This document shows positions 1 to 64,000 of a DNA stretch of 64,000 nucleotides, in pieces. The position numbers and the translations under genes were made by a program. The notes under the pieces are model-generated. The model searched no databases. It was given only the letters and a program-made list of their open reading frames with translations, and was not told the origin of the DNA. The DNA comes from a virus: IMG/VR virus record IMGVR_UViG_3300017963_000011, positions 1 through 64,000 of that record; one strand, written 5' to 3'. How positions within the stretch are numbered: position 1 is the first letter of the stretch; every line of letters begins with the position of its first letter.

Positions 1-862
1 GCCAGCCTAGTGTGTGATAATCTGCTACTCCGCGGGTTACGGTCTCGTCTAGTGCTTCTCGTTTGCCTATTTCTCTGAAGCCAGATGCTACCGGGCCTTT
101 GCGTGTAGAGGACTTCCGTTCAATCACTCGTATCCACGGGGTGCCGCATTCTGCGCAGCAGCCTTTTTCGCTGGTGGCTGAGAGTATGAGGGGCTTGATA
201 AGGGCCGGCGGGAAGGTGGCAAAGTGGGATTTTTTGAAGGGGACGGTGCCCACCGTTAAGACTGTGCGGCGGTTGCGGCTGTTGCGGCGGTTGGGCTTTT
301 TATGGGTTGGGCCGCCTGCCGTTAGGCGAGCGGGGGTTTGCATGCCGCACTTTTTTTGTATATTGCCTGTGCGTGTTTCTTCGGAGGCTATGAAATCATG
401 GTAGTAGTGTTTTGACTTGGAGAAGTGGAAGATGTACTCGTGGCAGCGAGTGAAGCGATCTTTGGCGGATTCGGGCATTACGTTAGGCTTGTGCCAGATG
501 ATGTCGTTGCGTAAAATCCAGTAGTCGTCTTGGAGCGATAGAGCCAGGCGCCAGGGGATTCCTATGAGTGACTTATCAGGTAGGAAGTCGACGTATTTTT
601 CGTTTGGGTTGGTGTAGGCATCGCCGTAGACAATCCAGAGGGTGCCTGCGGGGTGGAGGACGCGTTTGACTTCATGGAAAATCTCAACAAGGGAAGCTAT
701 GTGGTCGTTGAGAGTGGGCTCCAGCCCTATCATGCCGGGGTCTTTTCCGTACTCGCGCTGGCCCCAATAGGGGGGTGAGGTGATACAGCAATGGACAGAG
801 CCGCTTCGCATGCGGCGTAGAGCACTTAGGGCGTCATCGACTATGATTTTGAATCTTTGCAT
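1..862 (-). CDS. DNA methyltransferase, N4/N6 amino type (partial)
   Basis: Predicted DNA amino-methyltransferase acting on adenine or cytosine of phage DNA. The gene starts at the ATG at 862, overlapping the upstream zinc-ribbon gene by 22 bases, and stays open to the window edge (about 287 codons). Residues 28-33 read TSPPYW, the catalytic motif IV of beta-class N4/N6 methylases, followed by GQREYG. A later FPPALIKP stretch is the usual lead-in to the AdoMet motif FxGxG, which would lie beyond position 1. A CCxxC near residue 235 resembles the zinc insertion of phage relatives. SPPY is commoner in N4-cytosine enzymes but does not settle the target base. No restriction partner is seen, so anti-restriction is the likely role. 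Confidence 0.85.
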   Translation of the reverse strand, partial: MQRFKIIVDDALSALRRMRSGSVHCCITSPPYWGQREYGKDPGMIGLEPTLNDHIASLVEIFHEVKRVLHPAGTLWIVYGDAYTNPNEKYVDFLPDKSLIGIPWRLALSLQDDYWILRNDIIWHKPNVMPESAKDRFTRCHEYIFHFSKSKHYYHDFIASEETRTGNIQKKCGMQTPARLTAGGPTHKKPNRRNSRNRRTVLTVGTVPFKKSHFATFPPALIKPLILSATSEKGCCAECGTPWIRVIERKSSTRKGPVASGFREIGKREALDETVTRGVADYHTLGW

Positions 863-1095
863 CGATGTTCATTATAGCGCAGCATGGCTTCAACGTCCAC
901 AGGATACACCGTCACCTTGTAGCCGTGCTCTCTGCAATAGCTCCAGACGCACTCTTTCGAGCACGCCAGGCCCGACACTTTGCCCTTTTCGACCAGCACA
1001 TAGTGGATCGGATGGTGTACTCTGCGGAGTGCATCGCGCGTTATGAACTGGATTTTTTGACCGCAGACGCGGCAATGATCGCGTTTATGCTCCAC
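841..1095 (-). CDS. Small zinc-ribbon protein, paralogue A
   Basis: 84-residue protein of unknown function with a CRVCG knuckle near the N-terminus and an ACSKEC knuckle about 35 residues later, together a plausible four-cysteine zinc site. It is a tandem paralogue of the gene directly upstream (1108-1344): both share CRVCGK/Q, HYVxxxK, GxACSKxCV and VTxY. The start is a GTG at 1095 with GAAGGA nine bases upstream. Its last codons overlap the start of the methyltransferase, so the two are probably co-translated. Confidence 0.8.
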   Translation of the reverse strand: MEHKRDHCRVCGQKIQFITRDALRRVHHPIHYVLVEKGKVSGLACSKECVWSYCREHGYKVTVYPVDVEAMLRYNEHRCKDSKS

Positions 1096-1107
1096 GAGTT
1101 AGTTCCT

Positions 1108-1344
1108 TCACCTGTCCTTTCTAATGGCATAGTAGTGCTCTATGCGTTCGGGGATCAGGTATTCCGTCACTTGGTGGCCGGATCGCACGAACGTTTCGAC
1201 GCACGCTTTCGAGCAAGCAGCCCCAATGATCTCTTCCTTTTGCATCATCACGTAGTGTGCAGGGTAAACCGCGCGACCTTTTTCGTCCGTTTTGGGCCGT
1301 AGGTCTTTACCGCAAACGCGGCAAATGGAGTCGTAGGTGTTCAA
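1108..1344 (-). CDS. Small zinc-ribbon protein, paralogue B
   Basis: 78-residue paralogue of the next gene (841-1095), with CRVCGK and ACSKAC knuckles. The start appears to be a TTG at 1344 that overlaps the TGA of the upstream winged-helix gene (TTGA) and is preceded by a strong GAGGAG eight bases away; there is no in-frame ATG before the first cysteine pair. The function is unknown. Retention of both copies suggests a recent tandem duplication. Confidence 0.75.
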   Translation of the reverse strand: MNTYDSICRVCGKDLRPKTDEKGRAVYPAHYVMMQKEEIIGAACSKACVETFVRSGHQVTEYLIPERIEHYYAIRKDR

Positions 1345-1562
1345 GATAGTAGCTCCTCTACTTTTGAATAGCCCTCGTCAGTGAGGGTGTAGGTGTTATC
1401 CCAGATCTCGACGAGGCTGCGATCCACCAGGGTGTTGAGGATCTTGCGGGTGCCGCTAATTGTGTTCCAGACCCAGCCGGTTCTGGGGTGGTCCACCCAC
1501 TTGCCGTGTTCATATAAAGCAAGGAGGAGATCTCGTTGGACGTGGCCTAGTTTGCGCGCCAT
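1341..1562 (-). CDS. Winged-helix DNA-binding protein
   Basis: 73-residue protein. A helical segment (HVQRDLLLALYEHG), a helix with KILNTLVDRSLVE and a C-terminal wing-like YTLTDEGYSKV resemble the winged-helix fold seen in MarR/PadR-type regulators (inference from pattern, no close family named). The start is the ATG at 1562, inside the end of the upstream membrane peptide gene. A longer in-frame reading to 1655 would overlap that gene completely and is less likely. It could be a small transcription regulator of the accessory block. Confidence 0.65.
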   Translation of the reverse strand: MARKLGHVQRDLLLALYEHGKWVDHPRTGWVWNTISGTRKILNTLVDRSLVEIWDNTYTLTDEGYSKVEELLS

Positions 1563-1648
1563 TTGTTGAACCAATCGCATACGGCAGCGCCGAGAATGGC
1601 TGCTCCCATGCAGAAGACCGTTATCAAGATCGGATCGATGTATTTCAT
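1547..1648 (-). CDS. Small single-span membrane peptide
   Basis: 33-residue peptide, mostly one hydrophobic segment (residues ~5-25, LITVFCMGAAILGAAV) followed by a short basic tail. The ATG at 1648 overlaps the TGA of the upstream gene (ATGA) and sits behind GGAG, which supports translational coupling. Nothing in it identifies a function. Peptides of this type in phage accessory regions may act at the host membrane. Confidence 0.65.
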   Translation of the reverse strand: MKYIDPILITVFCMGAAILGAAVCDWFNKWRAN

Positions 1649-1923
1649 GACTCATCTCCGTGAGTGATGTCTGCCTCTACGGGATTAATGGTCTGGCCGG
1701 CCAGCTTGTGCCAGCAATCGTTGAGGTATTTGAGTTGGCCCGAGATCACGTACATGTGGCAGATGCGTCCGTCGCCGAAATCGTTTCGGATGCTGGGGTA
1801 GATCGTGATTCTGTCGCCCGCGCCGGTGATCTTCCAGCGCGTAGCGTCGACTCTGTGATGGCACTCGCAGCCTGGGCAGTAGAACCAGACCGATCCGTCT
1901 TTCATGTGCTCGAACTTGGGCAT
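1645..1923 (-). CDS. DUF6527-like small phage protein
   Basis: 92-residue protein with the layout of a family I recognise as DUF6527: a CPGCECHH zinc site near residue 16-23, a W..TGAG.. strand, PSI, a CHMYV strand and LNDCWHKLAGQT near the C-terminus. Members are common in phage accessory regions and have no established function. The conserved Cys and His residues suggest metal binding. The start ATG at 1923 overlaps the upstream stop (TGATG). Confidence 0.75.
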   Translation of the reverse strand: MPKFEHMKDGSVWFYCPGCECHHRVDATRWKITGAGDRITIYPSIRNDFGDGRICHMYVISGQLKYLNDCWHKLAGQTINPVEADITHGDES

Positions 1924-2168
1924 CAGATTCTCACCAGTCTTCGTTTGCGGCTCTCGCCGATTATTGGTCGCGGTTCGATAGAGGCGACTATGATATCAGA
2001 TTTGTGAGCGTGCCAGAAACGGAGGTACTCGCCGTGATAGATCATCGGCGCTGCCCACTGTCGATCCCGCATGAGGAAGGTGCCACACGTTGGACACATA
2101 TAGCGCTGGTCTGGTTTCATAACGCAGACCGGATGTTGACACATCGGGCAGTGTTCGTGTGGTGCCAT
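1923..2168 (-). CDS. Small zinc-ribbon protein ending in RLVRI
   Basis: 81-residue protein with three cysteine pairs (CPMC, a single C, CPTC) in the first 30 residues. The ATG at 2168 is chosen because it abuts the palindrome at 2168-2181 and follows the upstream stop; the open frame continues to 2369 but through another gene. The C-terminus RRLVRI is encoded by DNA containing GGTGA, which doubles as the ribosome-binding site of the next gene; the same tail occurs in three other genes of this block. Confidence 0.7.
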   Translation of the reverse strand: MAPHEHCPMCQHPVCVMKPDQRYMCPTCGTFLMRDRQWAAPMIYHGEYLRFWHAHKSDIIVASIEPRPIIGESRKRRLVRI

Positions 2169-2181
2169 GGTAGCGCTACCA
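2168..2181. repeat. Palindrome copy 1 (perfect 14-mer)
   Basis: TGGTAGCGCTACCA between the Lys-Trp-stop of 2176-2631 and the ATG of 1923-2168; overlaps both codons. Confidence 0.95.
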
Positions 2182-2631
2182 CTTGTACGTATTGGCGTAT
2201 TCATAGGGTATGATCTGGTTCTTGGATTTTGAATAGGCTGCGAGCACAAACACAGTGCGCTGTGTCTTGGAGAGAAGCGCTCTGAGTTTCCAGCCGTGAT
2301 CAGAGTCGACGGGGACTTCGTAGTGAATGGACTTGGAGTGGTTGAAGACCGAGATGGTCTCGCCCGCATCGACGTAAGCCTTCGTTTTGGGATGGAGCAC
2401 CAGCTTGAAGATCTGGAGCTTGGCGTCGAGGATGCCGCATGCCTTTAGAGTACCTCGAATACTCTTCGCCCCATCGGAGTATAGATCGCCGCAGACGGCA
2501 CATTGAAAACGGTAAGAGCAATGCTCGCAGCCCCAGGCGCAGCCGCAGTCCCACTCTTTGAGGTTGGTGGCGCAGCACGGGCGCGGCCCTCTATAGAAGC
2601 GCTTGTGTTTTTTGATGGGCTTGCGTTTCAT
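2176..2631 (-). CDS. Cysteine-rich zinc-binding protein, ends KW
   Basis: 151-residue protein. A basic N-terminus (KRKPIKKHKRFYRG) is followed by CC, CGC, CEHC and CAVCG within residues 19-50, enough for two zinc sites, then a mixed alpha/beta part with no recognised family. The last codons TGG TAG are part of the palindromic repeat at 2168, so the protein ends in Lys-Trp. Unknown function; nucleic-acid binding is plausible from the basic, cysteine-rich N-terminus. Confidence 0.75.
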   Translation of the reverse strand: MKRKPIKKHKRFYRGPRPCCATNLKEWDCGCAWGCEHCSYRFQCAVCGDLYSDGAKSIRGTLKACGILDAKLQIFKLVLHPKTKAYVDAGETISVFNHSKSIHYEVPVDSDHGWKLRALLSKTQRTVFVLAAYSKSKNQIIPYEYANTYKW

Positions 2632-2638
2632 GATGGTG

Positions 2639-2809
2639 CTACCGCTCCTTCACTTTGATCTTGCCTTTATTTGCCGCTACTTCCTTTGCGCAAGGTGGGC
2701 ATAGGGGAATACGATCCAGGATAGAGCCCTTCGAGCACGTGATGACGTACTCGTATGATCCGTACTCGCCTTTGCGAAATTCTTTACCGCAGCGTTTGCA
2801 TTTTGGCAT
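2639..2809 (-). CDS. Short zinc-ribbon protein (56 aa)
   Basis: Starts MPKCKRCGKEF at the ATG at 2809 and ends at TAG 2639-2641. CKRCG near the N-terminus and CPPC around residue 38 form a classic four-cysteine ribbon, and the tail is lysine-rich. It fills the gap between its neighbours exactly, which supports it as a gene. Function unknown. Confidence 0.7.
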   Translation of the reverse strand: MPKCKRCGKEFRKGEYGSYEYVITCSKGSILDRIPLCPPCAKEVAANKGKIKVKER

Positions 2810-2818
2810 GACGTGTTC

Positions 2819-3187
2819 TCAATCTGAATAGCGGCTTCTGCCAGTGCCCTTGCATCGAGGACACTGCGTTGGGTCGATGTAGCCACCAGGGCCTGGATCT
2901 CCATCGTAGAGCATGCCGGTTCCATTGCATTTGCGGCACTTCCAGGTGTTCTTTGCGTGGCCTGAGCCTTTCTTCCGCACTCGTTTGGGTGGCTTGTAGC
3001 CCAGCGATGCGAGCCTGTTTTTTAATTCGGAGTGCGCGGTCATGACATCTGCAATGGCATCTGGGTCTGACTTGCCAGGAAAGAGAGAAGCAGTGATGGC
3101 GTCTCCCACGTCCTCGGCGAAAGCGGCATAGGCCCTTAGGACTTTTGCCGCTTGTCTTGTGTATTTGATTTCATTCTTCTTGGTCAT
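2819..3187 (-). CDS. DnaJ-type zinc-finger protein
   Basis: 122-residue protein. The C-terminal part contains CRKCNGTGM and CPRCKGTGR, two CxxCxGxG repeats typical of the DnaJ cysteine-rich domain, spaced about 20 residues apart; the N-terminal 80 residues are helical and basic (KPPKRVRKKGSG). There is no J domain. In phages such stand-alone modules are found but their role is unclear; zinc and nucleic-acid or protein binding are reasonable guesses. The ATG at 3187 has GAGAGGAGA upstream and overlaps the previous gene. Confidence 0.8.
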   Translation of the reverse strand: MTKKNEIKYTRQAAKVLRAYAAFAEDVGDAITASLFPGKSDPDAIADVMTAHSELKNRLASLGYKPPKRVRKKGSGHAKNTWKCRKCNGTGMLYDGDPGPGGYIDPTQCPRCKGTGRSRYSD

Positions 3188-3461
3188 CGTAATCTCCTCT
3201 CAGGATCTCTTTGAGAAAGGTGTACGGGCACCCGCTCTCTGAACAGACGTATTCCCAGGAGAGTCCAGACTCCTTTTCATCGCACCCGTCTGCGTTGGTG
3301 AGATAGGCGCGGTGGCATTCCCGGCATTTCTTGGCGAGCCAGTCACGGACGATCTGGCAGCGTTTACCGTTGCGGAAGGTGCGGGCGTTGTCCTTCTCGA
3401 AGATGCAGTCCCCGCAGCCAATTTGGTCAATGCAGCACGGGTTGCACGGATCGTCACTCAT
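3171..3461 (-). CDS. Cysteine-rich protein (96 aa)
   Basis: Starts MSDDPCNPCC at 3461, overlapping the upstream stop and preceded by GGGAG. About a dozen cysteines occur in pairs (CNPCC, CGDC, CRECH, CSESGC), so several zinc atoms or an iron-sulphur site could be held; WLAKKCRECHRAYL looks like a ribbon core. No family recognised. The end overlaps the DnaJ-type zinc-finger gene. Confidence 0.7.
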   Translation of the reverse strand: MSDDPCNPCCIDQIGCGDCIFEKDNARTFRNGKRCQIVRDWLAKKCRECHRAYLTNADGCDEKESGLSWEYVCSESGCPYTFLKEILRGDYDDQEE

Positions 3462-3597
3462 CTTTGGTTCTCCCGCACATCGCACATTCGATGAAGTCGA
3501 CTTCATCGAACTGCACCACGTCGTCGAATTTCATCTGGGCCTTCCTGATGCACTCCTCGCACAGAACCGTGCAGATCTGGGCCATGAAGACTTTCAT
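3454..3597 (-). CDS. Very small cysteine-containing protein (47 aa)
   Basis: Starts MKVFMAQIC at 3597, immediately after the stop of the upstream gene, and ends at TGA 3454-3456 within the start of the next gene (AAAGATGAGTGA). It has CEEC and CAMC pairs about 24 residues apart, again a minimal zinc ribbon. It fills the gap between neighbours. Function unknown. Confidence 0.65.
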   Translation of the reverse strand: MKVFMAQICTVLCEECIRKAQMKFDDVVQFDEVDFIECAMCGRTKDE

Positions 3598-3600
3598 GAT

Positions 3601-3834
3601 TTATCCTTTCTTAGTCGGGGCGTGTTTTGAATCCAGATATCTCAGAGTTGGATAAAGATATGCTGTGATACCATCGAATGCCTTGGAGCAAAGGCCCTCG
3701 TAGACTAGATCGTCTGCGGCTTTGCAAGCGGCAGGACCGAACAAGTATCTGAGCGTATCCATTTTGACTACCTCGCCCCTGGCAAGAGTGCTCAGTGCAT
3801 GATCTATAGCGAGGTCATACATGCTTTTTGTCAT
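3601..3834 (-). CDS. Hypothetical protein (77 aa)
   Basis: A small, largely helical protein without cysteine pairs (MTKSMYDLAIDHALSTLA...). The helix-turn pattern in residues 20-60 (VVKMDTLRYLFG, CKAADDLVYEGL) could be a small winged helix, but I do not recognise a family. It lies in line with its neighbours with a few bases of spacing. Confidence 0.7.
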   Translation of the reverse strand: MTKSMYDLAIDHALSTLARGEVVKMDTLRYLFGPAACKAADDLVYEGLCSKAFDGITAYLYPTLRYLDSKHAPTKKG

Positions 3835-3835
3835 C

Positions 3836-4234
3836 TCAGATCTCCAATTTCAGCTTTGCGTGATTGAGGCAGATGGCGATACTGCGCTCCACGTCTTTCT
3901 TTGCCACTTCGTTGAAGATCGGAACGATGTATACTCTGATCTTGTCAATGATCACTTGCAGATCTGTCGGCAGGATGATCTCGTGATCCTCTTCTTTGCT
4001 TTTTTCCAGTTCGTAGGTAACATCGTCTGGATCTTCCGGCGAGCGCATTTCATTCAGCGTCGTTGTGTTCATGCGGATCAGTCCGACACAGACCTCGCAA
4101 GTGACAACTCTGTCTGAATGAGGAGATGGCTTCCAGTATGGTTTGTTCGATGCGGTGCCCGTGAAGATCCTGTTCGTGAATTCGTAGGCATCGGTTCTGT
4201 CATTGATCCTAACGTCTTTTGGATTGACTTTCAT
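3836..4234 (-). CDS. Hypothetical protein (132 aa)
   Basis: A mixed alpha/beta protein with one CEVC pair near residue 47 and a long acidic helix (TYELEKSKEEDHEIILPTD) in the middle. Not recognised. Spacing to both neighbours is under five bases, consistent with one operon. Confidence 0.7.
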   Translation of the reverse strand: MKVNPKDVRINDRTDAYEFTNRIFTGTASNKPYWKPSPHSDRVVTCEVCVGLIRMNTTTLNEMRSPEDPDDVTYELEKSKEEDHEIILPTDLQVIIDKIRVYIVPIFNEVAKKDVERSIAICLNHAKLKLEI

Positions 4235-4235
4235 G

Positions 4236-4742
4236 TTACGGTCTCTTTTCGCGCATGCATTTTTCGTAGGCCATCAGAAACGGCCGCCACGGGCATGCCT
4301 TGTTCTTACACTGGTTTTCCGGTTCACGCAGTGCGGCCTCCTCGTAATGGTGGCAATCTTCTCTTTCACAAGGAATTGCACATTCGATCTGATCCGCTAA
4401 GATCCTGCGCGCTTCAAACTCTCGTCTACGTTTTGATTTTCCCATGATGGTGAACTTACCATGCGGGAGGTGAATGTCGGGCATTGTGGTTGTATCGTTT
4501 GACTCGTCAATCTTGATTATCGGACCACGGATCTCTCTAAGCGCGTCGTGAGTGACGGCATAGTCATATCGGCATGAAAGGCATTTGCCGTTGGAAGGCC
4601 CGGTATACGCTATAAATGCGTCAGGTGCGTGTGTGGCAACTTCCTTTACGTAGATATTTCCACAGAGTGGATATCCGTTTTGGAAGTAGTGGGCTTTTAG
4701 TTTACGCTTTGGCAATCTGTGCCAGCCGAAGAGTTCTTTCAT
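4236..4742 (-). CDS. Zinc-site hypothetical protein (168 aa)
   Basis: Starts MKELFGWHRLPKRK at 4742, just after the upstream stop at 4747; in-frame upstream codons lie inside that gene. It carries CLSC near residue 60, and in the C-terminal third CEREDCHHYEE and CKNKACPW, the arrangement of a second zinc site. A basic helix (MGKSKRRREFEARRIL) precedes it, suggesting nucleic-acid contact. No family recognised. Confidence 0.7.
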   Translation of the reverse strand: MKELFGWHRLPKRKLKAHYFQNGYPLCGNIYVKEVATHAPDAFIAYTGPSNGKCLSCRYDYAVTHDALREIRGPIIKIDESNDTTTMPDIHLPHGKFTIMGKSKRRREFEARRILADQIECAIPCEREDCHHYEEAALREPENQCKNKACPWRPFLMAYEKCMREKRP

Positions 4743-4746
4743 GATT

Positions 4747-4956
4747 TTACTTTTCGTCCGGGTCGGCTCTGAAACACTCATCCGAACACCACGCCTCGAA
4801 GATACGCGTGCCGTGGTGTAGGTCGTATGTCACCTCTCGTGCTGTGCAGCAAAGACGCCGACAGATCTTACAAAGGACTGGGCCTTCTGTTATTGGGTGA
4901 TTTTGAAAATACTTGTTCAGCACTTTCTGCTTATGTACGAATGGGTCCATCACCAT
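4747..4956 (-). CDS. Small zinc-ribbon protein (69 aa)
   Basis: Begins MVMDPFVHKQK at 4956, overlapping the TGG TGA end of the upstream gene, and contains CKICRRLCC and CSDEC. The paired knuckles about 35 residues apart follow the same plan as the 841-1344 paralogues. A longer frame to 4977 is possible but overlaps its neighbour more. Function unknown. Confidence 0.65.
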   Translation of the reverse strand: MVMDPFVHKQKVLNKYFQNHPITEGPVLCKICRRLCCTAREVTYDLHHGTRIFEAWCSDECFRADPDEK

Positions 4957-5120
4957 TTCTGGACCGTGCAGAACCAAGTCTTGCAGCTACGGCAGTAACC
5001 GTTCTTGGTCAGTTCTCTATCGCACTGAGGGCAGCATTCCTTGATTGTGACGACGTTGCCTGGCGGGACCACGACTGTTTTGTGGCCCATCGGGATTGCA
5101 TTCGGTGGTAGCTTTTTCAC
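4950..5120 (-). CDS. Zinc-ribbon protein, GTG start, ends KW (56 aa)
   Basis: The GTG at 5120 overlaps the upstream stop (CCGTGA) and the frame closes at TGA 4950-4952. A beta-rich N-terminal half is followed by CCPQC, CRSC and a final C, the pattern of a rubredoxin-like ribbon (CPxC...CxxC). It ends in Lys-Trp like several genes here, although no palindrome copy is present. Function unknown. Confidence 0.6.
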   Translation of the reverse strand: MKKLPPNAIPMGHKTVVVPPGNVVTIKECCPQCDRELTKNGYCRSCKTWFCTVQKW

Positions 5121-5425
5121 GGATGATATCCTTTCACCAGATCGAGGGCTCTAGCCGCAACCCGTTCAAGCTCCATGTGAAGAAACAGAACGACGTTCTG
5201 TTCTTGGATCGTTGGTTCGCTCTTGTTCAGATTCAGGATCTGTAGAAGAACCTTGAAGGAGGTGTCTAGCCAGGCGTCGAGTTGTTGTTTTACGATCTCG
5301 ATAAGAACTTCGCCGGAGCCGTTGCAGATCGAGCATGGGCCACGCAGTTGGATAGGCAATTCGCTGCCCTGGTTTTCGAGGATGGAGATGTGAGTACCTG
5401 AGCCCCCGCAGAGTGGACATTTCAT
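5117..5425 (-). CDS. DnaJ-type CxxCxGxG zinc-finger protein
   Basis: 102 residues from the ATG at 5425, which overlaps the upstream stop (ATGA). CPLCGGSG at residues 3-10 and CSICNGSG about 30 residues later are DnaJ-like zinc repeats; the rest is a helical domain (VKQQLDAWLDTSFKVLLQIL...). This is the second such protein in the block (compare 2819-3187). It probably binds zinc and a protein or nucleic-acid partner. Confidence 0.75.
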   Translation of the reverse strand: MKCPLCGGSGTHISILENQGSELPIQLRGPCSICNGSGEVLIEIVKQQLDAWLDTSFKVLLQILNLNKSEPTIQEQNVVLFLHMELERVAARALDLVKGYHP

Positions 5426-5760
5426 GAGACCATCTCGTTCCATTCCTTGACGGCTTTGATCATACCACTGCGTCCATGATATTTGTTCGGCCCCGTCTTG
5501 TGGCAATCGATACAAGTGACAATGAACCAGTTACCGAACGGAGGCCACATGCAGGTGTTCATCACGCCTGCCTTGCCGCCGCACGTACATGGTTTCACAG
5601 CCGCTGCAATCCGCGCTTTCTCAGCGAGTTGTTTTTCTCTCGATCTCTTTTCCCATTCTTCGTCTGACACAACAATCACCAACATTTCGTCAATCAAGGG
5701 CTTGATGATGCGTTTAGCACCGGCCTTGATCATTGCGTTCAGTAGTGATTTATCTTTCAA
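5422..5760 (-). CDS. Lar-like (restriction alleviation) zinc protein
   Basis: 112 residues. The C-terminal 60 residues follow the Lar pattern: CTCGGKA, a strand with NWFIVTC, CIDCHKTGP and a final AVKEWNEM (Lar: CPFCGG...WxVxCxxC...G...A...WN). Lar proteins of lambdoid prophages moderate type I restriction; here that role is an inference. The N-terminal helix (residues 1-50) is extra. The start seems to be a TTG at 5760 with GGAAG upstream; an in-frame ATG at 5733 lacks a ribosome-binding site. With the two methylases it suggests an anti-restriction set. Confidence 0.65.
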   Translation of the reverse strand: MKDKSLLNAMIKAGAKRIIKPLIDEMLVIVVSDEEWEKRSREKQLAEKARIAAAVKPCTCGGKAGVMNTCMWPPFGNWFIVTCIDCHKTGPNKYHGRSGMIKAVKEWNEMVS

Positions 5761-6166
5761 ACCCGGCTGCTTCCAGGATTACATTCTGTGCCTTTGCCCG
5801 ACCGTCGAGCAGACACATGATGGCTTTGACCTTAGCTTCTGCATCTTCCATCCTGTCATGGCAGGAGCAGTGGGAGTCTTGCGTCTCGTGAAGTTCCTTG
5901 TTGAGATCCGCGATGGCCTGTTCGCTTGTGTCGTATTCGCTGCTGCGCTCGTCGAACTCACTCACGCAGCATTCGCATATATGTTGCATGGTACGTCCGT
6001 CGTCTGCATTGCTCCTTCCACAACGATAGCAGTCGATACTCTCCGTGTGCTTCTTGTAGAAGTCGAGTAGCCGCTCGATGATCTGCGCGGCTTTGACGTG
6101 TTTGCCTTCGTCGTATAACTTTGCTCCGAACTCCTCCAGCACTTTGATTTGATTGTCCGTCAACAT
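5750..6166 (-). CDS. Coiled-coil protein with zinc knuckle (138 aa)
   Basis: Starts MLTDNQIKVLEEFG at 6166 behind GAGGTG; the GTG in that site at 6175 is an unlikely start. A helical N-terminus, CYRC and CECC around residues 46-65, then a long heptad-rich helix (residues ~70-125). Unknown; the shape suggests a small dimeric zinc-binding protein. Confidence 0.7.
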   Translation of the reverse strand: MLTDNQIKVLEEFGAKLYDEGKHVKAAQIIERLLDFYKKHTESIDCYRCGRSNADDGRTMQHICECCVSEFDERSSEYDTSEQAIADLNKELHETQDSHCSCHDRMEDAEAKVKAIMCLLDGRAKAQNVILEAAGFER

Positions 6167-6258
6167 TAAGCGCACCTCACATTCTGGAATTGTTTACGCC
6201 AATGGCGTACCTGTGCCGCGAGCCGGCGTAGCGCTACCACGAGAGTGTTCCAGATCAT
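6166..6258 (-). CDS. 30-residue basic peptide spanning a palindrome copy
   Basis: The ATG at 6258 follows GGTGAAAGT at the end of the upstream gene, and the frame closes with TAA overlapping the next ATG (TTAATG). The peptide (MIWNTLVVALRRLAAQVRHW...) is amphipathic and arginine-rich. Residues LVVALRR are the translation of the palindrome at 6226-6239. It fills an otherwise empty gap exactly, but could be chance; function unknown. Confidence 0.4.
   Translation of the reverse strand: MIWNTLVVALRRLAAQVRHWRKQFQNVRCA
6226..6239. repeat. Palindrome copy 2
   Basis: GCGTAGCGCTACCA between 6255-6773 and 5750-6166, inside the 30-residue ORF. Confidence 0.88.
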
Positions 6259-6773
6259 ACTTTCACCAATCTTCTTTTCCTGATCCTGCGTTCTAATTCT
6301 TTTTGTTCAGGTGGATCGTCGTCCATTTGGACTTCGCATACTTGTCGCGGGGCTGCAACTGGTAAGAAGTCGGTGTTTGCGAACAGATCCCATGGAAGAT
6401 TGATGTAGCTCATTGACATGGGGATCTGTGCTACATCGAGGGAAATACATTGTGTGAAGGTATAGGTCGTTTCAACGCCCTCTACCTCAGAATAGAAGAG
6501 GAGCATATAGCGCTCCATGTGACGTTCAAGGTAGGCGTAGACTTCGTTGCCGGCGCCGTCGTAGATCATTCGTCGTGAACGGAACTCTCTGAGTTGGATC
6601 TTGAACTTGCGAGTGGAGTAAGGGATTATGCCTTCTTCATCTTGCGAGCCCCGGCCGTCGTTGTGCAGTTCGATGGCCTCTTTAATGAGTTCTGTCACGT
6701 CAAGGAGTGAACCGGGATAAACTGGAATGCCTCTCATGTTGGGCACGGCGCACATGACGATGAAGTTGGGCAT
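6255..6773 (-). CDS. Accessory protein with tail-fibre-like domain, RLVKV tail
   Basis: 172 residues. Residues ~30-131 match residues ~98-206 of the late tail protein at 44880-46247: both have IK..I..HN.G, then DGxGNEVY, a Y..Y/W YS.V.G.ET.Y.FT run, SxDxD/A and a final W+F. A virion-type domain in the early, minus-strand block is unusual and may be a duplicated domain used for another purpose. The C-terminus is RKRRLVKV, one of four related tails whose DNA includes the next gene's GGTGA site. The ATG at 6773 overlaps the upstream TGA. Confidence 0.75.
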   Translation of the reverse strand: MPNFIVMCAVPNMRGIPVYPGSLLDVTELIKEAIELHNDGRGSQDEEGIIPYSTRKFKIQLREFRSRRMIYDGAGNEVYAYLERHMERYMLLFYSEVEGVETTYTFTQCISLDVAQIPMSMSYINLPWDLFANTDFLPVAAPRQVCEVQMDDDPPEQKELERRIRKRRLVKV

Positions 6774-7243
6774 CAGATCTTCACCAGCCGTTCTTTGGAC
6801 GGGCGTTGCTTCTCTTCCCCTTTACCATTCACGAATTGCTGTGCCAGGGCTTTACACGCGTCGATGCGCTGGGCTTCCATCGTTCGTTTTGTTCTTGCCA
6901 TCTCATACGAGAGTTGATTGATCATGAGATCTTCAAGCTCTTTGCCACAGCGCAGGGAGTTGAACATGGCCTTGTAGAATAGGCTCTCATCGAACTCGCC
7001 TGCCGTGTTTAGGAAATCGGTATGTGGCACGATGGTTTCTTTCAGTGTCTTGCAACCGATCATGACCTCGAATACAGTGACGTCCTTCTCGGTTTGTGCA
7101 TGGCCGAAGTAGTAGACTTTCATGGAAAGTGCCGGATTGTCGCTACGATTGAGGAATGTGTAGCCCTCATTGTATCTGACTCCGCATTTCTCAAGAAAGA
7201 AGCGCACTATGTTTTGAAGGCATGTGTAGACTGAATCCACCAT
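6773..7243 (-). CDS. Hypothetical protein with RLVKI tail (156 aa)
   Basis: Starts MVDSVYTCLQNIVRFF at 7243 with AAGGGA upstream; longer readings overlap the next genes. The first half has a helix, then beta strands (FLNRSDNPALSMKVYYFGHAQ), and the C-terminal 50 residues are helical and basic, ending KERLVKI. The last codons, CTGGTGAAGATCTGATG, provide a Shine-Dalgarno site and overlap the next ATG. Not recognised. Confidence 0.7.
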   Translation of the reverse strand: MVDSVYTCLQNIVRFFLEKCGVRYNEGYTFLNRSDNPALSMKVYYFGHAQTEKDVTVFEVMIGCKTLKETIVPHTDFLNTAGEFDESLFYKAMFNSLRCGKELEDLMINQLSYEMARTKRTMEAQRIDACKALAQQFVNGKGEEKQRPSKERLVKI

Positions 7244-7254
7244 TGCGATCCCTT

Positions 7255-7485
7255 CTATTGTAAGTGAAATTGCCCACCGTACCAGTCGAGGGATCTTCCG
7301 CGCAGCCGCAAGTCTCGACTTACATCGCTGCCTCCAGATATGCACCGGCCGTACCAACAGTCCAGGCATACTTGTATCTTGCAGTGATGAAAAGAGCCGT
7401 CCTTCTTTTTGTAAAAGTCGAGTATGCTTTCGCTTGGTCCAGGCTTTCCACAGATCCAGCATGTTCCCTCGAATTTCAGCGACAC
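7255..7485 (-). CDS. Small zinc-ribbon protein (76 aa)
   Basis: CWICGKPG near the N-terminus and CLDCWYGRC about 30 residues later make a four-cysteine site. It starts at a GTG at 7485 that overlaps the end of the upstream gene by ten bases. Ends in GQFHLQ. Function unknown; one of the block's many small ribbons. Confidence 0.65.
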   Translation of the reverse strand: MSLKFEGTCWICGKPGPSESILDFYKKKDGSFHHCKIQVCLDCWYGRCISGGSDVSRDLRLRGRSLDWYGGQFHLQ

Positions 7486-7700
7486 CTGTAGCTCCGCTGC
7501 ACGGCTTTTTTGAGATTATCGATCTCTTCACAAGTCAGGTCTGGTTTGATCGTTATGATGATCGGTCGCGTTGGTGGATTGGCGCCGCAAGATGAACAGC
7601 GACCACCGGAGTCTGTGTGCCACGGTTGCCCGCAGTATTCGCATTCCTGCGGGCTCCAGTCAAATTCGATGCCTTCAGGCACAATGATTGTCTGGCTCAT
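7476..7700 (-). CDS. Small zinc-ribbon protein (74 aa)
   Basis: CEYCGQPWHTDSGGRCSSCG in the first 40 residues is a compact rubredoxin-like or zinc-ribbon knuckle pair; a beta strand (RPIIITIKPD) and a short helix follow. It overlaps both neighbours slightly, consistent with coupled translation. No family recognised. Confidence 0.7.
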   Translation of the reverse strand: MSQTIIVPEGIEFDWSPQECEYCGQPWHTDSGGRCSSCGANPPTRPIIITIKPDLTCEEIDNLKKAVQRSYRCR

Positions 7701-7935
7701 CGTTGCTCTCTTTCTCGATGAACTTCAAGTTGATCTCGAACTTGATACCTTTGAAAATTTTTCTCAGGGTGGGGTATCCGTGAATGGATTCTTTGAAGCG
7801 CTTATTCATTGCATCGCAGGTGTATTCGAGGTCAGTTCTGAGTTCGTATTCTAGCGAATCGAGTTCCCTCTGTACCCTTGCTCCGAATTCTTTAAGAACA
7901 GGGCCGACATCTACCGAAATCATTTTGATCTCCAT
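7675..7935 (-). CDS. Hypothetical protein (86 aa)
   Basis: A helical protein (VLKEFGARVQRELDSLEYEL...) with a beta-like C-terminal part (GIKFEINLKFIEKE). The ATG at 7935 overlaps the upstream stop (TAATGG). No recognised domain; the helix could mediate dimerisation. Confidence 0.65.
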   Translation of the reverse strand: MEIKMISVDVGPVLKEFGARVQRELDSLEYELRTDLEYTCDAMNKRFKESIHGYPTLRKIFKGIKFEINLKFIEKESNDEPDNHCA

Positions 7936-8228
7936 TATGTCATCTTTACTTTCACGTCGTCTGGTTCGATGGTAGCGCTACTATCGAAATCTGGCTTGAC
8001 CTCGCCAAACGTAAGGGTGAAGGTTTGTTTGTTGATGAGCGCGGCTTTCTGGATTGCCTCAAACATCCTCTTGTATGTTACTGCTTCCGCCCAGGATATC
8101 TTCTCGAACTTGACTTCTAAGATGTCGTCAGCGCTAGTTACGATGCACGAGTAGCGGATCAGTTCTTGAGTCTCTTTTTCGTCGCGCTCGATCTTTGCTT
8201 TAACCGGCGCGGCTGCGCTAATGATCAT
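7935..8228 (-). CDS. Hypothetical protein containing a palindrome copy (97 aa)
   Basis: An alpha/beta protein with strands in residues 25-45 (SCIVTSADDILEVKFEKI) and 65-80 (TFTLTFGEV). Near the C-terminus SSATIEP is encoded by the palindrome at 7970-7983 read in the same Gly/Ser-Ala-Thr frame as other coding copies. The start ATG at 8228 overlaps the end of the HTH gene upstream. Function unknown. Confidence 0.65.
   Translation of the reverse strand: MIISAAAPVKAKIERDEKETQELIRYSCIVTSADDILEVKFEKISWAEAVTYKRMFEAIQKAALINKQTFTLTFGEVKPDFDSSATIEPDDVKVKMT
7970..7983. repeat. Palindrome copy 3, coding
   Basis: TGGTAGCGCTACTA near the end of 7935-8228; read SSATIEP on the minus strand. Confidence 0.88.
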
Positions 8229-8635
8229 CTGAACTCCTCTGGCCAGAATGGGTACATGTCCACGATTGTGGTTTCGACTGCACCTAGTTTGAATTCTTTG
8301 ATGAGTGGACCCTTGCAGATCAAAATCTCGTAGTCGTAGTGATTCTTTGCTGAGATCCAGGTCAAGATGAGTATGCAGTCTGCGAGTACGCGTTCTTCAG
8401 GAATGAGATTGTGTAGACGGTTGAAGAAGTCGTATAGCCGTTGCACCGAGATACGTGTGGTTTTGATCAGGTGATTTGCTAATGCCGCTTTGAACGCTTC
8501 ACGAGCGTGATAGCCGTTTCTGATTTCTTGTCCGTTGATAACTGGATGAACGAGTATGCCTTTATCAGTCCAATACTTGCGCTGGCGATTGGTGATGCCG
8601 GCATGTTTGCAAAGCTGATAGGCGTACATGATCAT
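8225..8635 (-). CDS. MerR-like helix-turn-helix protein
   Basis: 136 residues. The N-terminal ~65 residues read AYQLCKHAGITNRQRKYWTDKGIL...GYHAREAFKAALANHLIKT, matching the MerR-type winged helix (helix-turn-helix, R..YW wing, G Y/REAF). The C-terminal half is unlike known effector domains. It may be a transcription regulator of the phage, and is one in-window candidate for recognising the dispersed palindrome, whose copy at 7970 lies close downstream; there is no direct evidence for that. Confidence 0.65.
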   Translation of the reverse strand: MIMYAYQLCKHAGITNRQRKYWTDKGILVHPVINGQEIRNGYHAREAFKAALANHLIKTTRISVQRLYDFFNRLHNLIPEERVLADCILILTWISAKNHYDYEILICKGPLIKEFKLGAVETTIVDMYPFWPEEFR

Positions 8636-9207
8636 TCGTCCCTCACTTTGATCTTTAGCTTCTCATCATTTGTGAGAACCCAACAGTCGGCGTAGAGAAA
8701 CTGAGATGCCCACTCGGTGATGGCTTTCTCGAAAGCCTCGGCCGCGCCTTCTCGTTCGCAGAAAATTTGGTCTTCACACATGCAATCGTTGTAGGCAGCT
8801 TCATCCATTTCGTACATGAGATCGCCCATCTCTTTCTTTGTGGCGAAGAGGCTGGCGTACTTTGCGGGATCTGGATAGTCGCATCTGCCAATACAGATTT
8901 CATAAGTGCCTGGGCCGCACTCATCTAGGAGTTGTTCTATTGCATGTTCGATGGCCTCTACTCTTGAGTCGAATGGCCCGGCTGCATTCTCGTCGCCTTC
9001 CTGGCACCAGCCCCATCTGCGTGGATCTGGCGGCTTACCAGATGGCATAGTCGGTTGTGTGAGAATGAGGCTACCAGTGGCGCCTGTTTCTTCTTGTTCT
9101 TGGGCCATAGCGCAATACGGGCAGAGGCCGTCCCGTGCCCGAGGATCATCAGCATCGTAGCTGGCGCCGCAGCGCCCGAACTTACAGATTGCGAATTTGC
9201 CCATCAT
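8632..9207 (-). CDS. Zinc-site hypothetical protein (191 aa)
   Basis: An N-terminal CKFGRC and CPYC pair is followed by a linker and an acidic helical domain with further cysteines (CDYPDP, DCMCEDQIFC). The C-terminal part (AFEKAITEWASQFLYADCWVLTN) is helical. Not recognised. The ATG at 9207 overlaps the stop of the gene before it (AAATGATGG). Confidence 0.7.
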   Translation of the reverse strand: MMGKFAICKFGRCGASYDADDPRARDGLCPYCAMAQEQEETGATGSLILTQPTMPSGKPPDPRRWGWCQEGDENAAGPFDSRVEAIEHAIEQLLDECGPGTYEICIGRCDYPDPAKYASLFATKKEMGDLMYEMDEAAYNDCMCEDQIFCEREGAAEAFEKAITEWASQFLYADCWVLTNDEKLKIKVRDE

Positions 9208-9887
9208 TTCTCCTCTGCCGGTGGAAGAAGATTGAGCCCGATCTTGTCGAGCATCTTTAGTGTCTTGGTTGCTTGGTCTGGGTGGAAGTATGCATGCATG
9301 TTTGCCAGAAGCAGATCCATCTTTCTCATGAATACTTCGACAGCATCGGCCACTCGTTGGGTGGCAGGTAGTAGTGCTTTAGTCACTGGCTTATTCTTGA
9401 AATTCCAATGATCAGTTTTCTCGATATAACCCGTTTCTGGCATCCCGTCATTTGGTGAGACTTGCCAGCGGCGCTTGATTTTTTTGAACTTCTCATGTGG
9501 CTTTTTGGGTAGTTGATCCGGTTTTGGGATTGATACGTGGATTATTTTGCCGTCGTTGTGTGTGCCAACCGCGTAGTAATCGACTTCTACATTGATATCG
9601 AATTCGTCATCGTTGCCTCGGCCTCTTCCTCCGTGGATCTTGACGAGCATGTAGATCTCCCATTCCACGGAGTACCAGCCATTAAGATGTTCGATGATCT
9701 TGTTTTTGATTTCGTCTGCGCTGTCGTTGCGTATATTGAGCGATGAGTCCTTGTGCTTGGCCGTGAAGTAGATCTTGCTTTCTTCCATGAACTCTCCACA
9801 GGGCACGTGGATCTTCACAGGAACCTTGATCTTCAGGCCGTCGCGTTCCCACTCAACATCGAATGATTTCTTGCCTCGACGAGACAT
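9204..9887 (-). CDS. Hypothetical protein (227 aa)
   Basis: Beta-rich protein: strands in residues 8-30 and a glycine-rich HGGRGRGNDDEF turn near 90, followed by EVDYYAVG. The C-terminal third is helical. No domain recognised. It starts 34 bases downstream of the palindrome at 9921-9934 with GAGAGGACGGTGAA before the ATG, so this copy lies in the short leader between the sigma factor and this gene. Confidence 0.75.
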   Translation of the reverse strand: MSRRGKKSFDVEWERDGLKIKVPVKIHVPCGEFMEESKIYFTAKHKDSSLNIRNDSADEIKNKIIEHLNGWYSVEWEIYMLVKIHGGRGRGNDDEFDINVEVDYYAVGTHNDGKIIHVSIPKPDQLPKKPHEKFKKIKRRWQVSPNDGMPETGYIEKTDHWNFKNKPVTKALLPATQRVADAVEVFMRKMDLLLANMHAYFHPDQATKTLKMLDKIGLNLLPPAEEK

Positions 9888-9920
9888 GCCATTTCACCGT
9901 CCTCTCGCGCTCCATCGTTA

Positions 9921-9934
9921 TGGTAGCGCTACCA
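9921..9934. repeat. Palindrome copy 4 (perfect 14-mer)
   Basis: TGGTAGCGCTACCA. It overlaps the TGG TAG end of the sigma-factor gene and lies upstream of the next minus-strand gene. Confidence 0.95.
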
Positions 9935-10579
9935 TTTGTAGCGTAAGAATTTCAACGCTTCATTCCTGATCTGTCGAATGCGCTCACGGGAGAAGCCGTA
10001 GCTCTTGGCGATCTGCGAGAGAGTTTCCGCAGGACCGCTGATCCCGTAGTGGCGCATGATGATGTCGCGCGATCTCACATCAAGCATGAACAATCGCTCA
10101 ATGATATAGCGTTCTGAGGCGTCAGAAATCGATAATTCTTCAGGCGATTGATTTCTTGCGGCAGCGGGTGATGGATGCCTGTCAGTATCGTCAAGTGAGC
10201 AGACGTTCTCGACCTCGAAGATCTCTTTGACTTCACGCAATGGCATACCAAGATATTCCGCGATCTCGATAAGACTCGGCGTGCCGCCGAGTCGGCGCTT
10301 GGCGTCGTCGATTTTGACTTTGCGATTCCAGACGTGATGTGGAAACCGGATCGTTCTGCTCTCTCGCAAGTGTTGGCGAATGCGTTGCATGATCCAGTAG
10401 GTTGCATAGGTGCCGAAGCGAACACCAACGTCCGGGTTGTATTTGCGTGCAGCAAACAGCAAGCCGATCATCCCTTCCTGGAAGAGTTCCTCCCTCATGT
10501 TGGGAGGAAACCTTCTGATCAGCTTGTGGACGAGTCCTTTGTTGTCAACTATGCGCTCTGTTTCTGTCATTACTATCAT
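9929..10579 (-). CDS. Sigma-70 family RNA polymerase sigma factor
   Basis: About 216 residues. Region 2 is clear (HKLIRRFPPN, EELFQEGMIGLLFAARKY, RFGTYATYWIMQRIRQHL), a short region 3 follows (PSLIEIAEYLGMPLREV), and region 4 has RDIIMRHYGISG and the HTH LSQIAKSYGFSRERIRQIR. It would redirect host core polymerase to phage promoters, probably a later class. It lacks region 1.1, and its size fits group 3/phage sigma factors. Two close ATGs (10579, 10570) are possible starts, neither with a good ribosome-binding site. It is preceded by a 280-base noncoding leader with promoter and terminator, and ends Lys-Trp inside palindrome 9921. Confidence 0.9.
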   Translation of the reverse strand: MIVMTETERIVDNKGLVHKLIRRFPPNMREELFQEGMIGLLFAARKYNPDVGVRFGTYATYWIMQRIRQHLRESRTIRFPHHVWNRKVKIDDAKRRLGGTPSLIEIAEYLGMPLREVKEIFEVENVCSLDDTDRHPSPAAARNQSPEELSISDASERYIIERLFMLDVRSRDIIMRHYGISGPAETLSQIAKSYGFSRERIRQIRNEALKFLRYKW

Positions 10580-10625
10580 CACAACTAGATATGCACGTAG
10601 ATGCGCGTTTGGTCGCGTACATGAC

Positions 10626-10672
10626 AAAAACCCTCCCGCGCTTCGGCTTTGTGGGCCTCTGCTCGGAAGGGC
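10626..10672 (-). terminator. Rho-independent terminator upstream of the sigma gene
   Basis: On the minus strand GCCCTTCCG and CGGGAGGGT pair (with two G-U pairs) around a 25-base loop that has its own small GGC/GCC helix, and the stem is followed by five T. It ends the candidate RNA about 50 bases before the sigma-factor start, so read-through here would set sigma-factor expression. Confidence 0.5.
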
Positions 10673-10843
10673 TCTTGTTGCTTCCACTTGCGTGGCACCG
10701 GACGTAGACGGCTAATCCTTCATCGCGTCTTTTTCCGGCCTAGCGTGAGAAGCCAGTCGGTACGGATCAGTCACCTCTGACTGCGCGCTTGGCCTTCATT
10801 CCGGCTTGGCTGGCGGTAGTCGCGCTTCCCGCTTCGCCCAAGC
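10626..10843 (-). ncRNA. Candidate structured RNA / attenuated leader of the sigma factor
   Basis: The 280 bases between 10580 and 10861 hold no convincing gene. On the minus strand a sigma-70 promoter (10850-10878) is followed by several possible helices: CGCTTGG with CCAAGCG, AGTCA-gagg-TGACT, a nested CCGGA/TCCGG around AGACG/CGTCT, a CCAC-GCAA-GTGG hairpin with a GNRA loop, and then a terminator. About 218 nt would be transcribed. It could be a stand-alone small RNA or a termination-controlled leader of the sigma gene. No known RNA family is recognised; tRNA and tmRNA signatures are absent. Confidence 0.45.
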
Positions 10844-10849
10844 GAGCAC

Positions 10850-10878
10850 AGTGTATCATGGCTATTCGTCCTCGTCAA
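10850..10878 (-). promoter_or_regulatory. Sigma-70 promoter, minus strand
   Basis: TTGACG, a 17-base spacer, then TACACT with an upstream TG (extended -10). The -35 lies in the last codons of the upstream zinc-ribbon gene and the start point would be near 10843, at the head of the noncoding leader of the sigma gene. Confidence 0.5.
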
Positions 10879-11083
10879 GAATTTTTTCTTCCATATCTCT
10901 ATAGCGCTCCCAGAGCTTATCAGACATCTCTCCGACCTCATCGGCGACTATGAAAGAATAGATGTTCCATGCTTCATTTCCGTCCGGGTCGTACCCGCTT
11001 AGACGATTGTGCCCGCACCTTGGACAGATCACCACGTCGAGCATGCTTCCTTTGAATAGAGCTTGACATTTGTGGCACTTCAT
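10862..11083 (-). CDS. Zinc-ribbon protein (73 aa)
   Basis: MKCHKCQALF and CPRCGHNRL within the first 30 residues form a typical zinc ribbon, and an acidic helical tail (WERYRDMEEKILDEDE) follows. The start at 11083 (or the ATG at 11095 behind GAGAACGAAG) lies well inside the upstream membrane-protein gene in another frame, giving a 110-base overlap. Its final codons carry the -35 box of the sigma-leader promoter. Confidence 0.7.
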   Translation of the reverse strand: MKCHKCQALFKGSMLDVVICPRCGHNRLSGYDPDGNEAWNIYSFIVADEVGEMSDKLWERYRDMEEKILDEDE

Positions 11084-11318
11084 CGTCCCTGTCATCTTCG
11101 TTCTCACATTCCATGTCCCCGAGCGGGTATGTGCCAGTGACGGCTTCGATCCTGTGAAGTCTGTCTTCAACGTTGTCGATGCGCTTGTCGTCGAGGTCTC
11201 GAAAGTAACACGATGTGTAGTAACAAGCAAACACGGTCACACAGATGAAGCCGACCATCAAGGCGATCCAGGGGAGTTCTTTACAAGCAATTTTGCACAA
11301 GACGGATTTGTCTACCAT
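10974..11318 (-). CDS. Single-span membrane protein with basic tail
   Basis: 114 residues. A transmembrane segment (residues ~17-36, WIALMVGFICVTVFACYY) is followed by a short helical region (RIDNVEDRLHRIEAV), and a tail of ~35 residues that is arginine/lysine-rich. The tail is read from the DNA that also encodes the next gene's zinc ribbon in another frame, so it may be constrained by that gene or the reading frame may end early in the living phage. ATG at 11318 overlaps the upstream TGG TAG. Confidence 0.6.
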   Translation of the reverse strand: MVDKSVLCKIACKELPWIALMVGFICVTVFACYYTSCYFRDLDDKRIDNVEDRLHRIEAVTGTYPLGDMECENEDDRDDEVPQMSSSIQRKHARRGDLSKVRAQSSKRVRPGRK

Positions 11319-11578
11319 TCCGAATACACCTTTCCTTTGATGATTTGGAGCTTGCCGTTCATGGCCTCTTGGGTGAGATCGATCGATTTTTTCTCTTTGT
11401 TGAGAACGAACACGCGCGGCATTCGTTTCGGGAGTTTGGCAACGCACCAAGGCATGCCGTGCTTTTTGAGCATCTTCTGCATGAATGCTACGCACGTTTT
11501 GATGTTGTACGTTTTCTGCTGCGCGTCCCTTTTGGTTGCTTCTTCTTGGAGTTTGTCTGTGAATCCGATGACGGGCAT
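11312..11578 (-). CDS. Hypothetical basic protein ending EW (88 aa)
   Basis: Starts MPVIGFTDKLQEE at 11578 with a strong GAGGAAGG nine bases upstream, inside the end of the preceding gene (91-base overlap). Helical first half (CVAFMQKMLKKHG), then beta strands (RVFVLNKEKKSID...LQIIKGKVY). Not recognised. Confidence 0.65.
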   Translation of the reverse strand: MPVIGFTDKLQEEATKRDAQQKTYNIKTCVAFMQKMLKKHGMPWCVAKLPKRMPRVFVLNKEKKSIDLTQEAMNGKLQIIKGKVYSEW

Positions 11579-11811
11579 TCGATCCATCCTTCCTCGTTAA
11601 GTCCTGTTTTCTCAGAAATGTAGTCGGTATGGAGTTTAAGGATTGACTCTCCGCTTGCCAGGAGTCCAGTGATCGGTGCGGTTGGCCAGAAAGCGTAGAT
11701 GTGCTCTCCTGCTTTTTGTATCCGTGCTCTTGCATCGTTCAAAGCAACGAGTAGATCGACTACTGCGATTGCTGGCAGCGTGACGGTATCGTTCGCATTC
11801 ACTTTTGCCAC
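11488..11811 (-). CDS. Hypothetical protein with basic tail (107 aa)
   Basis: The GTG at 11811 overlaps the TGA of the upstream mini-gene. Residues 1-75 form a helical domain (VVDLLVALNDARARIQKAGEH...); the last ~30 are a low-complexity Lys/Arg/Ser tail translated from DNA that encodes the next gene in another frame. This is the same arrangement as 10974-11318/10862-11083. Function unknown. Confidence 0.6.
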   Translation of the reverse strand: MAKVNANDTVTLPAIAVVDLLVALNDARARIQKAGEHIYAFWPTAPITGLLASGESILKLHTDYISEKTGLNEEGWIECPSSDSQTNSKKKQPKGTRSRKRTTSKRA

Positions 11812-11812
11812 A

Positions 11813-11905
11813 TCAACCTTCTTTCACACAAGCCGGCATAGCCAACGGTAGCAGAATCGCGTAAGCGAGTATGAGGTAAATGATGTCCATCAATTCCTTC
11901 GTCAT
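11813..11905 (-). CDS. 30-residue membrane peptide
   Basis: ATG at 11905 is formed at the edge of the palindrome (CAT in GTCATGGTAG on the plus strand) and the frame closes at TGA 11813-11815. One hydrophobic span (IIYLILAYAILLPLAM) makes up most of the peptide. It occupies the only free space between its neighbours. It may be a membrane-acting peptide like 1547-1648; no function is known. Confidence 0.5.
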   Translation of the reverse strand: MTKELMDIIYLILAYAILLPLAMPACVKEG

Positions 11906-11918
11906 GGTAGCGCTACCA
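11905..11918. repeat. Palindrome copy 5 (perfect 14-mer)
   Basis: TGGTAGCGCTACCA between the Lys-Trp stop of 11913-12464 and the ATG of the 30-residue peptide, touching both codons. Confidence 0.95.
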
Positions 11919-12464
11919 CTTGACCTTTCTTTTGACTGATACGCGCTTGATTTTGCCAGTGTCGATGTCTGTTCCAAGGTCAATGTCGAGATCTACTTCA
12001 TCGGATGCAACGAGGCCGTGTTGCATTAAAATCTCGATCAACTTTTCACGTAAGCTACGTTGCCTTTGTTGTGTTGCTCTTGCTTCTAACGCTGTTTGAA
12101 CAGCAGCATCGATAGATGCTTGATCTATGCGGGCGCGTCTTCGTTGTCGAGCACGCCGAATACGATGTCCCCTTTCTGTATTAGGGTCATATATTTCTAC
12201 TCCTTCTGTGGCAGTTTCTTCTGGTTCATCGAATTGACCATTAAAAGCGGCATGGAGTCCATCCATGTCTGGTGTGTTAAGTGTCATGTCAATACGGATA
12301 GTTGGACAGAGATATCTACCACCGTCTTCGTAATTGTATTCCATCTCCCAGCGTTCCATGCTGCACCAAGTGCCGTCGCCTTTTTCGATGGCAGCGAGAA
12401 GCCAGCGGGCAAATGCTACAGCCTGAACATTTACACTCTGCCCGAATGTGTTGACTATTGCCAT
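11913..12464 (-). CDS. Hypothetical protein ending KW (183 aa)
   Basis: An N-terminal alpha/beta domain (residues 1-75) is followed by an acidic linker, then a strongly arginine-rich helix (RIRRARQRRRARID, residues ~105-120) and a second helical region. The basic stretch suggests nucleic-acid binding. It ends VKW with the stop in palindrome 11905. Start overlaps the upstream methyltransferase stop (AATGGC). No family recognised. Confidence 0.7.
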   Translation of the reverse strand: MAIVNTFGQSVNVQAVAFARWLLAAIEKGDGTWCSMERWEMEYNYEDGGRYLCPTIRIDMTLNTPDMDGLHAAFNGQFDEPEETATEGVEIYDPNTERGHRIRRARQRRRARIDQASIDAAVQTALEARATQQRQRSLREKLIEILMQHGLVASDEVDLDIDLGTDIDTGKIKRVSVKRKVKW

Positions 12465-13666
12465 TATGCTGCCATCCTTTCACAGAACTCTATTCTTGCT
12501 CTTGCAATTTCGGCATATCTTTCATCTTTTTCTATGCCGAGAAAATCGATTCCTTTACGCACGGCTGCGCATCCGAACGAACCACTGCCGATGAATGGAT
12601 CGAGAACTCTCCCATTCTCTGGCACAACGAGATCGCATAGCCACTCCAAGAGGGAAATGGGTTTGACCGTTGGGTGCGGGTTCTTACGCTCGACAGGTGC
12701 CCACTTCGCATCGTGCTCTAGGCCACCGGGATTGACTCTATGAAGCATCAGAGTCGGGAGTTCTTCCAGGCCAGCTTCGCGTTCTTTTTTACTGGCCTTG
12801 GGGATGTAGCGGAAGCAAGGATAGAATATATCTGCATAGCCTAGTTCTTCGTATCCTTTTCTCGGTGCTGTCTTGCTCTTACAGCCACCGCAATAGTTTA
12901 TTTTACCCTTGCGTGAGTGGCTTCCCCTTCTTCGTATTCCTGCATGTAATTGCAAGTACGCAACTGGACAATCTGGCGCGCATAGGCCATTTTCCTCGCA
13001 ATCTGGAGAATGCGAGAATAAGAGATTGGGCGGCCAGCGCCCGTCTGGTTCATCTTGTCTGCCGGCGCCAAGCCCTCTTCCAAGAATAAGATTGTTCTTC
13101 TTTTTCTTTCTTGGTCTGACAAGTTTGTCTTTGCTTATGACTTCACATTTACGAATGTTGAGATAGCCTGTGCCAGTAGTGATGTCTTGCTTCTTAATTG
13201 AATTTTCGCTTAGTGGTTTGCGCACCATGATAATGGGCTCATGCGCCGGTTTAAGCGCTGTGCCAAGCCCGCGTTCTTTGTCATTGGTAGACTTGGGAAA
13301 CCCGGATGAATAGATCCAGTCTATCGAGTCACGCACGTCGAAACCGGCTAGTCTGAGCGAGATATCCATTAGACCAAGTGTGCGAGCCGATGCGAATACG
13401 AGCCCGTGCGCGCCAGGTTTCATCTTATCCATGATCTCTGCCCAGATGAAAGGAGGTGGAACGCACTTGTCCCACTCCTCTCGCATGAAGCCACCCGGCG
13501 AGACATACTCCATGCCGGAGTCCCAACGCATCCAGGCGCGGAGAAGACCGCGCAGGTTGTAGACGTCTCCCATGCCGTAGGGCGGATCGGTGATGAGCGC
13601 ATCGAATGATTCTGGTTTGATGCGCTCTAGCGCGTCTTCGCATTTAGCTCGTATGATCTTCCACAT
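12464..13666 (-). CDS. DNA methyltransferase, N6-adenine/N4-cytosine type
   Basis: Complete 400-residue beta-class DNA amino-methyltransferase. DPPYG at residues ~27-31 is motif IV, and VLDPFIGSGSFGCAA near residue 360 is the AdoMet motif I, followed by FLGIEKDERYAEIARARI, so all required motifs are intact. A mid-region with CEENGLCAPDC and CGGC is a zinc-like insertion also found in related phage enzymes. DPPY is typical of N6-adenine methylases. It is the second methylase in the block, has no visible restriction partner, and probably protects phage DNA from host enzymes. Confidence 0.88.
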   Translation of the reverse strand: MWKIIRAKCEDALERIKPESFDALITDPPYGMGDVYNLRGLLRAWMRWDSGMEYVSPGGFMREEWDKCVPPPFIWAEIMDKMKPGAHGLVFASARTLGLMDISLRLAGFDVRDSIDWIYSSGFPKSTNDKERGLGTALKPAHEPIIMVRKPLSENSIKKQDITTGTGYLNIRKCEVISKDKLVRPRKKKKNNLILGRGLGAGRQDEPDGRWPPNLLFSHSPDCEENGLCAPDCPVAYLQLHAGIRRRGSHSRKGKINYCGGCKSKTAPRKGYEELGYADIFYPCFRYIPKASKKEREAGLEELPTLMLHRVNPGGLEHDAKWAPVERKNPHPTVKPISLLEWLCDLVVPENGRVLDPFIGSGSFGCAAVRKGIDFLGIEKDERYAEIARARIEFCERMAA

Positions 13667-13941
13667 TAGCTTAGTGAGTTGTCAGGCTGGATGAAGAATT
13701 TCGGTTCACGCATCGTTAGTGTGTCGTCCATCTCTTTGTTGTACGGAGTTCCTTCGTACATCGGCGGCACGGCGAAGATGATCTTGCCATCGAACCATTT
13801 CACATACGTAACCCAGATACCTTTGCAGGTCGTGCATCGGCTCATATAGGCCACTTCTTTGTCTTTGCCTATTGTGTCTGGCGCAGTCTCTACCCCACAG
13901 TGCGGGCATTCGACTAGATTATGGAGCGGCAGTCTCGTCAT
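13666..13941 (-). CDS. Zinc-ribbon protein (91 aa)
   Basis: CPHCG and CTTC spaced about 25 residues apart form a zinc ribbon (residues 11-40), followed by beta strands (IWVTYVKWFDGKIIFAVP). The ATG at 13941 (MTRLPLHN) is preferred because earlier codons lie deep in the upstream gene. It ends directly at the methyltransferase start. Function unknown. Confidence 0.7.
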   Translation of the reverse strand: MTRLPLHNLVECPHCGVETAPDTIGKDKEVAYMSRCTTCKGIWVTYVKWFDGKIIFAVPPMYEGTPYNKEMDDTLTMREPKFFIQPDNSLS

Positions 13942-14116
13942 TGAGTTTCTCCCCGTTCTCGTCGTATTCTTTGATACCACTGAAGCAGTAGTCGTCGTGT
14001 GCGGTGATAGGCCACTTGTGATCGTCGACAGGAGGCCCTAGCTTGCACCGGCCAGTACGTGAGTGACCGCGCTTGCCTCGCGGAGCCCAGGCTGCACACT
14101 CTTGACAGAACGTCAC
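13919..14116 (-). CDS. Small cysteine protein, GTG start (65 aa)
   Basis: Starts at a GTG at 14116 that overlaps the upstream TGA (TGATGTG) with GAAGAG upstream. FCQECAAW, GRCKLGPP, WPIT and DYCFSG follow a pattern seen in short phage proteins with four spaced cysteines (C..C...C.....W.......C), probably binding one zinc. The longer open frame to 14281 overlaps the neighbouring gene. Confidence 0.65.
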   Translation of the reverse strand: MTFCQECAAWAPRGKRGHSRTGRCKLGPPVDDHKWPITAHDDYCFSGIKEYDENGEKLNDETAAP

Positions 14117-14117
14117 A

Positions 14118-14447
14118 TCACTCTTCGCCTTGCGTGAGTTCGTCGAAGATTTCTTTGAGCCATGCAAGATGACACAAGAGGTTGTGCCGATCCCTTGACG
14201 AATAAGTGGACACGAGAGGATCGAGGGGGTCGAGTTCTCGCGCGTCTCTTGCTCGGATGCCATCGAGTTCCTCCTGCGCAATCATCCTTGGGATGACAGG
14301 TCTGTGTTTACGTTTCAGATTTCCAAGTCTTTGCTCGGCAACCCATTCTTTTGTGAATGAGCAAGAACGGGCATAGTTCCTGCCCAGGTATCCTTTTCCA
14401 CAGCACACTGGACAGACCGGGAGTTCGGATTTCTTTTTCTTAGCCAT
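14118..14447 (-). CDS. Zinc-ribbon hypothetical protein (109 aa)
   Basis: A lysine-rich start (MAKKKKSELP) is followed by CPVCCGKGYLG, half of a DnaJ-like zinc motif, and a cysteine near residue 29; the remainder is helical and charged. No full second knuckle is seen. The ATG at 14447 overlaps the preceding stop. Function unknown. Confidence 0.65.
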   Translation of the reverse strand: MAKKKKSELPVCPVCCGKGYLGRNYARSCSFTKEWVAEQRLGNLKRKHRPVIPRMIAQEELDGIRARDARELDPLDPLVSTYSSRDRHNLLCHLAWLKEIFDELTQGEE

Positions 14448-14784
14448 TGGGCATCAGGAAGAAGCGAAAGCCTGCATTGGCCAGGCGTTTGAGTGCTGAG
14501 ATCTCATCTTCATCCAAGCCGGCATCTCGTAAGGAGGAAAGAAGCCTTTCATCTTTGATCTTTTCATCGAGCTTACCTAGCCAGTGACTTCCGAAATCCC
14601 AGGGTTCTGTTCCGAACGCTGCGAATAGATCTTCGCTTGTACCACGCGTGGGGCACACATGGACTAGCGTTGCGATCTTGGTATTTTCCTTTACGCACTC
14701 ATAGTAGTTCTCTGGATAGTCGAGACAGTCTACGATCTTCTTTTGAAACTTACCGATTGCGAAAAGTTCAGCGTTCATGCCCAT
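14440..14784 (-). CDS. Hypothetical protein downstream of ThyX (114 aa)
   Basis: Starts MGMNAELFAIGKF at 14784, overlapping the ThyX stop (CTGATGG); the ATG at 14778 is an alternative. Alpha/beta N-terminal half with LDYPENYYECV and a C-terminal helical part (RDAGLDEDEISALKRLANAGF). No recognised family. Co-expression with thyX is likely. Confidence 0.65.
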   Translation of the reverse strand: MGMNAELFAIGKFQKKIVDCLDYPENYYECVKENTKIATLVHVCPTRGTSEDLFAAFGTEPWDFGSHWLGKLDEKIKDERLLSSLRDAGLDEDEISALKRLANAGFRFFLMPNG

Positions 14785-15470
14785 CAGAGATACTCTTCTT
14801 TCAGGTCATCGAATACAGGAGCGAACCGCTCTGCAAAATCCCTGAGAAGGCCGAGCATCAGCGAAACCATGTCCGGGTGCGCAGCCTTGTTGCAGCGCAG
14901 AGAGAAGATGTGGCGCCACTCACGGAGGTTGGCTTTGCAAATCACCTCAGTCTTGAGGCTGTTTGGGAGCACGTCGCGGGCGCCTTGCGGTGGAAGACCA
15001 CGCTGGCGTAGCATGTGATAGAACTCTTCGGCCGTGATCATCGCATTCCACCACTCGTGTTCAATGTCATCCCAGGACATCCTGTCGCTGCTATCGTTAT
15101 GGATGCCGATGGGGATGTTGGGGCAGAAGAACGGGATCACGAACCTGACGTGATCTTTCTCTTCACCTGTCCCGTAGTCACAGTAGCGGCTCGACTCTTG
15201 GAGGAAAGAGCAGAGCCGATGGCGCACGAGTTCATGAGAGATGCCTCGATCGCAGATGAAGCGAACTGTGACATCCCAGAACTCGAATACGGTCCAGTGC
15301 CCACGCTTGATGAGCTTCTTGATGAGTTGAATGTCGGTGCCTGGGGCTATCTTGGCCTCGCTCTTGTAGCAGTTACGAGCGCACAGTTCCAGGAACCCCG
15401 ACCAGTCCATGACGATACCACCAGGGGCGGAACCGTTCATGATCTTGGCGCTTTGCTTAACTAGGATCAT
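14784..15470 (-). CDS. thyX: Flavin-dependent thymidylate synthase ThyX
   Basis: 228-residue FAD-dependent thymidylate synthase making dTMP from dUMP with methylenetetrahydrofolate. The family signature RHRxxSxxxxSxR is complete at residues 83-95 (RHRLCSFLQESSR), with a preceding HWTVFEFWDVTV strand and a C-terminal LREWRHIFSLR(C) segment that binds dUMP. Length matches the family. In phages ThyX supplies thymidine nucleotides for genome replication. It lies mid-operon, overlapping both neighbours. Confidence 0.95.
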   Translation of the reverse strand: MILVKQSAKIMNGSAPGGIVMDWSGFLELCARNCYKSEAKIAPGTDIQLIKKLIKRGHWTVFEFWDVTVRFICDRGISHELVRHRLCSFLQESSRYCDYGTGEEKDHVRFVIPFFCPNIPIGIHNDSSDRMSWDDIEHEWWNAMITAEEFYHMLRQRGLPPQGARDVLPNSLKTEVICKANLREWRHIFSLRCNKAAHPDMVSLMLGLLRDFAERFAPVFDDLKEEYL

Positions 15471-15709
15471 ACTCCGTTCCTCTCAGTGTCAGTGACACCA
15501 TTGAGATGGACGGCCCAGCGGCAGATAGGCTTGTTCTTGCGGTCGTTGAAGAGTAACAGGGCGCCGATGCACTCGACGTGTGCTACGTCTTTCACGGGCA
15601 GTGCCCAAATGTCGCCATCTAAGCTGCATACCTCAAGATCATCATCGTACCTGGGGTCGTTGATGATCTTCCTGAATTCTTTTAACTTCATGCGGGCTGG
15701 GCTTTCCAC
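15467..15709 (-). CDS. Hypothetical protein (80 aa)
   Basis: Either a GTG at 15709, overlapping the upstream TAG and using the conserved GGTGA of the RLVKI tail, or the ATG at 15691 may be the start; I favour the GTG by analogy with the other RLVKI junctions. Short alpha/beta protein (FRKIINDPRYDDDLEVCSLDGDIW) with strands around it; not recognised. Confidence 0.6.
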   Translation of the reverse strand: MESPARMKLKEFRKIINDPRYDDDLEVCSLDGDIWALPVKDVAHVECIGALLLFNDRKNKPICRWAVHLNGVTDTERNGV

Positions 15710-16455
15710 TAGATCTTCACCAGTCTCCGTAGTTTCTTTCCAGATGGCTTCGACATCATGCTCTTGGCCAAATCGATGACTTGACGCATTGTGCCAAGCT
15801 CTTGTTGCGCGTGTCTCAGATCGTCCATCGTGATTGTGAATTCACATTTGACATGACTCCAATCTTTCTCGGTATCTATTTTCTTGATCCTCTTGTCGAA
15901 TTGTGACCATTGACTACGTTCCTCGGGCGGCTTCTTCAATTCCAGATACATGAAGAGAAGCATAGCAGCGAGGATTTCATCTCTGATCTCGTGGTAGCCT
16001 TCCTCATCATCCATGCCAGTGCTGTCATAGAATGAGATGGCATTTCCGTTTGGATCTACAATGGTATCGCCGCCGGCCCAACCTTGCATTCCGCCTTGTA
16101 GGCTGACGAGGACGTTTCCATTCTCGTCGGCTTCACTGATAGCTGTGCCGATGATACCTGGATTTGTTGATTCTCCGTTGAGATTTCCACCAGCGCCAGC
16201 GGTTACGAGATCGCCGGCTCGGATTGGGGCACCGCTTGTTGAGACGGCATTTCCGATTTCTACGACTCCATGCCGAGTTACATCAACAGCAGTTCCTTCA
16301 GCATGACGTGATCTGGGCGGTTCGACAGCAAAGACTTCGTTGGGCAGAGAGCATTGCCGGGCAATCATCTTTGCCATTTGTTCTGCCCATGCTGGTGTAA
16401 TTTCCCCGTTTATTTGAATCTGATTGAAGATGATGTTGTCGTTTTTCTTTGCCAT
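15709..16455 (-). CDS. Accessory protein with decoration-like beta domain, RLVKI tail
   Basis: 248 residues. Residues ~65-125 (GNAVSTSGAPIRAGDLVTAG...PGIIGTAISEADENGNVLVSL) follow the pattern of capsid-decoration (DUF2190-like) beta domains: a G-[IV] strand, I+AGD/GD turn, P.G.A and a closing V.V+L strand, as in the late protein at 24780-25181. An N-terminal helix (AWAEQMAKMIARQCS) and a C-terminal helical region (RHAQQELGTMRQVIDLAKSMM) flank it. It ends in RRLVKI. It is the second early-block protein with a virion-like domain; function unknown. Confidence 0.65.
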   Translation of the reverse strand: MAKKNDNIIFNQIQINGEITPAWAEQMAKMIARQCSLPNEVFAVEPPRSRHAEGTAVDVTRHGVVEIGNAVSTSGAPIRAGDLVTAGAGGNLNGESTNPGIIGTAISEADENGNVLVSLQGGMQGWAGGDTIVDPNGNAISFYDSTGMDDEEGYHEIRDEILAAMLLFMYLELKKPPEERSQWSQFDKRIKKIDTEKDWSHVKCEFTITMDDLRHAQQELGTMRQVIDLAKSMMSKPSGKKLRRLVKI

Positions 16456-16468
16456 TGCGCGCCGCCCG

Positions 16469-16482
16469 TTGTAGCGCTACCA
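16469..16482. repeat. Palindrome copy 6
   Basis: TTGTAGCGCTACCA, one mismatch from the perfect 14-mer, in the 28-base gap between two minus-strand genes. Confidence 0.9.
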
Positions 16483-16483
16483 T

Positions 16484-16687
16484 CTAGTAGCGAGGTCGCT
16501 TGTCGGAAAATACGTGCCGATATCCAGTCGTCTTGTAGTCTTTGACGACTTTCTTTTTGAGGAAATACTTCTTTGCCAAGTGCGTTACTCCGCGCTTGGT
16601 CATCTTGCCTTTGCGCACGATCGTGATGGCTTCCGGTCGAGCATCATCGACCAGCTTCACTACTGTCCACCATTTCTTCATACCCAT
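16484..16687 (-). CDS. Small basic protein, first gene after promoter (67 aa)
   Basis: MGMKKWWTVVKLVDDARPEA... is strongly basic (KKYFLKKKVVKDYK) with alternating strands, suggestive of a small DNA- or RNA-binding protein. The ATG at 16687 has AAAGGAC six bases upstream and lies 18 bases from the start point of a promoter at 16712-16740, so it heads the early transcript that runs towards position 1. Confidence 0.7.
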   Translation of the reverse strand: MGMKKWWTVVKLVDDARPEAITIVRKGKMTKRGVTHLAKKYFLKKKVVKDYKTTGYRHVFSDKRPRY

Positions 16688-16711
16688 TGTTCGTCCTTTC
16701 TAGGGGCACAT

Positions 16712-16740
16712 AGTATAGCGTGTTACTGAGTGCCACTCAA
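16712..16740 (-). promoter_or_regulatory. Sigma-70 promoter of the minus-strand block
   Basis: TTGAGT, 17-base spacer, TATACT on the minus strand, with the start point predicted near 16705. It would drive 16484-16687 and the genes beyond. It sits at the very end of the lipoprotein gene (its stop is at 16723), so the -35 is within that coding sequence. Confidence 0.6.
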
Positions 16741-17136
16741 GATGATATATACGCCCGTACCGTCTCTGCCTATACTATGCAGAGTTAGGCTATACGAGAC
16801 GAGCGGGCCTTGGATATTTTGTAGAGGCGCGGGTAGTCTTTGAACCCATTGAGTCTGCATGGGTTTGTCAAATATTTTTGGATCTCCCTCGTTGAAAGTG
16901 ATGGTTCCCCATGCGGCGTTTTGTTGAGGTGTGATGTTGCGAACCCACACTGGCGATGGGATTGGAACTCTTGACATTTCTGAGTTGGCAGCGCTCAACT
17001 CGGAAACGTAGATCTTTGTCGCTGGGAAGCCGGCATTGGTATCTGGCCCGTGACATCCCAGGATGCAAAGAAGAAGAATGGCCCCGGCTACTCGCCGGGG
17101 CCGTAGAAAGGACGGTTGACAATGGCAATCAACCAT
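16723..17136 (-). CDS. Phage lipoprotein
   Basis: 137 residues. The N-terminus has RPRR, a hydrophobic stretch (VAGAILLLCI) and the lipobox ILGC with Cys27-type position, so a lipid-anchored, exported protein is predicted. The mature part is beta-rich with no recognised domain. It could be an outer-membrane spanin-like or superinfection-exclusion lipoprotein; the neighbour upstream is a two-span membrane protein, which would suit either role. A 9-bp GC-rich inverted repeat (17084-17106) lies within the signal-peptide codons. Confidence 0.65.
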   Translation of the reverse strand: MVDCHCQPSFLRPRRVAGAILLLCILGCHGPDTNAGFPATKIYVSELSAANSEMSRVPIPSPVWVRNITPQQNAAWGTITFNEGDPKIFDKPMQTQWVQRLPAPLQNIQGPLVSYSLTLHSIGRDGTGVYIILSGTQ

Positions 17137-17144
17137 TAGGAAGA

Positions 17145-17387
17145 CTACCCTTCTTTTTCACGATTGTCAACGGCTTCCGCGTTGCGGGCACCGTAGTATT
17201 TTGATCCGAGGGCTCCAATGGTGAACATGAGAAGGCCGTTGCCGAGGAGACCCATCCAGCCCCACTTGATCCATGCGTTGACCCATGATGCGAGAAAAGC
17301 GATCACTGCCGAGATGAGACATGTGAGCACGAAGAAGCCGTACTCCAGAGCATACGGCTTTACTTCTTCATTCGTCGTCGAATTCAT
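17145..17387 (-). CDS. Two-span membrane protein (holin-like or exclusion)
   Basis: 80 residues from the ATG at 17387 (GGAG nine bases upstream), overlapping the previous gene. Two hydrophobic segments, FFVLTCLISAVIAFLASWV and a second of about 20 residues ending in GALG, with charged ends and a KEG C-terminus. Topology and size would suit a class II holin, but it lies far from the endolysin, so a role in host membrane or superinfection exclusion is equally possible. Confidence 0.6.
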   Translation of the reverse strand: MNSTTNEEVKPYALEYGFFVLTCLISAVIAFLASWVNAWIKWGWMGLLGNGLLMFTIGALGSKYYGARNAEAVDNREKEG

Positions 17388-17742
17388 CTTCTGTTTCTCC
17401 GTCTTCTTCAAGTTCGCCTCTCTCCATTGCGAGGTACTGTTGCACGGTCTCGTCCATCTGGCTCATAACGAGCTTCTTGAGCTTGATGATGTTGTGTTTG
17501 AACTTCTCGGCTTCGACTACGCGGCTGTCGTCGCCTACGTTGTCCATCAACATATCTTCGATCATTGCGCGGAGTGCATCGGTCACACTTGCATGGTACG
17601 GGCCAACGCCCTTCCAGCCCTCGCCGCCGCCGATCTTCTTTCCTTTGCGCTCTTTCTCCACTTTGGTATACCTCTTCTGGAGGACCAAGTTGAACTGGTC
17701 CCTCCTATAAAGGCGATACCTGTCACTGAAGAATTTTATCAT
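17368..17742 (-). CDS. Hypothetical protein, first divergent early gene (124 aa)
   Basis: A conserved-looking first half (RYRLYRRDQFNLVLQKRYTKVEKERKGKK...GWKGVGPYHASVTDALRAMIEDML) resembles a short family of phage proteins with 'Y.L..D..N.VLQ+' and 'YY.s...AL+.' motifs. The C-terminus is very acidic. GGACGGTGGAG precedes the ATG at 17742. It is the first minus-strand gene facing the late promoter; no confident promoter for it was seen in 17743-17906. Confidence 0.7.
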   Translation of the reverse strand: MIKFFSDRYRLYRRDQFNLVLQKRYTKVEKERKGKKIGGGEGWKGVGPYHASVTDALRAMIEDMLMDNVGDDSRVVEAEKFKHNIIKLKKLVMSQMDETVQQYLAMERGELEEDGETEDEFDDE

Positions 17743-17813
17743 TATTACTCCACCGTCCTTTCGCTAATAGATATGCGTGAGACGTGTTGTTTGGACTTGC
17801 TCTCGAAAAAATG

Positions 17814-17827
17814 TTGTAGCGCTACCA
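17814..17827. repeat. Palindrome copy 7
   Basis: TTGTAGCGCTACCA in the divergent intergenic region, 42 bp upstream of the -35 box of the terminase promoter, a position suited to repression or activation of that promoter. Confidence 0.9.
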
Positions 17828-17869
17828 CGCACCAGAATTGCCACCAGCATGGATTGGCACGACGCTTGC

Positions 17870-17898
17870 TTGACAGATAAAAATCCCTACCTTATTAT
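17870..17898 (+). promoter_or_regulatory. Late promoter upstream of terminase
   Basis: TTGACA, 17-base spacer, TATTAT: five of six -10 bases and all -35 bases match the sigma-70 consensus. The predicted start point (17905-17907) coincides with the terminase ATG at 17907, so the transcript would be leaderless or nearly so. This is the strongest promoter in the window. Confidence 0.75.
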
Positions 17899-17906
17899 AT
17901 AGGGCA

Positions 17907-19346
17907 ATGGCACTCGTAAGGTTTGACATACCAGTCTCAAAGTTCACGCCAAAACGCAAGTATAAGTTCTTCTACAAGAAGCTCAAGTACAATCCACATG
18001 GCGGGCAGAAGAAGTTTCACGACTCTGACGCCCGCTTTCGCGTTATCACGGCGGGGTCAAGAACTGGAAAGACGACCGGCGCTGCGGCCGAGGTCATCGC
18101 CTACGCTTGGTTGCCCAACAAGGTGATCTGGTGTGTTGCGCCTACGTATGATCTTTCAGAGAAAGTCTTCCGCATCGTGTGGCGCAAGATGGTGGAAGAG
18201 TGGGGCTGCGAAACACTATCCGGCACATCCTACAGGGATCGCCGGATTCGTTTTGCATGGGGAACCGAAGTTTGTGGTCGATCTTGCGAGAATCCAAAGT
18301 CGCTTCTTGGCGAGGGCGTTGACTTCATGGTTGTTGACGAAGCAGCCCGCATCTCCAAGATGATCTGGGATGAGTATCTCCGCGAGCGCTTGATGGACAA
18401 GATTGGCAAAGCAATCATCATCTCGTCGCCAAAGGGAACAGCCGGGTGGTTCCCGGAGTTCTACAAGCGTGGTCAAAATTCGGCATTCGAGCAGTGGGCA
18501 AGTTGGCGCATCACTCTGTACGAGAACCCCCACATTCCGCGCGAAGAAATTGAGATGATGGCGCTGGAGATGCCCAAGGAAGTCTTCGATCAAGAAGTCC
18601 TTGGAAAGTTTGTCCCGTATGGTGGCCTTGTCTTCAAGGGCTTCGATGAGGGCGTGCATCTAAGCGCAGACGCTGAGTTCAATCCTGAGATCCCAATCAC
18701 GCTTGCTGTCGATTTTGGAAAACGCAACCCGACATCTGTTCTATTCTGTCATCGCATGGGTGCAGAGTCTTTTCACATTTTTGATGAATACTACGTCGCT
18801 GGTCTCGATACGATCGATAACGCGTTTGCTGTCCAGAGAAAACTTGAACCGTATCTTGCCGCGAGCATCCATAAGAGTGTCCATACTTATCACGATCCTT
18901 CGGGCAGTGATGAGGCATCGATTTTCAAGAAGATCATCAAACCCCTGGTTATGATACCTGGGATCAACGACATCAAGCCTGGGAATATCACGCTGGAAAC
19001 ACACCTGAAAGAGAAGAAGCACACAGGGCGCCCAGGCATCCTCGTGAACCCGCGTTGTGAGAACACAGCATGGGAATTCACGGTCTATCACTACCCAAAG
19101 AAAAAGAAACGCGACGACGCACCAGTCTCTGAGAACCCGGTGGATGTAGACAACCATTCGATGGCCGCGTTGCGTTACTGGATACATACGATCGCCCCGG
19201 CGAGTTACATGCCGCTAGACTTCAACACTATTCGCGCTTCACGGAGTCTTTCTATCTGTGCGCGGGAGGCAGGAAATGATTACATTCGCGAGATCTCTAA
19301 TCTCAAGGGTATTGTCGCTGTTGAAACTCAGACGCCCGAAGATTGA
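17907..19346 (+). CDS. terL: Terminase large subunit
   Basis: 479-residue packaging motor. ATPase: Walker A GSRTGKT at residues 50-56, adenine-binding region before it (GGQKKFHDSDARFRVI), Walker B MVVDEAAR at 141-148, and coupling SSPKGT near 173. Nuclease: TLAVDFGKRNPTSV (Asp269) and a C-terminal DVDNHSMAALRYW with catalytic acidic/His residues. No small subunit was recognised. The ATG lies directly at the predicted transcription start of the late promoter. It overlaps the portal gene. Confidence 0.95.
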   Translation: MALVRFDIPVSKFTPKRKYKFFYKKLKYNPHGGQKKFHDSDARFRVITAGSRTGKTTGAAAEVIAYAWLPNKVIWCVAPTYDLSEKVFRIVWRKMVEEWGCETLSGTSYRDRRIRFAWGTEVCGRSCENPKSLLGEGVDFMVVDEAARISKMIWDEYLRERLMDKIGKAIIISSPKGTAGWFPEFYKRGQNSAFEQWASWRITLYENPHIPREEIEMMALEMPKEVFDQEVLGKFVPYGGLVFKGFDEGVHLSADAEFNPEIPITLAVDFGKRNPTSVLFCHRMGAESFHIFDEYYVAGLDTIDNAFAVQRKLEPYLAASIHKSVHTYHDPSGSDEASIFKKIIKPLVMIPGINDIKPGNITLETHLKEKKHTGRPGILVNPRCENTAWEFTVYHYPKKKKRDDAPVSENPVDVDNHSMAALRYWIHTIAPASYMPLDFNTIRASRSLSICAREAGNDYIREISNLKGIVAVETQTPED

Positions 19347-20730
19347 CAAGAAGAAGACACAACTCAACAGAGAGACAGCGGCTACCGTAATCAACGGTTA
19401 CTCTACCGGGGTCTCTCTGATCACGAACCCGGATACCTTGGTCCAGCGTCGTGGCCTCGATATCTACGACGAGATGCTCACCGACGATCAAGTCTACGCC
19501 ATCTCGTCAACCAAGAAGCTGCTCATCCTTGCGCCAAGTTGGAATGTGTTGCCTGCCAGCGCATCCAAGCGCGACATCGCCATCGCAGACTTCGTGAGTT
19601 GGAATCTTGTGAACATGCAAGGCACGTTTCGCAACATCTTGTTCAACGTGCTCACAGCGATGGACTATGGCTTCTCAATCACAGAGAAGGTGTGGACTCT
19701 GATCAAGAACAATCGCAAGTACCGGGGCCTCATCGGTATCAAGGCGTTGAAGCCGAAGAGTCCTCACTATTTCGATTTCAAGATTGACTGCTTTGGCAAC
19801 ATCAAGGGCCTTCGACAAACGGTACGCTGCATAGAGCAGCCACGTGGCGAACTCGATCCCGACAAGTTCATCATTTATTCGTACAACGCGAAATTCGGAA
19901 ATCCCTACGGTTATTCCGATTTACGCGCGGCTTATTTGCCTTGGATCGAGAAGAAGCTGGTGCGTAGGTTCTGGAACATCTTCCTCGAACGTTTCGGGTC
20001 GCCACCTGTCATTGGGCGCGTTCCTCGCGGCGCGTCCGATGACGAAGTGCAGAAGATGCTCAACATCATCGAGAACATCCAGACTCGCACAGGTATCACG
20101 CTTCCCGAGGGTTTCGAGATGGAACTTCTGGAAGCGCAGCGAGGTGGTCAGGCCAAGTTCGAGGCTGCTATTGCAGAGAAGAACATGGCCATCTCGCACG
20201 CGATTTTGATGCCCGATCTTCTCGGTTTCTCGTCTGGCGAGCGTCCAGGCTCGTTTGCTCTTGGCAAAGCCCACGTCGATATCTTCCTTCTCATTCTTGA
20301 AAAAGTCGCCAAGGATATCGAGGACGACATCGTTGGCGAACAGATCATCCGGCCGCTGGTCGACATGAACTTCAAGGTCCAGGACTACCCCAGGTTCAAA
20401 TTCGAGCCGATGAAGCGAGAGAACCGTTCGATCCGCGCCAAGATTGTTTCCATCCTCAACGATGCCGGCGTTATCCGCGCCGACGAGCCATGGGTTCGCG
20501 ACTTTGTGGAGATCCCACAAGTCACTGGCGTCATTCCGGAGACAGAGCAAGAGACAGACGATCCGCTTCTCGATAGAATCGAGAAGATCGAGGAAGTGCT
20601 TGCAGGTGAAAGGCCCAAGCAGTTGGGCAAGCCAACACAGAGAAAGATCGGCAAGAGAATTGACCGCGCTCCTGGCGTTGGGGCGAAACCCGGTCGTGGA
20701 CCCGTGGAAGTTCAGAGCCCTAAGCTCTAG
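19276..20730 (+). CDS. Portal protein, DUF935 (Mu gp29-like)
   Basis: 484 residues from the ATG at 19276 (GGGAGGCAGGAA upstream), overlapping terminase. The order is that of the DUF935 portals: N-terminal GYSTGVSLITNPDTLVQRRG, YDEMLTDDQVYAISSTKKLLILAPSWNV, a FGNPYGYSDLRAAYLPW region, RFGSPPVIGRVP, then IAEKNMAISHAILMPDLLGFSSGERPGSFALG with a C-terminal extension. It forms the ring at the head vertex through which DNA passes. The C-terminal ~70 residues are basic and variable. Confidence 0.85.
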   Translation: MITFARSLISRVLSLLKLRRPKIDKKKTQLNRETAATVINGYSTGVSLITNPDTLVQRRGLDIYDEMLTDDQVYAISSTKKLLILAPSWNVLPASASKRDIAIADFVSWNLVNMQGTFRNILFNVLTAMDYGFSITEKVWTLIKNNRKYRGLIGIKALKPKSPHYFDFKIDCFGNIKGLRQTVRCIEQPRGELDPDKFIIYSYNAKFGNPYGYSDLRAAYLPWIEKKLVRRFWNIFLERFGSPPVIGRVPRGASDDEVQKMLNIIENIQTRTGITLPEGFEMELLEAQRGGQAKFEAAIAEKNMAISHAILMPDLLGFSSGERPGSFALGKAHVDIFLLILEKVAKDIEDDIVGEQIIRPLVDMNFKVQDYPRFKFEPMKRENRSIRAKIVSILNDAGVIRADEPWVRDFVEIPQVTGVIPETEQETDDPLLDRIEKIEEVLAGERPKQLGKPTQRKIGKRIDRAPGVGAKPGRGPVEVQSPKL

Positions 20731-20741
20731 GAGGTTACAGC

Positions 20742-22691
20742 ATGGCTATCGAAATCCCGAGTGATCTTGGCAAGATCAGTGACGAAGAACTCATAGCCCT
20801 GGACGAAAGCATCCTGGGGCTGCTCTTGCAAGGGCAACTGGACGAGGAGAGTTTCAAGAACCTTCAGGCTGCAATCGCGGAGGAGATGAAACAGAGAGGT
20901 ATCAAGCCGGAAGTCAAGACAGAGCCGACGCAGTTCGCGCAACGCAAGATGCGTGAGATCGGCAACCGGCTTCGCAATTCAATCCTGACACTCAAGGGCG
21001 GCGTTGCCAAGGTGCGCAGCGATGTGGCCGGTGAACGCTGTACGTTCTTCTTCGATGAGGAAGGTGTGACCGACGCGTTCAAAGGCTGCGCCCTCAAGAT
21101 CAACGAGATCCTTCCTGACAAGTCGGAGCATCTCCAGTTCAGCACAAAGCCGGCGTGCTCGTTCGACATGCCGATCTACGATCTTTGCCTCGTTCCGCAT
21201 GGCCGTGAGGTGGATTTCAAACTGGAGTACGTGACAGGGCGCGCCGAGGACGTCGCCTACTTCCACCAGCTTCGCCAGAGTTCACAGCAGCTATGCGGCG
21301 CAGCGCGTTCCTCGACCAAGCGTGATGAGGTGGCGGCCGGCCGCTTCTTCCGATGCTTGCCCTTCACCCGCTGCGTGCAGACAGAGGCCCACCAGTCCGT
21401 TGAGGATGTCTCTCGATCCTTTGACTCTCAGACAGAAGCAGTCACGGCAGTGGCCAGGTGCAGTGACGTGGATGTGCAGATCCACAAGAAGGGTGACAAG
21501 ATCAAGGTCTGGACGAACGAGGGAGTAGAGTGCAGCCTTGCTTTCAAGGAAGCGATCGAAGCTCTCAAGGAACACGGGCCGGCGGAAGACTATGTTCTTC
21601 TCGCCAACGTCAAAGTGATGCCCGATGGTAGCGCTACGCCGATGCCATCGAGCTTCATTCGTAGGTTCCTGAAGAACCCGAGGCCGCACAAAGTATGCCA
21701 TGAACTCCGTGTGTTCGACTGCCTCTTCTTCAAACACGATCTGCACAATCTCCACTGGAAGGGTCGCATCAAGTATTTCAACGACGAGAACTGGCCGGCC
21801 CTCATCTTCTCATCGGCCATGTCCTCCGAGAGTAAGCCGGGCCATGTCACGTCATCCATCCGGCACTATCGAAAGCATCCTGACGTGGCAGAAGTGATGG
21901 TCTACTCCAACGATCCGTACAATCTCTCGCCGGCCATTGGAGATGCTATCCCGCTGTATGAGAAAACAGTCAAGTTCAATGGCATCGTTCTTGACTGCAA
22001 GAAGACCATGATCCCTGGCGTGAGCAATCTGACCATCGGCATCGATCCGGGCTCGCTGGCATTCTCGGCGGCTACGATCGTCAAGCAGGACGGAAAAAAA
22101 TACGCTGTCCTGGGAGACACAATTTCGACGTCGAGGTGGGCTTACCCTGGCGAAATCATGGAGATTTCGGCCAGAGAAGTCATGCACGAATTCGACGTAC
22201 TCCGCAACAGGAACGAAATCCATGCGACCGGGATGCGTGTCGTCAACAAGGTCAACGATGTCGGCTTTCCGAATCTGGCCAAGCACCTCATCGAAGAGGC
22301 AGTTGACAATGGAGTCTATTTCAGCTACATTGTTGTGCCCGGCTCTGGAATACAATATAATAAGGATAGAGTTTCTGAGATGAGTGCCTTGAAGATCTTC
22401 AAGTGGGAGCAGACCGAGAACGAGGTTCGTTACCGAGTGCGTCCTCCGGGGATCTTCGAGAAGGACAGCTTCAGGACGATCACCTTGAAGAAGTCCAAGC
22501 CAACGGTGCGGGCGATCATCGCTCGCCCCAAAGGCAAGACCGGCACCAAGGTGCAAGCCCTGCGATTTCCGAAATCGGAAGGATGGACATTGGCTAAGGC
22601 GCAAGAATGGGCAAAGTCCCGCGACTTCCAAATCCATCCTTCCAGGGAAGATGTCGAGAACCCTGACGGTAGCAAAGAGAACAACGCATAG
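20742..22691 (+). CDS. Inactive DNA-ligase-like structural/assembly protein
   Basis: 649 residues. Residues ~200-480 align with the adenylation and OB domains of ATP-dependent DNA ligases: QIHKKGDKIKVW(TNEG), AIEALKEHG, RVFDCLFFKHDL, DPYNL, IVLDCKK, VLGDTISTS..AYPGEIMEI. Catalytic motifs are gone: the KxDG site reads CSDV (240-243), the DGE site LAN (288-290), EGxxxK is EVMVYS (384-389). The C-terminal ~90 residues (SALKIFKWEQTENEVRYRV...ALRFPKSEGWT) resemble a domain often found in prophage head proteins. Thus it is probably a structural or scaffolding pseudo-ligase between portal and protease. It contains palindrome 21626. Confidence 0.65.
   Translation: MAIEIPSDLGKISDEELIALDESILGLLLQGQLDEESFKNLQAAIAEEMKQRGIKPEVKTEPTQFAQRKMREIGNRLRNSILTLKGGVAKVRSDVAGERCTFFFDEEGVTDAFKGCALKINEILPDKSEHLQFSTKPACSFDMPIYDLCLVPHGREVDFKLEYVTGRAEDVAYFHQLRQSSQQLCGAARSSTKRDEVAAGRFFRCLPFTRCVQTEAHQSVEDVSRSFDSQTEAVTAVARCSDVDVQIHKKGDKIKVWTNEGVECSLAFKEAIEALKEHGPAEDYVLLANVKVMPDGSATPMPSSFIRRFLKNPRPHKVCHELRVFDCLFFKHDLHNLHWKGRIKYFNDENWPALIFSSAMSSESKPGHVTSSIRHYRKHPDVAEVMVYSNDPYNLSPAIGDAIPLYEKTVKFNGIVLDCKKTMIPGVSNLTIGIDPGSLAFSAATIVKQDGKKYAVLGDTISTSRWAYPGEIMEISAREVMHEFDVLRNRNEIHATGMRVVNKVNDVGFPNLAKHLIEEAVDNGVYFSYIVVPGSGIQYNKDRVSEMSALKIFKWEQTENEVRYRVRPPGIFEKDSFRTITLKKSKPTVRAIIARPKGKTGTKVQALRFPKSEGWTLAKAQEWAKSRDFQIHPSREDVENPDGSKENNA
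21626..21639. repeat. Palindrome copy 8, coding
   Basis: TGGTAGCGCTACGC within the pseudo-ligase gene; read as Gly-Ser-Ala-Thr (residues 296-299). Confidence 0.85.
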
Positions 22692-22695
22692 CTCG

Positions 22696-22709
22696 TTGTA
22701 GCGCTACCA
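22696..22709. repeat. Palindrome copy 9
   Basis: TTGTAGCGCTACCA in the gap between the pseudo-ligase and protease genes, 74 bases upstream of the protease start. Confidence 0.9.
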
Positions 22710-22782
22710 CGAAATCGCAGGGGACCAACCCCCCGAACTACCCGACCAGATGGTTGTTAATGCGTGGGCTGAAGGGAAAGGA

Positions 22783-24702
22783 ATGAACGGGGAAACCAAC
22801 GAAGTTCACGATCACGCCCATACCTGGGAAGTCGTGAAGTTCAACGACGAGTTCATCGGTAAGACCAACGAGATCGATGGACACTTCCACGACGTTTCGA
22901 TCCCGTCCGGTATGAATTTCGCCGAGGGCCTCCACCACAGAACGAGCATCAACGAAGGTCATTCGCATGAGATTCTCATCGAGGATGCGCAGGCTTTCGC
23001 TGTTGGCACGCGCCGTGGCCCGAGGGACGGGTCCGGTCCCGATGGCGGCACTGACAAGTGCCCGCTTGAAGAAGAGGACAAGGACAAGTTCCAGGACGAC
23101 GAAATCTACGGCCCCGATGGAAGCGATGAGGAGGAGGACGAGAAGAAGCGCCTGAAGCAGAAGGTCGACGAGGATGGTCTCGTCGAGGAGCGCCGCTCCA
23201 AGTTCCAGGGCAAGTACACCGATGCCAAGTGGGACTTCCGAATGTCCGAATACAGCCTTGAGCAGCTTCGCCGGGCTGTCCCTGCTTCGTTGCGTGCCTG
23301 GGCCGATGGCCGAGGTAAGAAGAAGTCCGACTACAAGCTCCCCTATCGGGAACCGAACGGGACCATCAACGTCAATGGCGTGCGGAATGCCCTGGCCCGC
23401 GCCTCGCAGGTCAAGGGTGTGCCGCAAGAGACAATCAGCCGCGCTGTCTCGGAACTTCAGAAAGTTCTGGCCGGCGCCAAGAAGGCTGGCTTTGCGTGCG
23501 GAGAGGAGGACAAGAAGAAGTTCTCCCAGGATCTGACGGTCATCGCCGACAGGCTTCGGGAGAAGTACGCCGACGATCCGAACGTGGTCGTTCTGGATAA
23601 CAAGGTGCTGGTCAAAAACCAGCATCTTTTCCAAGTGGGCACCTGGAACGGTGTCCCGGTGGACCAGAACATGATCAACGAGATGGTGGCCAACTACAAG
23701 GCATTGGAGGGTTCCTTCCTGCCTTCGATCACGGCTGGCCACGACCGAGAGATCCATCACGCGCTGGAAGGCGAACTCTCGCTGGGCTGGGTCCATGCGC
23801 CCCGCGCAGCGTTTCCCTATATGGACGGCGACCTGGAATTCCCGATCGACTTCTTCGACAAGTACGTCGATCCGGGCAAGCTCAGGTTCAAGTCCATCGA
23901 AGTCATGGAAGATTTCCACCGCAACGGGAAGAACTATGGAACCGTGCTCACATCGCTGGCGCTGTTGGGAGTCAATCCCCCGGCGCTCAACGATCTCGGC
24001 CCCGTGGTGCGACCGTTCGCGGATCAGGAAAAAGATGCCATTCGTATCGTATTCGACAATGGAGGTGAAGAAGGAATGCCCGCCGAGGACATCAAGAAGT
24101 TCGAGGACGAGATCGCGAAGCTGAAGGCCGAGAACGCCAAGCTCAAGAAGTTCGAGGCCGACAACGCGACTCTCAAGAAGGAGAAGGAAGAGGCCGAACA
24201 GCAGGCCACGCACTTCTCCGCGCAACTCCGAGCCAAGGACGCCCAGATGGCGGCCGACAAGCTCAAGGTCGAGGGCAAGCTGCTCCCCGCCGACGAAGAC
24301 GGCTTCAAGTTCTTCTACCTGACCCTGGACGGCGAGACCAAGCTCACATTCTCGCAGAAGGACGGGTCGGAGATGAAGAAGTCCCAGATCGAGATGTTCA
24401 TGGACATCATGAACTCGGCCAAGCCCAAGGTCGATCTCGACGGTGAGTCCAAGGACGAGGGCGACAAGATGCCCGATACCCCGGACCCCGACGCGAGCCA
24501 GGACGACGACAAGCCCGCCGACGAAGCGCCCAAGAGCCTGCCCGGTCACAAGAAGTTCACCGAGAAGGCCAAGCGGAGCGGCTACAAGTTCTCCGGGGTC
24601 GCCGAGCACGAGGCGGCCGTCAAGCTCCAGAACGAGAGCGGCGGCAAGCTGACCTACAGCGATGCCCTCGCCCAGGTCTACGCCAGCAAGTCCGAAGAGT
24701 AG
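22783..24702 (+). CDS. Capsid maturation protease with scaffold domain (gpI-like)
   Basis: 639 residues from the ATG at 22783, which has GAAGGGAAAGGA upstream (an ATG at 22750 lacks one). Parts: a His-rich N-terminus with HDHAH, DGHFHD and GHSHE repeats, an acidic linker, a helical module (NGVRNALARASQVKG) seen in other prophage head proteins, a protease region with FLPSITAGHDRE and LGWVHAP similar to Mu gpI, then, from residue ~443, a coiled coil and acidic scaffold tail. The protease should cut scaffold and other head proteins during maturation. Expression of the tail alone is possible (24076). Confidence 0.75.
   Translation: MNGETNEVHDHAHTWEVVKFNDEFIGKTNEIDGHFHDVSIPSGMNFAEGLHHRTSINEGHSHEILIEDAQAFAVGTRRGPRDGSGPDGGTDKCPLEEEDKDKFQDDEIYGPDGSDEEEDEKKRLKQKVDEDGLVEERRSKFQGKYTDAKWDFRMSEYSLEQLRRAVPASLRAWADGRGKKKSDYKLPYREPNGTINVNGVRNALARASQVKGVPQETISRAVSELQKVLAGAKKAGFACGEEDKKKFSQDLTVIADRLREKYADDPNVVVLDNKVLVKNQHLFQVGTWNGVPVDQNMINEMVANYKALEGSFLPSITAGHDREIHHALEGELSLGWVHAPRAAFPYMDGDLEFPIDFFDKYVDPGKLRFKSIEVMEDFHRNGKNYGTVLTSLALLGVNPPALNDLGPVVRPFADQEKDAIRIVFDNGGEEGMPAEDIKKFEDEIAKLKAENAKLKKFEADNATLKKEKEEAEQQATHFSAQLRAKDAQMAADKLKVEGKLLPADEDGFKFFYLTLDGETKLTFSQKDGSEMKKSQIEMFMDIMNSAKPKVDLDGESKDEGDKMPDTPDPDASQDDDKPADEAPKSLPGHKKFTEKAKRSGYKFSGVAEHEAAVKLQNESGGKLTYSDALAQVYASKSEE
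24061..24075 (+). promoter_or_regulatory. Internal ribosome-binding site for a nested scaffold start
   Basis: GGAGGTGAAGAAGGA directly precedes the in-frame ATG at 24076 inside the protease gene, giving a strong Shine-Dalgarno match that is not needed for the full-length protein. Confidence 0.65.
24076..24702 (+). CDS. Nested head scaffolding protein
   Basis: In-frame internal start giving a 208-residue protein, MPAEDIKKFEDEIAKL..., identical to the C-terminus of the protease. It contains a heptad coiled coil (residues ~3-60), an acidic proline-rich stretch and a helical C-terminus (residues ~165-205). This is the lambda C/Nu3 arrangement, in which a scaffold is made in excess from an internal start. 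Evidence is the strong internal ribosome-binding site; expression is not shown by sequence. Confidence 0.6.
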   Translation: MPAEDIKKFEDEIAKLKAENAKLKKFEADNATLKKEKEEAEQQATHFSAQLRAKDAQMAADKLKVEGKLLPADEDGFKFFYLTLDGETKLTFSQKDGSEMKKSQIEMFMDIMNSAKPKVDLDGESKDEGDKMPDTPDPDASQDDDKPADEAPKSLPGHKKFTEKAKRSGYKFSGVAEHEAAVKLQNESGGKLTYSDALAQVYASKSEE

Positions 24703-24779
24703 GTCGACAACAACCGCGCGGTTGACCTCGTAATAGATGCCTTTGAAACTGTGACATCAAGAATGAGAAGAGGTGAACA

Positions 24780-25181
24780 ATGAGCACTCCCGGACCCCGC
24801 GTGGAGCAGACGGCGCCCTACATCAACAACGCAAGCGCCACCGTTCCTCGGTACACGACCGTCATCCAGGACACGTCGGACGAAGGGCTTTTCAAGCTCC
24901 CGACCGCTGCCAACGAGCGCCCGCTCGGCGTGACGGAATACGAGACCGAAGAAGGCGAGAACGGCTCCATCGTTCGCGAGGGATACTGGTGGGCAATCGC
25001 AGCCGCTGCGATCAGCATCGGCGATACCGTCGTCATCAACGGAACCGCCGGCAAGGTCAAGACGGACCCCGCGACCAGCACCACGGTCTCTCATCAACTC
25101 GGCGTGGCCGAGACCGCAGCCGGCGCCGATGGCGATCACATCATCGTGCGCCTGCGCATCCAGTCGGTGTACAACCCGTAA
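24780..25181 (+). CDS. Capsid decoration-like protein (DUF2190-like)
   Basis: 133 residues. A beta-rich protein with RPLGVTEYETEEGENGSIVREGYWWAIA..., SIGDTVVINGTAGKV and QLGVAETAAGADGDHIIVRLRI, the pattern of DUF2190-type or lambda-gpD-like decoration proteins. It is directly upstream of the major capsid gene, as usual. Codons end mostly in C/G, a bias shared with capsid and tail tube, which suggests high expression. Confidence 0.75.
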   Translation: MSTPGPRVEQTAPYINNASATVPRYTTVIQDTSDEGLFKLPTAANERPLGVTEYETEEGENGSIVREGYWWAIAAAAISIGDTVVINGTAGKVKTDPATSTTVSHQLGVAETAAGADGDHIIVRLRIQSVYNP

Positions 25182-25207
25182 GCCATTTGAGAAGAGGTGA
25201 AAGATAA

Positions 25208-26131
25208 ATGCCGGCACTGAGCCCGAGACAAGTCCACGTCAACGTGCCGTTGACGAACTTCTCCGTCCAGTACGACCACCTGGAGTACCTGACCTACAGG
25301 ATCGCTCCTGCGGTGGACGTCAAGAAGGAGCAAGACATCTACTACGTGTTCAACGAGAATCGCGAGTCGATCACTCCGGTGAACACAGAACGAGCCGTGG
25401 GTACGCCCGCTGCCGAGGTCCAGCTTTCCGGGGATACCGATACGTACCAGTGCAAAGAATACGCACTGGCGTACAAGCTCCCCGATCGCGTGCGTGAGAA
25501 CGCCGACGATCCCTGGCGCCTCGAACAGCGTGGCATCGGCCGAACCATCGACCTTCTGGACCTCGACAAGGAGCGCAGAATCCAAGCGATGTTCCAGACG
25601 TTCGGTGGCGCAGGCCAGCCCCCCGGCGCCAACGTCGCGACCAAGTGGGACGACACAGGTGGCGATCCCGAAGGCGACATCCGTGCCGCCAAGAAGATCG
25701 TTCGACAGGCGATCGGCCGCGTGCCCAACTCGATGCTGATCTCCGCAGACGTGGGCAACGCTCTCATCGGCGTCATCAAGAGCGCCCTCACGTCCCTGGA
25801 CCTCAAGACCAAGTTGACGTTCAACGACCTTCCCGACATGCTCTGGGGGCTGAAGCTGTACATCGGCAACGCCATCCAGAACACGGCGAACGCTGGCCAG
25901 ACAGCCACGATCGCCGACGTCTGGAACGACAACGTGGTGATCTTCTACATGGACCCGAATCCAGGTCTGGACGGCATGAACTTCGTGAGCACCTTCCGCT
26001 CGCAGAAGGAAATGGTCATCCAGTGGCGCGAAGACCGCATTCGCTCCGACATGTACGAGGTCAACCGCGTCGAAGTCGAGAAGATGGTCGCCCCGACCGC
26101 AGCCTACGTGCTGGGGGACACCCTGCTGTAG
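25208..26131 (+). CDS. Major capsid protein (HK97 fold)
   Basis: 307 residues, preceded by GAAGAGGTGAAAG. The sequence fits HK97-fold capsids: an N-terminal arm, a E-loop-like region (YYVFNENRESITP), GDTDTYQCKEYALAYKLPDR, a long spine helix (DLLDLDKERRIQAMFQT), IRAAKKIVRQAIGRVPNSMLIS, and a C-terminal strand region with TFRSQKEMVIQWREDRIRSDMYEVN. Strong C/G-ending codons indicate abundant expression. A stable hairpin follows the stop. Confidence 0.85.
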   Translation: MPALSPRQVHVNVPLTNFSVQYDHLEYLTYRIAPAVDVKKEQDIYYVFNENRESITPVNTERAVGTPAAEVQLSGDTDTYQCKEYALAYKLPDRVRENADDPWRLEQRGIGRTIDLLDLDKERRIQAMFQTFGGAGQPPGANVATKWDDTGGDPEGDIRAAKKIVRQAIGRVPNSMLISADVGNALIGVIKSALTSLDLKTKLTFNDLPDMLWGLKLYIGNAIQNTANAGQTATIADVWNDNVVIFYMDPNPGLDGMNFVSTFRSQKEMVIQWREDRIRSDMYEVNRVEVEKMVAPTAAYVLGDTLL

Positions 26132-26155
26132 GTGAGACCACCTGAGTAAACTTGA

Positions 26156-26186
26156 TGCCCCGGTGGTCCATGTGGCCACCGGGGCA
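26156..26186 (+). terminator. Hairpin after the major capsid gene
   Basis: TGCCCCGGTGG and CCACCGGGGCA form an 11-bp perfect stem around a 9-base loop, 24 bases after the capsid stop. It has no T-run (CAAAGATAAAAGG follows), so it may be a weak terminator or a 3' stabilising hairpin rather than a full stop. Confidence 0.5.
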
Positions 26187-26206
26187 CAAAGATAAAAGGA
26201 GAACAG

Positions 26207-26578
26207 ATGAAGTGCAAAATCGTTCAGAGCGTACTCTTCCATGGCAAGCACCTCCAGCAAGGCACGGTGTATGACTTCGAGAGCGAGCACGCTCGCGAAC
26301 TGACCGAGAAGGGCTTTGTCAAGCCTGTCAAGCAAGAAATCAAAGAACTCGAAGCCGTTCTCAACGACGAGACCGTTCCCAAAGTCACGGTGCCGAAGTT
26401 CGATCGCGAGAAGCACCCTGCCGAGAAGGCCGATCAGGAAGCGGTAGCCGAGAAGACGAGGCGCCGCAAGGCCAAGGAAGCCAAGTCCGACGAGGAAGTC
26501 GTCGACGCCACGATCGAAGAGGAAGAGGCACCGAAGAAGAAGCCCGCGAGGAAGAAATCTTCCAAGAAGAGAGGGTAA
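26207..26578 (+). CDS. Small head-region protein with basic tail
   Basis: 123 residues with AAAAGGAG upstream of the ATG. The first 45 residues are a compact beta/alpha unit (MKCKIVQSVLFHGKHLQQGTVYDF); the rest is charged, and the C-terminus KKKPARKKSSKKRG is strongly basic. A typical position for a head completion or minor capsid protein. Exact function unknown. Confidence 0.7.
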   Translation: MKCKIVQSVLFHGKHLQQGTVYDFESEHARELTEKGFVKPVKQEIKELEAVLNDETVPKVTVPKFDREKHPAEKADQEAVAEKTRRRKAKEAKSDEEVVDATIEEEEAPKKKPARKKSSKKRG

Positions 26579-26581
26579 ACC

Positions 26582-27049
26582 ATGGCGTATGCGGATCTCG
26601 ACAAGGTGGACACTCTCCTCAATGGGGATCTCTACAACAGAAATCTTCAAGAGCTAGGAGAGACTTGCGCTGCCAAGGCAGACGCCATCGTGGACGCATA
26701 CGTGAGCAATCGCTACAACGTACCCTTCACGACTACCCCGGCTCTCATTGCGAGCATAGCCCAGGACATCACGATCTTCTACTTGATGCGCACAGGTTAC
26801 TTCGATGGGATCGCCGGGAATGACAAAGAGACAGCCAAAGAGTTCTACGACATGGCCATCAAGGATCTGGAGAAGATCCGAGATGGCGATATGGATCTGC
26901 CGGATGTTGATCCGGCAGATGTTGGCACGAATGTGAACCGCATCGCTTCGACAAGGGAAGACTACCATCCCTCTGTGGATATGGGTAGCGAGCTTGATTG
27001 GGGCGTTGATGAAGACCTTGAAGAAAAGCTGGAGAACGACAAGACGTAA
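26582..27049 (+). CDS. Head-tail connector, DUF1320 (Mu gp36-like)
   Basis: 155 residues. MAYADLDKVDTLLNG, a helix with AAKADAIVDAYVSNRYNVPF (the Y..+RY..P signature), ALIASIAQDITIFYLMRTGYF fit the DUF1320 connector family that stacks under the portal. The C-terminus is acidic. Position after the capsid gene is the usual one. Confidence 0.75.
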   Translation: MAYADLDKVDTLLNGDLYNRNLQELGETCAAKADAIVDAYVSNRYNVPFTTTPALIASIAQDITIFYLMRTGYFDGIAGNDKETAKEFYDMAIKDLEKIRDGDMDLPDVDPADVGTNVNRIASTREDYHPSVDMGSELDWGVDEDLEEKLENDKT

Positions 27050-27705
27050 TGGCGAACTTCATCGCAAATGTTGGCCAGCGTGGAATGCGCATGATCATCG
27101 AGGGTGCGCAACCCGATGAAGCTAACGCCATCATTGCGGCCATTCGTAGAAAGCTCAAGAACGTAAAGCCAGTTTTCGTTAGCTGGAAGGACGAGTTTCA
27201 GAAAACAGTATCTCGTCGCTTTGATGCTGATGGAGGTAAGAAGAATTGGGTCGACCTTAGCCGGTTCTCTACTTGGCCTCTGCGTTCTTTCAGAGATATC
27301 ACCAGGGTGAAGGATAACGGCGGCCCCCGTTACGGTGGGTCTCCAATTCAGATCTTACGTTCCAGATTTGAAGATTACAAGCGCTCCTGGACGCAGGACA
27401 ATCACCCTCAACTGTCTGTCGTTTACCAGCCCGACGCTTCCGGTTCACAGGGCGCTCACATGAACATAGCGAATGCGAGTGCAAAGACAACCCATGAAGA
27501 TGGGATCAAGAGCGTCGGCGGGCCTCTTGGTTTTCGAGGCAAGAAGGTTCCGAAGAGGCCGGCCACATGGCTCAAAGGCGATAGTCGCCTATTGAGCAAG
27601 CTCATGAAGATATTCGACGAATTCATCATGGATGGCATTCGACCAGCAGCCCAGCAACGGGCGCCACGCAGAGGCGTCATCGGCATCAACCTAATGGGAA
27701 CATAA
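27049..27705 (+). CDS. Virion morphogenesis / tail completion protein (gpG-like)
   Basis: 218 residues. KDEFQKTVSRRFDADGG(K)KNW, RYGGSPIQILRSRFEDYKRSW and RPATWLKGDSRLL resemble Mu-like 'virion morphogenesis' proteins (a helix, W-[VA]-L, ILxxSG). The ATG at 27049 overlaps the upstream stop. Likely a head completion or tail-joining factor; family assignment by context and pattern only. Confidence 0.6.
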   Translation: MANFIANVGQRGMRMIIEGAQPDEANAIIAAIRRKLKNVKPVFVSWKDEFQKTVSRRFDADGGKKNWVDLSRFSTWPLRSFRDITRVKDNGGPRYGGSPIQILRSRFEDYKRSWTQDNHPQLSVVYQPDASGSQGAHMNIANASAKTTHEDGIKSVGGPLGFRGKKVPKRPATWLKGDSRLLSKLMKIFDEFIMDGIRPAAQQRAPRRGVIGINLMGT

Positions 27706-27706
27706 A

Positions 27707-28159
27707 ATGGGCAGAAGGTTCGCGATACTTGAAAACATGGTAGATTCTCTCAAGCTGATCAAGAAGGATGATGAAGTCCAGAAGTTCGGCGGCGAGGGAA
27801 CTCACCAGTATTCTCATACGCCAGGGGAAGTGAGCTTAGACTTTGACGAGTGGGCTCACGTCCGTTACTTTCCCGCCATTTTCGTCAATAGCCAAGCACA
27901 GTCGTTCGAGGGAAATCCTGGGAGATATTACAAATCTACTTGGGATATACTCGTTACAATTTACGTCAAGAATAACGAGGATCTTGAAGAGATTCTTTCT
28001 GATGTAATCGACGACGTGGTGGTAGCGCTACACCAAGATGTGAAGCGCGGGGGCAACGCAGTTGCTACCTATCTTTCAAGAGCAGAGATCGAGTCAAGAT
28101 TTCGGCCATACGGTATGGCCGAACTTACGTTCACCGTTACGTATCACTTTGGCGTTTGA
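27707..28159 (+). CDS. Tail terminator-like protein
   Basis: 150 residues. An N-terminal helix, a central beta region (EWAHVRYFPAIFVNSQAQSFEG), WDILVTIYVKN and a helix (DLEEILSDVIDDVV), then a closing strand (MAELTFTVTYHF) fit the small alpha/beta fold of tail terminators. Its position right before the tail tube gene supports this. Palindrome 28020 is inside the gene, read as VVALH. Confidence 0.6.
   Translation: MGRRFAILENMVDSLKLIKKDDEVQKFGGEGTHQYSHTPGEVSLDFDEWAHVRYFPAIFVNSQAQSFEGNPGRYYKSTWDILVTIYVKNNEDLEEILSDVIDDVVVALHQDVKRGGNAVATYLSRAEIESRFRPYGMAELTFTVTYHFGV
28020..28033. repeat. Palindrome copy 10, coding
   Basis: TGGTAGCGCTACAC within the tail-terminator gene; read as Val-Ala-Leu-His, the only copy inside a full-size gene not in the Gly/Ser-Ala-Thr frame. 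Confidence 0.85.
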
Positions 28160-28174
28160 GAGAAGAGGTGAGGA

Positions 28175-29701
28175 ATGCCCGGTATCCCCGATATCGCACT
28201 CGGCGCTGACGAACTACTGTACGTCACCGAGGAGACCACATTCGGAGTGTGGGCTCGGCCGGTTGCTGGCGATGCCGTCAGAGTGCGCGAGATCGGTTTC
28301 ACGCGTTCCCAGGAGCGTGTGACCCGAGACGACAAACTGGCGACACGATCGCACACCGAGCGCATCACTCGCAAGAAGTCCGTGGAGTGGAACGTCACAG
28401 CGTATCTCGTGCCCTCTGGCATCGATCCGTCCGTCACAGCCACTCCTCCAGACGCTGGCGTGCTTCTCAAGGCTCTCTTCGGAGCCGAGACAGTCAATGC
28501 CGGCGTGGATGTTCAGTACACGCTCGTGCGCAATCAGAACATCTCGTTGACTCTGCACAGGATCTGCGATCACTTTGCGGAGTCTCTCACAGGTTGCGTA
28601 CCCAACGAGGCGACGATCTCCTGGTCCGGGACAGACGAGCCGACCCTCGAACTCACGGGCTTTGGCAAGGAATGGGTCATCACCGCATCGCACATCACGG
28701 GCGAGGCGGCGACCATCACCGGCACAACGCTCAAGATCCCGAGGGCCGATGACGTCTGTGATGTCAACTCCGTTGTGGCTTTCATCAGCGGTGGCACGCA
28801 GTACGACAACAGCGGCAATGGCTACCACATTTCCGCAGTGACAGCCGGTGGCTGGCCAAGCCCCGTCATCAACTCCGGTGTCAACGACCAAATCGATTTC
28901 GACGAGGGCTCGGGCACGCTCAGTGCCATCCTGACCGCCGATACCTACGTCTCGTTCACGCAATTGGCCAACGAGATCAAGACGAGGATGGAACTGGTCG
29001 GCAGTGACACCTATACTGTGACCTGGGACGCCGACACGGAGAAGATCACGATCTCGTCGGACGGCACTTCGCTGGACATCGATTGGGCCACGGGCACCAA
29101 TACAGCAGGTCCGACTCTTGGTTTCACCGCAGACGACACAGGTGCCCTGAGCTACACAGCCGACGAGTCTTTGACAACGGGTGAGATCACCACGGACGAG
29201 AGCGGTGGCTGGGAAGCTGCTTTCGTAAGCGGTGCCGAGATTATCCCGTTCTTCCCGGCCCCGACCGTCCAGGGTTCCCCAGAGAACTCGATCCTCGGTG
29301 GTGTGCAGATCGACGGATCACTCGATCTCAACACGACAGAGGGAAGCATCGAATACAACGGGAACATGGAAGCTCGGAACGACATCTTCGGAGAAGAGTC
29401 GGCCATCGGTTTCTCGGTTTCCGGTCGCCGCGAGGTCAGTGCGACCATGACGGCATACCTCCAAGAGCAGTACGCCAGGGAGGTCAAGGACTTCAATCGT
29501 TTTCAGAACCAGCACAACGTGGTGGTCACATTCGGCTCGACAGCCGGGCAGATCATGGAAGTGCATCTGCCCGAGTTCGAGTTCGACAACGTGCCTTTCA
29601 CAGTGCCCGAACAGGAAGAAGCCACGGTCGACTTCACAGGCATGGCTCTCGACACGAGCGGTCCCCCGTTCGAGAACGAGATCTACATCGTTTTCAAGTA
29701 G
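28175..29701 (+). CDS. Major tail tube protein with inserted domain
   Basis: 508 residues, GAGAAGAGGTGAGG upstream. The outer parts (LGADELLYVTEETTFGVWARP..., and a C-terminal VDFTGMALDTSGPPFENEIYIVF) are those of a siphovirus tail-tube protein. Residues ~225-330 are an insert (NDQIDFDEGSGTLSAIL..YTVTWDADTEKITIS..) that also occurs in 38066-39589 and the hub (40343-43057). The insert may face outwards on the tail. Strong C/G-ending codons imply high expression. Confidence 0.75.
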   Translation: MPGIPDIALGADELLYVTEETTFGVWARPVAGDAVRVREIGFTRSQERVTRDDKLATRSHTERITRKKSVEWNVTAYLVPSGIDPSVTATPPDAGVLLKALFGAETVNAGVDVQYTLVRNQNISLTLHRICDHFAESLTGCVPNEATISWSGTDEPTLELTGFGKEWVITASHITGEAATITGTTLKIPRADDVCDVNSVVAFISGGTQYDNSGNGYHISAVTAGGWPSPVINSGVNDQIDFDEGSGTLSAILTADTYVSFTQLANEIKTRMELVGSDTYTVTWDADTEKITISSDGTSLDIDWATGTNTAGPTLGFTADDTGALSYTADESLTTGEITTDESGGWEAAFVSGAEIIPFFPAPTVQGSPENSILGGVQIDGSLDLNTTEGSIEYNGNMEARNDIFGEESAIGFSVSGRREVSATMTAYLQEQYAREVKDFNRFQNQHNVVVTFGSTAGQIMEVHLPEFEFDNVPFTVPEQEEATVDFTGMALDTSGPPFENEIYIVFK

Positions 29702-29734
29702 ACCGGGGCGGATTTGGATATCACCGGATCTACG

Positions 29735-29748
29735 TGGTAGCGCTACCA
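29735..29748. repeat. Palindrome copy 11 (perfect 14-mer)
   Basis: TGGTAGCGCTACCA 20 bases upstream of the tail-chaperone start, just before its ribosome-binding site. Confidence 0.95.
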
Positions 29749-29767
29749 CGAGACGAAGGGAGTACCA

Positions 29768-30169
29768 ATGAAATTCACGACGCACAAGGCAGCCAGTGGT
29801 CAGGATTGGACCGTGTATGTTCCCGACTTTGCGAACAATCGAAGTCTCCCGCCCGAGGAGATGGTTTCGTGCGAGGTCCATTTCCTGAACTACAAGGACG
29901 CGCAGAAGTACCGCCGCAACTACACGGTCAAGGGCAAGAGTCTCCGCAAGGGTCTCAAGTTCGATATGGCCGAGGCCGCCGACAAGATCTTCTGCGAGAA
30001 CGTTCGCAACTTCAAGAACGTCGAGATCAACGACAGGGTGATCACCGATCCAGAGGACATCCTCAAGCTCGCCGAGGGAGATCTCGTCGACATGATCGAG
30101 GACATCAACGAAGCGATCGAGGACTCCTCGCACCTGCAAGAGGGTGATATAAAAAACTTCGTTGCATAG
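29768..30169 (+). CDS. Tail assembly chaperone, short form (gpG-like)
   Basis: 133 residues. MKFTTHKAASGQDWTVYVPDF with an acidic, helical C-terminus (DMIEDINEAIEDSSHLQEG). In siphoviruses this gene lies between tail tube and tape measure and makes a chaperone in two forms. Codons 128-130 contain the slippery heptamer AAAAAAC, and the long form continues in the -1 frame. Confidence 0.8.
   Translation: MKFTTHKAASGQDWTVYVPDFANNRSLPPEEMVSCEVHFLNYKDAQKYRRNYTVKGKSLRKGLKFDMAEAADKIFCENVRNFKNVEINDRVITDPEDILKLAEGDLVDMIEDINEAIEDSSHLQEGDIKNFVA
30151..30157 (+). promoter_or_regulatory. -1 ribosomal frameshift slippery site
   Basis: A AAA AAC read in frame (codons ATA AAA AAC). Slippage by -1 gives AAA AAA CTT and opens directly into the 30157-30591 frame, which has no good start of its own. 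This is the standard tail-chaperone arrangement (lambda G/GT). Confidence 0.85.
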
Positions 30170-30591
30170 TCTTCTTTCACTTGAACCACGATTCCAAGAA
30201 ATGGGATTGTGACGAGTGTACAGAGGACCAGAAAAGGAGGAGGAACTGTGAAGGAGATCCAGAACGGACGGACTTCCAGTTCCTTTTCCACAACGGAGAT
30301 CCGAAGACCCTCATTCATCAATGTCCACGATCTTTCATTGACCCGGAGATGGAGTGGTATTTCGATCAGTTCACCCTCGGGCAGTTGCTTGAAATGCCAC
30401 CTTACTCAGTCGGCTTTATGGATATGCCTAATAAGATGGTAGAGGCTTTTGCTTCTATTAACGAGGCTATTCGCTGGGATGCTAAGAGGCGTGAAGAAAA
30501 AGAAAAGCGCAAAGCCAAGAAAGAGCAGGCTGAGTTAACAGCGATGAAACGAAGATTGGGGCATAAGCGTGGCCGCCACCGAAGAAGTTAG
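30157..30591 (+). CDS. Tail assembly chaperone extension (gpT-like, by frameshift)
   Basis: C-terminal 144 residues of the long chaperone (about 274 residues in all). It includes CDECTEDQKRRRNC, then a helical acidic/basic region ending KRRLGHKRGRHRRS. The only upstream start codon candidate is a TTG at 30181, without ribosome-binding site, whereas a -1 shift at 30151 joins it to the short form without a stop. It overlaps the start of the tape measure gene. Confidence 0.8.
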   Translation, partial: LRCIVFFHLNHDSKKWDCDECTEDQKRRRNCEGDPERTDFQFLFHNGDPKTLIHQCPRSFIDPEMEWYFDQFTLGQLLEMPPYSVGFMDMPNKMVEAFASINEAIRWDAKRREEKEKRKAKKEQAELTAMKRRLGHKRGRHRRS

Positions 30592-33500
30592 AAGAAGATA
30601 TACGCTCCAGTTCAGGGTGCTTAATGCAGCCGAGGGAGATCTCAAAAAGATCGTTTCGGCCTTTGGGCGTAACTTCGGTGCAATCGGCCGCCTCGTTGGT
30701 TCAGTGGTGATGGGTATTGGCGGTGCGTTTGCCGGTTTGTTGCACCCGGTCCTGGCCATCGTCAATACCATCGCCAACGTCTTCAAGGCAGTGACGCAAG
30801 CCTTCCGCATGGCCTGGGCGGCGGTATCCAAACTGATTGAGATAGTCAAGCAAGCCATCCAGATAGGAAAGGCTTGGCAAGACTCAATCACACTTGTCTC
30901 AGTGGCAACAGGAAAAGGCGCGGAAGTCTTCGAGGAGTTGTCGCTAAAGGTAGCCGCGCTTGGCATTGGCGCACGGCAAGCCGCCAAGGGCTTCGAGGTT
31001 CTCGTGCGCGCCGGTCTTACTGGAACACAAGCTGTTGAGGTCTTTACGGACCTGGCATTGTTCTCTCGTGCTATTGGCGTCGAGATGAGGAGAACATCTC
31101 AGATCCTCGTTGGTGCCATGGCAGCTTTCAGAAAGAAGGCCAGTGACGCGGCAGATGTTCTCAAAGTATTCTCGTTTGCAATCTTGCGAACGCGTTTCAA
31201 CTTCGAGACGTTCAGTACAGCATTCGCTTTCGGTGGCGCAGCCGCCGCAGGTTTTGGTCAGGATCTCACTGAGACAGTTGCGATCATGACCAAGTTCTTT
31301 GACATGGGCCTCCGTGCTTCTACGGTTGGTACAACGATGAGAAACATGCTCACTCGTCTGGCCAAGCCTACCCGCGAAGCCCAGATTGCGCTTGCTCAGT
31401 ACGGCATTGCGATTGAGAATGTAAATCCAGCAACGAACAAGCTGAAAGACATTCTCAAAACACTCATCCCGCTTCAGGGAGATCTCGCAGCGGCTACGAC
31501 TTTGTTCGGTCGCCGCACGGCTGGTTTCATTGTCAACCTTCTCAAGGAACTCACTAAGAATGGGAAGGCAATCGAGGATGTCATCGAAGACATCAATAAA
31601 TCCGGCGATCTCATTACAGAGGCGATGCAGAAGAGGCTTCAGACTCTATCTGGACAGATGGATCGCTTTGGTGCTCTTTGGGAGAACTTTCGCGTAGATG
31701 TTTTCAGAGCGGTTGAACCTATTGCTCGCGCGATTGTGCAAACTCTCGGAGATGCCTTGTCAGAACTGAGAGATAACTTCAGAGCGGCGGCACCATTCAT
31801 TACAATTTTTCTTAGCGCTATGAAGAGTATCGGAGATGATCTGATCTTCAGGCACATCCGAGACTTCCTAGATTTCTTTGGCAAGATAATGGACGCTGCC
31901 ACGCGCGGTGCTTTTAATTTCAATGCGCAGATGAAAAGCCAGACAACGATCCTTGGAAAGTTGACAGTGCCTCTCAAGGCTGCGGCTACACTTGTTGCTC
32001 AACTGGCGCTTGGTTGGAGATTGGCGACAGCGGCTGGTAAGGCCATGAGTAAACAGGGGTTCATTCTTTCAATGATCATGGGCAATGCCGAAGATCGCGC
32101 ATTGGCCATGGCCGATGCGGTTGGTGATGAAAAAGGTCTGACACTTCAAATCACAAATTTCTTAGCTTCTCTTGCTGGATTGAAGGTACGTATAAACGAG
32201 TCGTTCGATACTGGACAGATTGAACGATTGCGTAAAGAAGCTAAAGAGATGATTGAGCAGATGAATGCCAGCGGCGCTGGCATCAAAAATAACATGGACA
32301 AGGCGAACATAGCCATGGTCAAGTTGACCAAAACGGCCGGTACATTGCTCATAGATCTCAAGAAGGCGTCTTCCGAAGGGTTTGGTTCCTTTATTAAAAA
32401 GGTAAACGAGATTCGACAGAAGTTCGGCCCTGCCCTCGCAGGCATGTTCAGAGAAGCGGGCGAAGCGTTTGCTCGTGGAGAAAACATTAGCAAGATGATG
32501 CAGGCCATTAGAGACAAGATGGCTCAGGAAGAGAGTGTCCTCGGGATCTTCTTCGGACAAGGGCCGGGCGAGAGGAATAAGATCATACGCGATGCTGTAA
32601 GGCTTGGCGATGATGTTGTTGAACGTGTTGGTAAGACTTTGATCAATCGACCGAGTGTTCTTGTTGGTGCGCTCATCGGAAGTAAAAGGATCACGCCAGC
32701 GCAGAGAAATCAAGTTGAACAGCTTGTCGGTCGCGTTCTTGATCCGTTCCTCCGGGCCGTGAAAGAAAGTGAAGAAGAGTATCTTGCGTCTCCAGCCGAG
32801 GCCATTCAAGACGCACTGCCTCAACTCAAGGACGCTTTGCAGACTGTCATTCCAGAAGTCGATACACTGCTCAAGAGTTTCACCAAGATGGATACAGCAT
32901 CGCAACAAGTCTTCGAGACATGGAGAAAGTTCAATAGCCAGATTGCGCTCGAACTCATCGATCATCTCGATGCACAGCGCAAGGCTTTGAAGCCAGATGA
33001 ATGGCTCAGGTACGCGCGCAATTTGAAACTTGCTGGTGGCGAAGTAGTGAAGGCCGAGGCAGCAATCAAGAAGCTCTCGGATGTGATGCGCGACAGGTAC
33101 ACTAAGGAACTCAGCAATGCTGTGAGTGAACTGAAGAAGCAGCCTGTTGAACTTCGCAACGTGACTAAGACGATTAACGAGAAAGCGGCGGCAGTGCTCA
33201 AGGCTGAACAAGCCTGGAAGTCTCTGGATCAGGGGTTGCGCACAGAGGTCTTGGCAACGTTCCGCGAGTTGACGGCTAAGATGACAGCCACTGAAATCAA
33301 GCTCTATTCGCAAGAGTTGGTTCAGGCAGCACAGGCCGAGAAGGAATGGGCCAAGGCTATGTCAAGCCGGCAGGCTGAGATTGACAAGGCCGCTGGTCAG
33401 TTCAAAACCACGTTCAAAAATCTCTACGGTCCTCTTTATGCGCAGCTTATTACAGATAAGCAACTCATGGATATGAAGGAGCACCAGGCGTGGATAGAGG

Positions 33501-34132
33501 ATCTTACAGAAAAGGAAAGGCTCTGGAACGAGTACGTAACCGAGAGTAAAGCTCTATACAGTGACTGGCTCTACAGTATGAGCGCAGAGATGCGCCTTGC
33601 TACGAATGCCATGTTCGGGGGACTCAAGAGAGCTATCTCGGCTGTAGCTAGAGCATTCGTGGATAGTTCATTCGATCTCAAGAAGAGTCTACGTCAAATC
33701 GCCAAGGACGTTCTCGCGATGCTTTTGGAGATCATTATCCAGGCCACGATTGTCAAAGCCTTGTTCAAAGGGATATTCGGGGCATCGCGCGGAGCCGACA
33801 TCTTCTTCGGTGTCTTTGGATTCCAGCGAGGGACAGCCCTGCGAGGGGCAGCAGGAAGCACTGACACGGTGCCAGCGCTTCTCACGCCAGGAGAGATCGT
33901 ACTCGATAAGAACGCGTCTGATGCGTTCCGTGAGATGATAGGTGGCGGTGGCCGCCCGGTTGGCAATACCAACATCTTCGAGATCCATGCGATGGACGGT
34001 GCCAGTGTCAAACGCGTGGTCAACAAGGAAGTCGTGCCGCTTCTCAATCGCCAGCTAAGAACGAACACCGGCATAGCGCCAGATGTGCGCATGCGATCTG
34101 CGAAGACATTGTATAAGAAGGGAATTCGCTAA
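30569..34132 (+). CDS. Tail tape measure protein
   Basis: 1187 residues, the largest gene in the window, GTG start at 30569. Long helical repeats, hydrophobic segments (residues ~40-75, LVGSVVMGIGGAFAGLLHPVL), and a region with ALGIGARQAAKGFEVLVRAGLTG...AFAFGGAAAAGFGQDLTETVAIMTKF characteristic of TP901-type tape measures. The C-terminal GGGGRPVGNTNIF is typical for the end of tape measures. The length sets the tail length; at ~0.15 nm per residue about 170-180 nm would be expected. Confidence 0.9.
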   Translation: MAATEEVRRRYTLQFRVLNAAEGDLKKIVSAFGRNFGAIGRLVGSVVMGIGGAFAGLLHPVLAIVNTIANVFKAVTQAFRMAWAAVSKLIEIVKQAIQIGKAWQDSITLVSVATGKGAEVFEELSLKVAALGIGARQAAKGFEVLVRAGLTGTQAVEVFTDLALFSRAIGVEMRRTSQILVGAMAAFRKKASDAADVLKVFSFAILRTRFNFETFSTAFAFGGAAAAGFGQDLTETVAIMTKFFDMGLRASTVGTTMRNMLTRLAKPTREAQIALAQYGIAIENVNPATNKLKDILKTLIPLQGDLAAATTLFGRRTAGFIVNLLKELTKNGKAIEDVIEDINKSGDLITEAMQKRLQTLSGQMDRFGALWENFRVDVFRAVEPIARAIVQTLGDALSELRDNFRAAAPFITIFLSAMKSIGDDLIFRHIRDFLDFFGKIMDAATRGAFNFNAQMKSQTTILGKLTVPLKAAATLVAQLALGWRLATAAGKAMSKQGFILSMIMGNAEDRALAMADAVGDEKGLTLQITNFLASLAGLKVRINESFDTGQIERLRKEAKEMIEQMNASGAGIKNNMDKANIAMVKLTKTAGTLLIDLKKASSEGFGSFIKKVNEIRQKFGPALAGMFREAGEAFARGENISKMMQAIRDKMAQEESVLGIFFGQGPGERNKIIRDAVRLGDDVVERVGKTLINRPSVLVGALIGSKRITPAQRNQVEQLVGRVLDPFLRAVKESEEEYLASPAEAIQDALPQLKDALQTVIPEVDTLLKSFTKMDTASQQVFETWRKFNSQIALELIDHLDAQRKALKPDEWLRYARNLKLAGGEVVKAEAAIKKLSDVMRDRYTKELSNAVSELKKQPVELRNVTKTINEKAAAVLKAEQAWKSLDQGLRTEVLATFRELTAKMTATEIKLYSQELVQAAQAEKEWAKAMSSRQAEIDKAAGQFKTTFKNLYGPLYAQLITDKQLMDMKEHQAWIEDLTEKERLWNEYVTESKALYSDWLYSMSAEMRLATNAMFGGLKRAISAVARAFVDSSFDLKKSLRQIAKDVLAMLLEIIIQATIVKALFKGIFGASRGADIFFGVFGFQRGTALRGAAGSTDTVPALLTPGEIVLDKNASDAFREMIGGGGRPVGNTNIFEIHAMDGASVKRVVNKEVVPLLNRQLRTNTGIAPDVRMRSAKTLYKKGIR

Positions 34133-34932
34133 TGGGCATCGGCTACATCATCGATACTCCAGGCATAGCCCAGGGCGAAAATTACATAGGGCTTGCTACA
34201 TTCACTGGTACGAATTTTTCAGCAGCCAACGCACTCAAGCTCTACAATCAGAGACAGTCTTCAATCGGGCAAGCGTCTGCCAAGACTGGCATCGTATTGA
34301 GCTATGACCTCGCTGCTGCTCGCGATGTGCAGATGTTTGCCATGCTGGGGCATGGGTTTTCCTCTGGGGCTACTCTCACACTTCAGGGAGACGATGATCC
34401 AGCCTTCGGTTCTCCCGGCGTGAACCTTTCTCTCACCTGGAATGAACACCAGATCGTAGTGTATTGGAGTGCAGCACAGACGTACAGATACTGGCGCTTG
34501 CTCGCATCTGACTCTGGGAATGCAAACCTTCCGTGGATTGGCGAACTCATCCTCGGCGAACCTGTCTTTTTCACGCACCCTTGTGCCTGGGATCTTGGAG
34601 AAACTTTCCTCTTTAATAATGCAGTCCATGACAGCGATTATGGAGTCTCGTGGCGCTTCAAGAAAACTGAGCAACGCGCCTATACAAACCTGAACTTCTC
34701 GCAGCGGCCGGATGCAGAGGTCGCAGAGCTTACCGACCTGATCAAAGTGACAGACGGATCTCTCATTCCGCTCATCATGTTTCTTGATGAGACCGAGCCG
34801 AACGAATCAATTTACGGACACTTGCAGGATGAGTTTACGCGGCAGTTTCACTTTCTTGAATGGAACAACTTCATGGGTCTTCAGCTTGTCGAACAACCGA
34901 GAGCCAACATGATCAAGGTGGCGAGCTTCTAA
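34132..34932 (+). CDS. Distal tail (Dit)-like protein
   Basis: 266 residues directly after the tape measure, the usual Dit position. The first 150 residues include DPAFGSPGVNLSLTWNEHQIVVYW..YRYWRLLASD..NANLPWIGELILGE, a galactose-binding-like (F5/8) pattern; the second half (WRFKKTEQRAYTNLNFSQRP) is a beta region. It likely forms the baseplate ring at the tail tip. Not conclusively Dit. Confidence 0.65.
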   Translation: MGIGYIIDTPGIAQGENYIGLATFTGTNFSAANALKLYNQRQSSIGQASAKTGIVLSYDLAAARDVQMFAMLGHGFSSGATLTLQGDDDPAFGSPGVNLSLTWNEHQIVVYWSAAQTYRYWRLLASDSGNANLPWIGELILGEPVFFTHPCAWDLGETFLFNNAVHDSDYGVSWRFKKTEQRAYTNLNFSQRPDAEVAELTDLIKVTDGSLIPLIMFLDETEPNESIYGHLQDEFTRQFHFLEWNNFMGLQLVEQPRANMIKVASF

Positions 34933-37796
34933 TGGCCACTAAGCTACTCGACGGTTTCAGATACGCAGACCAGTACAGCGCCATAAATGGCGATACGTCT
35001 GGTCTCGTCATCGTTACCACGCCAACCGTCGATGGCAATGGATCATTGAGCTTCCAGCGTAGCGCTACCACGGAAGACTCGGCAGGCGTGAAGAAAGCCT
35101 TCACGCCATACCTGGATGTCTCTAAGTACGCCAATCTCAAAGTCTACGCCTACATTGAAGCGGCTGACTTGGCAGATATTGAGTATTTCGATATCATCGC
35201 TAACAGCGGTGGCCTGGAGCCTTACAAAGCCTATGAGGCTCAATATGAGGCGGCTGTTCTGCCGACTTCATTTCCGACGTATCCGTTCACGCGGGTGGCC
35301 AACGGGACATACACGGAGAACATCAACAGTGGCGTTCTCGAACTGACTACGGGCTCTGGCCTCTTCTCCGATCAGGTCTACTACACCAGGGACATGTCGG
35401 TCGACTGGCTTACACCATCGAGCGACAAGTGGCTCTATGTCAAGCATCGTTGCAAGATGCCTGTTGGAGCGCCTACGACTAGCGGTGCATCGTTTGCCAT
35501 GATCGAGGCAAACTATCGTGGCAAGCTCGTTGATCTTGAGCTTGGCGACGGCTTGATCCGTTGGAACTCTGGTGCCGGCAGTTATGGAGTCGACACGACA
35601 ACCGACTTCATCGACATAGAGATTTTCATCCATGAAACAACAGGCGATTTCATTCTCCTTGTGGATGGTGCAGTGGCCACCACTGGAACCGCAATCACTT
35701 CCGCCACAAGCTGGCTCCGGTTCGGAATTCAGTATCACAATCCTGGGTTCGCAGGGATGGCTGAGTGGGAGCATGTTCGTTGGGCAAGGCTAGACGACGC
35801 CGCTTCTTTCGCTGTCTATAGAATACCGAAGGCTGACTTTGTAGATGTCAACGGGGACGCGTTTGTTGGTGATGCCTGGGCGATGCTCGGGTTTTCTCCT
35901 CGTCTCCCGACGTTCCAGATAGGTACACCGGATCTCGAAGAGGTTGCTGAGTACGGCTACCGCATGATCTTTCCGGCACACACAGCCACTCCTACGATCA
36001 AGCTGGACTCTTTGGAAGCTGAGACTCCAATCCTCTATTATGAGGAACCCGTAGTCACTGGAACATGGGAAATTGACAACGAGATCATCGAGCCTTTCAC
36101 AGGAACCGTAATAGACAGCCTGAATGATCCTGGCGCGTGGACAGGTTCGGGCGGCGCTGGGACACTCGCGCTCGATGGCGCCTACACTCTGGTAGGCGGG
36201 AGCGCTTTGCTTGTTCCTAAGACGGCAGGATTTGACGCTGCGCTGATCAGTCGAGCGATCGATAGTCAGAACTTCGGCGATTACGATTTCGTTCAGCCGG
36301 AGTTCTACATTGAGGCGTCAGAAGTCAGTAAACTTCGTGGCATCTTCCTCTACTTGTGCAACGATGTCTCGAACTATGCCACGTACTACTTCGGAAACAA
36401 CATCTTCGATACGTTCGAGGCAATCACGCCATGGACACCGGACGTGAACGCTTCGGTGGCTCTGGACACCGTACATGTAATAGAAGGAAGCAAGTCGGTC
36501 AAGCTGACCAACGACTCTGCCGGCCCGGCTGTTTATACTGGCGCGTCGAGAACGTATGATCCGTTTGCGCTTTATGCGCCACTCTTCTATACGTTCTATC
36601 TTACGACGGCAGAGGCAGCGAATCTAACGAATTTCAAGATCACCTTTACCGATGGCGGTGGAACTACATATTGGGAGTTCAGTTCTTTCTCGGCGGGGTG
36701 GAACCGTTTTGAAATCAACTCTACCAATTTCACTGGCCAGACCGGGACTCCAACGCTCACAAACATCACGCAAGTTGACATTGAGATCAAGACTTCTACA
36801 ACTGGCATCTCGATATACCTCGATAACTCGCGTTTCAGCATTCCCTGGAACGATATCCAGGAAGGATGGAACAGAGGCTTCTTCAAAGTCAAAGATCCAG
36901 CGTACACACTTGGCACGGTTGACTATACGGCCATTGATCTAGTCTACCTCAAGTATGTGACTTTCCAGGAAGAGGCAATTTCAACATTCAGGTGGGACAG
37001 TCTCTCTCGCTTCAGCAATCTCGTGATTGACAATGCAGTCAAGGTCTTCCTTGACTATTCAGATTTCGTAGACAGCCCTAGCAGCCTCAAGTTTGATAAG
37101 CTGTTCGGGGAACTCTATGGTGGAGCGTTTCGCGATTATGCAGTGACGAGAGACTATAACGTATTCGACAAGCTCGCCGCACGCTTCAAGATTAGCCAGG
37201 ATGACGTTGACCGAGTTGACAAGTTCCAAGTAATCCTGGACGAGACGAACAAGTATGAGAAGTTCAGGGCGTTCACGCAATGGACCAAACGCTATGATGG
37301 ATCATACTTGCCAGCGTTTGTGTATGGCACCCTCATGGAGGACTTTGAGACAATAGGTGACTTCACTCCAGGTGCCGACACGGCTCTCTCAGCAAACACA
37401 ACGCAGTTCACAGAAGGCACACAATCTGTCAAGGCTGATTACTCGGGCGCTGGTGGTGAAGCTCTAACTGAGAAGAACTACACATCCGGTCTTGACTTCA
37501 CAGGACAGACCGCTGTTGATTTCTATATCCCAGCCGGGATGATAGGCAACATCAACTCGGTTAGCGTTCGTCTGTGGGAAGGCAGCGACTACAGCCAATA
37601 CGATTATCAGCTTTCGTTTATCGGAGGCTGGCAGACATTGAGTTTCAACCCGAACTTGCCAGATTACGAGAGCGCCTCTGGACTGACGCGTGAAAGCGTG
37701 ACAAAGGTTACTTGGCTTTACGATGCTACCACGGTTGTCACCGGATTTTCGTGGGATAATATGCGAATGTCCGATTGGGCATTGGTGTTTCCGTAG
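34932..37796 (+). CDS. Tail fibre/tip protein with repeated carbohydrate-binding-like modules
   Basis: 954 residues from ATG 34932. Several beta-sandwich modules repeat: DTFEAITPWTPD...VIEGSKSVKL near residue 505, MEDFETIGDFTPGADT...FTEGTQSVKADY near 805, and LamG-like YTENINSGVLELTTGSGL near 115. These fit galactose-binding/CBM or LamG modules, so binding to host polysaccharide is probable. No catalytic residues are apparent. Palindrome 35057 lies in the N-terminal codons, read RSAT. Confidence 0.7.
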   Translation: MATKLLDGFRYADQYSAINGDTSGLVIVTTPTVDGNGSLSFQRSATTEDSAGVKKAFTPYLDVSKYANLKVYAYIEAADLADIEYFDIIANSGGLEPYKAYEAQYEAAVLPTSFPTYPFTRVANGTYTENINSGVLELTTGSGLFSDQVYYTRDMSVDWLTPSSDKWLYVKHRCKMPVGAPTTSGASFAMIEANYRGKLVDLELGDGLIRWNSGAGSYGVDTTTDFIDIEIFIHETTGDFILLVDGAVATTGTAITSATSWLRFGIQYHNPGFAGMAEWEHVRWARLDDAASFAVYRIPKADFVDVNGDAFVGDAWAMLGFSPRLPTFQIGTPDLEEVAEYGYRMIFPAHTATPTIKLDSLEAETPILYYEEPVVTGTWEIDNEIIEPFTGTVIDSLNDPGAWTGSGGAGTLALDGAYTLVGGSALLVPKTAGFDAALISRAIDSQNFGDYDFVQPEFYIEASEVSKLRGIFLYLCNDVSNYATYYFGNNIFDTFEAITPWTPDVNASVALDTVHVIEGSKSVKLTNDSAGPAVYTGASRTYDPFALYAPLFYTFYLTTAEAANLTNFKITFTDGGGTTYWEFSSFSAGWNRFEINSTNFTGQTGTPTLTNITQVDIEIKTSTTGISIYLDNSRFSIPWNDIQEGWNRGFFKVKDPAYTLGTVDYTAIDLVYLKYVTFQEEAISTFRWDSLSRFSNLVIDNAVKVFLDYSDFVDSPSSLKFDKLFGELYGGAFRDYAVTRDYNVFDKLAARFKISQDDVDRVDKFQVILDETNKYEKFRAFTQWTKRYDGSYLPAFVYGTLMEDFETIGDFTPGADTALSANTTQFTEGTQSVKADYSGAGGEALTEKNYTSGLDFTGQTAVDFYIPAGMIGNINSVSVRLWEGSDYSQYDYQLSFIGGWQTLSFNPNLPDYESASGLTRESVTKVTWLYDATTVVTGFSWDNMRMSDWALVFP
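35057..35070. repeat. Palindrome copy 12, coding
   Basis: GCGTAGCGCTACCA within the fibre gene; read as Arg-Ser-Ala-Thr. Confidence 0.85.
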
Positions 37797-37805
37797 GAGG
37801 TTGAG

Positions 37806-38054
37806 ATGGCATTCTGGTTTGTGACATACAACGGTCACAATGGAGAAATTCATTCCTGCGAAGCCAGGGATGGGGCTTTCGACGAAGAGACCCTCACGAG
37901 AGAGTTTGATACCAGCGGGCCGCCAAACTGGACGCCATCGTACATACCTCTTGAGATTGACGAGACGACGTACAACACGGTATCGGCCAATCCAGAGGGG
38001 TACAAGGTCGATTTCGGAGATACCGAAACTCTTCCATCGGTAGTCCCCGTATAG
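37806..38054 (+). CDS. Small tail-region protein (82 aa)
   Basis: MAFWFVTYNGHNGEIHSC starts ten bases after the fibre stop with AGGAGG upstream. Beta-rich with FDTSGPPNWTPSYIPLEID; no family recognised. Position suggests a fibre chaperone or minor tail protein. Confidence 0.65.
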   Translation: MAFWFVTYNGHNGEIHSCEARDGAFDEETLTREFDTSGPPNWTPSYIPLEIDETTYNTVSANPEGYKVDFGDTETLPSVVPV

Positions 38055-38065
38055 GAGGTTAGAGA

Positions 38066-39589
38066 ATGGCAATTTGCTACTTGGATGGCGTTACGGGTGA
38101 CGATGCCAACGATGGTTCCAGTTTCGTTTTGGCCAAGAAGACTTACGCGGCTGCGTTGACAGTTGTTGCCGGCGCAGATCCGCAGATCATCGTTCTGGTG
38201 AGAGGCTACTTCAGAGAAGGTAACTTCGGCGCTCCCAACATTCAGAACGGAAAGTTCCAGCATAACATCTGTCTCGGTCAGGTCATCTTTGATGGCGAGG
38301 GAACGAAAACCAAGTTTTCCGATTACGCAACTCAGGATGGCGTGATTTGGACCGGAGCCATTTTCAAAGACTACACGACAGACTATTTCGTGTGGTCAAA
38401 CAACCTCGGCGGCGTCGGTCACATGTGGTTCGATTGTTCGTTCATCAATAACCTCGGAGGAAGCCCGGACGTTTACAGCTATCCGTGGACTCTCGCGAAG
38501 TTCTACAACTGCACGTTCATCGACATCAACTTCCAGTCCAACATAACGATCATGTCGTCGATCATGGATGCGAACTGCACGGGCGGAAACCCGATCGTCG
38601 CATACAACGCATCTGCCACGGCCAGTTGGCGAGGCACGGGTGGCTGGGACATCGCTACCTATCCGCCTCCATTCACGGATGCTGGCAATGGCGACTATTC
38701 GTTCGATTCCGGCCACGCCCAATTCACGCGATACAGGACATTGGGAATGGATGGTAGCCAGTGTGGCGCGTCCTTCCTTGGCGGGGTGTTCTACCATGAA
38801 CAAGGTCCGGGCATTGGCCTTGATGACCATGTGCTTGGCACATGGGCCAACGATCAGTCCTACTACGATGACTCTTTCGATCCCGTTACTGTCTCGTCAG
38901 GCGTGAACGACAAGATCGACTTCACAGATGACGACGGTACATTCGCTGCTACGGTGGCAGCGGCTTCCTATACGGATGGTGCCACGCTTGCGACGGCCAT
39001 CCAGACAGCGCTGAATGCTACGGCATCGACTCAGACATACACCTGTACGTTCTCGTCAAGTCTGATGCGCTATACGATCGCCAACACAACTGGCGCACTC
39101 CTGAGCCTTCTTTGGAATTCTGGCGCGAACAAGCTGATCACTATCGGCGGCGATATCGGCTTTGACACTACAGCCGATGACACCGGAGCCTTGAACTATC
39201 AATCGGACAACGCAGTCACGGTCGACTCCCTCAACGGGTACACAAGAGTTGTTGTTGTTGGCAGCACATTCGAGATGGACATGGGTCTTGAACCGGCTGC
39301 TACTTCTGCACGAGTGCTCGGCCCTGTAAGTGACTACGGAAGGGCCATCGTTCCGAAAGGTCTGTTCTGGGCGGCGGCCGAGAGCAGCACGGATGTGGTT
39401 GACAATTCGCAGGCCACGTCAACGAGAGAAATCGAAGTGCGTGGACACTCGGCCGTCTTCAATAACACAGACGCGGGAGGTACTACAGACATCGACTGGA
39501 CGATGGTTGCGCGTGGCACGAACATGAGCTTCCTCGCGAAGCAGTGGTGGAACATGAGAGCGGTTCTTAGAAACAACGGGACACCCTAA
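38066..39589 (+). CDS. Beta-helix-like tail protein with shared insert
   Basis: 507 residues. Residues ~1-200 have the short repeating turns of a right-handed beta-helix (DGVTGDDANDGSSF...AKFYNCTFIDINFQSN), as in tailspike lyases and adhesins, without an obvious catalytic triad. Residues ~275-390 (NDKIDFTDDDGTFAATV...TADDTGALNYQSD) repeat the domain found in the tail tube and in the hub. Probably an adhesin or depolymerase-like tailspike. Confidence 0.6.
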   Translation: MAICYLDGVTGDDANDGSSFVLAKKTYAAALTVVAGADPQIIVLVRGYFREGNFGAPNIQNGKFQHNICLGQVIFDGEGTKTKFSDYATQDGVIWTGAIFKDYTTDYFVWSNNLGGVGHMWFDCSFINNLGGSPDVYSYPWTLAKFYNCTFIDINFQSNITIMSSIMDANCTGGNPIVAYNASATASWRGTGGWDIATYPPPFTDAGNGDYSFDSGHAQFTRYRTLGMDGSQCGASFLGGVFYHEQGPGIGLDDHVLGTWANDQSYYDDSFDPVTVSSGVNDKIDFTDDDGTFAATVAAASYTDGATLATAIQTALNATASTQTYTCTFSSSLMRYTIANTTGALLSLLWNSGANKLITIGGDIGFDTTADDTGALNYQSDNAVTVDSLNGYTRVVVVGSTFEMDMGLEPAATSARVLGPVSDYGRAIVPKGLFWAAAESSTDVVDNSQATSTREIEVRGHSAVFNNTDAGGTTDIDWTMVARGTNMSFLAKQWWNMRAVLRNNGTP

Positions 39590-40458
39590 TGGCTAATCCT
39601 GTTTTCAAAGGTCTAGGTTTCAATAACGGAGCCCCTACGTCGCCCCAGGTCATTTTCAGGGGGTTGGGCTTCAACAACTCTTATAAGATTCCTTTTCCTT
39701 TGAAATTCGATGGTCTTGGTTTCAACAACGCTTACAAGGTTCCGTTTCCTGTAGCCTACAGAGGCTCACATTTCGAGTCTGAGGAACTTCCACCGTTTGA
39801 GCCGAACCACTGGCGCATTCTCTACAACGATGTTCATCAAGTCGATCTTGACAATGCAGATCAGTCGTATTTCGAGCACAGTTCTTGGTCGAGCATGAGC
39901 ACGATCTGGTTCCAGCTTGAGATACTTGCTGAAGGCTTCACAACTCCGAGAGCGTTCTTTGAATTCGTGACAAAGCAAAGACGCTATACCTTCAAGGTTT
40001 CGGCTACACAACTGGTCATACCTGGACCTTCTGATACAACGATTACTCAGAATTTCTCTGCGGCAATTGTTCCTATAAAGGTAAGGGTTGATGGAGCAGA
40101 CGGTAGCCTTACCGTATGGGTTGATGAAGAAGAAGTTCACACGGGTTTCCGCCCCAACGTTCTCGATTTCGATGGCAATCGTCTGGCATACGGAAAACTC
40201 GACACAACCCCGGTGACAGGTGGCACGATCGCTTTCGATTACGTTCGAGAGTATTATGATCTCAACGATGTGTCTGCGCCGTGGGACAACACCTACGAAG
40301 CCAATTTTGACCCGGATGACATGCGAGCCGATCCAGCATGGAGTTACAAACTCTTCATTATTTACTACCTCTGGTGGAGTGCTCACGATCGACGGAAACC
40401 AAGCCGGTATCTATTACATGGAGATGGATACCAGTATCCGTGGTCATTGGGATGCTGA
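39589..40458 (+). CDS. Tail hub, N-terminal part (frame broken near 40344)
   Basis: The frame from 39589 is convincing only to about residue 252. It begins with three copies of F[KRD]GLGFNN separated by ~20 residues, then a beta domain and a second LamG-like unit that is cut at DPAW (40333-40341). Beyond that the frame is nonsense (YLWWSAHDRRK...), while the +1 frame continues the domain (NSSLFTTSGGVLTID). One extra base near 40344-40345 would explain it. It may be a sequencing error, a mutation or a programmed shift. Confidence 0.65.
   Translation: MANPVFKGLGFNNGAPTSPQVIFRGLGFNNSYKIPFPLKFDGLGFNNAYKVPFPVAYRGSHFESEELPPFEPNHWRILYNDVHQVDLDNADQSYFEHSSWSSMSTIWFQLEILAEGFTTPRAFFEFVTKQRRYTFKVSATQLVIPGPSDTTITQNFSAAIVPIKVRVDGADGSLTVWVDEEEVHTGFRPNVLDFDGNRLAYGKLDTTPVTGGTIAFDYVREYYDLNDVSAPWDNTYEANFDPDDMRADPAWSYKLFIIYYLWWSAHDRRKPSRYLLHGDGYQYPWSLGC
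40339..40346 (+). other. Apparent frameshift in the hub gene
   Basis: Removing one base within TGGAGTTA converts the reading to W-S-T-N-S-S-L-F and joins the two frames into one hub gene of about 1,155 codons (39589-43057). No standard slippery heptamer is visible here. Confidence 0.6.
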
Positions 40459-43057
40459 CTCCGTTGGTGTCATAGAAATGGAGTCTCAACTTGCGGCCAA
40501 CGCCGGGCTCTACAAGTGGGGCATGGAGTTCCGCGTAGGCACCCAGCACGTACTCCTTTTCATGGGATATAACGGGACTACCGAAGTCATCCAGACCCGC
40601 AGTTCTCTCGGCGGTGCTGTAACAGAGTATGTTACTCCCGTCAGCGACAGCTACCACGTGTGGCGCTTCATCTGCGATTACTTGCACGACAAGTTCACGG
40701 TTGAGAAGGATGGCGATGAGCTATTCTCCATTCCATTCTACACGGATAGCAATAGTGGAGAAGTCATAAGGATCGGGTGCCCGGTCGGTGGTAGCGCTAC
40801 GCCGGGGAAGAATTGGAATATCAAGAACGTTCGATGGATGAAAGTTACCCCGATCTACAGCGTTTACGACTCGGCTATTTCCATTGAGCCAGGATGGAAC
40901 AAGATGTCGTTCGATCCTGACTATCCAGATTTGGAAGTCAACAATCCAACACGCACAGCGATCGGGCGCGTTGGCTGGCGTGTTTGTACGAACTCCGTTC
41001 TCGATGTGCTCGTTGATCCGGCAGTCGACCAGTTCGGCACCGACGAGACAGAGCATATTGCCAAGATCGACACATATCTCAACGACGGAACACTGGAATT
41101 CGAGCCTCGCGTAATTTCCTATGGAGATATCAGTAAGGCTCTCAGCGGTCGGGTTGGTAGTTACGAGCTTGCAGACTTTGAAGTCAAGATCGAAAACGTT
41201 ACCGGGTGGGGATCAAAGGTCTTCACGGATCACAACATCTCGTTGATCAATACACCATACGAGGTGAACTACGGACTCAAGGACGAGTTCTGGGAAGATT
41301 TCCACACCTTGTTCCGTGGTGTTGTTTCTGACATTCAGTTTGATGGCTTCACGATGGGTCTCAAGTTTACTGATCCAATGCCTCGTTACTTCAATCGCTT
41401 GCCGAACCAGTATGTTACATCTGATTCTTTCCCGAGCGTTGCAGATGATTTCGCTGGTTCCGTAGCAGCAATTATCGCGGGCACCGTAGAAACCGATACC
41501 GGCGCTCTCAAGGTGACGCCGGTTGATTGGGCTGTTGAAATCACCGATGGTTCTGGTAGTAAGCCGCAGAATGATAAGATCGATTTCAAGTACAAGCCAT
41601 TCGGCGGTAGCTTGACGACATACGCTGTTACTCTGACAAGCGGTGTCTACACAGATCCTGCGGCGCTCGCCGCCGAAGTCGAAACCAGAATGAACGCGGC
41701 GATGGGTTCTCCTCCTGGCGATCCTGGTTTTGATGTCACTTTTGATACAACAGAACGCAAGTTGCAGATCGAGGTCATCAAGGGTGGAGAGCTTACGCTG
41801 CAATGGTCAGAAGGTGCAAACGCCAGCATCAACGCTGCCGATGCTCTTGGTTTTGACAAAGATCAAGACAAGTCAGGTTCCAAGAAGGTCAAGTCAGACC
41901 GCAAGTATTGGAACAAGTTCGTTGTCGCAAGGCACTGGTGCAAAGAAGATTCCAATGCCAAGCTCTGGATCGAAGAAGATTATATTGGAGACAAGGATAG
42001 CCAGCAAGTCAATTTCACATTTGACCATGTAACGGCTGACAGTCTCAAGTGGACTCTGGTTCACACGCCATACAAGACGGTTGGCGATAGTGAGGCCAGG
42101 GTCAATATCTCTGGCGTGACTGATGATGAGTCCCCGAGCGGTACGCTCGTCACCGATCCTGTCGACTTCCTTGAGATCGTGCTTTCCAGGTTTGTCGAGT
42201 TGCCAGACAGTCTCTTAGACAATGACTCGTTTGTCACAGCCAAAGTCTTTACTGTTCGCAATAGCTATCAAGTCGCTGGCGCCGTGACACAAGACGTTGA
42301 GTGGACCACGTTCATCGAAGAGTATTGCTACAACTTCCGCATGGATGTGTGGCTAAAGAACAACGGCAAGATTGCTTGTGGGTTCTTTGAAACAACAGTC
42401 AATGATCCTGATGCTCGGCATATCACAGACATCGTTGACATCTTGGATGGGTCTTACAAGTATAGCACTGAGTTCACAAGCATCATCAATAAGATAAGGT
42501 ACGAATTCAAGAGGGATTACGTCACAGACACGTACCTTCTTTCGAGTTTTGAAGATGATCAGTCATCGATACAGAGGACGAAGCAGGTTTATGAATGGCC
42601 AGAGGGCACGCTGCAACTTAACTGGATACGTGACATTGTTACAGCACAGCGTGTCGTAGCTGCTACGATCAATCTCTTTTCCGAGGCCAATCCAATCGTC
42701 ACGATGGAGATCCCTTTTACAGGGCAGTTCGAGCCTGTGGATCTAACGGACAAGTTGAACATTACGACTGCACAGGGTCCGTTCTATGATGCAGCTACTA
42801 ATATTCGTGGATATACTAATCGTTTACATCGAGTTATCGAGGTAGCGGTTGATATTAACGATTACAAGATGGACATCAAGCTCCAGGACATGTTTAGGCT
42901 TTCGTATAACTGTTTCTTTCTCGGAGATGACACCTGGGATACGGACGAGCTTGACTGGCTCACTGCCAGCGAGGAGAATCAGCAGACTTACGGATACCTC
43001 TGTGATGAAACAAGTGGCCAATTCTCAAATGGCGATCCTGGAAAGAGACTTTGTTAA
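40343..43057 (+). CDS. Tail hub/tip (Tal-like) protein, C-terminal part
   Basis: The +1 frame is open from 40220, but coding signal starts about 40343. It holds the rest of a LamG-like domain, a hub-type beta region (FEPRVISYGDISKALSGRVGSYELADFEVKI), the NDKIDF insert also found in the tail tube and 38066-39589, and a C-terminal SFEDDQSS...NRLHRVIEVAVDINDYKMDIKL typical of tail hub proteins. It contains palindrome 40789 (GGSAT). It is the likely tail-tip/adhesion hub. Confidence 0.65.
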   Translation, partial: VTNSSLFTTSGGVLTIDGNQAGIYYMEMDTSIRGHWDADSVGVIEMESQLAANAGLYKWGMEFRVGTQHVLLFMGYNGTTEVIQTRSSLGGAVTEYVTPVSDSYHVWRFICDYLHDKFTVEKDGDELFSIPFYTDSNSGEVIRIGCPVGGSATPGKNWNIKNVRWMKVTPIYSVYDSAISIEPGWNKMSFDPDYPDLEVNNPTRTAIGRVGWRVCTNSVLDVLVDPAVDQFGTDETEHIAKIDTYLNDGTLEFEPRVISYGDISKALSGRVGSYELADFEVKIENVTGWGSKVFTDHNISLINTPYEVNYGLKDEFWEDFHTLFRGVVSDIQFDGFTMGLKFTDPMPRYFNRLPNQYVTSDSFPSVADDFAGSVAAIIAGTVETDTGALKVTPVDWAVEITDGSGSKPQNDKIDFKYKPFGGSLTTYAVTLTSGVYTDPAALAAEVETRMNAAMGSPPGDPGFDVTFDTTERKLQIEVIKGGELTLQWSEGANASINAADALGFDKDQDKSGSKKVKSDRKYWNKFVVARHWCKEDSNAKLWIEEDYIGDKDSQQVNFTFDHVTADSLKWTLVHTPYKTVGDSEARVNISGVTDDESPSGTLVTDPVDFLEIVLSRFVELPDSLLDNDSFVTAKVFTVRNSYQVAGAVTQDVEWTTFIEEYCYNFRMDVWLKNNGKIACGFFETTVNDPDARHITDIVDILDGSYKYSTEFTSIINKIRYEFKRDYVTDTYLLSSFEDDQSSIQRTKQVYEWPEGTLQLNWIRDIVTAQRVVAATINLFSEANPIVTMEIPFTGQFEPVDLTDKLNITTAQGPFYDAATNIRGYTNRLHRVIEVAVDINDYKMDIKLQDMFRLSYNCFFLGDDTWDTDELDWLTASEENQQTYGYLCDETSGQFSNGDPGKRLC
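40789..40802. repeat. Palindrome copy 13, coding
   Basis: TGGTAGCGCTACGC in the hub gene; read as Gly-Ser-Ala-Thr. Confidence 0.85.
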
Positions 43058-43068
43058 GGAGATAGCCG

Positions 43069-44127
43069 ATGGGCGCTGTCGGAAGCGATGCAATTTTTGT
43101 TGATGGGACAGAGTTTGTTCTGAATCAGCTTTTCGGCTATCAGAGCGCAGAGGCTGGGCGCGAGCGGGGCATTCGCCTGCGCGACGGTTTCGAGTATCAG
43201 CACGCATGGGATGATACTTCAACAGATGACCCTGGCGGCGGCTGGTCGCATGATTGGCCCCTTGGTGCTCATGTGGGGACGATCGGCTGGCCAGCAGATC
43301 CTTCGCAGACACAGTTCTACGGTGATGGCGCTGGTATCACTAACATTGGTTCCAATGGTGGTCTCAAAGATCTCTCGCAGTCATTTTCTAGTGCCCAACA
43401 GTGTCTTAGCGCAACTGAATATCCACTTGCTCCGGGAAACCAGATAAGTCCGTTTCGAGCGATTATTCTGGCAACTTGGTATGACGCCACTGGTATCACT
43501 CCTGGAGTCTGGTATGCCAATACCGCAGTGCCGGGTGGTAGCCGTGTTGCTTATGATTTAACAGCAGCGTCGGGGGGACCATGGCCCACCATTGGAGACA
43601 TGCCAGTACAAACTTGTATTTGGCTTTCTGGCGATTTCACGTTGCATCTTCACTTTATGGTTGTTGCCAAGAATACGAATGGGTTTCAATGGGGCTCTGG
43701 CGATTCCATGCTCATTCGTCCCTTGTTCATCGGCCAGAATGGAACTACTTACTCATATCCATCGGATGATATCTCCATCACTACGGGGAACAATTTCCCA
43801 GACAGAGTTCAAACTTGGCACTGGCACTGCCATTGGGTTGGAAATATCACTTCCATGCCAGCTCAATTCTACTCAATCTTGTGGCAGATACAGGGCTCAT
43901 GGATAGACTTCTTTAGCGGTGGTGGCGGTCCAGTTTGGGTTCAATTCTACTGCATGTCCAGAGGGCAGGTTTCCAACATAAACAGTTATGCGCCATCGGC
44001 AGGAGGGGCGCTTTTGAACAAAGCACAGCTTGGCGTTGGGGCATACTCGACTTTCAATGGTCTCGGTCAGACGTACCAATGTCAGGGCATCGACTCCTTC
44101 AACATGTTTCCGATTTTCGCTACCTAG
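43069..44127 (+). CDS. Structural tail/fibre protein (352 aa)
   Basis: TAAGGAGATAGCC precedes the ATG. Aromatic, beta-rich sequence (GWPADPSQTQFYGDG, WHWHCHWVGN, MFPIF) of lectin-like character with no recognised family; the C-terminus QGIDSFNMFP recalls fibre heads. Position among fibre genes suggests a receptor-binding or baseplate protein. Confidence 0.65.
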   Translation: MGAVGSDAIFVDGTEFVLNQLFGYQSAEAGRERGIRLRDGFEYQHAWDDTSTDDPGGGWSHDWPLGAHVGTIGWPADPSQTQFYGDGAGITNIGSNGGLKDLSQSFSSAQQCLSATEYPLAPGNQISPFRAIILATWYDATGITPGVWYANTAVPGGSRVAYDLTAASGGPWPTIGDMPVQTCIWLSGDFTLHLHFMVVAKNTNGFQWGSGDSMLIRPLFIGQNGTTYSYPSDDISITTGNNFPDRVQTWHWHCHWVGNITSMPAQFYSILWQIQGSWIDFFSGGGGPVWVQFYCMSRGQVSNINSYAPSAGGALLNKAQLGVGAYSTFNGLGQTYQCQGIDSFNMFPIFAT

Positions 44128-44141
44128 TGGTAGCGCTACCA
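44128..44141. repeat. Palindrome copy 14 (perfect 14-mer)
   Basis: TGGTAGCGCTACCA directly after the TAG of 43069-44127 and just before the ribosome-binding site of the next gene. Confidence 0.95.
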
Positions 44142-44157
44142 TACGAGAGGAAAACCT

Positions 44158-44562
44158 ATGCCTCGACCGGAACTCGATAGTGACAGGTCACATCTTCTCA
44201 AGATCTATATCGGAAACGAGAAGAAGTACAAATTCGTCCTACGTGACGAGAACAACGATCCGATACCGCTCACCGTGAGTGATATCTTGTATCTCGCAGT
44301 CAAGAAGAATCCCAAAACAGAAGATGACGCCGATGCCATTTTCAAAAAGACGATCGCACTCACTGGCCAGCCGCCGGCTGATCTCTCAAACGGCATTGTC
44401 CGTTTTACAATTACGCCAGCAGAGTCAGGAGCCATCACGGTAGTTGGCAGGTTCCGCTGGGATTGCATGGTGTGGAGATCCGCAGGTTCTTCCATTAAGA
44501 ACGTGCCCGATCCGGCGGGCCATGTCGTTATCGCATATCCAGTACGTCGATCCACGACCTAG
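44158..44562 (+). CDS. BppU-like baseplate/fibre N-domain protein
   Basis: 134 residues. The pattern KIYIGNEKKYKFVLRDENNDPIPLTVSDILYLAVKK ... IVRFTITPAESG...GRFRWDCMVW matches the BppU-type N-terminal domain (G+..+.F.L+D..G.PI.L, V+F.+T......G.Y+.++.V) that anchors fibres to baseplates. AGAGGAAAACC precedes the ATG. Likely a baseplate adaptor. Confidence 0.6.
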   Translation: MPRPELDSDRSHLLKIYIGNEKKYKFVLRDENNDPIPLTVSDILYLAVKKNPKTEDDADAIFKKTIALTGQPPADLSNGIVRFTITPAESGAITVVGRFRWDCMVWRSAGSSIKNVPDPAGHVVIAYPVRRSTT

Positions 44563-44592
44563 AGCCACGGGCTAGAGAGGAGGTCGCCCCAA

Positions 44593-44862
44593 ATGGTGGT
44601 CTCGGTAGATTTCGGAGCGTTTGAAGGTGGGGCGCCTGTCTGGCGTGACGTTTCTGCTTTGACAGAACTCGTTACCAGGCAGCGGTATCAGACCCCGGAA
44701 AAATTTATCGAGACGAGTCTGGCCGTTTACTTCAACGGTCAAGTCCTAGACCGAGAGTCCGACAATGGCTTTACGGTCATCGATGATGAAACGTTTGAGT
44801 TGAAAACAGCGATCCCGGCAGGACGCGTATTTACACTCTTCGTCAGCTACGCCGAACTATAA
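44593..44862 (+). CDS. Small fibre module protein (89 aa)
   Basis: Residues ~40-85 (SLAVYFNGQVLDRESDNGFTV...IPAGRVFTLFVSY) match a module found at the C-terminus of 44880-46247 and twice in 49741-50670: an L.V+.NG turn, a D/E-rich strand and a final V...F.V strand. Found as a single-domain protein, it may be a fibre cap or adaptor. Confidence 0.65.
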   Translation: MVVSVDFGAFEGGAPVWRDVSALTELVTRQRYQTPEKFIETSLAVYFNGQVLDRESDNGFTVIDDETFELKTAIPAGRVFTLFVSYAEL

Positions 44863-44879
44863 GATAGAAAGGAAGAGAG

Positions 44880-46247
44880 ATGGGCCAGAAATCCCTTCTC
44901 GACCAGGATCTACAAATCCGAGCGTCGACCACCTACGATGACGCTATCGCGAGTGCCCAGACTGTTGGTGTTGCCGAGGGACAGACGAACTTGCTCGGCG
45001 ACCTCAACGTGATGCGCACTCTTCTCAAGCTACAGATGGGCGTGACCAACTGGTATGACGCACCCGACCAAACGCTGGCCGACATCTATGGCAGGTTCTT
45101 CATCAACCTGCTTCAGCAGTCGGGCTTCATCGATGTGGCCAGTGGTACGGGCGGATCGACAAACGCCTTCGATACTGCGATCAAGACCATCACCAATCAC
45201 AATAGCGGTGGAGGTAACAGCACGACAGAGGGTGTCGTCGTAGACACCACAAAGGTGCATCGCCTGTCGATCCGTAACCACGATACGCAGGACGCCATCG
45301 ATGATGGATCTGGCAATGAAGTCTACGGTCGTCTGTCGTGGTCTGGCACCGAGTACATCATCACATGGTACTCGATGGTGTCGGGCACGGAGACCGCTTA
45401 CAGCTTCACGTCTTCGGTCGATATCGATCTCGCCTGTGTTCTCGTGTCGCGCGAGTACCAGGATCTGGAATGGGATCGCTTCATCGACCCGTCATTCCAC
45501 GACATGGCCGGTTTCACCGGGTCCATCTCCGACGACAACGTTGTTGTCGATGGCATGCTCTACCTGTACAACGGTCTGACAACTCAGGCTCAGGTCAACG
45601 CGCAGGGTGACAAGCTCGGCCACGGCGACACCGCAGCCGAGGGCGCTCACCTCGTCAAGATCAACGACTCGGCCACGGGTGGCGGCTCCAACGGCTACTT
45701 CACCGGGGATGACGTGCAGGACGCTTTCACGGAACTGAAGACGCAGATCGGCGGCACGACGTCGACGACCTACAACTTCACCGAGAACAACGTCCTGACC
45801 GACAACGACTACATCTACCCCGCGCTGGAGAAGCTCGATCTCAAGTGGGGAGATCTCGCGAGTGTGGCCACGGGCGAGGGCGCCAGCCTCGTCGGTGTCG
45901 AAGACACAGGCGGGTATTTCACGGGCACCGACGTCGAGGCTGTTCTCCAGGAGATCGGTCAGGAACTCGACGATCAGGGAGTCCAGAAGTACCAGCATAC
46001 GGAAACCAGCGTCATCACGGGTGGCACCCCATGGACCCTCCCCGGCTCGCTCCAGTACACCCCGGACTCCGGTGGTCACGCCCAGAACATGGACGTGTAC
46101 CTGGAAGGCCAGTTGCAGCACGGCGGTATCCTCACGGACACCACGACCGACTACCAGGAAGCCGCAACGGGTGCTCTGCGCACGCAGATCACTTGGAACA
46201 AGACCATCCCGGCCAACCGCAATTTCACGTTCATGGTTCGCAAGTAG
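44880..46247 (+). CDS. Tail fibre with repeated trimerisation modules
   Basis: 455 residues, AAAGGAAGAGAG upstream. Residues ~98-206 are the domain shared with the early protein 6255-6773. Repeats NGYFTGDDVQDAFTELKTQIG and GGYFTGTDVEAVLQEIGQEL (residues ~260-370) are typical VQ-helix fibre repeats. The C-terminus (NMDVYLEGQLQHGG...IPANRNFTFMV) is the VNG module shared with 44593-44862. Strong C/G-ending codons imply high expression, so it may be the main fibre. Confidence 0.7.
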   Translation: MGQKSLLDQDLQIRASTTYDDAIASAQTVGVAEGQTNLLGDLNVMRTLLKLQMGVTNWYDAPDQTLADIYGRFFINLLQQSGFIDVASGTGGSTNAFDTAIKTITNHNSGGGNSTTEGVVVDTTKVHRLSIRNHDTQDAIDDGSGNEVYGRLSWSGTEYIITWYSMVSGTETAYSFTSSVDIDLACVLVSREYQDLEWDRFIDPSFHDMAGFTGSISDDNVVVDGMLYLYNGLTTQAQVNAQGDKLGHGDTAAEGAHLVKINDSATGGGSNGYFTGDDVQDAFTELKTQIGGTTSTTYNFTENNVLTDNDYIYPALEKLDLKWGDLASVATGEGASLVGVEDTGGYFTGTDVEAVLQEIGQELDDQGVQKYQHTETSVITGGTPWTLPGSLQYTPDSGGHAQNMDVYLEGQLQHGGILTDTTTDYQEAATGALRTQITWNKTIPANRNFTFMVRK

Positions 46248-46254
46248 TCTGAAT

Positions 46255-46282
46255 GGCCTCCCCCTGGAGTCAGGGGGAGGCC
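46255..46282 (+). terminator. Perfect 12-bp hairpin after the main fibre
   Basis: GGCCTCCCCCTG and CAGGGGGAGGCC form a 12-bp stem with a GAGT loop, eight bases after the fibre stop. No T-run follows (CCTACTCC), so termination would be weak; it could stabilise the upstream mRNA. Confidence 0.5.
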
Positions 46283-46308
46283 CCTACTCCTAGAAAGGCT
46301 TGGATACT

Positions 46309-46788
46309 ATGCCTGACAAGCAAGATACCAAAGCCCCCGAGTCTCTCGACGACATCAAAACGGAAGTCTTCAACAAGGTGACTGGCCCGAGAGGGGCACA
46401 CGCTGTTCTCGAAGCCGCGAAGCAGAAGAAGAAACGTCTCCTGGATGAGAAGGAGAGACTGAAGCAGAGAGGGGCCTTCATCGAGGGCCAGCTTGCATCG
46501 ACAGATGAAATCATCGCCACTCTGGAGTTGATGATCAAGGAGTGTGGCCTCAGCAATGTGGTCACGTTTGCCACCGGAACGGTCGGAGAGCCGATCGCAA
46601 AAGAAGAAACCGTTGTCGCCGACGAGGAGATGGAGAAGCACAGGGCCGCCGGGCGATGCCTCTACGTCCACTTCGTTCAGGTGAAGGGCGGCAGGAAGAG
46701 GAAGTTCTGCAATCGCAAGGGCTCCAAGAAATACGGGGGCTACTGCAAGATGCACTGGGATCGAGTGAACGGTGGGAAAGAAAACTGA
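46309..46788 (+). CDS. Coiled-coil protein with C-terminal zinc site
   Basis: 159 residues from ATG 46309 (AGAAAGG upstream). A helical region (residues ~30-70, KKKRLLDEKERLKQRGAF) is followed by an acidic linker and a C-terminal CLYVHF...KFCNRKGSKKYGGYCKMHW, a Cys/His cluster that may bind zinc. Placement between fibres suggests a fibre chaperone or hinge protein; no family recognised. Confidence 0.65.
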   Translation: MPDKQDTKAPESLDDIKTEVFNKVTGPRGAHAVLEAAKQKKKRLLDEKERLKQRGAFIEGQLASTDEIIATLELMIKECGLSNVVTFATGTVGEPIAKEETVVADEEMEKHRAAGRCLYVHFVQVKGGRKRKFCNRKGSKKYGGYCKMHWDRVNGGKEN

Positions 46789-47581
46789 GATTCTCGGTCA
46801 GCAGGCAGATGGGGAATTTCTCCTAGAAGAGGAGTTCCCCATCTCGAAGACCGTGACTCCAGATCACGGTGATGCTCCGGTCTACAATGAAGTCACCGGG
46901 AAGTACGAGCCTGCCCCGGTGGCTGGTGGTCACGCACGCCTTCATGAGATCGAGAGTCCTCTCGATCACAATGTCCAGGGAACCTTGTTGGATCGCCAAA
47001 CGATCCAGTACAACCTCGCTGATGAGAAATGGGAATTCACTGATTTCCCAGACGCGAATGCCACTCTTTTACCTGGCGTGACGATGTTAGGCACTGTGCT
47101 GAACTATCCTAAATCAGCATCTTTCGGTGCAGCTTCCGATATTCAGTATGTCCGTGTTTTCTTGGTTGAGGATGCGGAATACGACTCGTTCGTTGTCTTT
47201 GTCACGAATCGAGTTGCCTCTGTCGATATCCGTTTGGGCATCTATTCCCAGACTGATCCGAGTGATATTGATTTAGATCCCAATTCTAAGGTTGCAGAAA
47301 CAAATGTGCGAACGATCCTCGCGGCAGATGAGGGCACATTTGTCGAGGTAGCTCTAACATCAAGCTACACTGTCCCAACAAGCGGCTACTATTGGTTCGC
47401 TATGATCTACGACGGAACCCCAAACTCAGTGTCATTTGCTACGAGTGAGACTTTCCCTGCCGACTATCTTCCAAGAAGAGAAGAGAGCGGTTCTGGAGAT
47501 ACGCTTCCTGCAACAGCGTCCGGTCTTACTAATCCAGCAAGCGCGGTCATTCTCGTGGCAGCTAAGAAAGCGGTGACGTAA
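46772..47581 (+). CDS. Fibre-like structural protein (269 aa)
   Basis: Starts at a GTG at 46772 that overlaps the preceding stop region. Beta-sandwich pattern in residues ~110-235 (VRVFLVEDAEYDSFVVFVTN...RLGIYSQTD...GYYWFAMIYDG), similar to host-binding fibre domains. Unknown receptor. Confidence 0.6.
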   Translation: MGKKTEILGQQADGEFLLEEEFPISKTVTPDHGDAPVYNEVTGKYEPAPVAGGHARLHEIESPLDHNVQGTLLDRQTIQYNLADEKWEFTDFPDANATLLPGVTMLGTVLNYPKSASFGAASDIQYVRVFLVEDAEYDSFVVFVTNRVASVDIRLGIYSQTDPSDIDLDPNSKVAETNVRTILAADEGTFVEVALTSSYTVPTSGYYWFAMIYDGTPNSVSFATSETFPADYLPRREESGSGDTLPATASGLTNPASAVILVAAKKAVT

Positions 47582-48240
47582 TGCCCGTTATTCCTTGCGA
47601 TCTTATGGAGCAAGAGTTCAGAGAGCACAAGCTAGGCATGCTCATCGACGGGGTTTCCTTCGAGCAGGAAGCTAATCTCTGGAGTAACACTCCTCTGCAA
47701 ATTGCACAAGATTTGCACATCCAAGAAGCGTGGATCGAGTGGGAGAGTTGCAAGATAGGAGATTACGGTTTCATTGTGGCCATTCATCCTGAAGGAGAAA
47801 CCAATCTCAAGGCAAGTGCGTCTCAGGGCGCAACCTCTGTGAATGTTGGCGCGGCCTATGCGCCATATTACAATCCGGCGAATGGAAAGCGCTCCATAGA
47901 ATTCTGGAACGCTGCCGAAACCGAGCTTCTCGAAGTTCGTACCGTTACTGGTATCTCAAGCCCGAATGTGAACTTCACACCTGGGCTTGCTGCCGCTCGC
48001 GATACGACGGTAAAGGTCAAGCCGGTTTACGGTCGCTACGGTCCAATTCGCGGATCGAATGGAAACCTCGGCGGTTACAGGATGATCGCTTCGGGGGTAG
48101 CCCATATCGAGAATCCATTCTCGATTTCAGCGAGGCTTCCTTCTGGTTTCATCATTGGCGTTCGTGTGAAGACTGTTAGCACCTCTGGCACTCGACAGTT
48201 TGCCATCAACTTCTTATTCAGATCACCAGAAGATGAATAA
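47581..48240 (+). CDS. Structural protein in fibre cluster (219 aa)
   Basis: Begins MPVIPCDLMEQEF, with TAATG overlap to the previous gene. Residues ~70-135 (VAIHPEGETNLKAS...VNVGAAYAPYYNPANGKRSIEFW...) look like a beta-barrel tail module. The C-terminus overlaps the hydrolase gene by a few codons. Function unknown. Confidence 0.6.
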   Translation: MPVIPCDLMEQEFREHKLGMLIDGVSFEQEANLWSNTPLQIAQDLHIQEAWIEWESCKIGDYGFIVAIHPEGETNLKASASQGATSVNVGAAYAPYYNPANGKRSIEFWNAAETELLEVRTVTGISSPNVNFTPGLAAARDTTVKVKPVYGRYGPIRGSNGNLGGYRMIASGVAHIENPFSISARLPSGFIIGVRVKTVSTSGTRQFAINFLFRSPEDE

Positions 48241-48787
48241 ACGTGCTGGCGACATAGTGCTGTTCAAGGTGAAAGCCAAGCACCTCTGGAAGAGTCCTCT
48301 TTCGTTTTTAATAGGACTCTTTCAGGGAAGTCGCTGTACGCATACTGCCATTTTGTCAGAGCCGTCTAATAGCGTAGTTGTAGAAGCGTGGTGGCCCCTC
48401 TGCCGCGCTCATGCTATCGACTACGATCTCTACGAGATTGCTTTCATTCGACCTAAACTCATCACTGAAGGTGAGCAGATCTCGGCTGCAATGACAGCCC
48501 GACGCATGATCGGGACTAAATGTGCTTATGATGAGCCGGCCTTAATTGGCTTGGCCAAGTTCTTCCTGATCGAGCGCTTTCTTGGCATCCCGATACGTAA
48601 GGCGTTCTATAATACAGACAGTCCAGACAAGTATTTCTGCTCCGAACTCGTGGCGGTTTGCTATATGATGGCTGGCTTCTCACTTGCGAGTCTCCTCGGC
48701 TTCAAGGACTATTCGCAGATCACCCCGTCCGACTTCGAGCGACAGATCGACAAGTTTACGATTATAGAAAGAACCGAAGGCTGGTAA
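48233..48787 (+). CDS. Permuted papain-fold (YiiX/NlpC-P60-like) hydrolase
   Basis: 184 residues from ATG 48233. RAGDIVLFKVK, a CTHTAIL strand with the His and a downstream KYFCSELVAVCYMMAG with the Cys are the order of circularly permuted NlpC/P60 (YiiX/LRAT-type) cysteine hydrolases, with VVEAWWP and a WG-free ARRMIGTKCAYD region between. It could be a peptidoglycan-degrading virion enzyme used at entry, or a second lysin. No signal peptide. Confidence 0.7.
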   Translation: MNKRAGDIVLFKVKAKHLWKSPLSFLIGLFQGSRCTHTAILSEPSNSVVVEAWWPLCRAHAIDYDLYEIAFIRPKLITEGEQISAAMTARRMIGTKCAYDEPALIGLAKFFLIERFLGIPIRKAFYNTDSPDKYFCSELVAVCYMMAGFSLASLLGFKDYSQITPSDFERQIDKFTIIERTEGW

Positions 48788-48791
48788 GCCA

Positions 48792-49457
48792 ATGGCCGAG
48801 ACGCACATCAAATTCGTCAACGACACCGTTACTCTCGGCGTCATGATGACGCGCAGGGGCACTCCGGTCACTGGCGAAACCCCCACAGTCGAGATGCGCA
48901 GAATGAGCGATGGCCGTTATTGGGATTGGAACACGCTCGTCTGGAGCACATCACCGACTGGTACAAAAGAGGCAACCCTCGTTGAGAAAACCTGGCTTGG
49001 TGGTTTCTATACAAAGACTTGGGATCATGGAACTACCGATCCTGATGCTCAGGGTGAATACACAGCCATCTATCGCAACGTCGGCGCTCCCAATGATTTC
49101 ACCTCAATCGAGATCTTCTACTTCAGGTTTGACTGGAGCGAGGGAGCCGGTGTTATCGCTGATCAGGTTTGGGAAGAGGCCCTCGCTGACCATCTCGGTA
49201 CAGCCGGCAGTGCGGCCGAGCAGCTTGCCATCGTCCGTGGCATGTGTCAGCAGAACTACATTCTTGACAACACAGTCCACAACTCCCTCGGGCTTCTCCT
49301 TGAGGGACGTATTAGAATTTTCGACACCGCTGCAAACGTGCCTGCTACTGGCGGCGGTAGCGAAACAACCGGGCTCATCGCAACTTACAACATCGAAACA
49401 ACACCTGAGTCCGGTGATCAGGATCTCGTAGACACCTATAGGGTGGTGAAAGCATAG
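48792..49457 (+). CDS. Tail-associated structural protein (221 aa)
   Basis: Residues ~5-115 form a beta domain (FVNDTVTLGVMMTRRGTPVTGETPTVEMRRM...GEYTAIYRN) like BppU-type adaptors; the middle (ADQVWEEALADHLGTAGSAAEQL) is a helix seen in phage fibre proteins. Unrecognised beyond that. Follows the hydrolase by five bases. Confidence 0.65.
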   Translation: MAETHIKFVNDTVTLGVMMTRRGTPVTGETPTVEMRRMSDGRYWDWNTLVWSTSPTGTKEATLVEKTWLGGFYTKTWDHGTTDPDAQGEYTAIYRNVGAPNDFTSIEIFYFRFDWSEGAGVIADQVWEEALADHLGTAGSAAEQLAIVRGMCQQNYILDNTVHNSLGLLLEGRIRIFDTAANVPATGGGSETTGLIATYNIETTPESGDQDLVDTYRVVKA

Positions 49458-49714
49458 TGTCGATTTGCCTTGCAACAAAAGGCGTCATCTGCGGTAGGAA
49501 GGAAAGGTATCTTACCTACTTTGAGGAGCCGCTTAACCTTACCGTGGTCGAGGAAGAAACCGTCGACCTTGAGGTCGTTGCCGAGGAAGAGATCGATATT
49601 GCTATTACAGAAGAGGAAGAGATCGATCTTCAAGTTACAGAGGAAGAAACGATAGAGCTTACTATCGATGAAGAGGAAGAGATTATTCTAATCGTTACCT
49701 GCTATGAAGACTGA
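49457..49714 (+). CDS. Acidic decapeptide-repeat protein (85 aa)
   Basis: Starts at GTG 49457, overlapping the previous TAG, with GGTGAAAGC upstream. From residue ~27 five near-perfect units of ten residues follow the pattern [IV][DE][LI]x[VI]xEEEx, for example IDIAITEEEE, IDLQVTEEET and IELTIDEEEE. Alternating hydrophobic and acidic residues fit a beta-solenoid or amyloid-like strand stack with an acidic edge. It ends in a single Cys near the C-terminus. I know no protein of this kind; function unknown. Confidence 0.65.
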   Translation: MSICLATKGVICGRKERYLTYFEEPLNLTVVEEETVDLEVVAEEEIDIAITEEEEIDLQVTEEETIELTIDEEEEIILIVTCYED

Positions 49715-49728
49715 TGGTAGCGCTACAA
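49715..49728. repeat. Palindrome copy 15
   Basis: TGGTAGCGCTACAA right after the stop of 49457-49714 and before the ribosome-binding site of the next gene. Confidence 0.9.
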
Positions 49729-49740
49729 CGGGAGTAGATT

Positions 49741-50670
49741 ATGGCGAACAAGACCGCGCTAGTAGGAACGAACCGGGTCAATAGTTCTGGCGATCCAGCA
49801 GTTCAGAACTGGAACACGGGGGATACTCTCACTGACCCTGATGGCAATGTCATCCAGACAGGGGCTAATGCGCCATCTCCTTCTGACGCGACTCCTCAAC
49901 AGGTTGGCACTGGCACTGGTCAGCCTGGAACAAGCAACGACTACTCGCGAGCCGACCATGTTCACCAGACGAACGCGCAGCCCGGCACTGCTACTCCACA
50001 AGACGTGGGCTTGACAGGTGTTGTCGGGACAGCTACAGCTTATGCCCGCGAAGATCACGTTCACGGTGGCGCTGTCGTAGGCACTGCGGGCTATCTGGAA
50101 CAGGCAGCTACGGCAGCGGTGGCCACTTACACGGTGAACAACTACTCTGTCGGTGCTGATAACTTGCTCGTGTTCGTGAATGGCGCCTACGTGCCGAAGG
50201 ATCAGTATACCGAGGACAATCCAACGCAGATCACTTTCACAACCTATCCTGGTCTTCCTTTTGTTGGTAGCGAAAAGATTGTCACATTCGTACCCAAGGG
50301 TGGTCTGGGATTGACAAATCAGCTTTGGGAAAAACAAGTTGCTGGAGCAAGTCAAGCAGTCTTCAATCTGGCGGGTTCTTACGATGTCGGCACTCACAGT
50401 CTTCTCGTGTTTGTCGATGGGACTCTCAATCTCGTAGGCGCCAGCGAGGACTACCAAGAGACGGGTACGCAGCAAGTCACGTTCAACACTCCTCTTTCTG
50501 GTGGAGAAGAAGTCCTCTTTCTCGTTCCGCGAGGATCTACAACCGAGAACTCTGGAGCGTACAGCGCTGGAACCCCCGGCGACTGGAATGGTGCTCCGAC
50601 AACGATCGGCGATGCGCTTGATAGGCTCGCCGCAGAGCTTTCGAGACTCATCGGATATCCGATTCCGTAA
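49741..50670 (+). CDS. Fibre A: shared N-terminal adaptor, HxH motifs, VNG repeats
   Basis: 309 residues. N-terminus MANKTALVGTN...NWNTGDTLTDPDGNVI is shared with the next two genes. YSRADHVHQ and YAREDHVHGG are fibre-collar His motifs that commonly hold metal. Two VNG modules (LLVFVNGAYVPKDQYTE and LLVFVDGTLN) repeat, as in 44593-44862. Probably a tail fibre or its base segment. Confidence 0.75.
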   Translation: MANKTALVGTNRVNSSGDPAVQNWNTGDTLTDPDGNVIQTGANAPSPSDATPQQVGTGTGQPGTSNDYSRADHVHQTNAQPGTATPQDVGLTGVVGTATAYAREDHVHGGAVVGTAGYLEQAATAAVATYTVNNYSVGADNLLVFVNGAYVPKDQYTEDNPTQITFTTYPGLPFVGSEKIVTFVPKGGLGLTNQLWEKQVAGASQAVFNLAGSYDVGTHSLLVFVDGTLNLVGASEDYQETGTQQVTFNTPLSGGEEVLFLVPRGSTTENSGAYSAGTPGDWNGAPTTIGDALDRLAAELSRLIGYPIP

Positions 50671-50679
50671 GGAGATGGC

Positions 50680-51444
50680 ATGGCAAACGTAATAGCGATG
50701 ACTGGCAAGCCAAGCATCAACGCATCCAACGACCCTGAGCTTCGTAACTGGAACACAGGGGATACGCTGGTCACTCCTGATGGAAACGTGATCATGGTCG
50801 GTACTCCATCGAGCGCCGAATTGGCAATTCCAGATGGGGATGCCACGCCAGATATCAGTGGTGGCGAGAACTTCAAGACTGTGAATACAGTTTTGACGAC
50901 GATCACGAACTTCATCAATGGTGTCGCCGGAACCAGAATTCGCGTTAGAATCACAGACACAAATACCATCATCTCCGGTACGCTCACAAAGACGGGACGG
51001 ACGATCGTATGTCTCGTCGGCGACGTCTTTGAGTGGGTTTATGATGGTGCTAGTTGGATTCAGGTCGGTGGCAATGTAGGCATGGGTGCCTACATTCGGT
51101 ATCAGACTCCTATTGATGTTACTGCCGGCACCTGGATTGGCAATACTGTTATCGTTTACACAACGATTCCAATGGCTTCTTGGCTTCCTCGTCTTGGAGT
51201 GGATATGGTGCATGTGTCTTGCAAGGTGAATGCGTCGGCCGGCACACCTACTCTTTTAGCGAGAGCCGTTGGCGATACGGATAATACCCTGGCCCGCGTT
51301 GTAGCCAATTACACTACGGGTTTCTTTGGAGGCGAAGACTTCTTTGTCAAGCTGAATGATGCTGGCAATTTCGAGGCTAGATGGTGGACGGCTTTCACAC
51401 CGGCTGGCTGGAACAACCTATATCTTGAAGGCATCACACTCTAG
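50680..51444 (+). CDS. Fibre B with shared N-terminal adaptor
   Basis: 254 residues. MANVIAMTGKPSINASNDPELRNW..GDTLVTPDGNVI matches fibre A and weakly fibre C (51454). The rest is a new beta-rich domain (IDVTAGTWIGNTVIVYTTIPM...WWTAFTPAGWNN), so the three tandem genes share an attachment end and carry different tips, suggesting alternative or combined receptor binding. Confidence 0.7.
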   Translation: MANVIAMTGKPSINASNDPELRNWNTGDTLVTPDGNVIMVGTPSSAELAIPDGDATPDISGGENFKTVNTVLTTITNFINGVAGTRIRVRITDTNTIISGTLTKTGRTIVCLVGDVFEWVYDGASWIQVGGNVGMGAYIRYQTPIDVTAGTWIGNTVIVYTTIPMASWLPRLGVDMVHVSCKVNASAGTPTLLARAVGDTDNTLARVVANYTTGFFGGEDFFVKLNDAGNFEARWWTAFTPAGWNNLYLEGITL

Positions 51445-51453
51445 GAGGACGAC

Positions 51454-52047
51454 ATGGCAAATATTCCTGCGCTTGCGGGCTATCAAACAGCTAACGGAGA
51501 AGCTGCTCCTGCCAAGTTCGGCGGCAGTGATGTCCTTACAGATCCTAACGGGAATGTCCTCCTGACCGCTGTCGGTGGTGCTGGTTCTATCGTGCCATTC
51601 GATACTCCAGTCATTGTCATGGCATATAACAACACGCTCTATAGTGGAGCTACAACTGGCTCTCCATGGAACTACTCTAGCCAACACGCATTCAATGGTG
51701 TGATCGATCTTAGTGGCTTGACACCGGCAATTCCTTCTGGCGCTAAAGCTGTGATTCTGGTAACACTGGCCAATCTGTACAATACAGTGGGGGGTGCAGC
51801 GCGAGTCATTAACATGTACGCTGCCAAGCTGCATGCTTCTCTCCCAACCGCAGCGCAATACGTCATGAGTAGCGCATACCATGTCGGTGGCGTTGCCGCT
51901 GGTGCTGAAGGAGTAGAATACGATGCCAATCCGGGTTACGGTATTGTGAATTTCAATGGTGACAGGACCGTGGCTATAGCCGCCTATTCTAACAACAGTC
52001 CAAACAATGCGTACTGGTACTGGAACGTAGCCGGGTACACGATCTAG
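51454..52047 (+). CDS. Fibre C with shared N-terminal adaptor
   Basis: 197 residues starting MANIPALAGYQTANGEAAPAKF..DVLTDPNGNVLL, a degenerate copy of the fibre A/B adaptor. C-terminal beta domain (FNGDRTVAIAAYSNNSPNNAYWYWNVAGYTI). Short, so perhaps a side fibre or cap. AGGAGGACGAC precedes the ATG. Confidence 0.7.
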   Translation: MANIPALAGYQTANGEAAPAKFGGSDVLTDPNGNVLLTAVGGAGSIVPFDTPVIVMAYNNTLYSGATTGSPWNYSSQHAFNGVIDLSGLTPAIPSGAKAVILVTLANLYNTVGGAARVINMYAAKLHASLPTAAQYVMSSAYHVGGVAAGAEGVEYDANPGYGIVNFNGDRTVAIAAYSNNSPNNAYWYWNVAGYTI

Positions 52048-52055
52048 GAGTGAAC

Positions 52056-52580
52056 ATGCTACCAGTTTTCAAATTGATTTATGATGAGTCAACATATGAA
52101 ATCGTCGACTCGGTGCCGGCGCAACCCGACAATCCTCCGTCAACTCTTGTCGACAAACCCGATGGCTTTACCTGGGACGAGCGCACTCTCTGGAAATACG
52201 ACCCTACAGAAGAAGAAGTCGTCCAGAAAACCGGCCAGGAGTATGACGATGCTCTCGCGTTAATCAAAGCGAAGATCGCCTCTGATCTCGCCTTGGAGTA
52301 TACCCGCAAGAACCTCGAAGACATTTTCACGGTCATGGGCTCGATGGAGGCTATGCTCGACTGCACAAATCAGATCGTGCAGAAAGTCATGAATGAGGAT
52401 ACGATCACACAGGCTGAGAAGGACGCCTTCAATCTTCTCGTAAATACTTGTTCGTCCAAGTTCAAGCTAACGCTGACCAACGTTACACAAGCCATCGCCG
52501 ATGGTATGAAGGCGAAGAAAGAAAAGGCCCGTGATACCGAGACAGACATGAAGAACGATCCTAGGTGGCCGTATTCATAG
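52056..52580 (+). CDS. Fibre chaperone-like helical protein (174 aa)
   Basis: ATG 52056 has GGAGT seven bases upstream. N-terminal beta segment (VFKLIYDESTYEIVDSV), then helices with KIASDLALEYTRKNLEDIFTVMG and a basic-acid tail. Its position after the fibres and general plan are those of tail-fibre assembly (Tfa-like) proteins, which is only an inference. Confidence 0.6.
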   Translation: MLPVFKLIYDESTYEIVDSVPAQPDNPPSTLVDKPDGFTWDERTLWKYDPTEEEVVQKTGQEYDDALALIKAKIASDLALEYTRKNLEDIFTVMGSMEAMLDCTNQIVQKVMNEDTITQAEKDAFNLLVNTCSSKFKLTLTNVTQAIADGMKAKKEKARDTETDMKNDPRWPYS

Positions 52581-52581
52581 A

Positions 52582-52595
52582 GTGTAGCGCTACAA
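52582..52595. repeat. Palindrome copy 16
   Basis: GTGTAGCGCTACAA immediately upstream of the ribosome-binding site of the receiver-domain gene. Confidence 0.88.
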
Positions 52596-52609
52596 CGAGG
52601 GGGTATTAA

Positions 52610-53599
52610 ATGGGAAGGGATGGGGCAGTGGCCGATCAGATTAGAATTCTGGTCGTCGATAATGACGAAACATCTATCCAGTCTCTTCGAGACATGCTTG
52701 GTGAATATGATTTCGAGGTCGAGGACGTTCGGGATTCTCGCAAAGTCCTAGATCATCTTCGACAAACCAATGACTATTCTCTTCTCATTCTTGACATCAA
52801 CATGCCTCACAAGGATGGCGTGACGCTGGCGTCTCAGGTCAGAAATACTCTTCACTACGACACGCCTATCTTGTTCGTATCGGCTGATATCAGCAAGACC
52901 AACCTATCGCGCATTCGTAGAATGAGTCTCGGTGGCCACACCGTAGAGTTTCTGAAGAAGGGTAGCTTCAATTCAGAGATCCTCTTCAACGTAGCTATGG
53001 CCTTGATCAAGGAACGCATCTCCACAAACAACGTTTCTGAGATCAAAGGACGCGTTTCCAAGATGCAGAAATCCCAGGATGAGATCAAAGAAACAATATC
53101 TGATTTCATCCTGAAGCTGGAAGACAAGCCACTCGTGTCCATTGATCATTGCAAGGCTCAATCCGAGGAACTTGTGAAGTCCCTTCGCAAGGAGGTCATT
53201 GGCATCACCCTCGGGGAAGCTAGTAAGAAACTAGATGAGGCACTGAAGCCTGAGCCTCTCGCTGTGAGGATTGGCGCCGCGCTCACGGAGAAGCCCCAAG
53301 CTATCGAGCCTGCTCTTGAACCAAATCTCATGTTTGCAAAGACACGCCAAGCCGCCGCATGGAAGATGGCCGTCTATTTCTTGCTCGTTATCTTTGCTGG
53401 GCTCTGCATTTTCTGGGGAAACATGTGGACCAAAGCTGATCATGCCGACGATGGGGTTCGTAAGCTAGAGATCCAGCAAAAGCAAGTTATCGATACGATG
53501 CAACAACAAACGACTGCGATGAAATCTCATTTCAGGCGTCTTCAGAAAATGTTCAAGTCCAACCCAAGCATGTGGGTTACAACCAAAACGCACCCGTAA
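52610..53599 (+). CDS. Membrane-anchored CheY-like receiver protein
   Basis: 329 residues. Residues ~10-125 are a response-regulator receiver: acidic ILVVDND (Asp17/Asp19), phosphoacceptor LLILDINMP (Asp62), Ser91 (LFVSAD), and FLKKG lysines 116-117, so the site looks functional. A coiled-coil (residues ~140-210) links it to a C-terminal transmembrane helix (251-269, WKMAVYFLLVIFAGLCIFW) with a short exposed tail. It lies between fibre genes and the lysis genes. A phage receiver protein tied to the membrane is unusual; it may sense a host phosphorelay, or control lysis or host chemotaxis. No histidine kinase is in the window. AGGGGGT precedes the ATG. Confidence 0.8.
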   Translation: MGRDGAVADQIRILVVDNDETSIQSLRDMLGEYDFEVEDVRDSRKVLDHLRQTNDYSLLILDINMPHKDGVTLASQVRNTLHYDTPILFVSADISKTNLSRIRRMSLGGHTVEFLKKGSFNSEILFNVAMALIKERISTNNVSEIKGRVSKMQKSQDEIKETISDFILKLEDKPLVSIDHCKAQSEELVKSLRKEVIGITLGEASKKLDEALKPEPLAVRIGAALTEKPQAIEPALEPNLMFAKTRQAAAWKMAVYFLLVIFAGLCIFWGNMWTKADHADDGVRKLEIQQKQVIDTMQQQTTAMKSHFRRLQKMFKSNPSMWVTTKTHP

Positions 53600-53608
53600 G
53601 GAGGTAGC

Positions 53609-54103
53609 ATGGCACTGGTGACGAAGAACGATATCAGGAGTACGGAGACCCATTCATACGCATTGAAAGGGCTCGGTGAAATCCGATACGTCGATCTCCC
53701 CCGTGGCTACATCAAGATCATCAACGACTTCCCACAGAAGTGCCTCATCAGAGAGACCTTTCCCATCATCGGCACGAAGTACGTCCACAAGGTGATGGCT
53801 CCAATGCTGATGAAGGTGATGGAGTTCATCCGCCACAAGGTCGAGTACGATGCGGAATGGGAGTACATCCTTCACGGGAGCATCTTCAATCCGAGGCACA
53901 TGTGGTATCACAAGAACAAGCCGATCTCGATGCATGCTTTCGCGGCTGCGGTCGACATCAATCCATGGGAGAACCAGCCCGGAACGCCCGGCACCATCCC
54001 CCAACATATCATCCACCTGTTCGAGTCCAATGGTTTCAAGTGGCTCGGGCACATGGATCGACCCGACCCGATGCACTTCGAGGTGGACATCGATAAGCTC
54101 TAA
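53609..54103 (+). CDS. Endolysin, M15 family peptidase (VanY-like)
   Basis: 164 residues. The zinc-site pattern SMHAFAAAVDIN (SxHxxGxAxD) and DPMHFEVD (H..E) are those of M15 peptidases, which cut peptidoglycan peptide stems. No signal peptide, so export requires the holin. GTAAGGAGG precedes the ATG. With the following membrane protein it forms the lysis cassette. A terminator-like hairpin follows. Confidence 0.85.
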   Translation: MALVTKNDIRSTETHSYALKGLGEIRYVDLPRGYIKIINDFPQKCLIRETFPIIGTKYVHKVMAPMLMKVMEFIRHKVEYDAEWEYILHGSIFNPRHMWYHKNKPISMHAFAAAVDINPWENQPGTPGTIPQHIIHLFESNGFKWLGHMDRPDPMHFEVDIDKL

Positions 54104-54128
54104 ATCAAAAGTTCCAACATTTATCTTG

Positions 54129-54157
54129 CAACATCCTCCGGGGTGTTGTATCTTTTA
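54129..54157 (+). terminator. UNCG-loop terminator after the endolysin
   Basis: CAACATCC and GGGTGTTG form an 8-bp stem (one G-U) closed by a TCCG loop (a very stable UNCG tetraloop), followed by TATCTTTTA. It lies in the gap between endolysin and holin, so could attenuate holin expression. Confidence 0.6.
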
Positions 54158-54176
54158 CGGCAGAAAGGGGGTGAGC

Positions 54177-54563
54177 ATGGCAGAGGAGAAAAAGTACAGT
54201 CCGTGGGAGAGCGTGATCTGGCATTTTCGTTCTCGGAAATCCAGGCTTGCCATGGCAGCGGTGATCGCGATAATCCTTGCCAACAGTAAGTGGGTTCAGA
54301 GCAAACTCAGCCTCGATCCCTCCACCATCCCGGCACTGTCCCAGAACATCGTGATCTGTCTCGGCATCATCATCGCTGCCGTCTCAGGAGAGAAGATCAT
54401 GATGAACGGTAACGGAAATGGGAAGACGCCCGATCCCAAAGAGGGAGTCACACTCAGCGTGGAATCCGTTGTCGACTTGAAGCTCAAGGAGAAGTTACAC
54501 GAGGAACTCGAAAAGGGCCTCGACAAACTGACTGACAAGATCAAGGAGAAACTCAACAAATGA
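54177..54563 (+). CDS. Holin candidate (two hydrophobic segments)
   Basis: 128 residues from ATG 54177 behind AAAGGGGGTGAGC. Hydrophobic segments LAMAAVIAIILANSKW (residues ~23-38) and IVICLGIIIAAVSG (residues ~60-73) are separated by a short loop; a long charged C-terminal helix (KLKEKLHEELEKGLDKLTDKIKEKLNK) follows. Together with the adjacent endolysin, this fits a pinholin/holin. No experimental basis; the long C-terminal coil is unusual for holins. Confidence 0.6.
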   Translation: MAEEKKYSPWESVIWHFRSRKSRLAMAAVIAIILANSKWVQSKLSLDPSTIPALSQNIVICLGIIIAAVSGEKIMMNGNGNGKTPDPKEGVTLSVESVVDLKLKEKLHEELEKGLDKLTDKIKEKLNK

Positions 54564-54943
54564 TGACCCTGAAGGCCGCAGAAAAGAAGGGCTACGTTCC
54601 GACCAAGATCCAGATCGAGGTGCTCATGCACCCCGAGACAGGCAACATCCTCTATCCCTGCGACGGCTGCGTGACCAAGGCGTATGACACCTACGCCATC
54701 ATCTCCGACCCCCTCTACAACGACGACGGCAAGAAGGAAGACAAGGTGGTCAACCTCGTCTGCAAGAAGCACAAGAAGCGCTACCAGAAACCCTCGGCTC
54801 CGACGTTCGAGGGCATGGTTCGCCTCAACCTTCAGATGCTCGTCGGCAAGAAGTGGGAGAAGATCTCCCAGGCCATGGTCAAGCGCATGCGCAAAAGCCA
54901 GGGCTGGTTCGACTGGCTCTACCCGGAGGACGACGACGAATGA
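54560..54943 (+). CDS. Last late-operon gene, CxxC protein (127 aa)
   Basis: The ATG at 54560 overlaps the holin stop (AAATGATGA). CDGC and CKKH suggest a metal site (residues ~35-75); a basic helical C-terminal half ends in an acidic tail (YPEDDDE). Unknown; being the last gene before the terminator, it may be a lysis-timing or morphogenesis accessory. Confidence 0.65.
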   Translation: MMTLKAAEKKGYVPTKIQIEVLMHPETGNILYPCDGCVTKAYDTYAIISDPLYNDDGKKEDKVVNLVCKKHKKRYQKPSAPTFEGMVRLNLQMLVGKKWEKISQAMVKRMRKSQGWFDWLYPEDDDE

Positions 54944-54978
54944 CTGGCCAGATTTGAGATCAAGGTCAGGTTCTAGGA

Positions 54979-55001
54979 AGCCGGGGCGCAAGGCCCCGGC
55001 T
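54979..55001 (+). terminator. Bidirectional terminator at the late/replication convergence
   Basis: AGCCGGGGC and GCCCCGGCT form a perfect 9-bp stem with a GCAAG loop, followed by CTTTCTTAT on the plus strand. It separates the plus-strand late operon from the minus-strand replication operon ending at 55007. On the minus strand the following bases are less T-rich, so it is best as a plus-strand terminator. Confidence 0.8.
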
Positions 55002-55006
55002 CTTTC

Positions 55007-55615
55007 TTATCCCATCTTCTTTTGGATTTCTGCGATCTCAGCCGCGACTTGTTGGTCGCTCTTAGCAGCTTTGGCCTTGAAGATCTCAGATGGGCTCATC
55101 GGTTCGCCACACTCGCCTACGACTACGCACTTGGCGTAGTACATCTTAGCCTGCTTCGAGATGTGTTCGAGGTTGGTCTCATACATGTCCTGGATCTTCT
55201 TCCAACCATCGTAATCCATACCGAGAATGTGGCAGTATTCTAGCATGGGTATGTGCTCTTGTGTGAGCTTGTTCATCGCTTTGACGAAGTTGCCCAGGAC
55301 TTCTATGAAACGCATGATCGACTTGACGGTGAAACGCTCGGCGGCCAGTGTAATCTTGGCGTCATCCGTGATGCGCAGATTGCACTTGACGCACTTGAGC
55401 TTGCCCTTCTTGATCTGTTCATCGGTGTATGTTCTAGGCTTGTAGCCACGGTGGTAGATCAATGCTCCCACGAGCAGACGCCCTTTCTCGGGCTTCTTGG
55501 CGTAGCAGAAGGCTTCCTCTTTACATTGGCTGCATTCGGCATAGAACTTCATGCGTTTCATCATCTGTTCTGCAATTTGTTGGACTTGGGGACCGAGGTT
55601 GGGAGGAATTGCCAT
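55007..55615 (-). CDS. Zinc-site protein, last replication gene (202 aa)
   Basis: CSQC/CYAK, CVKCNLR and other paired cysteines in the first 90 residues suggest two metal sites; the C-terminal half is helical. No known family. ATG 55615 abuts palindrome 55615-55628. Confidence 0.65.
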   Translation of the reverse strand: MAIPPNLGPQVQQIAEQMMKRMKFYAECSQCKEEAFCYAKKPEKGRLLVGALIYHRGYKPRTYTDEQIKKGKLKCVKCNLRITDDAKITLAAERFTVKSIMRFIEVLGNFVKAMNKLTQEHIPMLEYCHILGMDYDGWKKIQDMYETNLEHISKQAKMYYAKCVVVGECGEPMSPSEIFKAKAAKSDQQVAAEIAEIQKKMG

Positions 55616-55628
55616 GGTAGCGCTACCA
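55615..55628. repeat. Palindrome copy 17 (perfect 14-mer)
   Basis: TGGTAGCGCTACCA between the ATG of 55007-55615 and the Glu-Trp-stop of the primase; it overlaps both. Confidence 0.95.
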
Positions 55629-56633
55629 CTCTTTCAGTAGTGAGTCCCAATCACTTGAGGCTCGTCTCTTGTTTACGATATGGACGGAATTCTTGACACA
55701 GCGCAAGAATTCTTGCGCTGTTTTCAGATCATCGGCATCTTTGCCATCCGGGAAGATTATTCTTGTGATACTCTCGACTTCCCCCGAGAGTTCTTTGATC
55801 ATATCCGCAGCACCATCGTTACCTGCCTCGTCGTTATCGAGGGCTATGAAGACGCTGCTCCAGTTCTCTAGGATAAGAGCAAGGTGGTCGTCCGACGCCA
55901 CTGCTCCGAAAATGGCAATGGCCGACTTGAAACCGAATACCGAAAGACGGATGACATCGAGAGGGCCTTCGCAGACAATAACGTATGGAGATCCTTTTGC
56001 GCGGTCGAAGTTGTATAGGATGCGGTTGCGGGGCAGACCCGGCTGGTGATCCCACTTGCCCAGATACGCTTCCTTTCGTATGTCTCGGGCTGTAAAGCCT
56101 CTAAGCTCTCCATCAAAGTGAACAGGAAAGAAAACGTAATCCGGCCGAGTTCGATCGTAGGAGACGCCAAAGGGACGAAGATCTTTGTTTCGATAACGTC
56201 GAGTTTTGGGCCACGGATGATTCCTCGGCATGGGCTCCAGTGTTCGCGGCCACTCGAAAACGGGAAGGGGTCCATCATCATCCTCTTCTGATACGTCAGG
56301 AATGTTCTTGATAATCTGAGCCCACGAGAGTTGCTCTTTTTGGAAATTGGCTAGGATCTCCAGAGCATGTTCTCGTGAACAGTCAATGCCAGTGAGCTTC
56401 TTCTCCATCAACTGAATGAACCGTATGAATTTGCCACCACCGCACTTCGGCTTGCCTCTCTCTTTAGCAAAACATTTCCATTTGCCATTGTGGCGATTGA
56501 TCGAGAAGTTGAGGGGCGTCTTGCCACTACTCTCATGGAGGGGACACTTGCAGTAGATGTTCTTGTTTGACGTGTTGTCCTTGAGGACGTCAACGAAGTA
56601 ATGATCGAGGATCTCACGTACAGGCTGGCTCAT
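55623..56633 (-). CDS. DnaG-type primase
   Basis: 336 residues. CHC2-type zinc domain: YCKCPLHE (residues ~27-34), KWKCF and GGKFIRFI, followed by a TOPRIM core with YVIVCEGPLDVIRL (acidic Glu) and VFIALDNDEAG (DxD). It synthesises RNA primers for phage replication with the DnaB-like helicase in the same operon. Shorter than bacterial DnaG (no helicase-interaction C-domain). It ends EW in palindrome 55615. Confidence 0.88.
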   Translation of the reverse strand: MSQPVREILDHYFVDVLKDNTSNKNIYCKCPLHESSGKTPLNFSINRHNGKWKCFAKERGKPKCGGGKFIRFIQLMEKKLTGIDCSREHALEILANFQKEQLSWAQIIKNIPDVSEEDDDGPLPVFEWPRTLEPMPRNHPWPKTRRYRNKDLRPFGVSYDRTRPDYVFFPVHFDGELRGFTARDIRKEAYLGKWDHQPGLPRNRILYNFDRAKGSPYVIVCEGPLDVIRLSVFGFKSAIAIFGAVASDDHLALILENWSSVFIALDNDEAGNDGAADMIKELSGEVESITRIIFPDGKDADDLKTAQEFLRCVKNSVHIVNKRRASSDWDSLLKEW

Positions 56634-57253
56634 CTCCAGTCCTTCCTCAGATCGGATTTCTTTATTTCATTCGGCTTCTTGAACTTGCGCTTCAAGCCAC
56701 GGCGCACAAGAGCCGGATAGATGTTCCAGTAGATGCCTGGACGCTCCTCTGCTTGTATTAGCTGGGCGTATGTGGCATCGCTTGTCATGATCTCGTCCAG
56801 TTTAGCACAGAAGTCTTTCCCACTGTACTCGTAAAGCCTGGCAATCTCTGTACGCTTCCAGGGGCGGCACACTAGATCGAATGCAGTGCCAAATACGAGG
56901 AAGACGTCCTGGCAGCAGTAGGGCTTCAGTAGCGTGGCTTTCCATCTGGAGATCTTCCACCCGCTCGGTGGTAGTTGCCCTATACGCTTGCAAGCCCTGT
57001 TGATCACGTCGTTCTTGCCGCGTAAGCCAGAGCCAAGTTCTTCGCGCAGGGAGATGTACAGATCGTAAGACAAGAGTTGTGGCAAGCTCAGGTAGATCCT
57101 GGCAGTTGTATGATGGTCACGTCTGAACTCCCGGCCAAGGTTTACCCACTCAAGGCCGGGCATCTTGCGTATCGTCTCGCCAACGTTCTTAGACCAGAGT
57201 GCTTGATCGTGCCAGAAGAACGCGACGAGATGTCTTGAAAAATAATGGATCAC
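56630..57253 (-). CDS. Hypothetical replication-block protein (207 aa)
   Basis: Basic, helical protein with aromatic motifs (HLVAFFWHDQALWSKNVGETIRKMPG), GSGLRGKNDVINRACKRIG and a C-terminal basic region (GLKRKFKKPNEIKKSDLRKDW). May bind DNA or partner the primase; the family is unknown. The start at 57253 overlaps the upstream stop. Confidence 0.65.
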   Translation of the reverse strand: MIHYFSRHLVAFFWHDQALWSKNVGETIRKMPGLEWVNLGREFRRDHHTTARIYLSLPQLLSYDLYISLREELGSGLRGKNDVINRACKRIGQLPPSGWKISRWKATLLKPYCCQDVFLVFGTAFDLVCRPWKRTEIARLYEYSGKDFCAKLDEIMTSDATYAQLIQAEERPGIYWNIYPALVRRGLKRKFKKPNEIKKSDLRKDWR

Positions 57254-57591
57254 ATCTCGCCGTTCAGACGTCTAATGAAGTGTGGGTTAACCTCACAAGA
57301 GATGAAGGTCTTCTTGCCCTTCATGCCCGCGAAGAGGCCAGTCTTGGTCCCTTGGCGGGCTCTCTTTTTGAGCCTGATAGTGCAGAAACCACGGAACCAC
57401 ATGTAGCCCTTGTTGCCAACACACTTGGACATCGCCCGGATGATGGCCGAAGCGATCAGTCTGTGATTGAGCGTACTGATTGAGATGTCCTTGATGATCC
57501 CCTTCCGGCTCAGTGTTCGTAGGATCTCGGCGTAATCCTCGACACCGAAGAAGTTCTTACTCGTTCCCGTTATTCTCTTGAACCCTGGCAC
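57250..57591 (-). CDS. HU-like DNA-binding protein
   Basis: 113 residues, GTG start at 57591 with GGAG upstream. LIASAIIRAMSKCVGNKGYMWFRGFCTIRLKKRARQGTKT... follow the HU/IHF pattern (helix, G.v.i.GFG.F.v+.R..R.g), and NPHFIRRLN resembles the HU C-terminal. The typical 'GRNP' arm motif is changed. It would bend and compact DNA. An IHF/HU relative rather than a canonical HU. Confidence 0.6.
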   Translation of the reverse strand: MPGFKRITGTSKNFFGVEDYAEILRTLSRKGIIKDISISTLNHRLIASAIIRAMSKCVGNKGYMWFRGFCTIRLKKRARQGTKTGLFAGMKGKKTFISCEVNPHFIRRLNGEM

Positions 57592-58300
57592 GTGTCACAT
57601 CTCCTTCTAGTGTAAACCTGATTGCGAGGCCAGCGCGGGCTGCGTATTCGTCCTCGTTAGTCACCATGATGAGTTGAATATCGAACTCGTCTACTATCTT
57701 ATGCAGCAGATCCATGAAGTAGTCACGTCGATCTGGAGAAAGATTGGTTACTGGCTCGTCAGCAAACAAGATACGATCTGGATCGGTCGGGTGGTTCACG
57801 AGCAAGATGATGCGAAGAATGAAGAATGCCACATCGGCTGCTCCACCACCAGTACATTCGAGGATGGGTTGCTCGATGGTAGCGCTACCATACTGACGAG
57901 TGACTGTGAAATAGGTTTCTAGTTGGTTCCTTTTCTCTATGGTCTTAATGTTGAAAGATACGATGTTGTCGTTGACCAGTTTCTGCAAGATGTCTGTGAT
58001 GACAGCCTGGATCGCCTTTGTTGGATCGTGTTCGAGAAGATAGTCAGATGTTGCTACGAGTAGCTTGTGAACGTTCTCCTCGATCTTGAGCGTCACCTTC
58101 TTTTCTTTTATAGTCCCTTGGATCTTTTTGGATTGCTCGATCAAGAGCGCAGCGTTGGCCGCTCTCGCGAGTTGCTCCCGCGACACCTTCTTCGAGATCT
58201 CTCTGGCGAACTTGCGCTGCTCGGCCGCCGTCTTGGTTCCGAGCTTGGAGTCCTGTAACTGATACAAGACCGTTTTCATTTGTATCAAGTCAGCGATCAT
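57557..58300 (-). CDS. Rad50/SbcC-like ATPase, C-terminal half (Walker B)
   Basis: 247 residues from ATG 58300 (ATGA overlap upstream). A coiled-coil-rich front (residues ~20-100) leads to an ABC-type core: signature-like CTGGG (149-153), Walker B ILFADEP (177-183), and a switch region MVTNEDE. There is no Walker A, which occurs in 62346-63506. Two residues are altered from usual SbcC: signature GGG instead of GGE/Q and VTN instead of VTH. It is the C-terminal half of a split SbcC, with SbcD between. Palindrome 57877 encodes YGSAT within it. Confidence 0.7.
   Translation of the reverse strand: MIADLIQMKTVLYQLQDSKLGTKTAAEQRKFAREISKKVSREQLARAANAALLIEQSKKIQGTIKEKKVTLKIEENVHKLLVATSDYLLEHDPTKAIQAVITDILQKLVNDNIVSFNIKTIEKRNQLETYFTVTRQYGSATIEQPILECTGGGAADVAFFILRIILLVNHPTDPDRILFADEPVTNLSPDRRDYFMDLLHKIVDEFDIQLIMVTNEDEYAARAGLAIRFTLEGDVTRARVQENNGNE
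57877..57890. repeat. Palindrome copy 18, coding (perfect 14-mer)
   Basis: TGGTAGCGCTACCA inside the split-SbcC C-half; read on the minus strand as Gly-Ser-Ala-Thr. Confidence 0.9.
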
Positions 58301-58692
58301 ACGTCGACTTCCTCGTTGAGGATCTTGTAAACCATGCGAGACGCCCGAAAGTAGCCTTGCTGGTACGGATCTTGGAATTCTTCCGGGCCTTCTGGCATGT
58401 GTATGCCTTCTACCCATCTGAAGAGGCGAGCGATGGTTTCGTACTTGGCCTGATTCATCAAGGCCATGATGATTGCCCAATCCTTGAGCATCCCACATGT
58501 TTCCATGCTGTCTGCGGCTTTTCTAGCCTCGATTACGTCGGCCGGCGGTTTGTAATACACTTCAAGCGTGTCAATGACGGCTTTGAGATGTCTCGCCTCA
58601 ATCTCTATGTCATAGGTAAAGCCTTCAGTGTGCTCCGCTAGTGCCTGCTTGATCGCATCAATGGCTTCTCCAAACTCTTTCTCTTTGTTCAT
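58297..58692 (-). CDS. Hypothetical helical protein (131 aa)
   Basis: Helical, charged protein (AIDAIKQALAEHTEGF...ADSMETCGMLKDWAIIMALMNQAKYETIARLFRW). No domain recognised. It lies between the split SbcC C-half and the coiled-coil mini-gene, with overlaps of a few bases to both, so it may belong to the same complex. Confidence 0.65.
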   Translation of the reverse strand: MNKEKEFGEAIDAIKQALAEHTEGFTYDIEIEARHLKAVIDTLEVYYKPPADVIEARKAADSMETCGMLKDWAIIMALMNQAKYETIARLFRWVEGIHMPEGPEEFQDPYQQGYFRASRMVYKILNEEVDV

Positions 58693-58973
58693 TCTTCACC
58701 TTCCAGCTTGTCCAGAGCAGCCTCAACCTCGGAGATCTTCTTGTCCAAAGCCTTGTTGAGCTTCTTCTTACGAATGACGATGTGCTTCTTCAACTTGTCA
58801 TGATCTTCCGGTTTCTTCACACCAAGCTCGCGTAGGCGCTCATAGCAACCCTCTCGCTCCTTGGCGAGAGCCTTTAACTGACCATCAAGTTCGGCACAGC
58901 CCTTGGCCAGCTTGTCGACCTTCTCTGTCAGGTCGTTGAACTTGTCTCTCAGCGTCGGAGTCTCTTCAGACAT
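58689..58973 (-). CDS. Short coiled-coil protein (94 aa)
   Basis: Almost entirely heptad-like helix (LRDKFNDLTEKVDKLAKGCAELDGQLKALAKERE..., with KKHIVIRKKKLNKALDKKISEVEAALDKL). It overlaps the SbcD gene (58949) and precedes the SbcC C-half, so it may be a separated arm of the split SbcC; that is an inference from position and structure. Confidence 0.6.
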   Translation of the reverse strand: MSEETPTLRDKFNDLTEKVDKLAKGCAELDGQLKALAKEREGCYERLRELGVKKPEDHDKLKKHIVIRKKKLNKALDKKISEVEAALDKLEGEE

Positions 58974-59830
58974 AGTTCCACCTCGATCTCACTGTATGTT
59001 GAATTCTTGGCCAGAGTTCTCACCACATCCTCGATACGGAACGCGCCCATCTCCTTCGATAGCGACTTGAGTGCCGATACCGCGTCATCGAGTCTTTGCT
59101 GGCGCACCACATCTTTCTGGCTTGCCTTCTCAGGTACGGAAATGACATCCTCGGCAGGCTTTGCTGACTGAAGGGCTCTGAAGTAGGCATCGACTTCTCC
59201 TCGCTTGGAGATCTCGATAATTGCAACGCTTGGAACTTTGCAAATGTCCTCGCTGGATCTTCCGATACGGGCAATAGCCCCAGGTGCGACAAAGTGAACT
59301 CTCTTACCACCTCTTGTTTTGATGACGTGATAACCTTGACCTGGATGATAATCGCTGACGAGGAAGATGTCGCCTGGGCCTTCGTAGTCGGTCCAAAGGT
59401 GATGGGGCCACATGACTGGTTTTCTGACGAATTGCTCATGGCGACTGTGTACCTTCATCCCGTTGACAGGTATCAATAGATAGCCCTCATGGAGTATGAT
59501 CAAGTTCATCTCCATGAGGGTCTTGAGAGCAGATTTCTCTCGCCAGTCTTCCCAGCGCCCACGCCATTCGTGGTTTCCGAGAACAACGTGAATAGGCAAT
59601 AGGCGTTTTGGAATTTTATCGAAGAACTCCAGTACCCGATTGAGGAGATACACAGACTGGTGGGCTTGATCGAAGAAGTCGCCACCATGGATGATGTAGT
59701 CGACTGACAACTCAGTGGCGATCTCGGCTACCTCAATCAGTTTGAGCATCAACGAATCAAGGTAGTTGTCGATCCGCGAAACCGGGTTCTTCTCCTTGAG
59801 ATGAGTGTCTGTTAGGTAGAGGATCTTCAT
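58949..59830 (-). CDS. sbcD: SbcD/Mre11-like nuclease
   Basis: 293 residues, ATG 59830 overlapping the upstream TGA. Calcineurin-like phosphoesterase motifs in order: YLTDTHL (Asp8, His10), HGGDFFDQ (49-55), LGNHEW (84-89) and SDYHPGQG near 155. SbcD is the double-strand nuclease partner of SbcC, processing ends and hairpins for recombination-dependent replication. It is placed between the two halves of SbcC. Confidence 0.88.
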   Translation of the reverse strand: MKILYLTDTHLKEKNPVSRIDNYLDSLMLKLIEVAEIATELSVDYIIHGGDFFDQAHQSVYLLNRVLEFFDKIPKRLLPIHVVLGNHEWRGRWEDWREKSALKTLMEMNLIILHEGYLLIPVNGMKVHSRHEQFVRKPVMWPHHLWTDYEGPGDIFLVSDYHPGQGYHVIKTRGGKRVHFVAPGAIARIGRSSEDICKVPSVAIIEISKRGEVDAYFRALQSAKPAEDVISVPEKASQKDVVRQQRLDDAVSALKSLSKEMGAFRIEDVVRTLAKNSTYSEIEVELCLKRLRR

Positions 59831-60387
59831 AGCGCGTCCACCCAACAGAACTTTTCTGCCAAGTCTGGATAGCGCTCGTCTATTGGTACTTTACGTTTGT
59901 CACCTGGAGTGCGCTTCAGCACCAACAAACCATGATGTTTGGCTGAGTCCTCTGGATCGAGCGCTGCGAACCCTTCCAAGTTCTCCCTGAACGGAGGGTA
60001 GAGGATGGCATTTTGACCGACACGAGTTAGTACAGCATAGACTACCTCGCGACTGATGTGGATGAACGTAGCCTGCAAACCTATACCAGTGCCAGCGTTG
60101 ATACGCTTGCCCATTGTGAGTTGATGGTCCTCTAGCTGTTTGTCGAAATGAATGGCGAAACCCTTGCGCTTGGGAATCTTCTTGGTTGGGATGTATTTTG
60201 CTTCGATGCCAAGAAAGCTAGAGGCCAAGAGAGTGTTGTCTACGCAGTAGACGTAATCCGGCATTCCCTTCTTTTGGAAGATGCTGCCATGGATCTTGGT
60301 GCCGATCGCTATGAATTCTCGGTACACCCACATCAACGCCGCATGGAATTGGCCGGCGTATTCGTTTTCCTTTTTCTTTTTACTCAT
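59827..60387 (-). CDS. PD-(D/E)XK nuclease, RecU/Holliday-resolvase-like
   Basis: 186 residues from the ATG at 60387, overlapping the helicase stop. GMPDYVYCV and LGIEAKY (D...ExK) about 20 residues apart form the PD-(D/E)XK active site, followed by QLEDHQLTM resembling the HQ motif of RecU-type resolvases. An N-terminal basic stretch (KKKKEN). Likely cuts recombination junctions; could alternatively be a VRR-NUC-like nuclease. Confidence 0.7.
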   Translation of the reverse strand: MSKKKKENEYAGQFHAALMWVYREFIAIGTKIHGSIFQKKGMPDYVYCVDNTLLASSFLGIEAKYIPTKKIPKRKGFAIHFDKQLEDHQLTMGKRINAGTGIGLQATFIHISREVVYAVLTRVGQNAILYPPFRENLEGFAALDPEDSAKHHGLLVLKRTPGDKRKVPIDERYPDLAEKFCWVDAL

Positions 60388-61903
60388 CGAAGAAGTCATC
60401 CTCCTCGTCTTCATCTTCACTGTCATCTACCAGATCGTCTTGAGGCTCTGATCTCTTGAACTCCGAGAAACCCATCTTCCAGAGTTCCTTGCGGAGATAG
60501 AAGTCGCGTGGTTGAAAGTACCTGCCCTTGACGCATTGAAGCCTGAGTAGTTGATCTGAAAGAGGCAGAAGGCCCCACATGCCGTCGAGATTGTCCATGA
60601 TTTTATCGGCATCTCTCAGGTGCTTGGCCGTGAGTCGCTTGACACCCTCGGCCGATCGGTTCAACTGGAGCGCGGAGAGGATCGGTATTTCACGGGCTCT
60701 GGCAAAACCGTGTAACTGTTCGGCGAGTTGACCCCAATACAGATCGGGCCTTTGAACGTTCGGGGGTACGTAGAGTAGGTTGAAGTAGTCAATGATAACA
60801 AGGACATCTTTCCTACCATGCTTGGCAAGGAAGTTGTCAACCATTCGGAAGATGGTTGTGAGCTTTGTCTGGAGCGGGATGTCGACGATTTGATAGTTCT
60901 CGTTGTCTTCGATCGTATTGATCCAAGCATCGACACCCTCCTGTACTTGAGCAATCGTCTCGTCTGAGACTTGCTTGGTCATTAAAGCCTCGAAGCTCAC
61001 GCCACAAAGATAGGCCATAATGCGATAGCGAAGTTCTTCAAGGACTGGCATTTCAAGATTGAACTCCAGCACGAGATGGCCTGCCGTAGCAGCCACGTTA
61101 CCGCACTGGAGAAGTAGTGCAGACTTACCTATACCAGAACGGGAGGCGAACATGTAGAGGCGTTTGTCCATCCACCCGCCGATATTCTCTGTGAGTTTGG
61201 GAAAGGGAGTAGGCAATCCTTTGACGATGCGGTTGCCATCCTCATCGACGTCTAGCTTGTCAATGCGGAGCTGCTCAACGCCATCTGGGAGGATCTCCGT
61301 GACGTTATAGATACGCACAGAGGTGCCCATCGTATCGAGCTTGATCTGCTCGGTCTTGGTTGCAACATGGTCTAGGGTGAAGATGCTACGATCTCGTTCA
61401 CCCGACTTGATCATGAGCTTGCACTCTTCTTTGTAATCGCAAGTGCGGCACTTCTCTTCCTTCTTGTCATAGTTGCCCATGCATCTAAGGGTATAGAAGG
61501 CCGCCATCTCCCGAGTCAGCACCTTGTGTCTGAACTCCCGATACTCGAAGATGAGATCGTCAAGCCGTTCTTTCCACTCCCCTAGCTTGATCTTCCTGTG
61601 CTTGCGTAGCTCGTTCCACTTCTTCTTGTAAGATGCGATCCTGGCACGGCCTGCCCGTCTAGTTAGGAGCATCTTCTTCACATAGGAGAACGTCACAAGC
61701 TCCGCATGTTTCTCGTAGTATTCTAGCGCGCAGTGTGCAATGAAGATGTTTTCTTTCTTGCCATGCGTCATCTCCGTGCGCTCCGAGAACTCATAGAAGA
61801 GATCCTCGCTATAATCTGCACGGGCATAGTGCTCGACGGCCTTTGTATTGCTAACTAATCCAGCAACCACGAGCGTATGCGTGTCTGGCGCCTTCGAAGC
61901 CAT
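60380..61903 (-). CDS. DnaB-like replicative helicase
   Basis: 507 residues. RecA-type core: Walker A ASRSGIGKSALLLQ near residue 255, FNLEMPVLEELRYRI, Walker B LVIIDYFNLLY near 365 and the C-terminal SALQLNRSAEG (typical QLNR/Arg region). The N-terminal part includes four spaced cysteines (CMGNYDKKEEKCRTCDYKEEC), perhaps a metal site. It should unwind DNA for the primase in the same operon. ATG 61903 or GTG 61909 may be the start. Confidence 0.88.
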   Translation of the reverse strand: MASKAPDTHTLVVAGLVSNTKAVEHYARADYSEDLFYEFSERTEMTHGKKENIFIAHCALEYYEKHAELVTFSYVKKMLLTRRAGRARIASYKKKWNELRKHRKIKLGEWKERLDDLIFEYREFRHKVLTREMAAFYTLRCMGNYDKKEEKCRTCDYKEECKLMIKSGERDRSIFTLDHVATKTEQIKLDTMGTSVRIYNVTEILPDGVEQLRIDKLDVDEDGNRIVKGLPTPFPKLTENIGGWMDKRLYMFASRSGIGKSALLLQCGNVAATAGHLVLEFNLEMPVLEELRYRIMAYLCGVSFEALMTKQVSDETIAQVQEGVDAWINTIEDNENYQIVDIPLQTKLTTIFRMVDNFLAKHGRKDVLVIIDYFNLLYVPPNVQRPDLYWGQLAEQLHGFARAREIPILSALQLNRSAEGVKRLTAKHLRDADKIMDNLDGMWGLLPLSDQLLRLQCVKGRYFQPRDFYLRKELWKMGFSEFKRSEPQDDLVDDSEDEDEEDDFFDE

Positions 61904-61905
61904 AC

Positions 61906-62343
61906 TCACACCGTTTCATACTCGATCGTGACAAAGCAAAAATAGATCAGTTCTTCTTCCTCATTCTTGAAGAATTCCAGGCGTGTGAGCCTGACCTCCA
62001 GAATGAGTTTGTGTTTCACCAGGACATTCACGATGTCCTTGAGCTTGGCTTTCTTCTTGCCTTTGCCAAGAGTTGTCTTGGCTGGTACGTAGCCGATGTT
62101 GAGCCACCCTCTGGAACCAGAGTAGACGTCGATCGCCACAGCCTTGTCATCGTGTTCGTTCTCTGGTTCAAGCCTGAGTCTTGTTCTGATCGATGCCAGC
62201 CCTTGCTTATATTTCAGGCGAGACAAGGCGTCCTTGAGCTTTCCCCCGGCTCTCTTCTTGAGAACCCTCCGTAGCTTCTTCAGGATAGCCTGACGGCCAT
62301 CCATTGTGACGCCGGCAACCCTGAATGTATAGACTTGTTCCAT
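61906..62343 (-). CDS. HIRAN-domain protein
   Basis: 145 residues from the ATG at 62343 (GAGGGGTGAGG). The sequence FRVAGVTMDGRQ ... L+LEPENEHDDKAVAIDVY...GWLNIGYVPAKT matches the HIRAN domain pattern (GV+...R......L.+L..EP.N..D..AI.V......+GYVP), a module in DNA-repair and recombination proteins that binds 3' DNA ends. A basic mid-segment (ILKKLRRVLKKRAGGKLK) may add DNA contact. Stand-alone here, next to the SbcC N-half. Confidence 0.75.
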   Translation of the reverse strand: MEQVYTFRVAGVTMDGRQAILKKLRRVLKKRAGGKLKDALSRLKYKQGLASIRTRLRLEPENEHDDKAVAIDVYSGSRGWLNIGYVPAKTTLGKGKKKAKLKDIVNVLVKHKLILEVRLTRLEFFKNEEEELIYFCFVTIEYETV

Positions 62344-62345
62344 CC

Positions 62346-63506
62346 TCACCCCTCATCATTCTCGGCGCCGCGAATGGTAGCGCTACCACCAAGCGATAGC
62401 TTCTTGGCGCATGCTTCCGGGAGCGGTTCAAGAGTAAATGGACAGATCTCGTGTTCTTGTAGGAAGAGATAGAGATCGTATTGAGCTTCTTCAAGCTCGT
62501 CACGTTTTTCATGAAGATTGTGGTCGACATCTAGCAAGTATTGCTCGACAACTTCTATACGCTTTGCCTGATCCACCACTTGTAAGTACGCACTGTAGAG
62601 TGCCTCGATATCTTCGACACCTTCCCCGGCGGCGAGTAATTCAGAAGGTTCGAGGTCTGGGATCTCAGGAATGCGATTAGTGATTTCTATGATCGAACCA
62701 AGGGAACTGATCTCCTCGACTATAGCAGTAGAATCAATAACCTCAAGGCTTGCGCGCAAGTCTGCAAGTTCTTCCTTGACGGCCGCGCTTTCAGCATTGA
62801 TCTGTTTGAGCTTCTTACTCTTGAGGATCACCTTAGACAAACGTTGGTGCTCGGCTAAGAGTTCATCACAACATAGATCATCATCCGGGATTGTGGCTTG
62901 GATGTTCTCGATCTCTACCTTTTTATTCTCTAACTCTTCCTGAGCCGATGTGATGTCTTGTTTGATGTTGCGGATCTGTGCGTTGGTTTCTTTGAGCGCA
63001 CTATCCACAGCGTTACGGCCAGACATAGAACCAAGAAGTTTCGATATCTTCGATGGCTTGAGAGCCAGTGGCAAGATGCGATCGAACTGGCCTATGAAGT
63101 TGAGCGAGACCTTCTCGTTGACGTCTTCGATGTCAAGGTTGGCGATGCGTGTGCGCTTAATCAAACCCTCTGGGATCTGCTTCTTGTACTTGCGCCAGGG
63201 CTCTTTCTCACCGGAGACTTTGATGTAGTCGTCGAGGACTCTTCCGGTTGCTGAAATATCAGTGTGCCGCTTCAGCTTGTAGTCGGTGTGATCGACAAGA
63301 ACTGCCATGTCAGTTTCGCCGCACCGTATCCACGCCTTGCCCAGAAGATAGGCGTAACGGGTTCCTCGTATGAACGAGGACTTACCAGAGTCAGTCGATC
63401 CGTGAATTGCGACTAGCCTTATAGGTTCTCCGTCGCTACCAGTCAAGGTCAATGTCGTCGTCTTGTGACTCTGAAAGTTCCGAAACTTCGTCTTCCTGAT
63501 CGGCAT
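62346..63506 (-). CDS. Rad50/SbcC-like ATPase, N-terminal half (Walker A)
   Basis: 386 residues from ATG 63506, inside the RecA-like gene's end (71-base overlap). It begins MPIRKTKFRNFQSHKTTTL as SbcC/Rad50 proteins do; Walker A is GSTDSGKS (36-43), Q-loop FIGQFDRI follows, then heptad coils (residues ~190-310). A CPFTLEPLPEAC segment near the C-terminus is a possible remnant of the zinc hook. No Walker B or signature, which lie in 57557-58300. Palindrome 62375 encodes GGSATI. Confidence 0.72.
   Translation of the reverse strand: MPIRKTKFRNFQSHKTTTLTLTGSDGEPIRLVAIHGSTDSGKSSFIRGTRYAYLLGKAWIRCGETDMAVLVDHTDYKLKRHTDISATGRVLDDYIKVSGEKEPWRKYKKQIPEGLIKRTRIANLDIEDVNEKVSLNFIGQFDRILPLALKPSKISKLLGSMSGRNAVDSALKETNAQIRNIKQDITSAQEELENKKVEIENIQATIPDDDLCCDELLAEHQRLSKVILKSKKLKQINAESAAVKEELADLRASLEVIDSTAIVEEISSLGSIIEITNRIPEIPDLEPSELLAAGEGVEDIEALYSAYLQVVDQAKRIEVVEQYLLDVDHNLHEKRDELEEAQYDLYLFLQEHEICPFTLEPLPEACAKKLSLGGSATIRGAENDEG
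62375..62388. repeat. Palindrome copy 19, coding (perfect 14-mer)
   Basis: TGGTAGCGCTACCA in the last codons of the SbcC N-half; read as Gly-Ser-Ala-Thr on the minus strand. Confidence 0.92.
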
Positions 63507-63999
63507 CTTCGTCTTCTTCCTTCTTGAGCGTTTCGACCTGATCTCTGAGCTTGTTGAAGGTCGTTGGGTAGTTCGCACACCACTCGCGCACTGCACGCAT
63601 TCCCTGGCCGATGGTCTTCTCCTTGTAGCTGAACCACCCGTTGCTGGCCTTCTCGATCAGATCGAATGAGATAGCATCCTCGATGATGAGTGTGTACGGG
63701 CAAAAGCCCTCACCGTAGTAGAAGGGGATCTCTACCTCTTTGCCGAGACAGGGGCCGACCTGATCCTTCTTGATGACAACCCGGATCACATGGCCGACAG
63801 TCTCACCCTTCTCCTTGAGGTTGCGCAACTTGTTCATGAAGATCCGCATGGCCGCGAAGTGGCGAAATGCCTTGGCGCCGGGCGAGTCCCAATAGACGTA
63901 GTTCGAGCCCTTCTGCTGAACGAGGCGAGCCTGATTGAGCCATACTACGCAGCAACGGCTTTTGCCAACAGGACCAGAGATCTTGCGGCAATGCTGGGA
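63436..63999 (-). CDS. RecA/UvsX-like recombinase (partial, C-terminal part)
   Basis: The frame is open to the right window edge; about 187 residues are visible. VVWLNQARLVQQKGSNYVYWDSPGAKAFRHFAAMRIFMNKL, then TVGHVIRVVIKKDQVGP, EVEIPFYYGEGF and WFSYKEKTIGQGMRAVREW match RecA from the L2 region on (VFINQ...GG.ALKFYAS.R, V+V+KNK..P...A.F.I.YG.G, W+SY....GQG). The C-tail is acidic, ends LDW and overlaps the SbcC N-half. It pairs homologous strands for recombination-dependent replication. Confidence 0.85.
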   Translation of the reverse strand, partial: SQHCRKISGPVGKSRCCVVWLNQARLVQQKGSNYVYWDSPGAKAFRHFAAMRIFMNKLRNLKEKGETVGHVIRVVIKKDQVGPCLGKEVEIPFYYGEGFCPYTLIIEDAISFDLIEKASNGWFSYKEKTIGQGMRAVREWCANYPTTFNKLRDQVETLKKEEDEDADQEDEVSELSESQDDDIDLDW

Positions 64000-64000
64000 C

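Follow-up and report, generated by a model that had tools for sequence, protein, structure and literature searches.

A head-locus viral protein with a DNA ligase fold and replaced catalytic residues between the portal and protease genes

Results

Gene arrangement at the head locus

The window analysed here, a stretch of 64,000 nucleotides, is part of a virus record of 105,134 bases. It carries a cluster of head genes in the order terminase large subunit, portal, pseudo-ligase, protease, cement-type protein and major head protein. The open reading frame of the head-locus pseudo-ligase (20742..22691, + strand) starts with ATG and has 649 codons for a protein of 649 aa, and a ribosome-binding-site-like AGGAGG (20729..20734, +), recognised from the sequence, lies 7 nt 5' of this ATG. 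The upstream neighbour is the portal gene (19258..20730, +; Portal_Mu 1.1e-68, phrog_113 1e-87), and the downstream neighbour is a separate gene for a head maturation protease (22750..24702, +; phrog_976 7.7e-14). These matches agree with the initial annotation, which had placed the gene at a head-gene locus between portal and protease. The wider context comprises the terminase large subunit gene (17907..19346, +; Pfam and PHROGs matches), the gene for the cement-type protein (24780..25181; Pfam/PHROGs scan) and the major head protein gene (25208..26131, +; PHROGs match), so that the 649-aa protein is encoded beside both portal and head protease/capsid genes.

Elsewhere, the record encodes a family B DNA polymerase, a DnaB-type helicase, a Toprim protein, a sigma factor and Thy1. 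Searches of the 105-kb record for ATP-dependent (PF01068) and NAD-dependent (PF01653) ligase domains revealed no other ligase and gave the pseudo-ligase alone, below the cut-off. A second cement-like protein (15709-16455, - strand; Phage_cement_2 2.6e-4) is encoded on the opposite strand, outside the head cluster, and adjoins Thy1 (14784-15470). In the right part of the record (84001-104000, L005), LGAEN, SAPRL and other peptides are repeated across many frames, which indicates a short repeated intergenic DNA element.

Homology to ATP-dependent DNA ligases

The likeness to ligase adenylation and OB domains, first noticed by inspection of the sequence, is stronger than was then claimed. General profiles match the protein weakly (Pfam PF01068, E=0.082, or 7.5e-4 within its own record; NCBIfam dnl1, 8.8e-4). 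A profile of viral relatives, made from 21 sequences (20 IMG/VR loci and ANMV-1, with five partial, duplicate or unrelated loci excluded), matches aa 176-484, spanning both domains, with 86.8 bits and with E 2.7e-25 when six-frame ORFs are searched. The OB profile by itself identifies the protein as the sole significant ORF in the record (E=6e-5). The 649-aa protein has a homologous adenylation domain of the ATP-dependent DNA ligase superfamily at aa 176-420 (21267..22001, +), seen in the family profile, the alignment and the model superposition. This is followed by a C-terminal OB domain of the same superfamily at aa 421-524 (22002..22313, +), in which the family-conserved residues G458, T460, T463 and G470 are retained.

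The first real relatives to emerge were five archaeal ligase loci on cellular contigs (E values, calculated against candidate stretches, of 1e-7 to 9e-5) and the virus ANMV-1. Against phages, tblastn of the 649-aa protein gave nothing at E<=1e-5 and, when relaxed, ANMV-1 only, at E=3; the plasmid search gave nothing at E<=1. No relatives were found in viral contigs searched with the 649-aa protein, the portal and the terminase, with the ANMV-1 ligase or with two alignments. An alignment of ANMV-1 and two archaeal ligases, one of whose two patterns contains K[FY]DG, led to 25 viral loci. Another alignment, made from the OB and phosphoesterase-like parts and with patterns outside the adenylation domain, led to 19, of which seven belong to contigs that had already been identified. 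These searches for relatives revealed no further sequence of the dead form, and none of the eight phage regions compared for head genes has a ligase annotated between portal and head protein. In a midpoint-rooted tree the 649-aa protein falls inside the viral head-locus family (fork 97/97), though its long branch makes this position unsure. Its end branch is the longest in the tree (3.16, with a median of 0.66), as expected for changed constraint.

Predicted structure

The AlphaFold2 model of the whole protein, based on a 20-row alignment, has a mean pLDDT of 65.5. Ten-residue blocks mostly average 70-93 in the ligase core and the OB domain, with dips to 43-68 near aa 211-230, 311-320, 351-370, 391-400 and 421-430, and stay under 50 across aa 58-175; the OB strands of the model lie at aa 410-503. 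The best PDB matches in Foldseek are DNA ligases (3l2p_A, 3.5e-13). VIA-align gives a Z of about 20 against DNA-bound human ligase 1 (3.0-3.1 Å over 305-308 residues), 20.3 for the superposition of the model on 7kr3_A (3.1 Å, 308 residues) and 21.2, at 12.2 Å, against an archaeal ligase. Structure prediction, which the initial annotation had proposed as a check, is thus ligase-like. The model does depend on the sequence evidence, however, because its input alignment consists of ligase relatives and favours a ligase fold.

Replacement of the catalytic residues

Catalytic motifs are almost always the yardstick for DNA ligases. In the 649-aa protein, motif I (KxDG) is replaced by RCSD at aa 239-242 (21456..21467, +) in the family alignments. 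The position of the nucleophilic lysine falls on C240 by HMMER, which matches the CSDV read at first, and on R239 by ungapped MAFFT (RCSD against KYDG); there is no lysine either way. Motif III, (D/x)GE, is LAN at aa 287-289 (21600..21608, +), exactly as originally reported, with N289 at the place of the glutamate. Motif IV, SEGxxxK, is VAEVMVY at aa 382-388 (21885..21905, +), with A383 and E384 for Glu-Gly and Y388 for the lysine. The lysine of motif V is Leu405 (21954..21956, +) in the family alignment. Altogether, seven of the eight catalytic positions are replaced, which supports a catalytically dead protein of ligase fold, and the one retained is the motif I aspartate in the HMMER family alignment.

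The relatives retain these residues. Out of 49 alignment rows, five are partial and do not cover motif I; lysine occupies the nucleophile position in all 43 other rows that cover it, five of which are duplicates, one search pattern having been selected for KxDG. Because of that pattern, intact motif I among the 25 loci is partly by construction. The loci found through the OB and phosphoesterase-like parts also have the lysine in 16 of the 16 that cover motif I, and three of these 19 loci (L052, L053 and L055) have no ligase row. All eight catalytic positions are retained in the five archaeal ligases and in 26 of 28 viral relatives, a count that leaves out duplicates (L034, L045, L046, L050, L057), partial or other ligases (L023, L039, L041, L044, L054) and ANMV-1 (L002). 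The initial annotation had named intact relatives as a point against it. Many do exist; rather than refuting the deadness, they mark the 649-aa protein as a dead representative of a head-locus family that is otherwise intact. The two remaining relatives lack one catalytic residue each, L047 in motif IV (SEGNVASFHNT) and L058 in motif I (KYNG), so that the family may include further cases of partial decay or of different chemistry.

At 20 other family-conserved positions, the 649-aa protein keeps 10 residues, the archaeal ligases 5-9 and the viral relatives 14-20 (from individual leave-one-out sets of 20-23 positions). With one of eight catalytic positions and 10 of 20 others kept (Fisher test for this protein alone, p=0.10, not significant), the protein is family-like outside the active site and unlike all ligases inside it.

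Could the protein still be a nucleotidyl transferase or ligase that uses other residues? The fold is kept, as is a motif IIIa-like VFDCLF, but with no lysine at or beside the nucleophile position, and with the glutamates of motifs III and IV and the motif V lysine gone, we consider this very improbable. Slightly more improbable still is an intact ligase made to look dead by a sequencing or assembly error. Only one metagenomic virus record is available for the dead form, but the replacements affect four separate motifs spread across about 500 nt, the homology runs on in frame to either side, and KxDG is found in no other frame. A frameshift hiding KxDG around motif I was rejected on this last ground.

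Flanking regions of the ligase core

The N-terminal helical hairpin (aa 1-58; 20742..20915, +) is modelled with pLDDT mostly 78-94 and is common to the relatives, whose profile matches the N-terminal helices at aa 34-69 with 8.3 bits. Between the hairpin and the ligase core lies a degenerate nucleotidyltransferase-like region (aa 60-175; 20919..21266, +), recognised by an order-preserving alignment and by window ranking. It follows the relatives' nucleotidyltransferase in order, through a GG strand, RCT/ERC, CALKINEIL (LKLGRIL in the relatives) and MPIYDLCLVP (IPVFDLVLRP). In a local-score scan, this stretch ranks first among 354 windows in the record. None of 500 shuffles reached the score of the alignment, but a control stretch was also positive (1/300), which makes the shuffle test too lenient and the window ranking the better evidence. 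The nucleotidyltransferase core profile is not significant against the 649-aa protein (4.9 bits, below the best shuffle at 10.2), and a model of aa 1-189 leaves the nucleotidyltransferase-like region at low confidence. The catalytic DxD of the relatives aligns to RCT or ERC (aa 98-101), depending on the alignment used. These alignments are suggestive of a second dead active site, the nucleotidyltransferase DxD having likely been lost as well.

The C-terminal domain (aa 526-649; 22317..22688, +) is basic, with a net charge of +9, and occupies the place of the relatives' phosphoesterase-like and XkdF parts. It had been taken for a prophage-head domain, a claim that found no confirmation: no Pfam or PHROG family matches aa 526-649, there is no relative among 9821 ORFs of the compared loci, and matches to phages are weak (E 0.6-8). 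A LigD-like phosphoesterase part after the OB domain is absent, the best ORF in the record reaching E=43 with the family's own profile, which has 35 matches at E<=1e-3 outside this record. Likewise, the record has no match to a fused XkdF (S78_2) protease (best E=3.6), and the protease of the next gene belongs to another family, phrog_976. The ligase and OB domains together have a net charge of +1, which gives no hint of a basic surface for DNA binding. Since active relatives span net charges from -15 to +18, charge is uninformative on DNA binding.

A family of large ligase proteins at viral head loci

The initial annotation had included neither the family of relatives, nor the degenerate region at aa ~60-175, nor the fact that the phosphoesterase-like domain has been lost. 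The relatives reach about 1,800 aa, several of them on cut contigs. Their usual order is helical repeats, a nucleotidyltransferase with DxD, an ATP ligase, an OB domain and a LigD 3'-phosphoesterase-like part (LigD_PE of NCBIfam matches L021 at 3.2e-4), often with an XkdF protease (Peptidase_S78_2, in L025, L028 and L030). Ten genes were scanned on either side. Upstream are seven portals, one minor head protein (MuF-like), one endonuclease and one gene with no match; downstream, eight match PHROGs of the 'head and packaging' category (major head, head maturation protease, virion structural), one a family of unknown function, and one has no match. With such neighbours, the placement of a ligase next to the portal recurs among viruses, and the 649-aa protein is a reduced, dead version of this arrangement. 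No head-locus DNA ligase family or dead phage ligase was found in the PMC literature, searched by title and abstract start and mostly without subscription journals, and the relatives apparently form an undescribed family of large head-locus proteins.

Some members have further domains. In L030 and L043, a metallo-beta-lactamase-fold domain (Lactamase_B_2, 5.4e-9 and 1.5e-3) lies between nucleotidyltransferase and ligase, and Dam-like methyltransferase stretches are visible by eye in L037, L040 and L029. Directly upstream of family ligases in L026 (3306-4493) and L028 (138-1306), there are ORFs that resemble QueE and FolE by eye, and the ligases behind them have an N-terminus resembling a tRNA-guanine-transglycosylase-type domain. 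A deazaguanine DNA-modification set is possible at these two head loci, judging from such resemblances.

Probable maintenance of the reading frame

The codon signal of the pseudo-ligase gene is within the range of the other structural genes of the record and is normal along most of the gene, although it weakens in three windows, which begin at aa 181, 301 and 361. When neutral drift was simulated until seven of the eight residues had changed (mean 0.86 substitutions per site), stop codons arose in 300 of 300 runs, at least seven in each; at 0.10 substitutions per site, one run of 300 was stop-free. Selection has thus probably acted on the frame during most of the period after the loss of catalysis, and we infer that the 649-aa protein is maintained. 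A decaying pseudogene, with a frame that merely happens to be open still, would fit the long branch, the loss of seven catalytic residues and the three windows of weaker codon signal. This explanation is improbable in view of the 649 open codons, the good ribosome-binding site, the conservation at fold level and the rarity of stop-free runs even at 0.10 substitutions per site, though missense drift under weak constraint is still compatible with the data.

Discussion

We suggest, with a probability of roughly 0.63, that the 649-aa protein is a pseudoenzyme derived from a viral head-locus enzyme family, and that it has a non-catalytic role in the head or on DNA and is made beside portal and protease. 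The catalytic parts are replaced here and intact in the relatives of other viruses, which probably means that a former enzyme now serves as a non-enzymatic part. The data establish the homology, the replacement of the catalytic residues, the locus and the open frame. A location in the virion, DNA binding, and a role in assembly or packaging are what we infer; a position in the head cluster is itself no proof of presence in the virion.

The ancestor would have combined a nucleotidyltransferase, an ATP-dependent DNA ligase and an OB domain; in the relatives, these precede a LigD-type phosphoesterase-like part and, in many cases, an XkdF protease. Head-locus enzymes of this type probably enter the head together with the genome. 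The active relatives, with nucleotidyltransferase, phosphoesterase and ligase, resemble a DNA-end repair kit that would be made with the head, and this kit may be freed by protease cleavage and possibly injected, as the available text of PMC5512222 proposes for polyvalent proteins. In the lineage studied here, the ligase active site would have been lost and the nucleotidyltransferase site probably too. Selection presumably preserved the N-terminal helices together with the core fold of the ligase and the OB domain. With the repair parts dead or missing, this virus would be left with a ligase-OB clamp, preceded by a helical domain and followed by a basic C-terminal one. Such a protein would work without chemistry, be produced at the time of head assembly and be located at the portal or within the procapsid. 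There, the adenylation and OB domains may together still act as a clamp on double-stranded DNA.

The main rival is a non-catalytic effector or regulator that is co-injected like polyvalent proteins and is not structural, such as a decoy for nicks, for DNA ends or for a partner from the host. The relatives are multidomain enzymes at a portal-protease locus, as the part of PMC5512222 at hand describes for packaged polyvalent proteins, and some of them carry an XkdF protease. The 649-aa protein, though, seems to have lost the enzymatic, effector-like parts, and it matches no PADLOC family. We regard such an effector as unlikely, if less so than decay of the gene; the reading with the best support is that the protein takes part in head assembly or DNA handling without catalysis.

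A broader version of the conversion is more tentative and, in our estimate, falls somewhat short of even odds. The head-locus nucleotidyltransferase-ligase-phosphoesterase proteins would then be undescribed, virion-carried machines for DNA-end repair, one of which has here been converted wholly, through loss of active sites and repair domains, to a non-catalytic DNA clamp or head assembly part. If true, an enzyme would have become a structural protein within a single locus, while relatives still have the active, ancestral type.

An open-framed ligase fold without nearly all catalytic motifs in a head cluster would be a viral pseudo-ligase, and as such a natural experiment on what a ligase clamp does when the chemistry is removed. 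Comparison of the intact relatives with the dead form separates a catalytic from an architectural role. In addition, the active relatives make it testable whether a ligase-based DNA-end repair kit lies inside the heads of bacterial or archaeal viruses and is injected with the genome.

Comparison with known systems

Archaeal replicative-type DNA ligases (L012-L016; PDB 3gde, 2cfm) share the adenylation and OB folds of the 649-aa protein, but they are encoded on cellular contigs and have intact motifs at all eight catalytic positions. The polyvalent proteins of Iyer et al. 2017 (PMC5512222) are similar to the head-locus family in being multidomain, located at portal/MuF loci and predicted to be packaged. 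In the available portion of that paper, the ligase mentioned is an ATP-grasp RNA ligase only, with no DNA-ligase or dead-ligase head protein. The accessible part of PMC7824862 mentions XkdF peptidases and jumbo-phage DNA ligases, and notes that a stand-alone ligase DNA-binding domain could recruit host ligase.

The 'ATP-dependent DNA ligase' of the ANMV-1 virus (AJP62006.1; KP703175, L002:3200-5800) lies directly downstream of a portal gene, as here, and has the same nucleotidyltransferase-ligase-OB order (two-sequence BLASTP with the 649-aa protein, E 3e-6). Unlike the 649-aa protein, it has 866 aa, intact motifs (KKFDG, GELEF, SEGAYLK, KYK) and, by eye, a phosphoesterase-like part after the OB domain; the ANMV-1 paper (PMC4372165) does not mention the ligase in the portion of its main text available to us. 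The neighbouring AJP62005.1 (L002:1913-3193), annotated as a 'MutT-like phage hydrolase', matches Pfam Phage_portal_3 at 3.2e-22 and is probably a misannotated portal. The closest relative by phmmer is L025 (IMGVR_UViG_3300035158_000282, L025:6566-10648; E 1.5e-13 over aa 176-481 of the 649-aa protein). Its locus resembles the one described here, with a portal upstream and a major head protein downstream, whereas the L025 protein itself differs in its length of 1360 aa, its full set of eight catalytic positions and its C-terminal XkdF protease (Peptidase_S78_2).

Follow-up and report, generated by a model that had tools for sequence, protein, structure and literature searches.

Why does a phage carry, between its fibre-like genes and its lysis genes, a CheY-like receiver domain joined to a membrane segment, and what might such a protein do? 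The gene in question lies in the window (i.e., the 64,000-nucleotide stretch of DNA analysed here), which represents bases 1–64000 of a 105,134-bp IMG/VR virus record. The record carries an exact 123-bp direct terminal repeat, which makes it probable that the phage genome is complete. Searches for close relatives of this phage found none: the terminase-portal region had no megablast match among 50,697 phage records, and the portal protein shared 32% identity with the best of the matches listed. The genome also encodes a highly divergent family B DNA polymerase beyond the window (66584–69331, minus strand; PF00136, E 3.4e-36), with merely 22–26% identity to phage (cyanophage) enzymes, and a sigma-70-type factor within it (9929–10687, minus strand; Sigma70_r2, E 4.3e-13; Sigma70_r4, E 9.8e-11).

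The receiver protein and its phosphorylation pocket

The gene (Table 1) has exactly the coordinates given in an earlier sequence-only reading, and it is real: in 100 dinucleotide shuffles of the 6-kb region, the longest ORF reached 259 codons, compared to 329 residues here. That reading had also proposed a receiver (REC) fold, which structure prediction bore out. The Response_reg profile (PF00072) matched residues 13–101 (Pfam, E 8.5e-16), AlphaFold modelled residues 1–147 from a 36-row alignment as a (beta-alpha)5 fold (pLDDT 91.2, pTM 0.85), and the best Foldseek matches in the PDB were the receivers of CpxR, VicR, and CheY (CpxR and CheY with E ~1e-9 to 1e-8). Residues ~10–121 thus form a genuine REC domain, and this domain was not found to be a purely structural element of many phage fibre proteins, the outcome that the earlier reading had set against its proposal. 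The protein also matched phrog_731; as this is a PhoB-type response-regulator family, the match reflects the REC domain.

The pocket, which had been described as intact, is so only in part. The phospho-acceptor, switch, and lysine are kept, since D62, S91, and K117 align with CheY D57, T87, and K109, and the conserved lysine is K117, while K116, also named originally, falls in a variable column. The acidic pair, complete in CheY (D12/D13), reads D17-N18 rather than D17 with D19 as had been thought: N18 occupies the CheY D13 column, where 34 of the 35 aligned receivers have D, although some receivers (e.g., that of contig L016) likewise have N in this column. Pairwise BLAST gives an alternative register, with a gap at this point and D19 opposite the second acid, but we favour the N18 register because of the segment lengths and the start of alpha-1 at residue 20. 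A comparable Asp-to-Asn change in the acidic pair of PmrA (D10N) slows phosphoryl uptake (PMC12654582), and by this analogy the pocket is probably usable but impaired, with N18 weakening the predicted phosphorylation.

The window protein therefore shares with bacterial response regulators such as CheY and CpxR the REC fold, the phospho-acceptor Asp, the Ser/Thr switch, and the Lys, but differs from them in N18, in being phage-borne, and in its membrane anchor, where CheY and CpxR are a free protein or carry a DNA-binding output. Pfam detected no DNA-binding output domain in the window protein, and a profile scan for HATPase_c detected no kinase in the phage, so that a cognate histidine kinase, as expected of a two-component response regulator, was not found. 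Nor does the gene belong with the divergent cREC of jumbo phages, which are defined by linkage to NAD+/ADP-ribose processing enzymes (PMC7824862); its scanned neighbours are peptidase, tail/fibre, primase, and similar genes.

Beyond the receiver, the full-length model shows a helix at residues 122–172 that is continuous with alpha-5, a second helix at 178–211, a low-confidence stretch (204–244), the transmembrane (TM) helix, and a tail helix. A coiled-coil linker had been proposed, and heptad periodicity places it in the first helix: the signal was significant at residues 140–172 (shuffle P 0.0002), weak in the tail helix (P 0.02), and absent from 178–211. Hydropathy likewise supports a single TM segment (KD 2.13) within the modelled helix, but not its supposed C-terminal position, as ~55–60 residues including the tail helix come after it. 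The charge difference across this segment is too small to fix its orientation; the REC domain would be cytoplasmic because it needs phosphodonors. The last 89 residues had weak, non-significant matches to three Rz-like spanin families (PHROG; E 0.0072, 0.13, and 0.16), and searches of phages and the PDB with the C-terminal half returned no match.

Table 1. Features of the receiver gene, its neighbours, and the second family of membrane-segment receivers (window positions, except for contigs marked L)
Feature	Position	Strand	Basis
Whole gene (receiver, coiled coil, TM, tail helix), 329 aa	52610–53599	+	ORF/translation, full-length model
Receiver domain, aa ~10–121	52637–52972	+	Pfam, AlphaFold, Foldseek, column counts
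Helical linker, aa 122–211 (coiled-coil periodicity at aa 140–172)	52973–53242	+	Model, heptad shuffle test
TM helix, aa 240–274 (hydrophobic core ~250–268)	53327–53431	+	Hydropathy, model
Tail helix past the TM, aa 281–317	53450–53560	+	Model; weak heptad signal; weak Rz-like spanin PHROG matches
M15 peptidase, likely endolysin	53609–54103	+	Peptidase_M15_4, E 2.2e-10; starts 9 nt past receiver gene
Holin candidate, 128 aa, two hydrophobic segments, charged helical tail	54177–54563	+	Read from sequence
Permuted papain-like amidase (C92-like), same late gene run	48200–48787	+	PF05708, E 3.7e-4 (below its cut-off); phrog_1128, E 2.2e-14
Second-family receiver, L092	3992–4678
Second-family receiver, L095	3992–4693
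Second-family receiver, L110	4001–4702
Second-family receiver, L112	4001–4693

The late gene run around the receiver

The proposed location between fibre and lysis genes was confirmed. Upstream lie the permuted papain-like amidase and fibre-like genes with repeated N-termini, and downstream lies the M15 peptidase gene, which has a ribosome-binding-like AAGGAGG. The two-segment protein that follows matched no family in profile searches and is a holin candidate by its layout; past it there is one further rightward ORF, and then leftward genes. We consider the placement of the receiver gene in a lysis cassette well supported. As a separate observation, the three consecutive fibre-like proteins (49741–52047) share a repeated N-terminal motif of the NWNTGDTLTDPDGNVI type, and a leftward gene far from them (15709–16455) contains a related stretch.

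With its TM and coiled coil, the window protein resembles Rz-type i-spanins and XhlA-like proteins, which combine these elements in lysis cassettes, but it differs from them in its N-terminal REC domain and in the non-significance of its profile matches. A helix follows the TM of the window protein, but this TM lies at residues 240–274, whereas that of i-spanins is N-terminal with a periplasmic coiled coil behind it. No ORF with a lipobox, as expected of an o-spanin partner, was found near the receiver gene, and the sole candidate genome-wide lies at 94094–94297.

A palindrome upstream of the gene had been noted and is indeed present (52583–52594), but the 105,134-bp genome contains GTAGCGCTAC 35 times in all, this copy included, and regulation of the receiver gene by it was rejected because the palindrome is scattered genome-wide. 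The full element is the 16-bp palindrome RTGGTAGCGCTACCAY, whose core GTAGCGCTAC recurs in exact copies about every 3 kb (in the window, e.g., at 2169, 9922, 11906, 29736, 44129, 52583, 55616, and 62376), and 23 of the 35 core copies are centred outside called genes, though such DNA makes up ~19% of the genome. This pattern suggests a dispersed operator recognised by a dimeric DNA-binding protein, perhaps akin to mycobacteriophage stoperators; a polar one-strand nick site was rejected, as the flanks are themselves palindromic.

Receivers beside lysis genes in other phages

Single-protein scans of viral and genome contigs returned no ortholog of the full protein, with genome matches covering the receiver part only, and the gene was absent from the phages related by portal protein (18 records, fragments). 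Several apparent hits were discarded, and those receiver hits in the phage collection that were examined proved to be of bacterial origin: the "Pseudomonas phage Y1" match is bacterial DNA (a Che operon) deposited as phage, the "Listeria phage" and "Bacteriophage sp." matches are bacterial DNA with response regulator/kinase pairs, and the lone match to the pattern DINMPxxDG, in a structural-gene region, was due to chance. One protein from these bacterial-DNA records matched phrog_731 over its full length. Records OQ572403, OR846797, and MT835753 are such "phage" entries and would mislead surveys of phage signalling genes.

A fold search of viral proteins led to a CheY-like protein in the cultured Alteromonas phage V22, whose genes run tail fibre, chaperone, permuted papain-like amidase (so annotated, two genes ahead of the receiver), ORF29, receiver ORF30, ORF31, and ORF32. 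A 32-nt overlap joins the receiver gene to ORF31, whose product has a TM at its N-terminus and matches the Rz-like spanins of phrog_4297 (E 7e-6); the product of ORF32 contains two hydrophobic segments. The schitovirus A5 is arranged alike: its receiver gene, gp11, shares 35 nt with gp12, whose product matches the spanin family found in V22 (E 2.9e-8), and next come a two-TM protein and, as a further gene, an annotated endolysin. Both receivers (gp30 and gp11) thus stand, as in the window, behind the tail fibres where the late run ends, with spanin-like and two-TM genes as neighbours, but they are 147–149 aa long, lack a membrane anchor, and pair with a separate overlapping spanin-like gene where the window has one protein; pairwise BLAST gave no alignment between them and the window receiver. 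In the published accounts, the receiver figures as an auxiliary metabolic gene belonging to a host-recognition module, gp29, gp31, and gp32 are given as of unknown function, and the word "spanin" is absent from the A5 paper (PMC7289586, PMC10579305).

Two further Alteromonas phages show a receiver followed by a lytic-type enzyme and a holin, adjoined by a coiled coil-TM protein, an arrangement that we liken to the window. PB15 encodes a coiled coil-TM protein matching phrog_937 "hemolysin" (E 1.8e-16), a family which we take to be XhlA-like, then the receiver, an M15_3 enzyme (E 2.7e-13; M15-type like that of the window), and a three-TM holin (E 3.1e-16). XX1924 has a similar small protein, the receiver, a DUF5675 protein, and a holin of the same family (E 1.4e-14), so that between the two phages the enzyme was exchanged while the receiver and the holin family were kept. 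Here, the coiled coil-TM protein is a separate gene, and the two-TM protein of the window does not match the three-TM holin family. Among metagenomic contigs, L034 carries a holin-like gene (weak, E 0.0036), a coiled coil-TM gene, a receiver (E 1.3e-23), a membrane protein, an endolysin-type gene (phrog_315, E 2.8e-9), and the portal, and L099 has a spanin-like gene (phrog_1403, E 3.3e-5) ahead of its receiver with the terminase downstream. All six receivers keep the phospho-acceptor Asp and the Lys.

V22/A5, PB15/XX1924, L034, and L099 probably represent four lineages, with the window as a fifth. Its receiver, which adjoins the M15 peptidase gene, falls into a proposed group of lysis-cassette receivers defined by gene neighbourhood, the enrichment near lysis genes being judged by eye; at about 14 of the 16 other viral receiver loci inspected, some of them perhaps host DNA, no lysis genes were seen. 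Gene fusion is a classic hint of functional association, and the receiver and the coiled-coil/TM part, separate neighbouring genes elsewhere, form a single chain in the window, which hints at a functional link between them. The C-terminus of the window protein shares the layout of the partner proteins, with no significant sequence similarity to them.

The sequence-only reading had presented a membrane-tethered phage receiver as having no known precedent, but the window protein is not unique in this. A second family (L092, L095/L111, L110, and L112; 59–74% identity) combines a REC domain and a linker with its own C-terminal membrane segments, on contigs that carry homing endonucleases and other phage-type genes. 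It differs from the window protein in having two hydrophobic segments, unrelated to the window's C-terminus, and no lysis genes were seen near its receivers. Separately, a stand-alone receiver (L012, 5010–5372) and a PAS-histidine kinase-receiver hybrid with TM segments (L113, 1081–2793) come from the same 103.5-kb viral record and are possibly a phage-borne two-component system, or host DNA.

Possible roles of the receiver in lysis

The best explanation, to which we assign an even chance, is that the window protein is a phosphorylation-responsive, membrane-tethered lysis regulator. The coiled-coil linker and the one TM would tether the REC domain to the cytoplasmic membrane on its inner side, and the helical tail would project from the opposite side. 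D62 would probably receive its phosphoryl group from the host, either from histidine kinases or from small phosphodonors; no kinase was recognised in the phage itself. The signal would then run down the helix that extends alpha-5, reach the TM and the tail helix, and alter their oligomeric state, and with it how early or how efficiently the holin or endolysin acts. Of the roles first suggested, sensing of cell state to time lysis is favoured, since a receiver gene lies in or beside a lysis cassette in six other phage genomes, which make up about four further lineages; the regulation itself is what we infer from this comparison. Against this reading stand the failure of the scans to find an ortholog of the whole protein, the probable weakening of phosphorylation by N18, the C-terminus that agrees with the partner proteins in layout but not in sequence, the lack of an o-spanin-like lipoprotein gene beside the receiver gene, and the majority of other viral receiver loci at which no lysis genes were seen.

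Capture of phosphoryl groups could also be an end in itself. As a decoy or sink, the protein would, late in infection, divert phosphoryl groups away from a membrane histidine kinase of the host and mute an envelope-stress or other response, and its position beside lysis genes would merely set late expression. The tether would bring the receiver near such kinases, there is no DNA-binding output domain, and, besides the lack of a detected kinase in the window's phage, none exceeded the cut-off in V22, A5, PB15, or the fragments L034 and L099. Late expression, however, gives little time, N18 would make the receiver a poor acceptor, and the overlap and fusion with spanin/XhlA-like partners are left unexplained; this role is unlikely, though the strongest of the rivals.

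Ranking behind it, and likewise doubtful, is a phosphorylation-independent role, in which a membrane lysis protein of spanin-like or XhlA-like type would use its REC fold for dimerisation or docking. It would accommodate the replacement of a conserved Asp by N18, the coiled-coil/TM layout, and the weak spanin matches of the last 89 residues, but those matches are non-significant, no o-spanin candidate lies nearby, and the window protein retains D62, S91, and K117, in line with the other cassette receivers.

The published view of V22 and A5, an auxiliary host-signalling or motility gene in a host-recognition module moved among tail-fibre phages (PMC7289586, PMC10579305), we rate lower again, as improbable. 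Fibre-type genes do lie upstream in the window, V22, A5, and XX1924, but the immediate neighbours of the receiver genes are lysis genes, not fibre genes, the receiver and holin family stay together in PB15 and XX1924 while the enzyme differs, and nothing ties the protein to flagellar targets; interference with motility, suggested by the sequence-only reading, likewise found nothing pointing to it. That it is a virion or other unrelated membrane protein with accidental lysis-gene neighbours is very improbable, for although it directly follows fibre-like genes and has no orthologs in which conservation of the arrangement could show, about four other lineages show this neighbourhood too.

Beyond this one protein, the lysis-regulator reading raises the possibility, which we hold tentatively and at somewhat less than even probability, of an unrecognised class of receivers fused or paired with spanin/XhlA-like proteins, through which lysis would depend on the phosphorylation state of the host. 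The usual account of lysis timing invokes the holin itself and antiholins; receivers recurrent among holin, spanin-like, and endolysin genes would tie host two-component signalling directly to the lysis decision. A role in lysis would also explain what phage "CheY-like auxiliary genes", so far attributed to signalling or host recognition, do, and the cultured Alteromonas phages make the idea of lysis control testable at once. If it is true, host two-component signalling tells the phage when to burst the cell, and the window protein would be the fused, single-chain form of this device.
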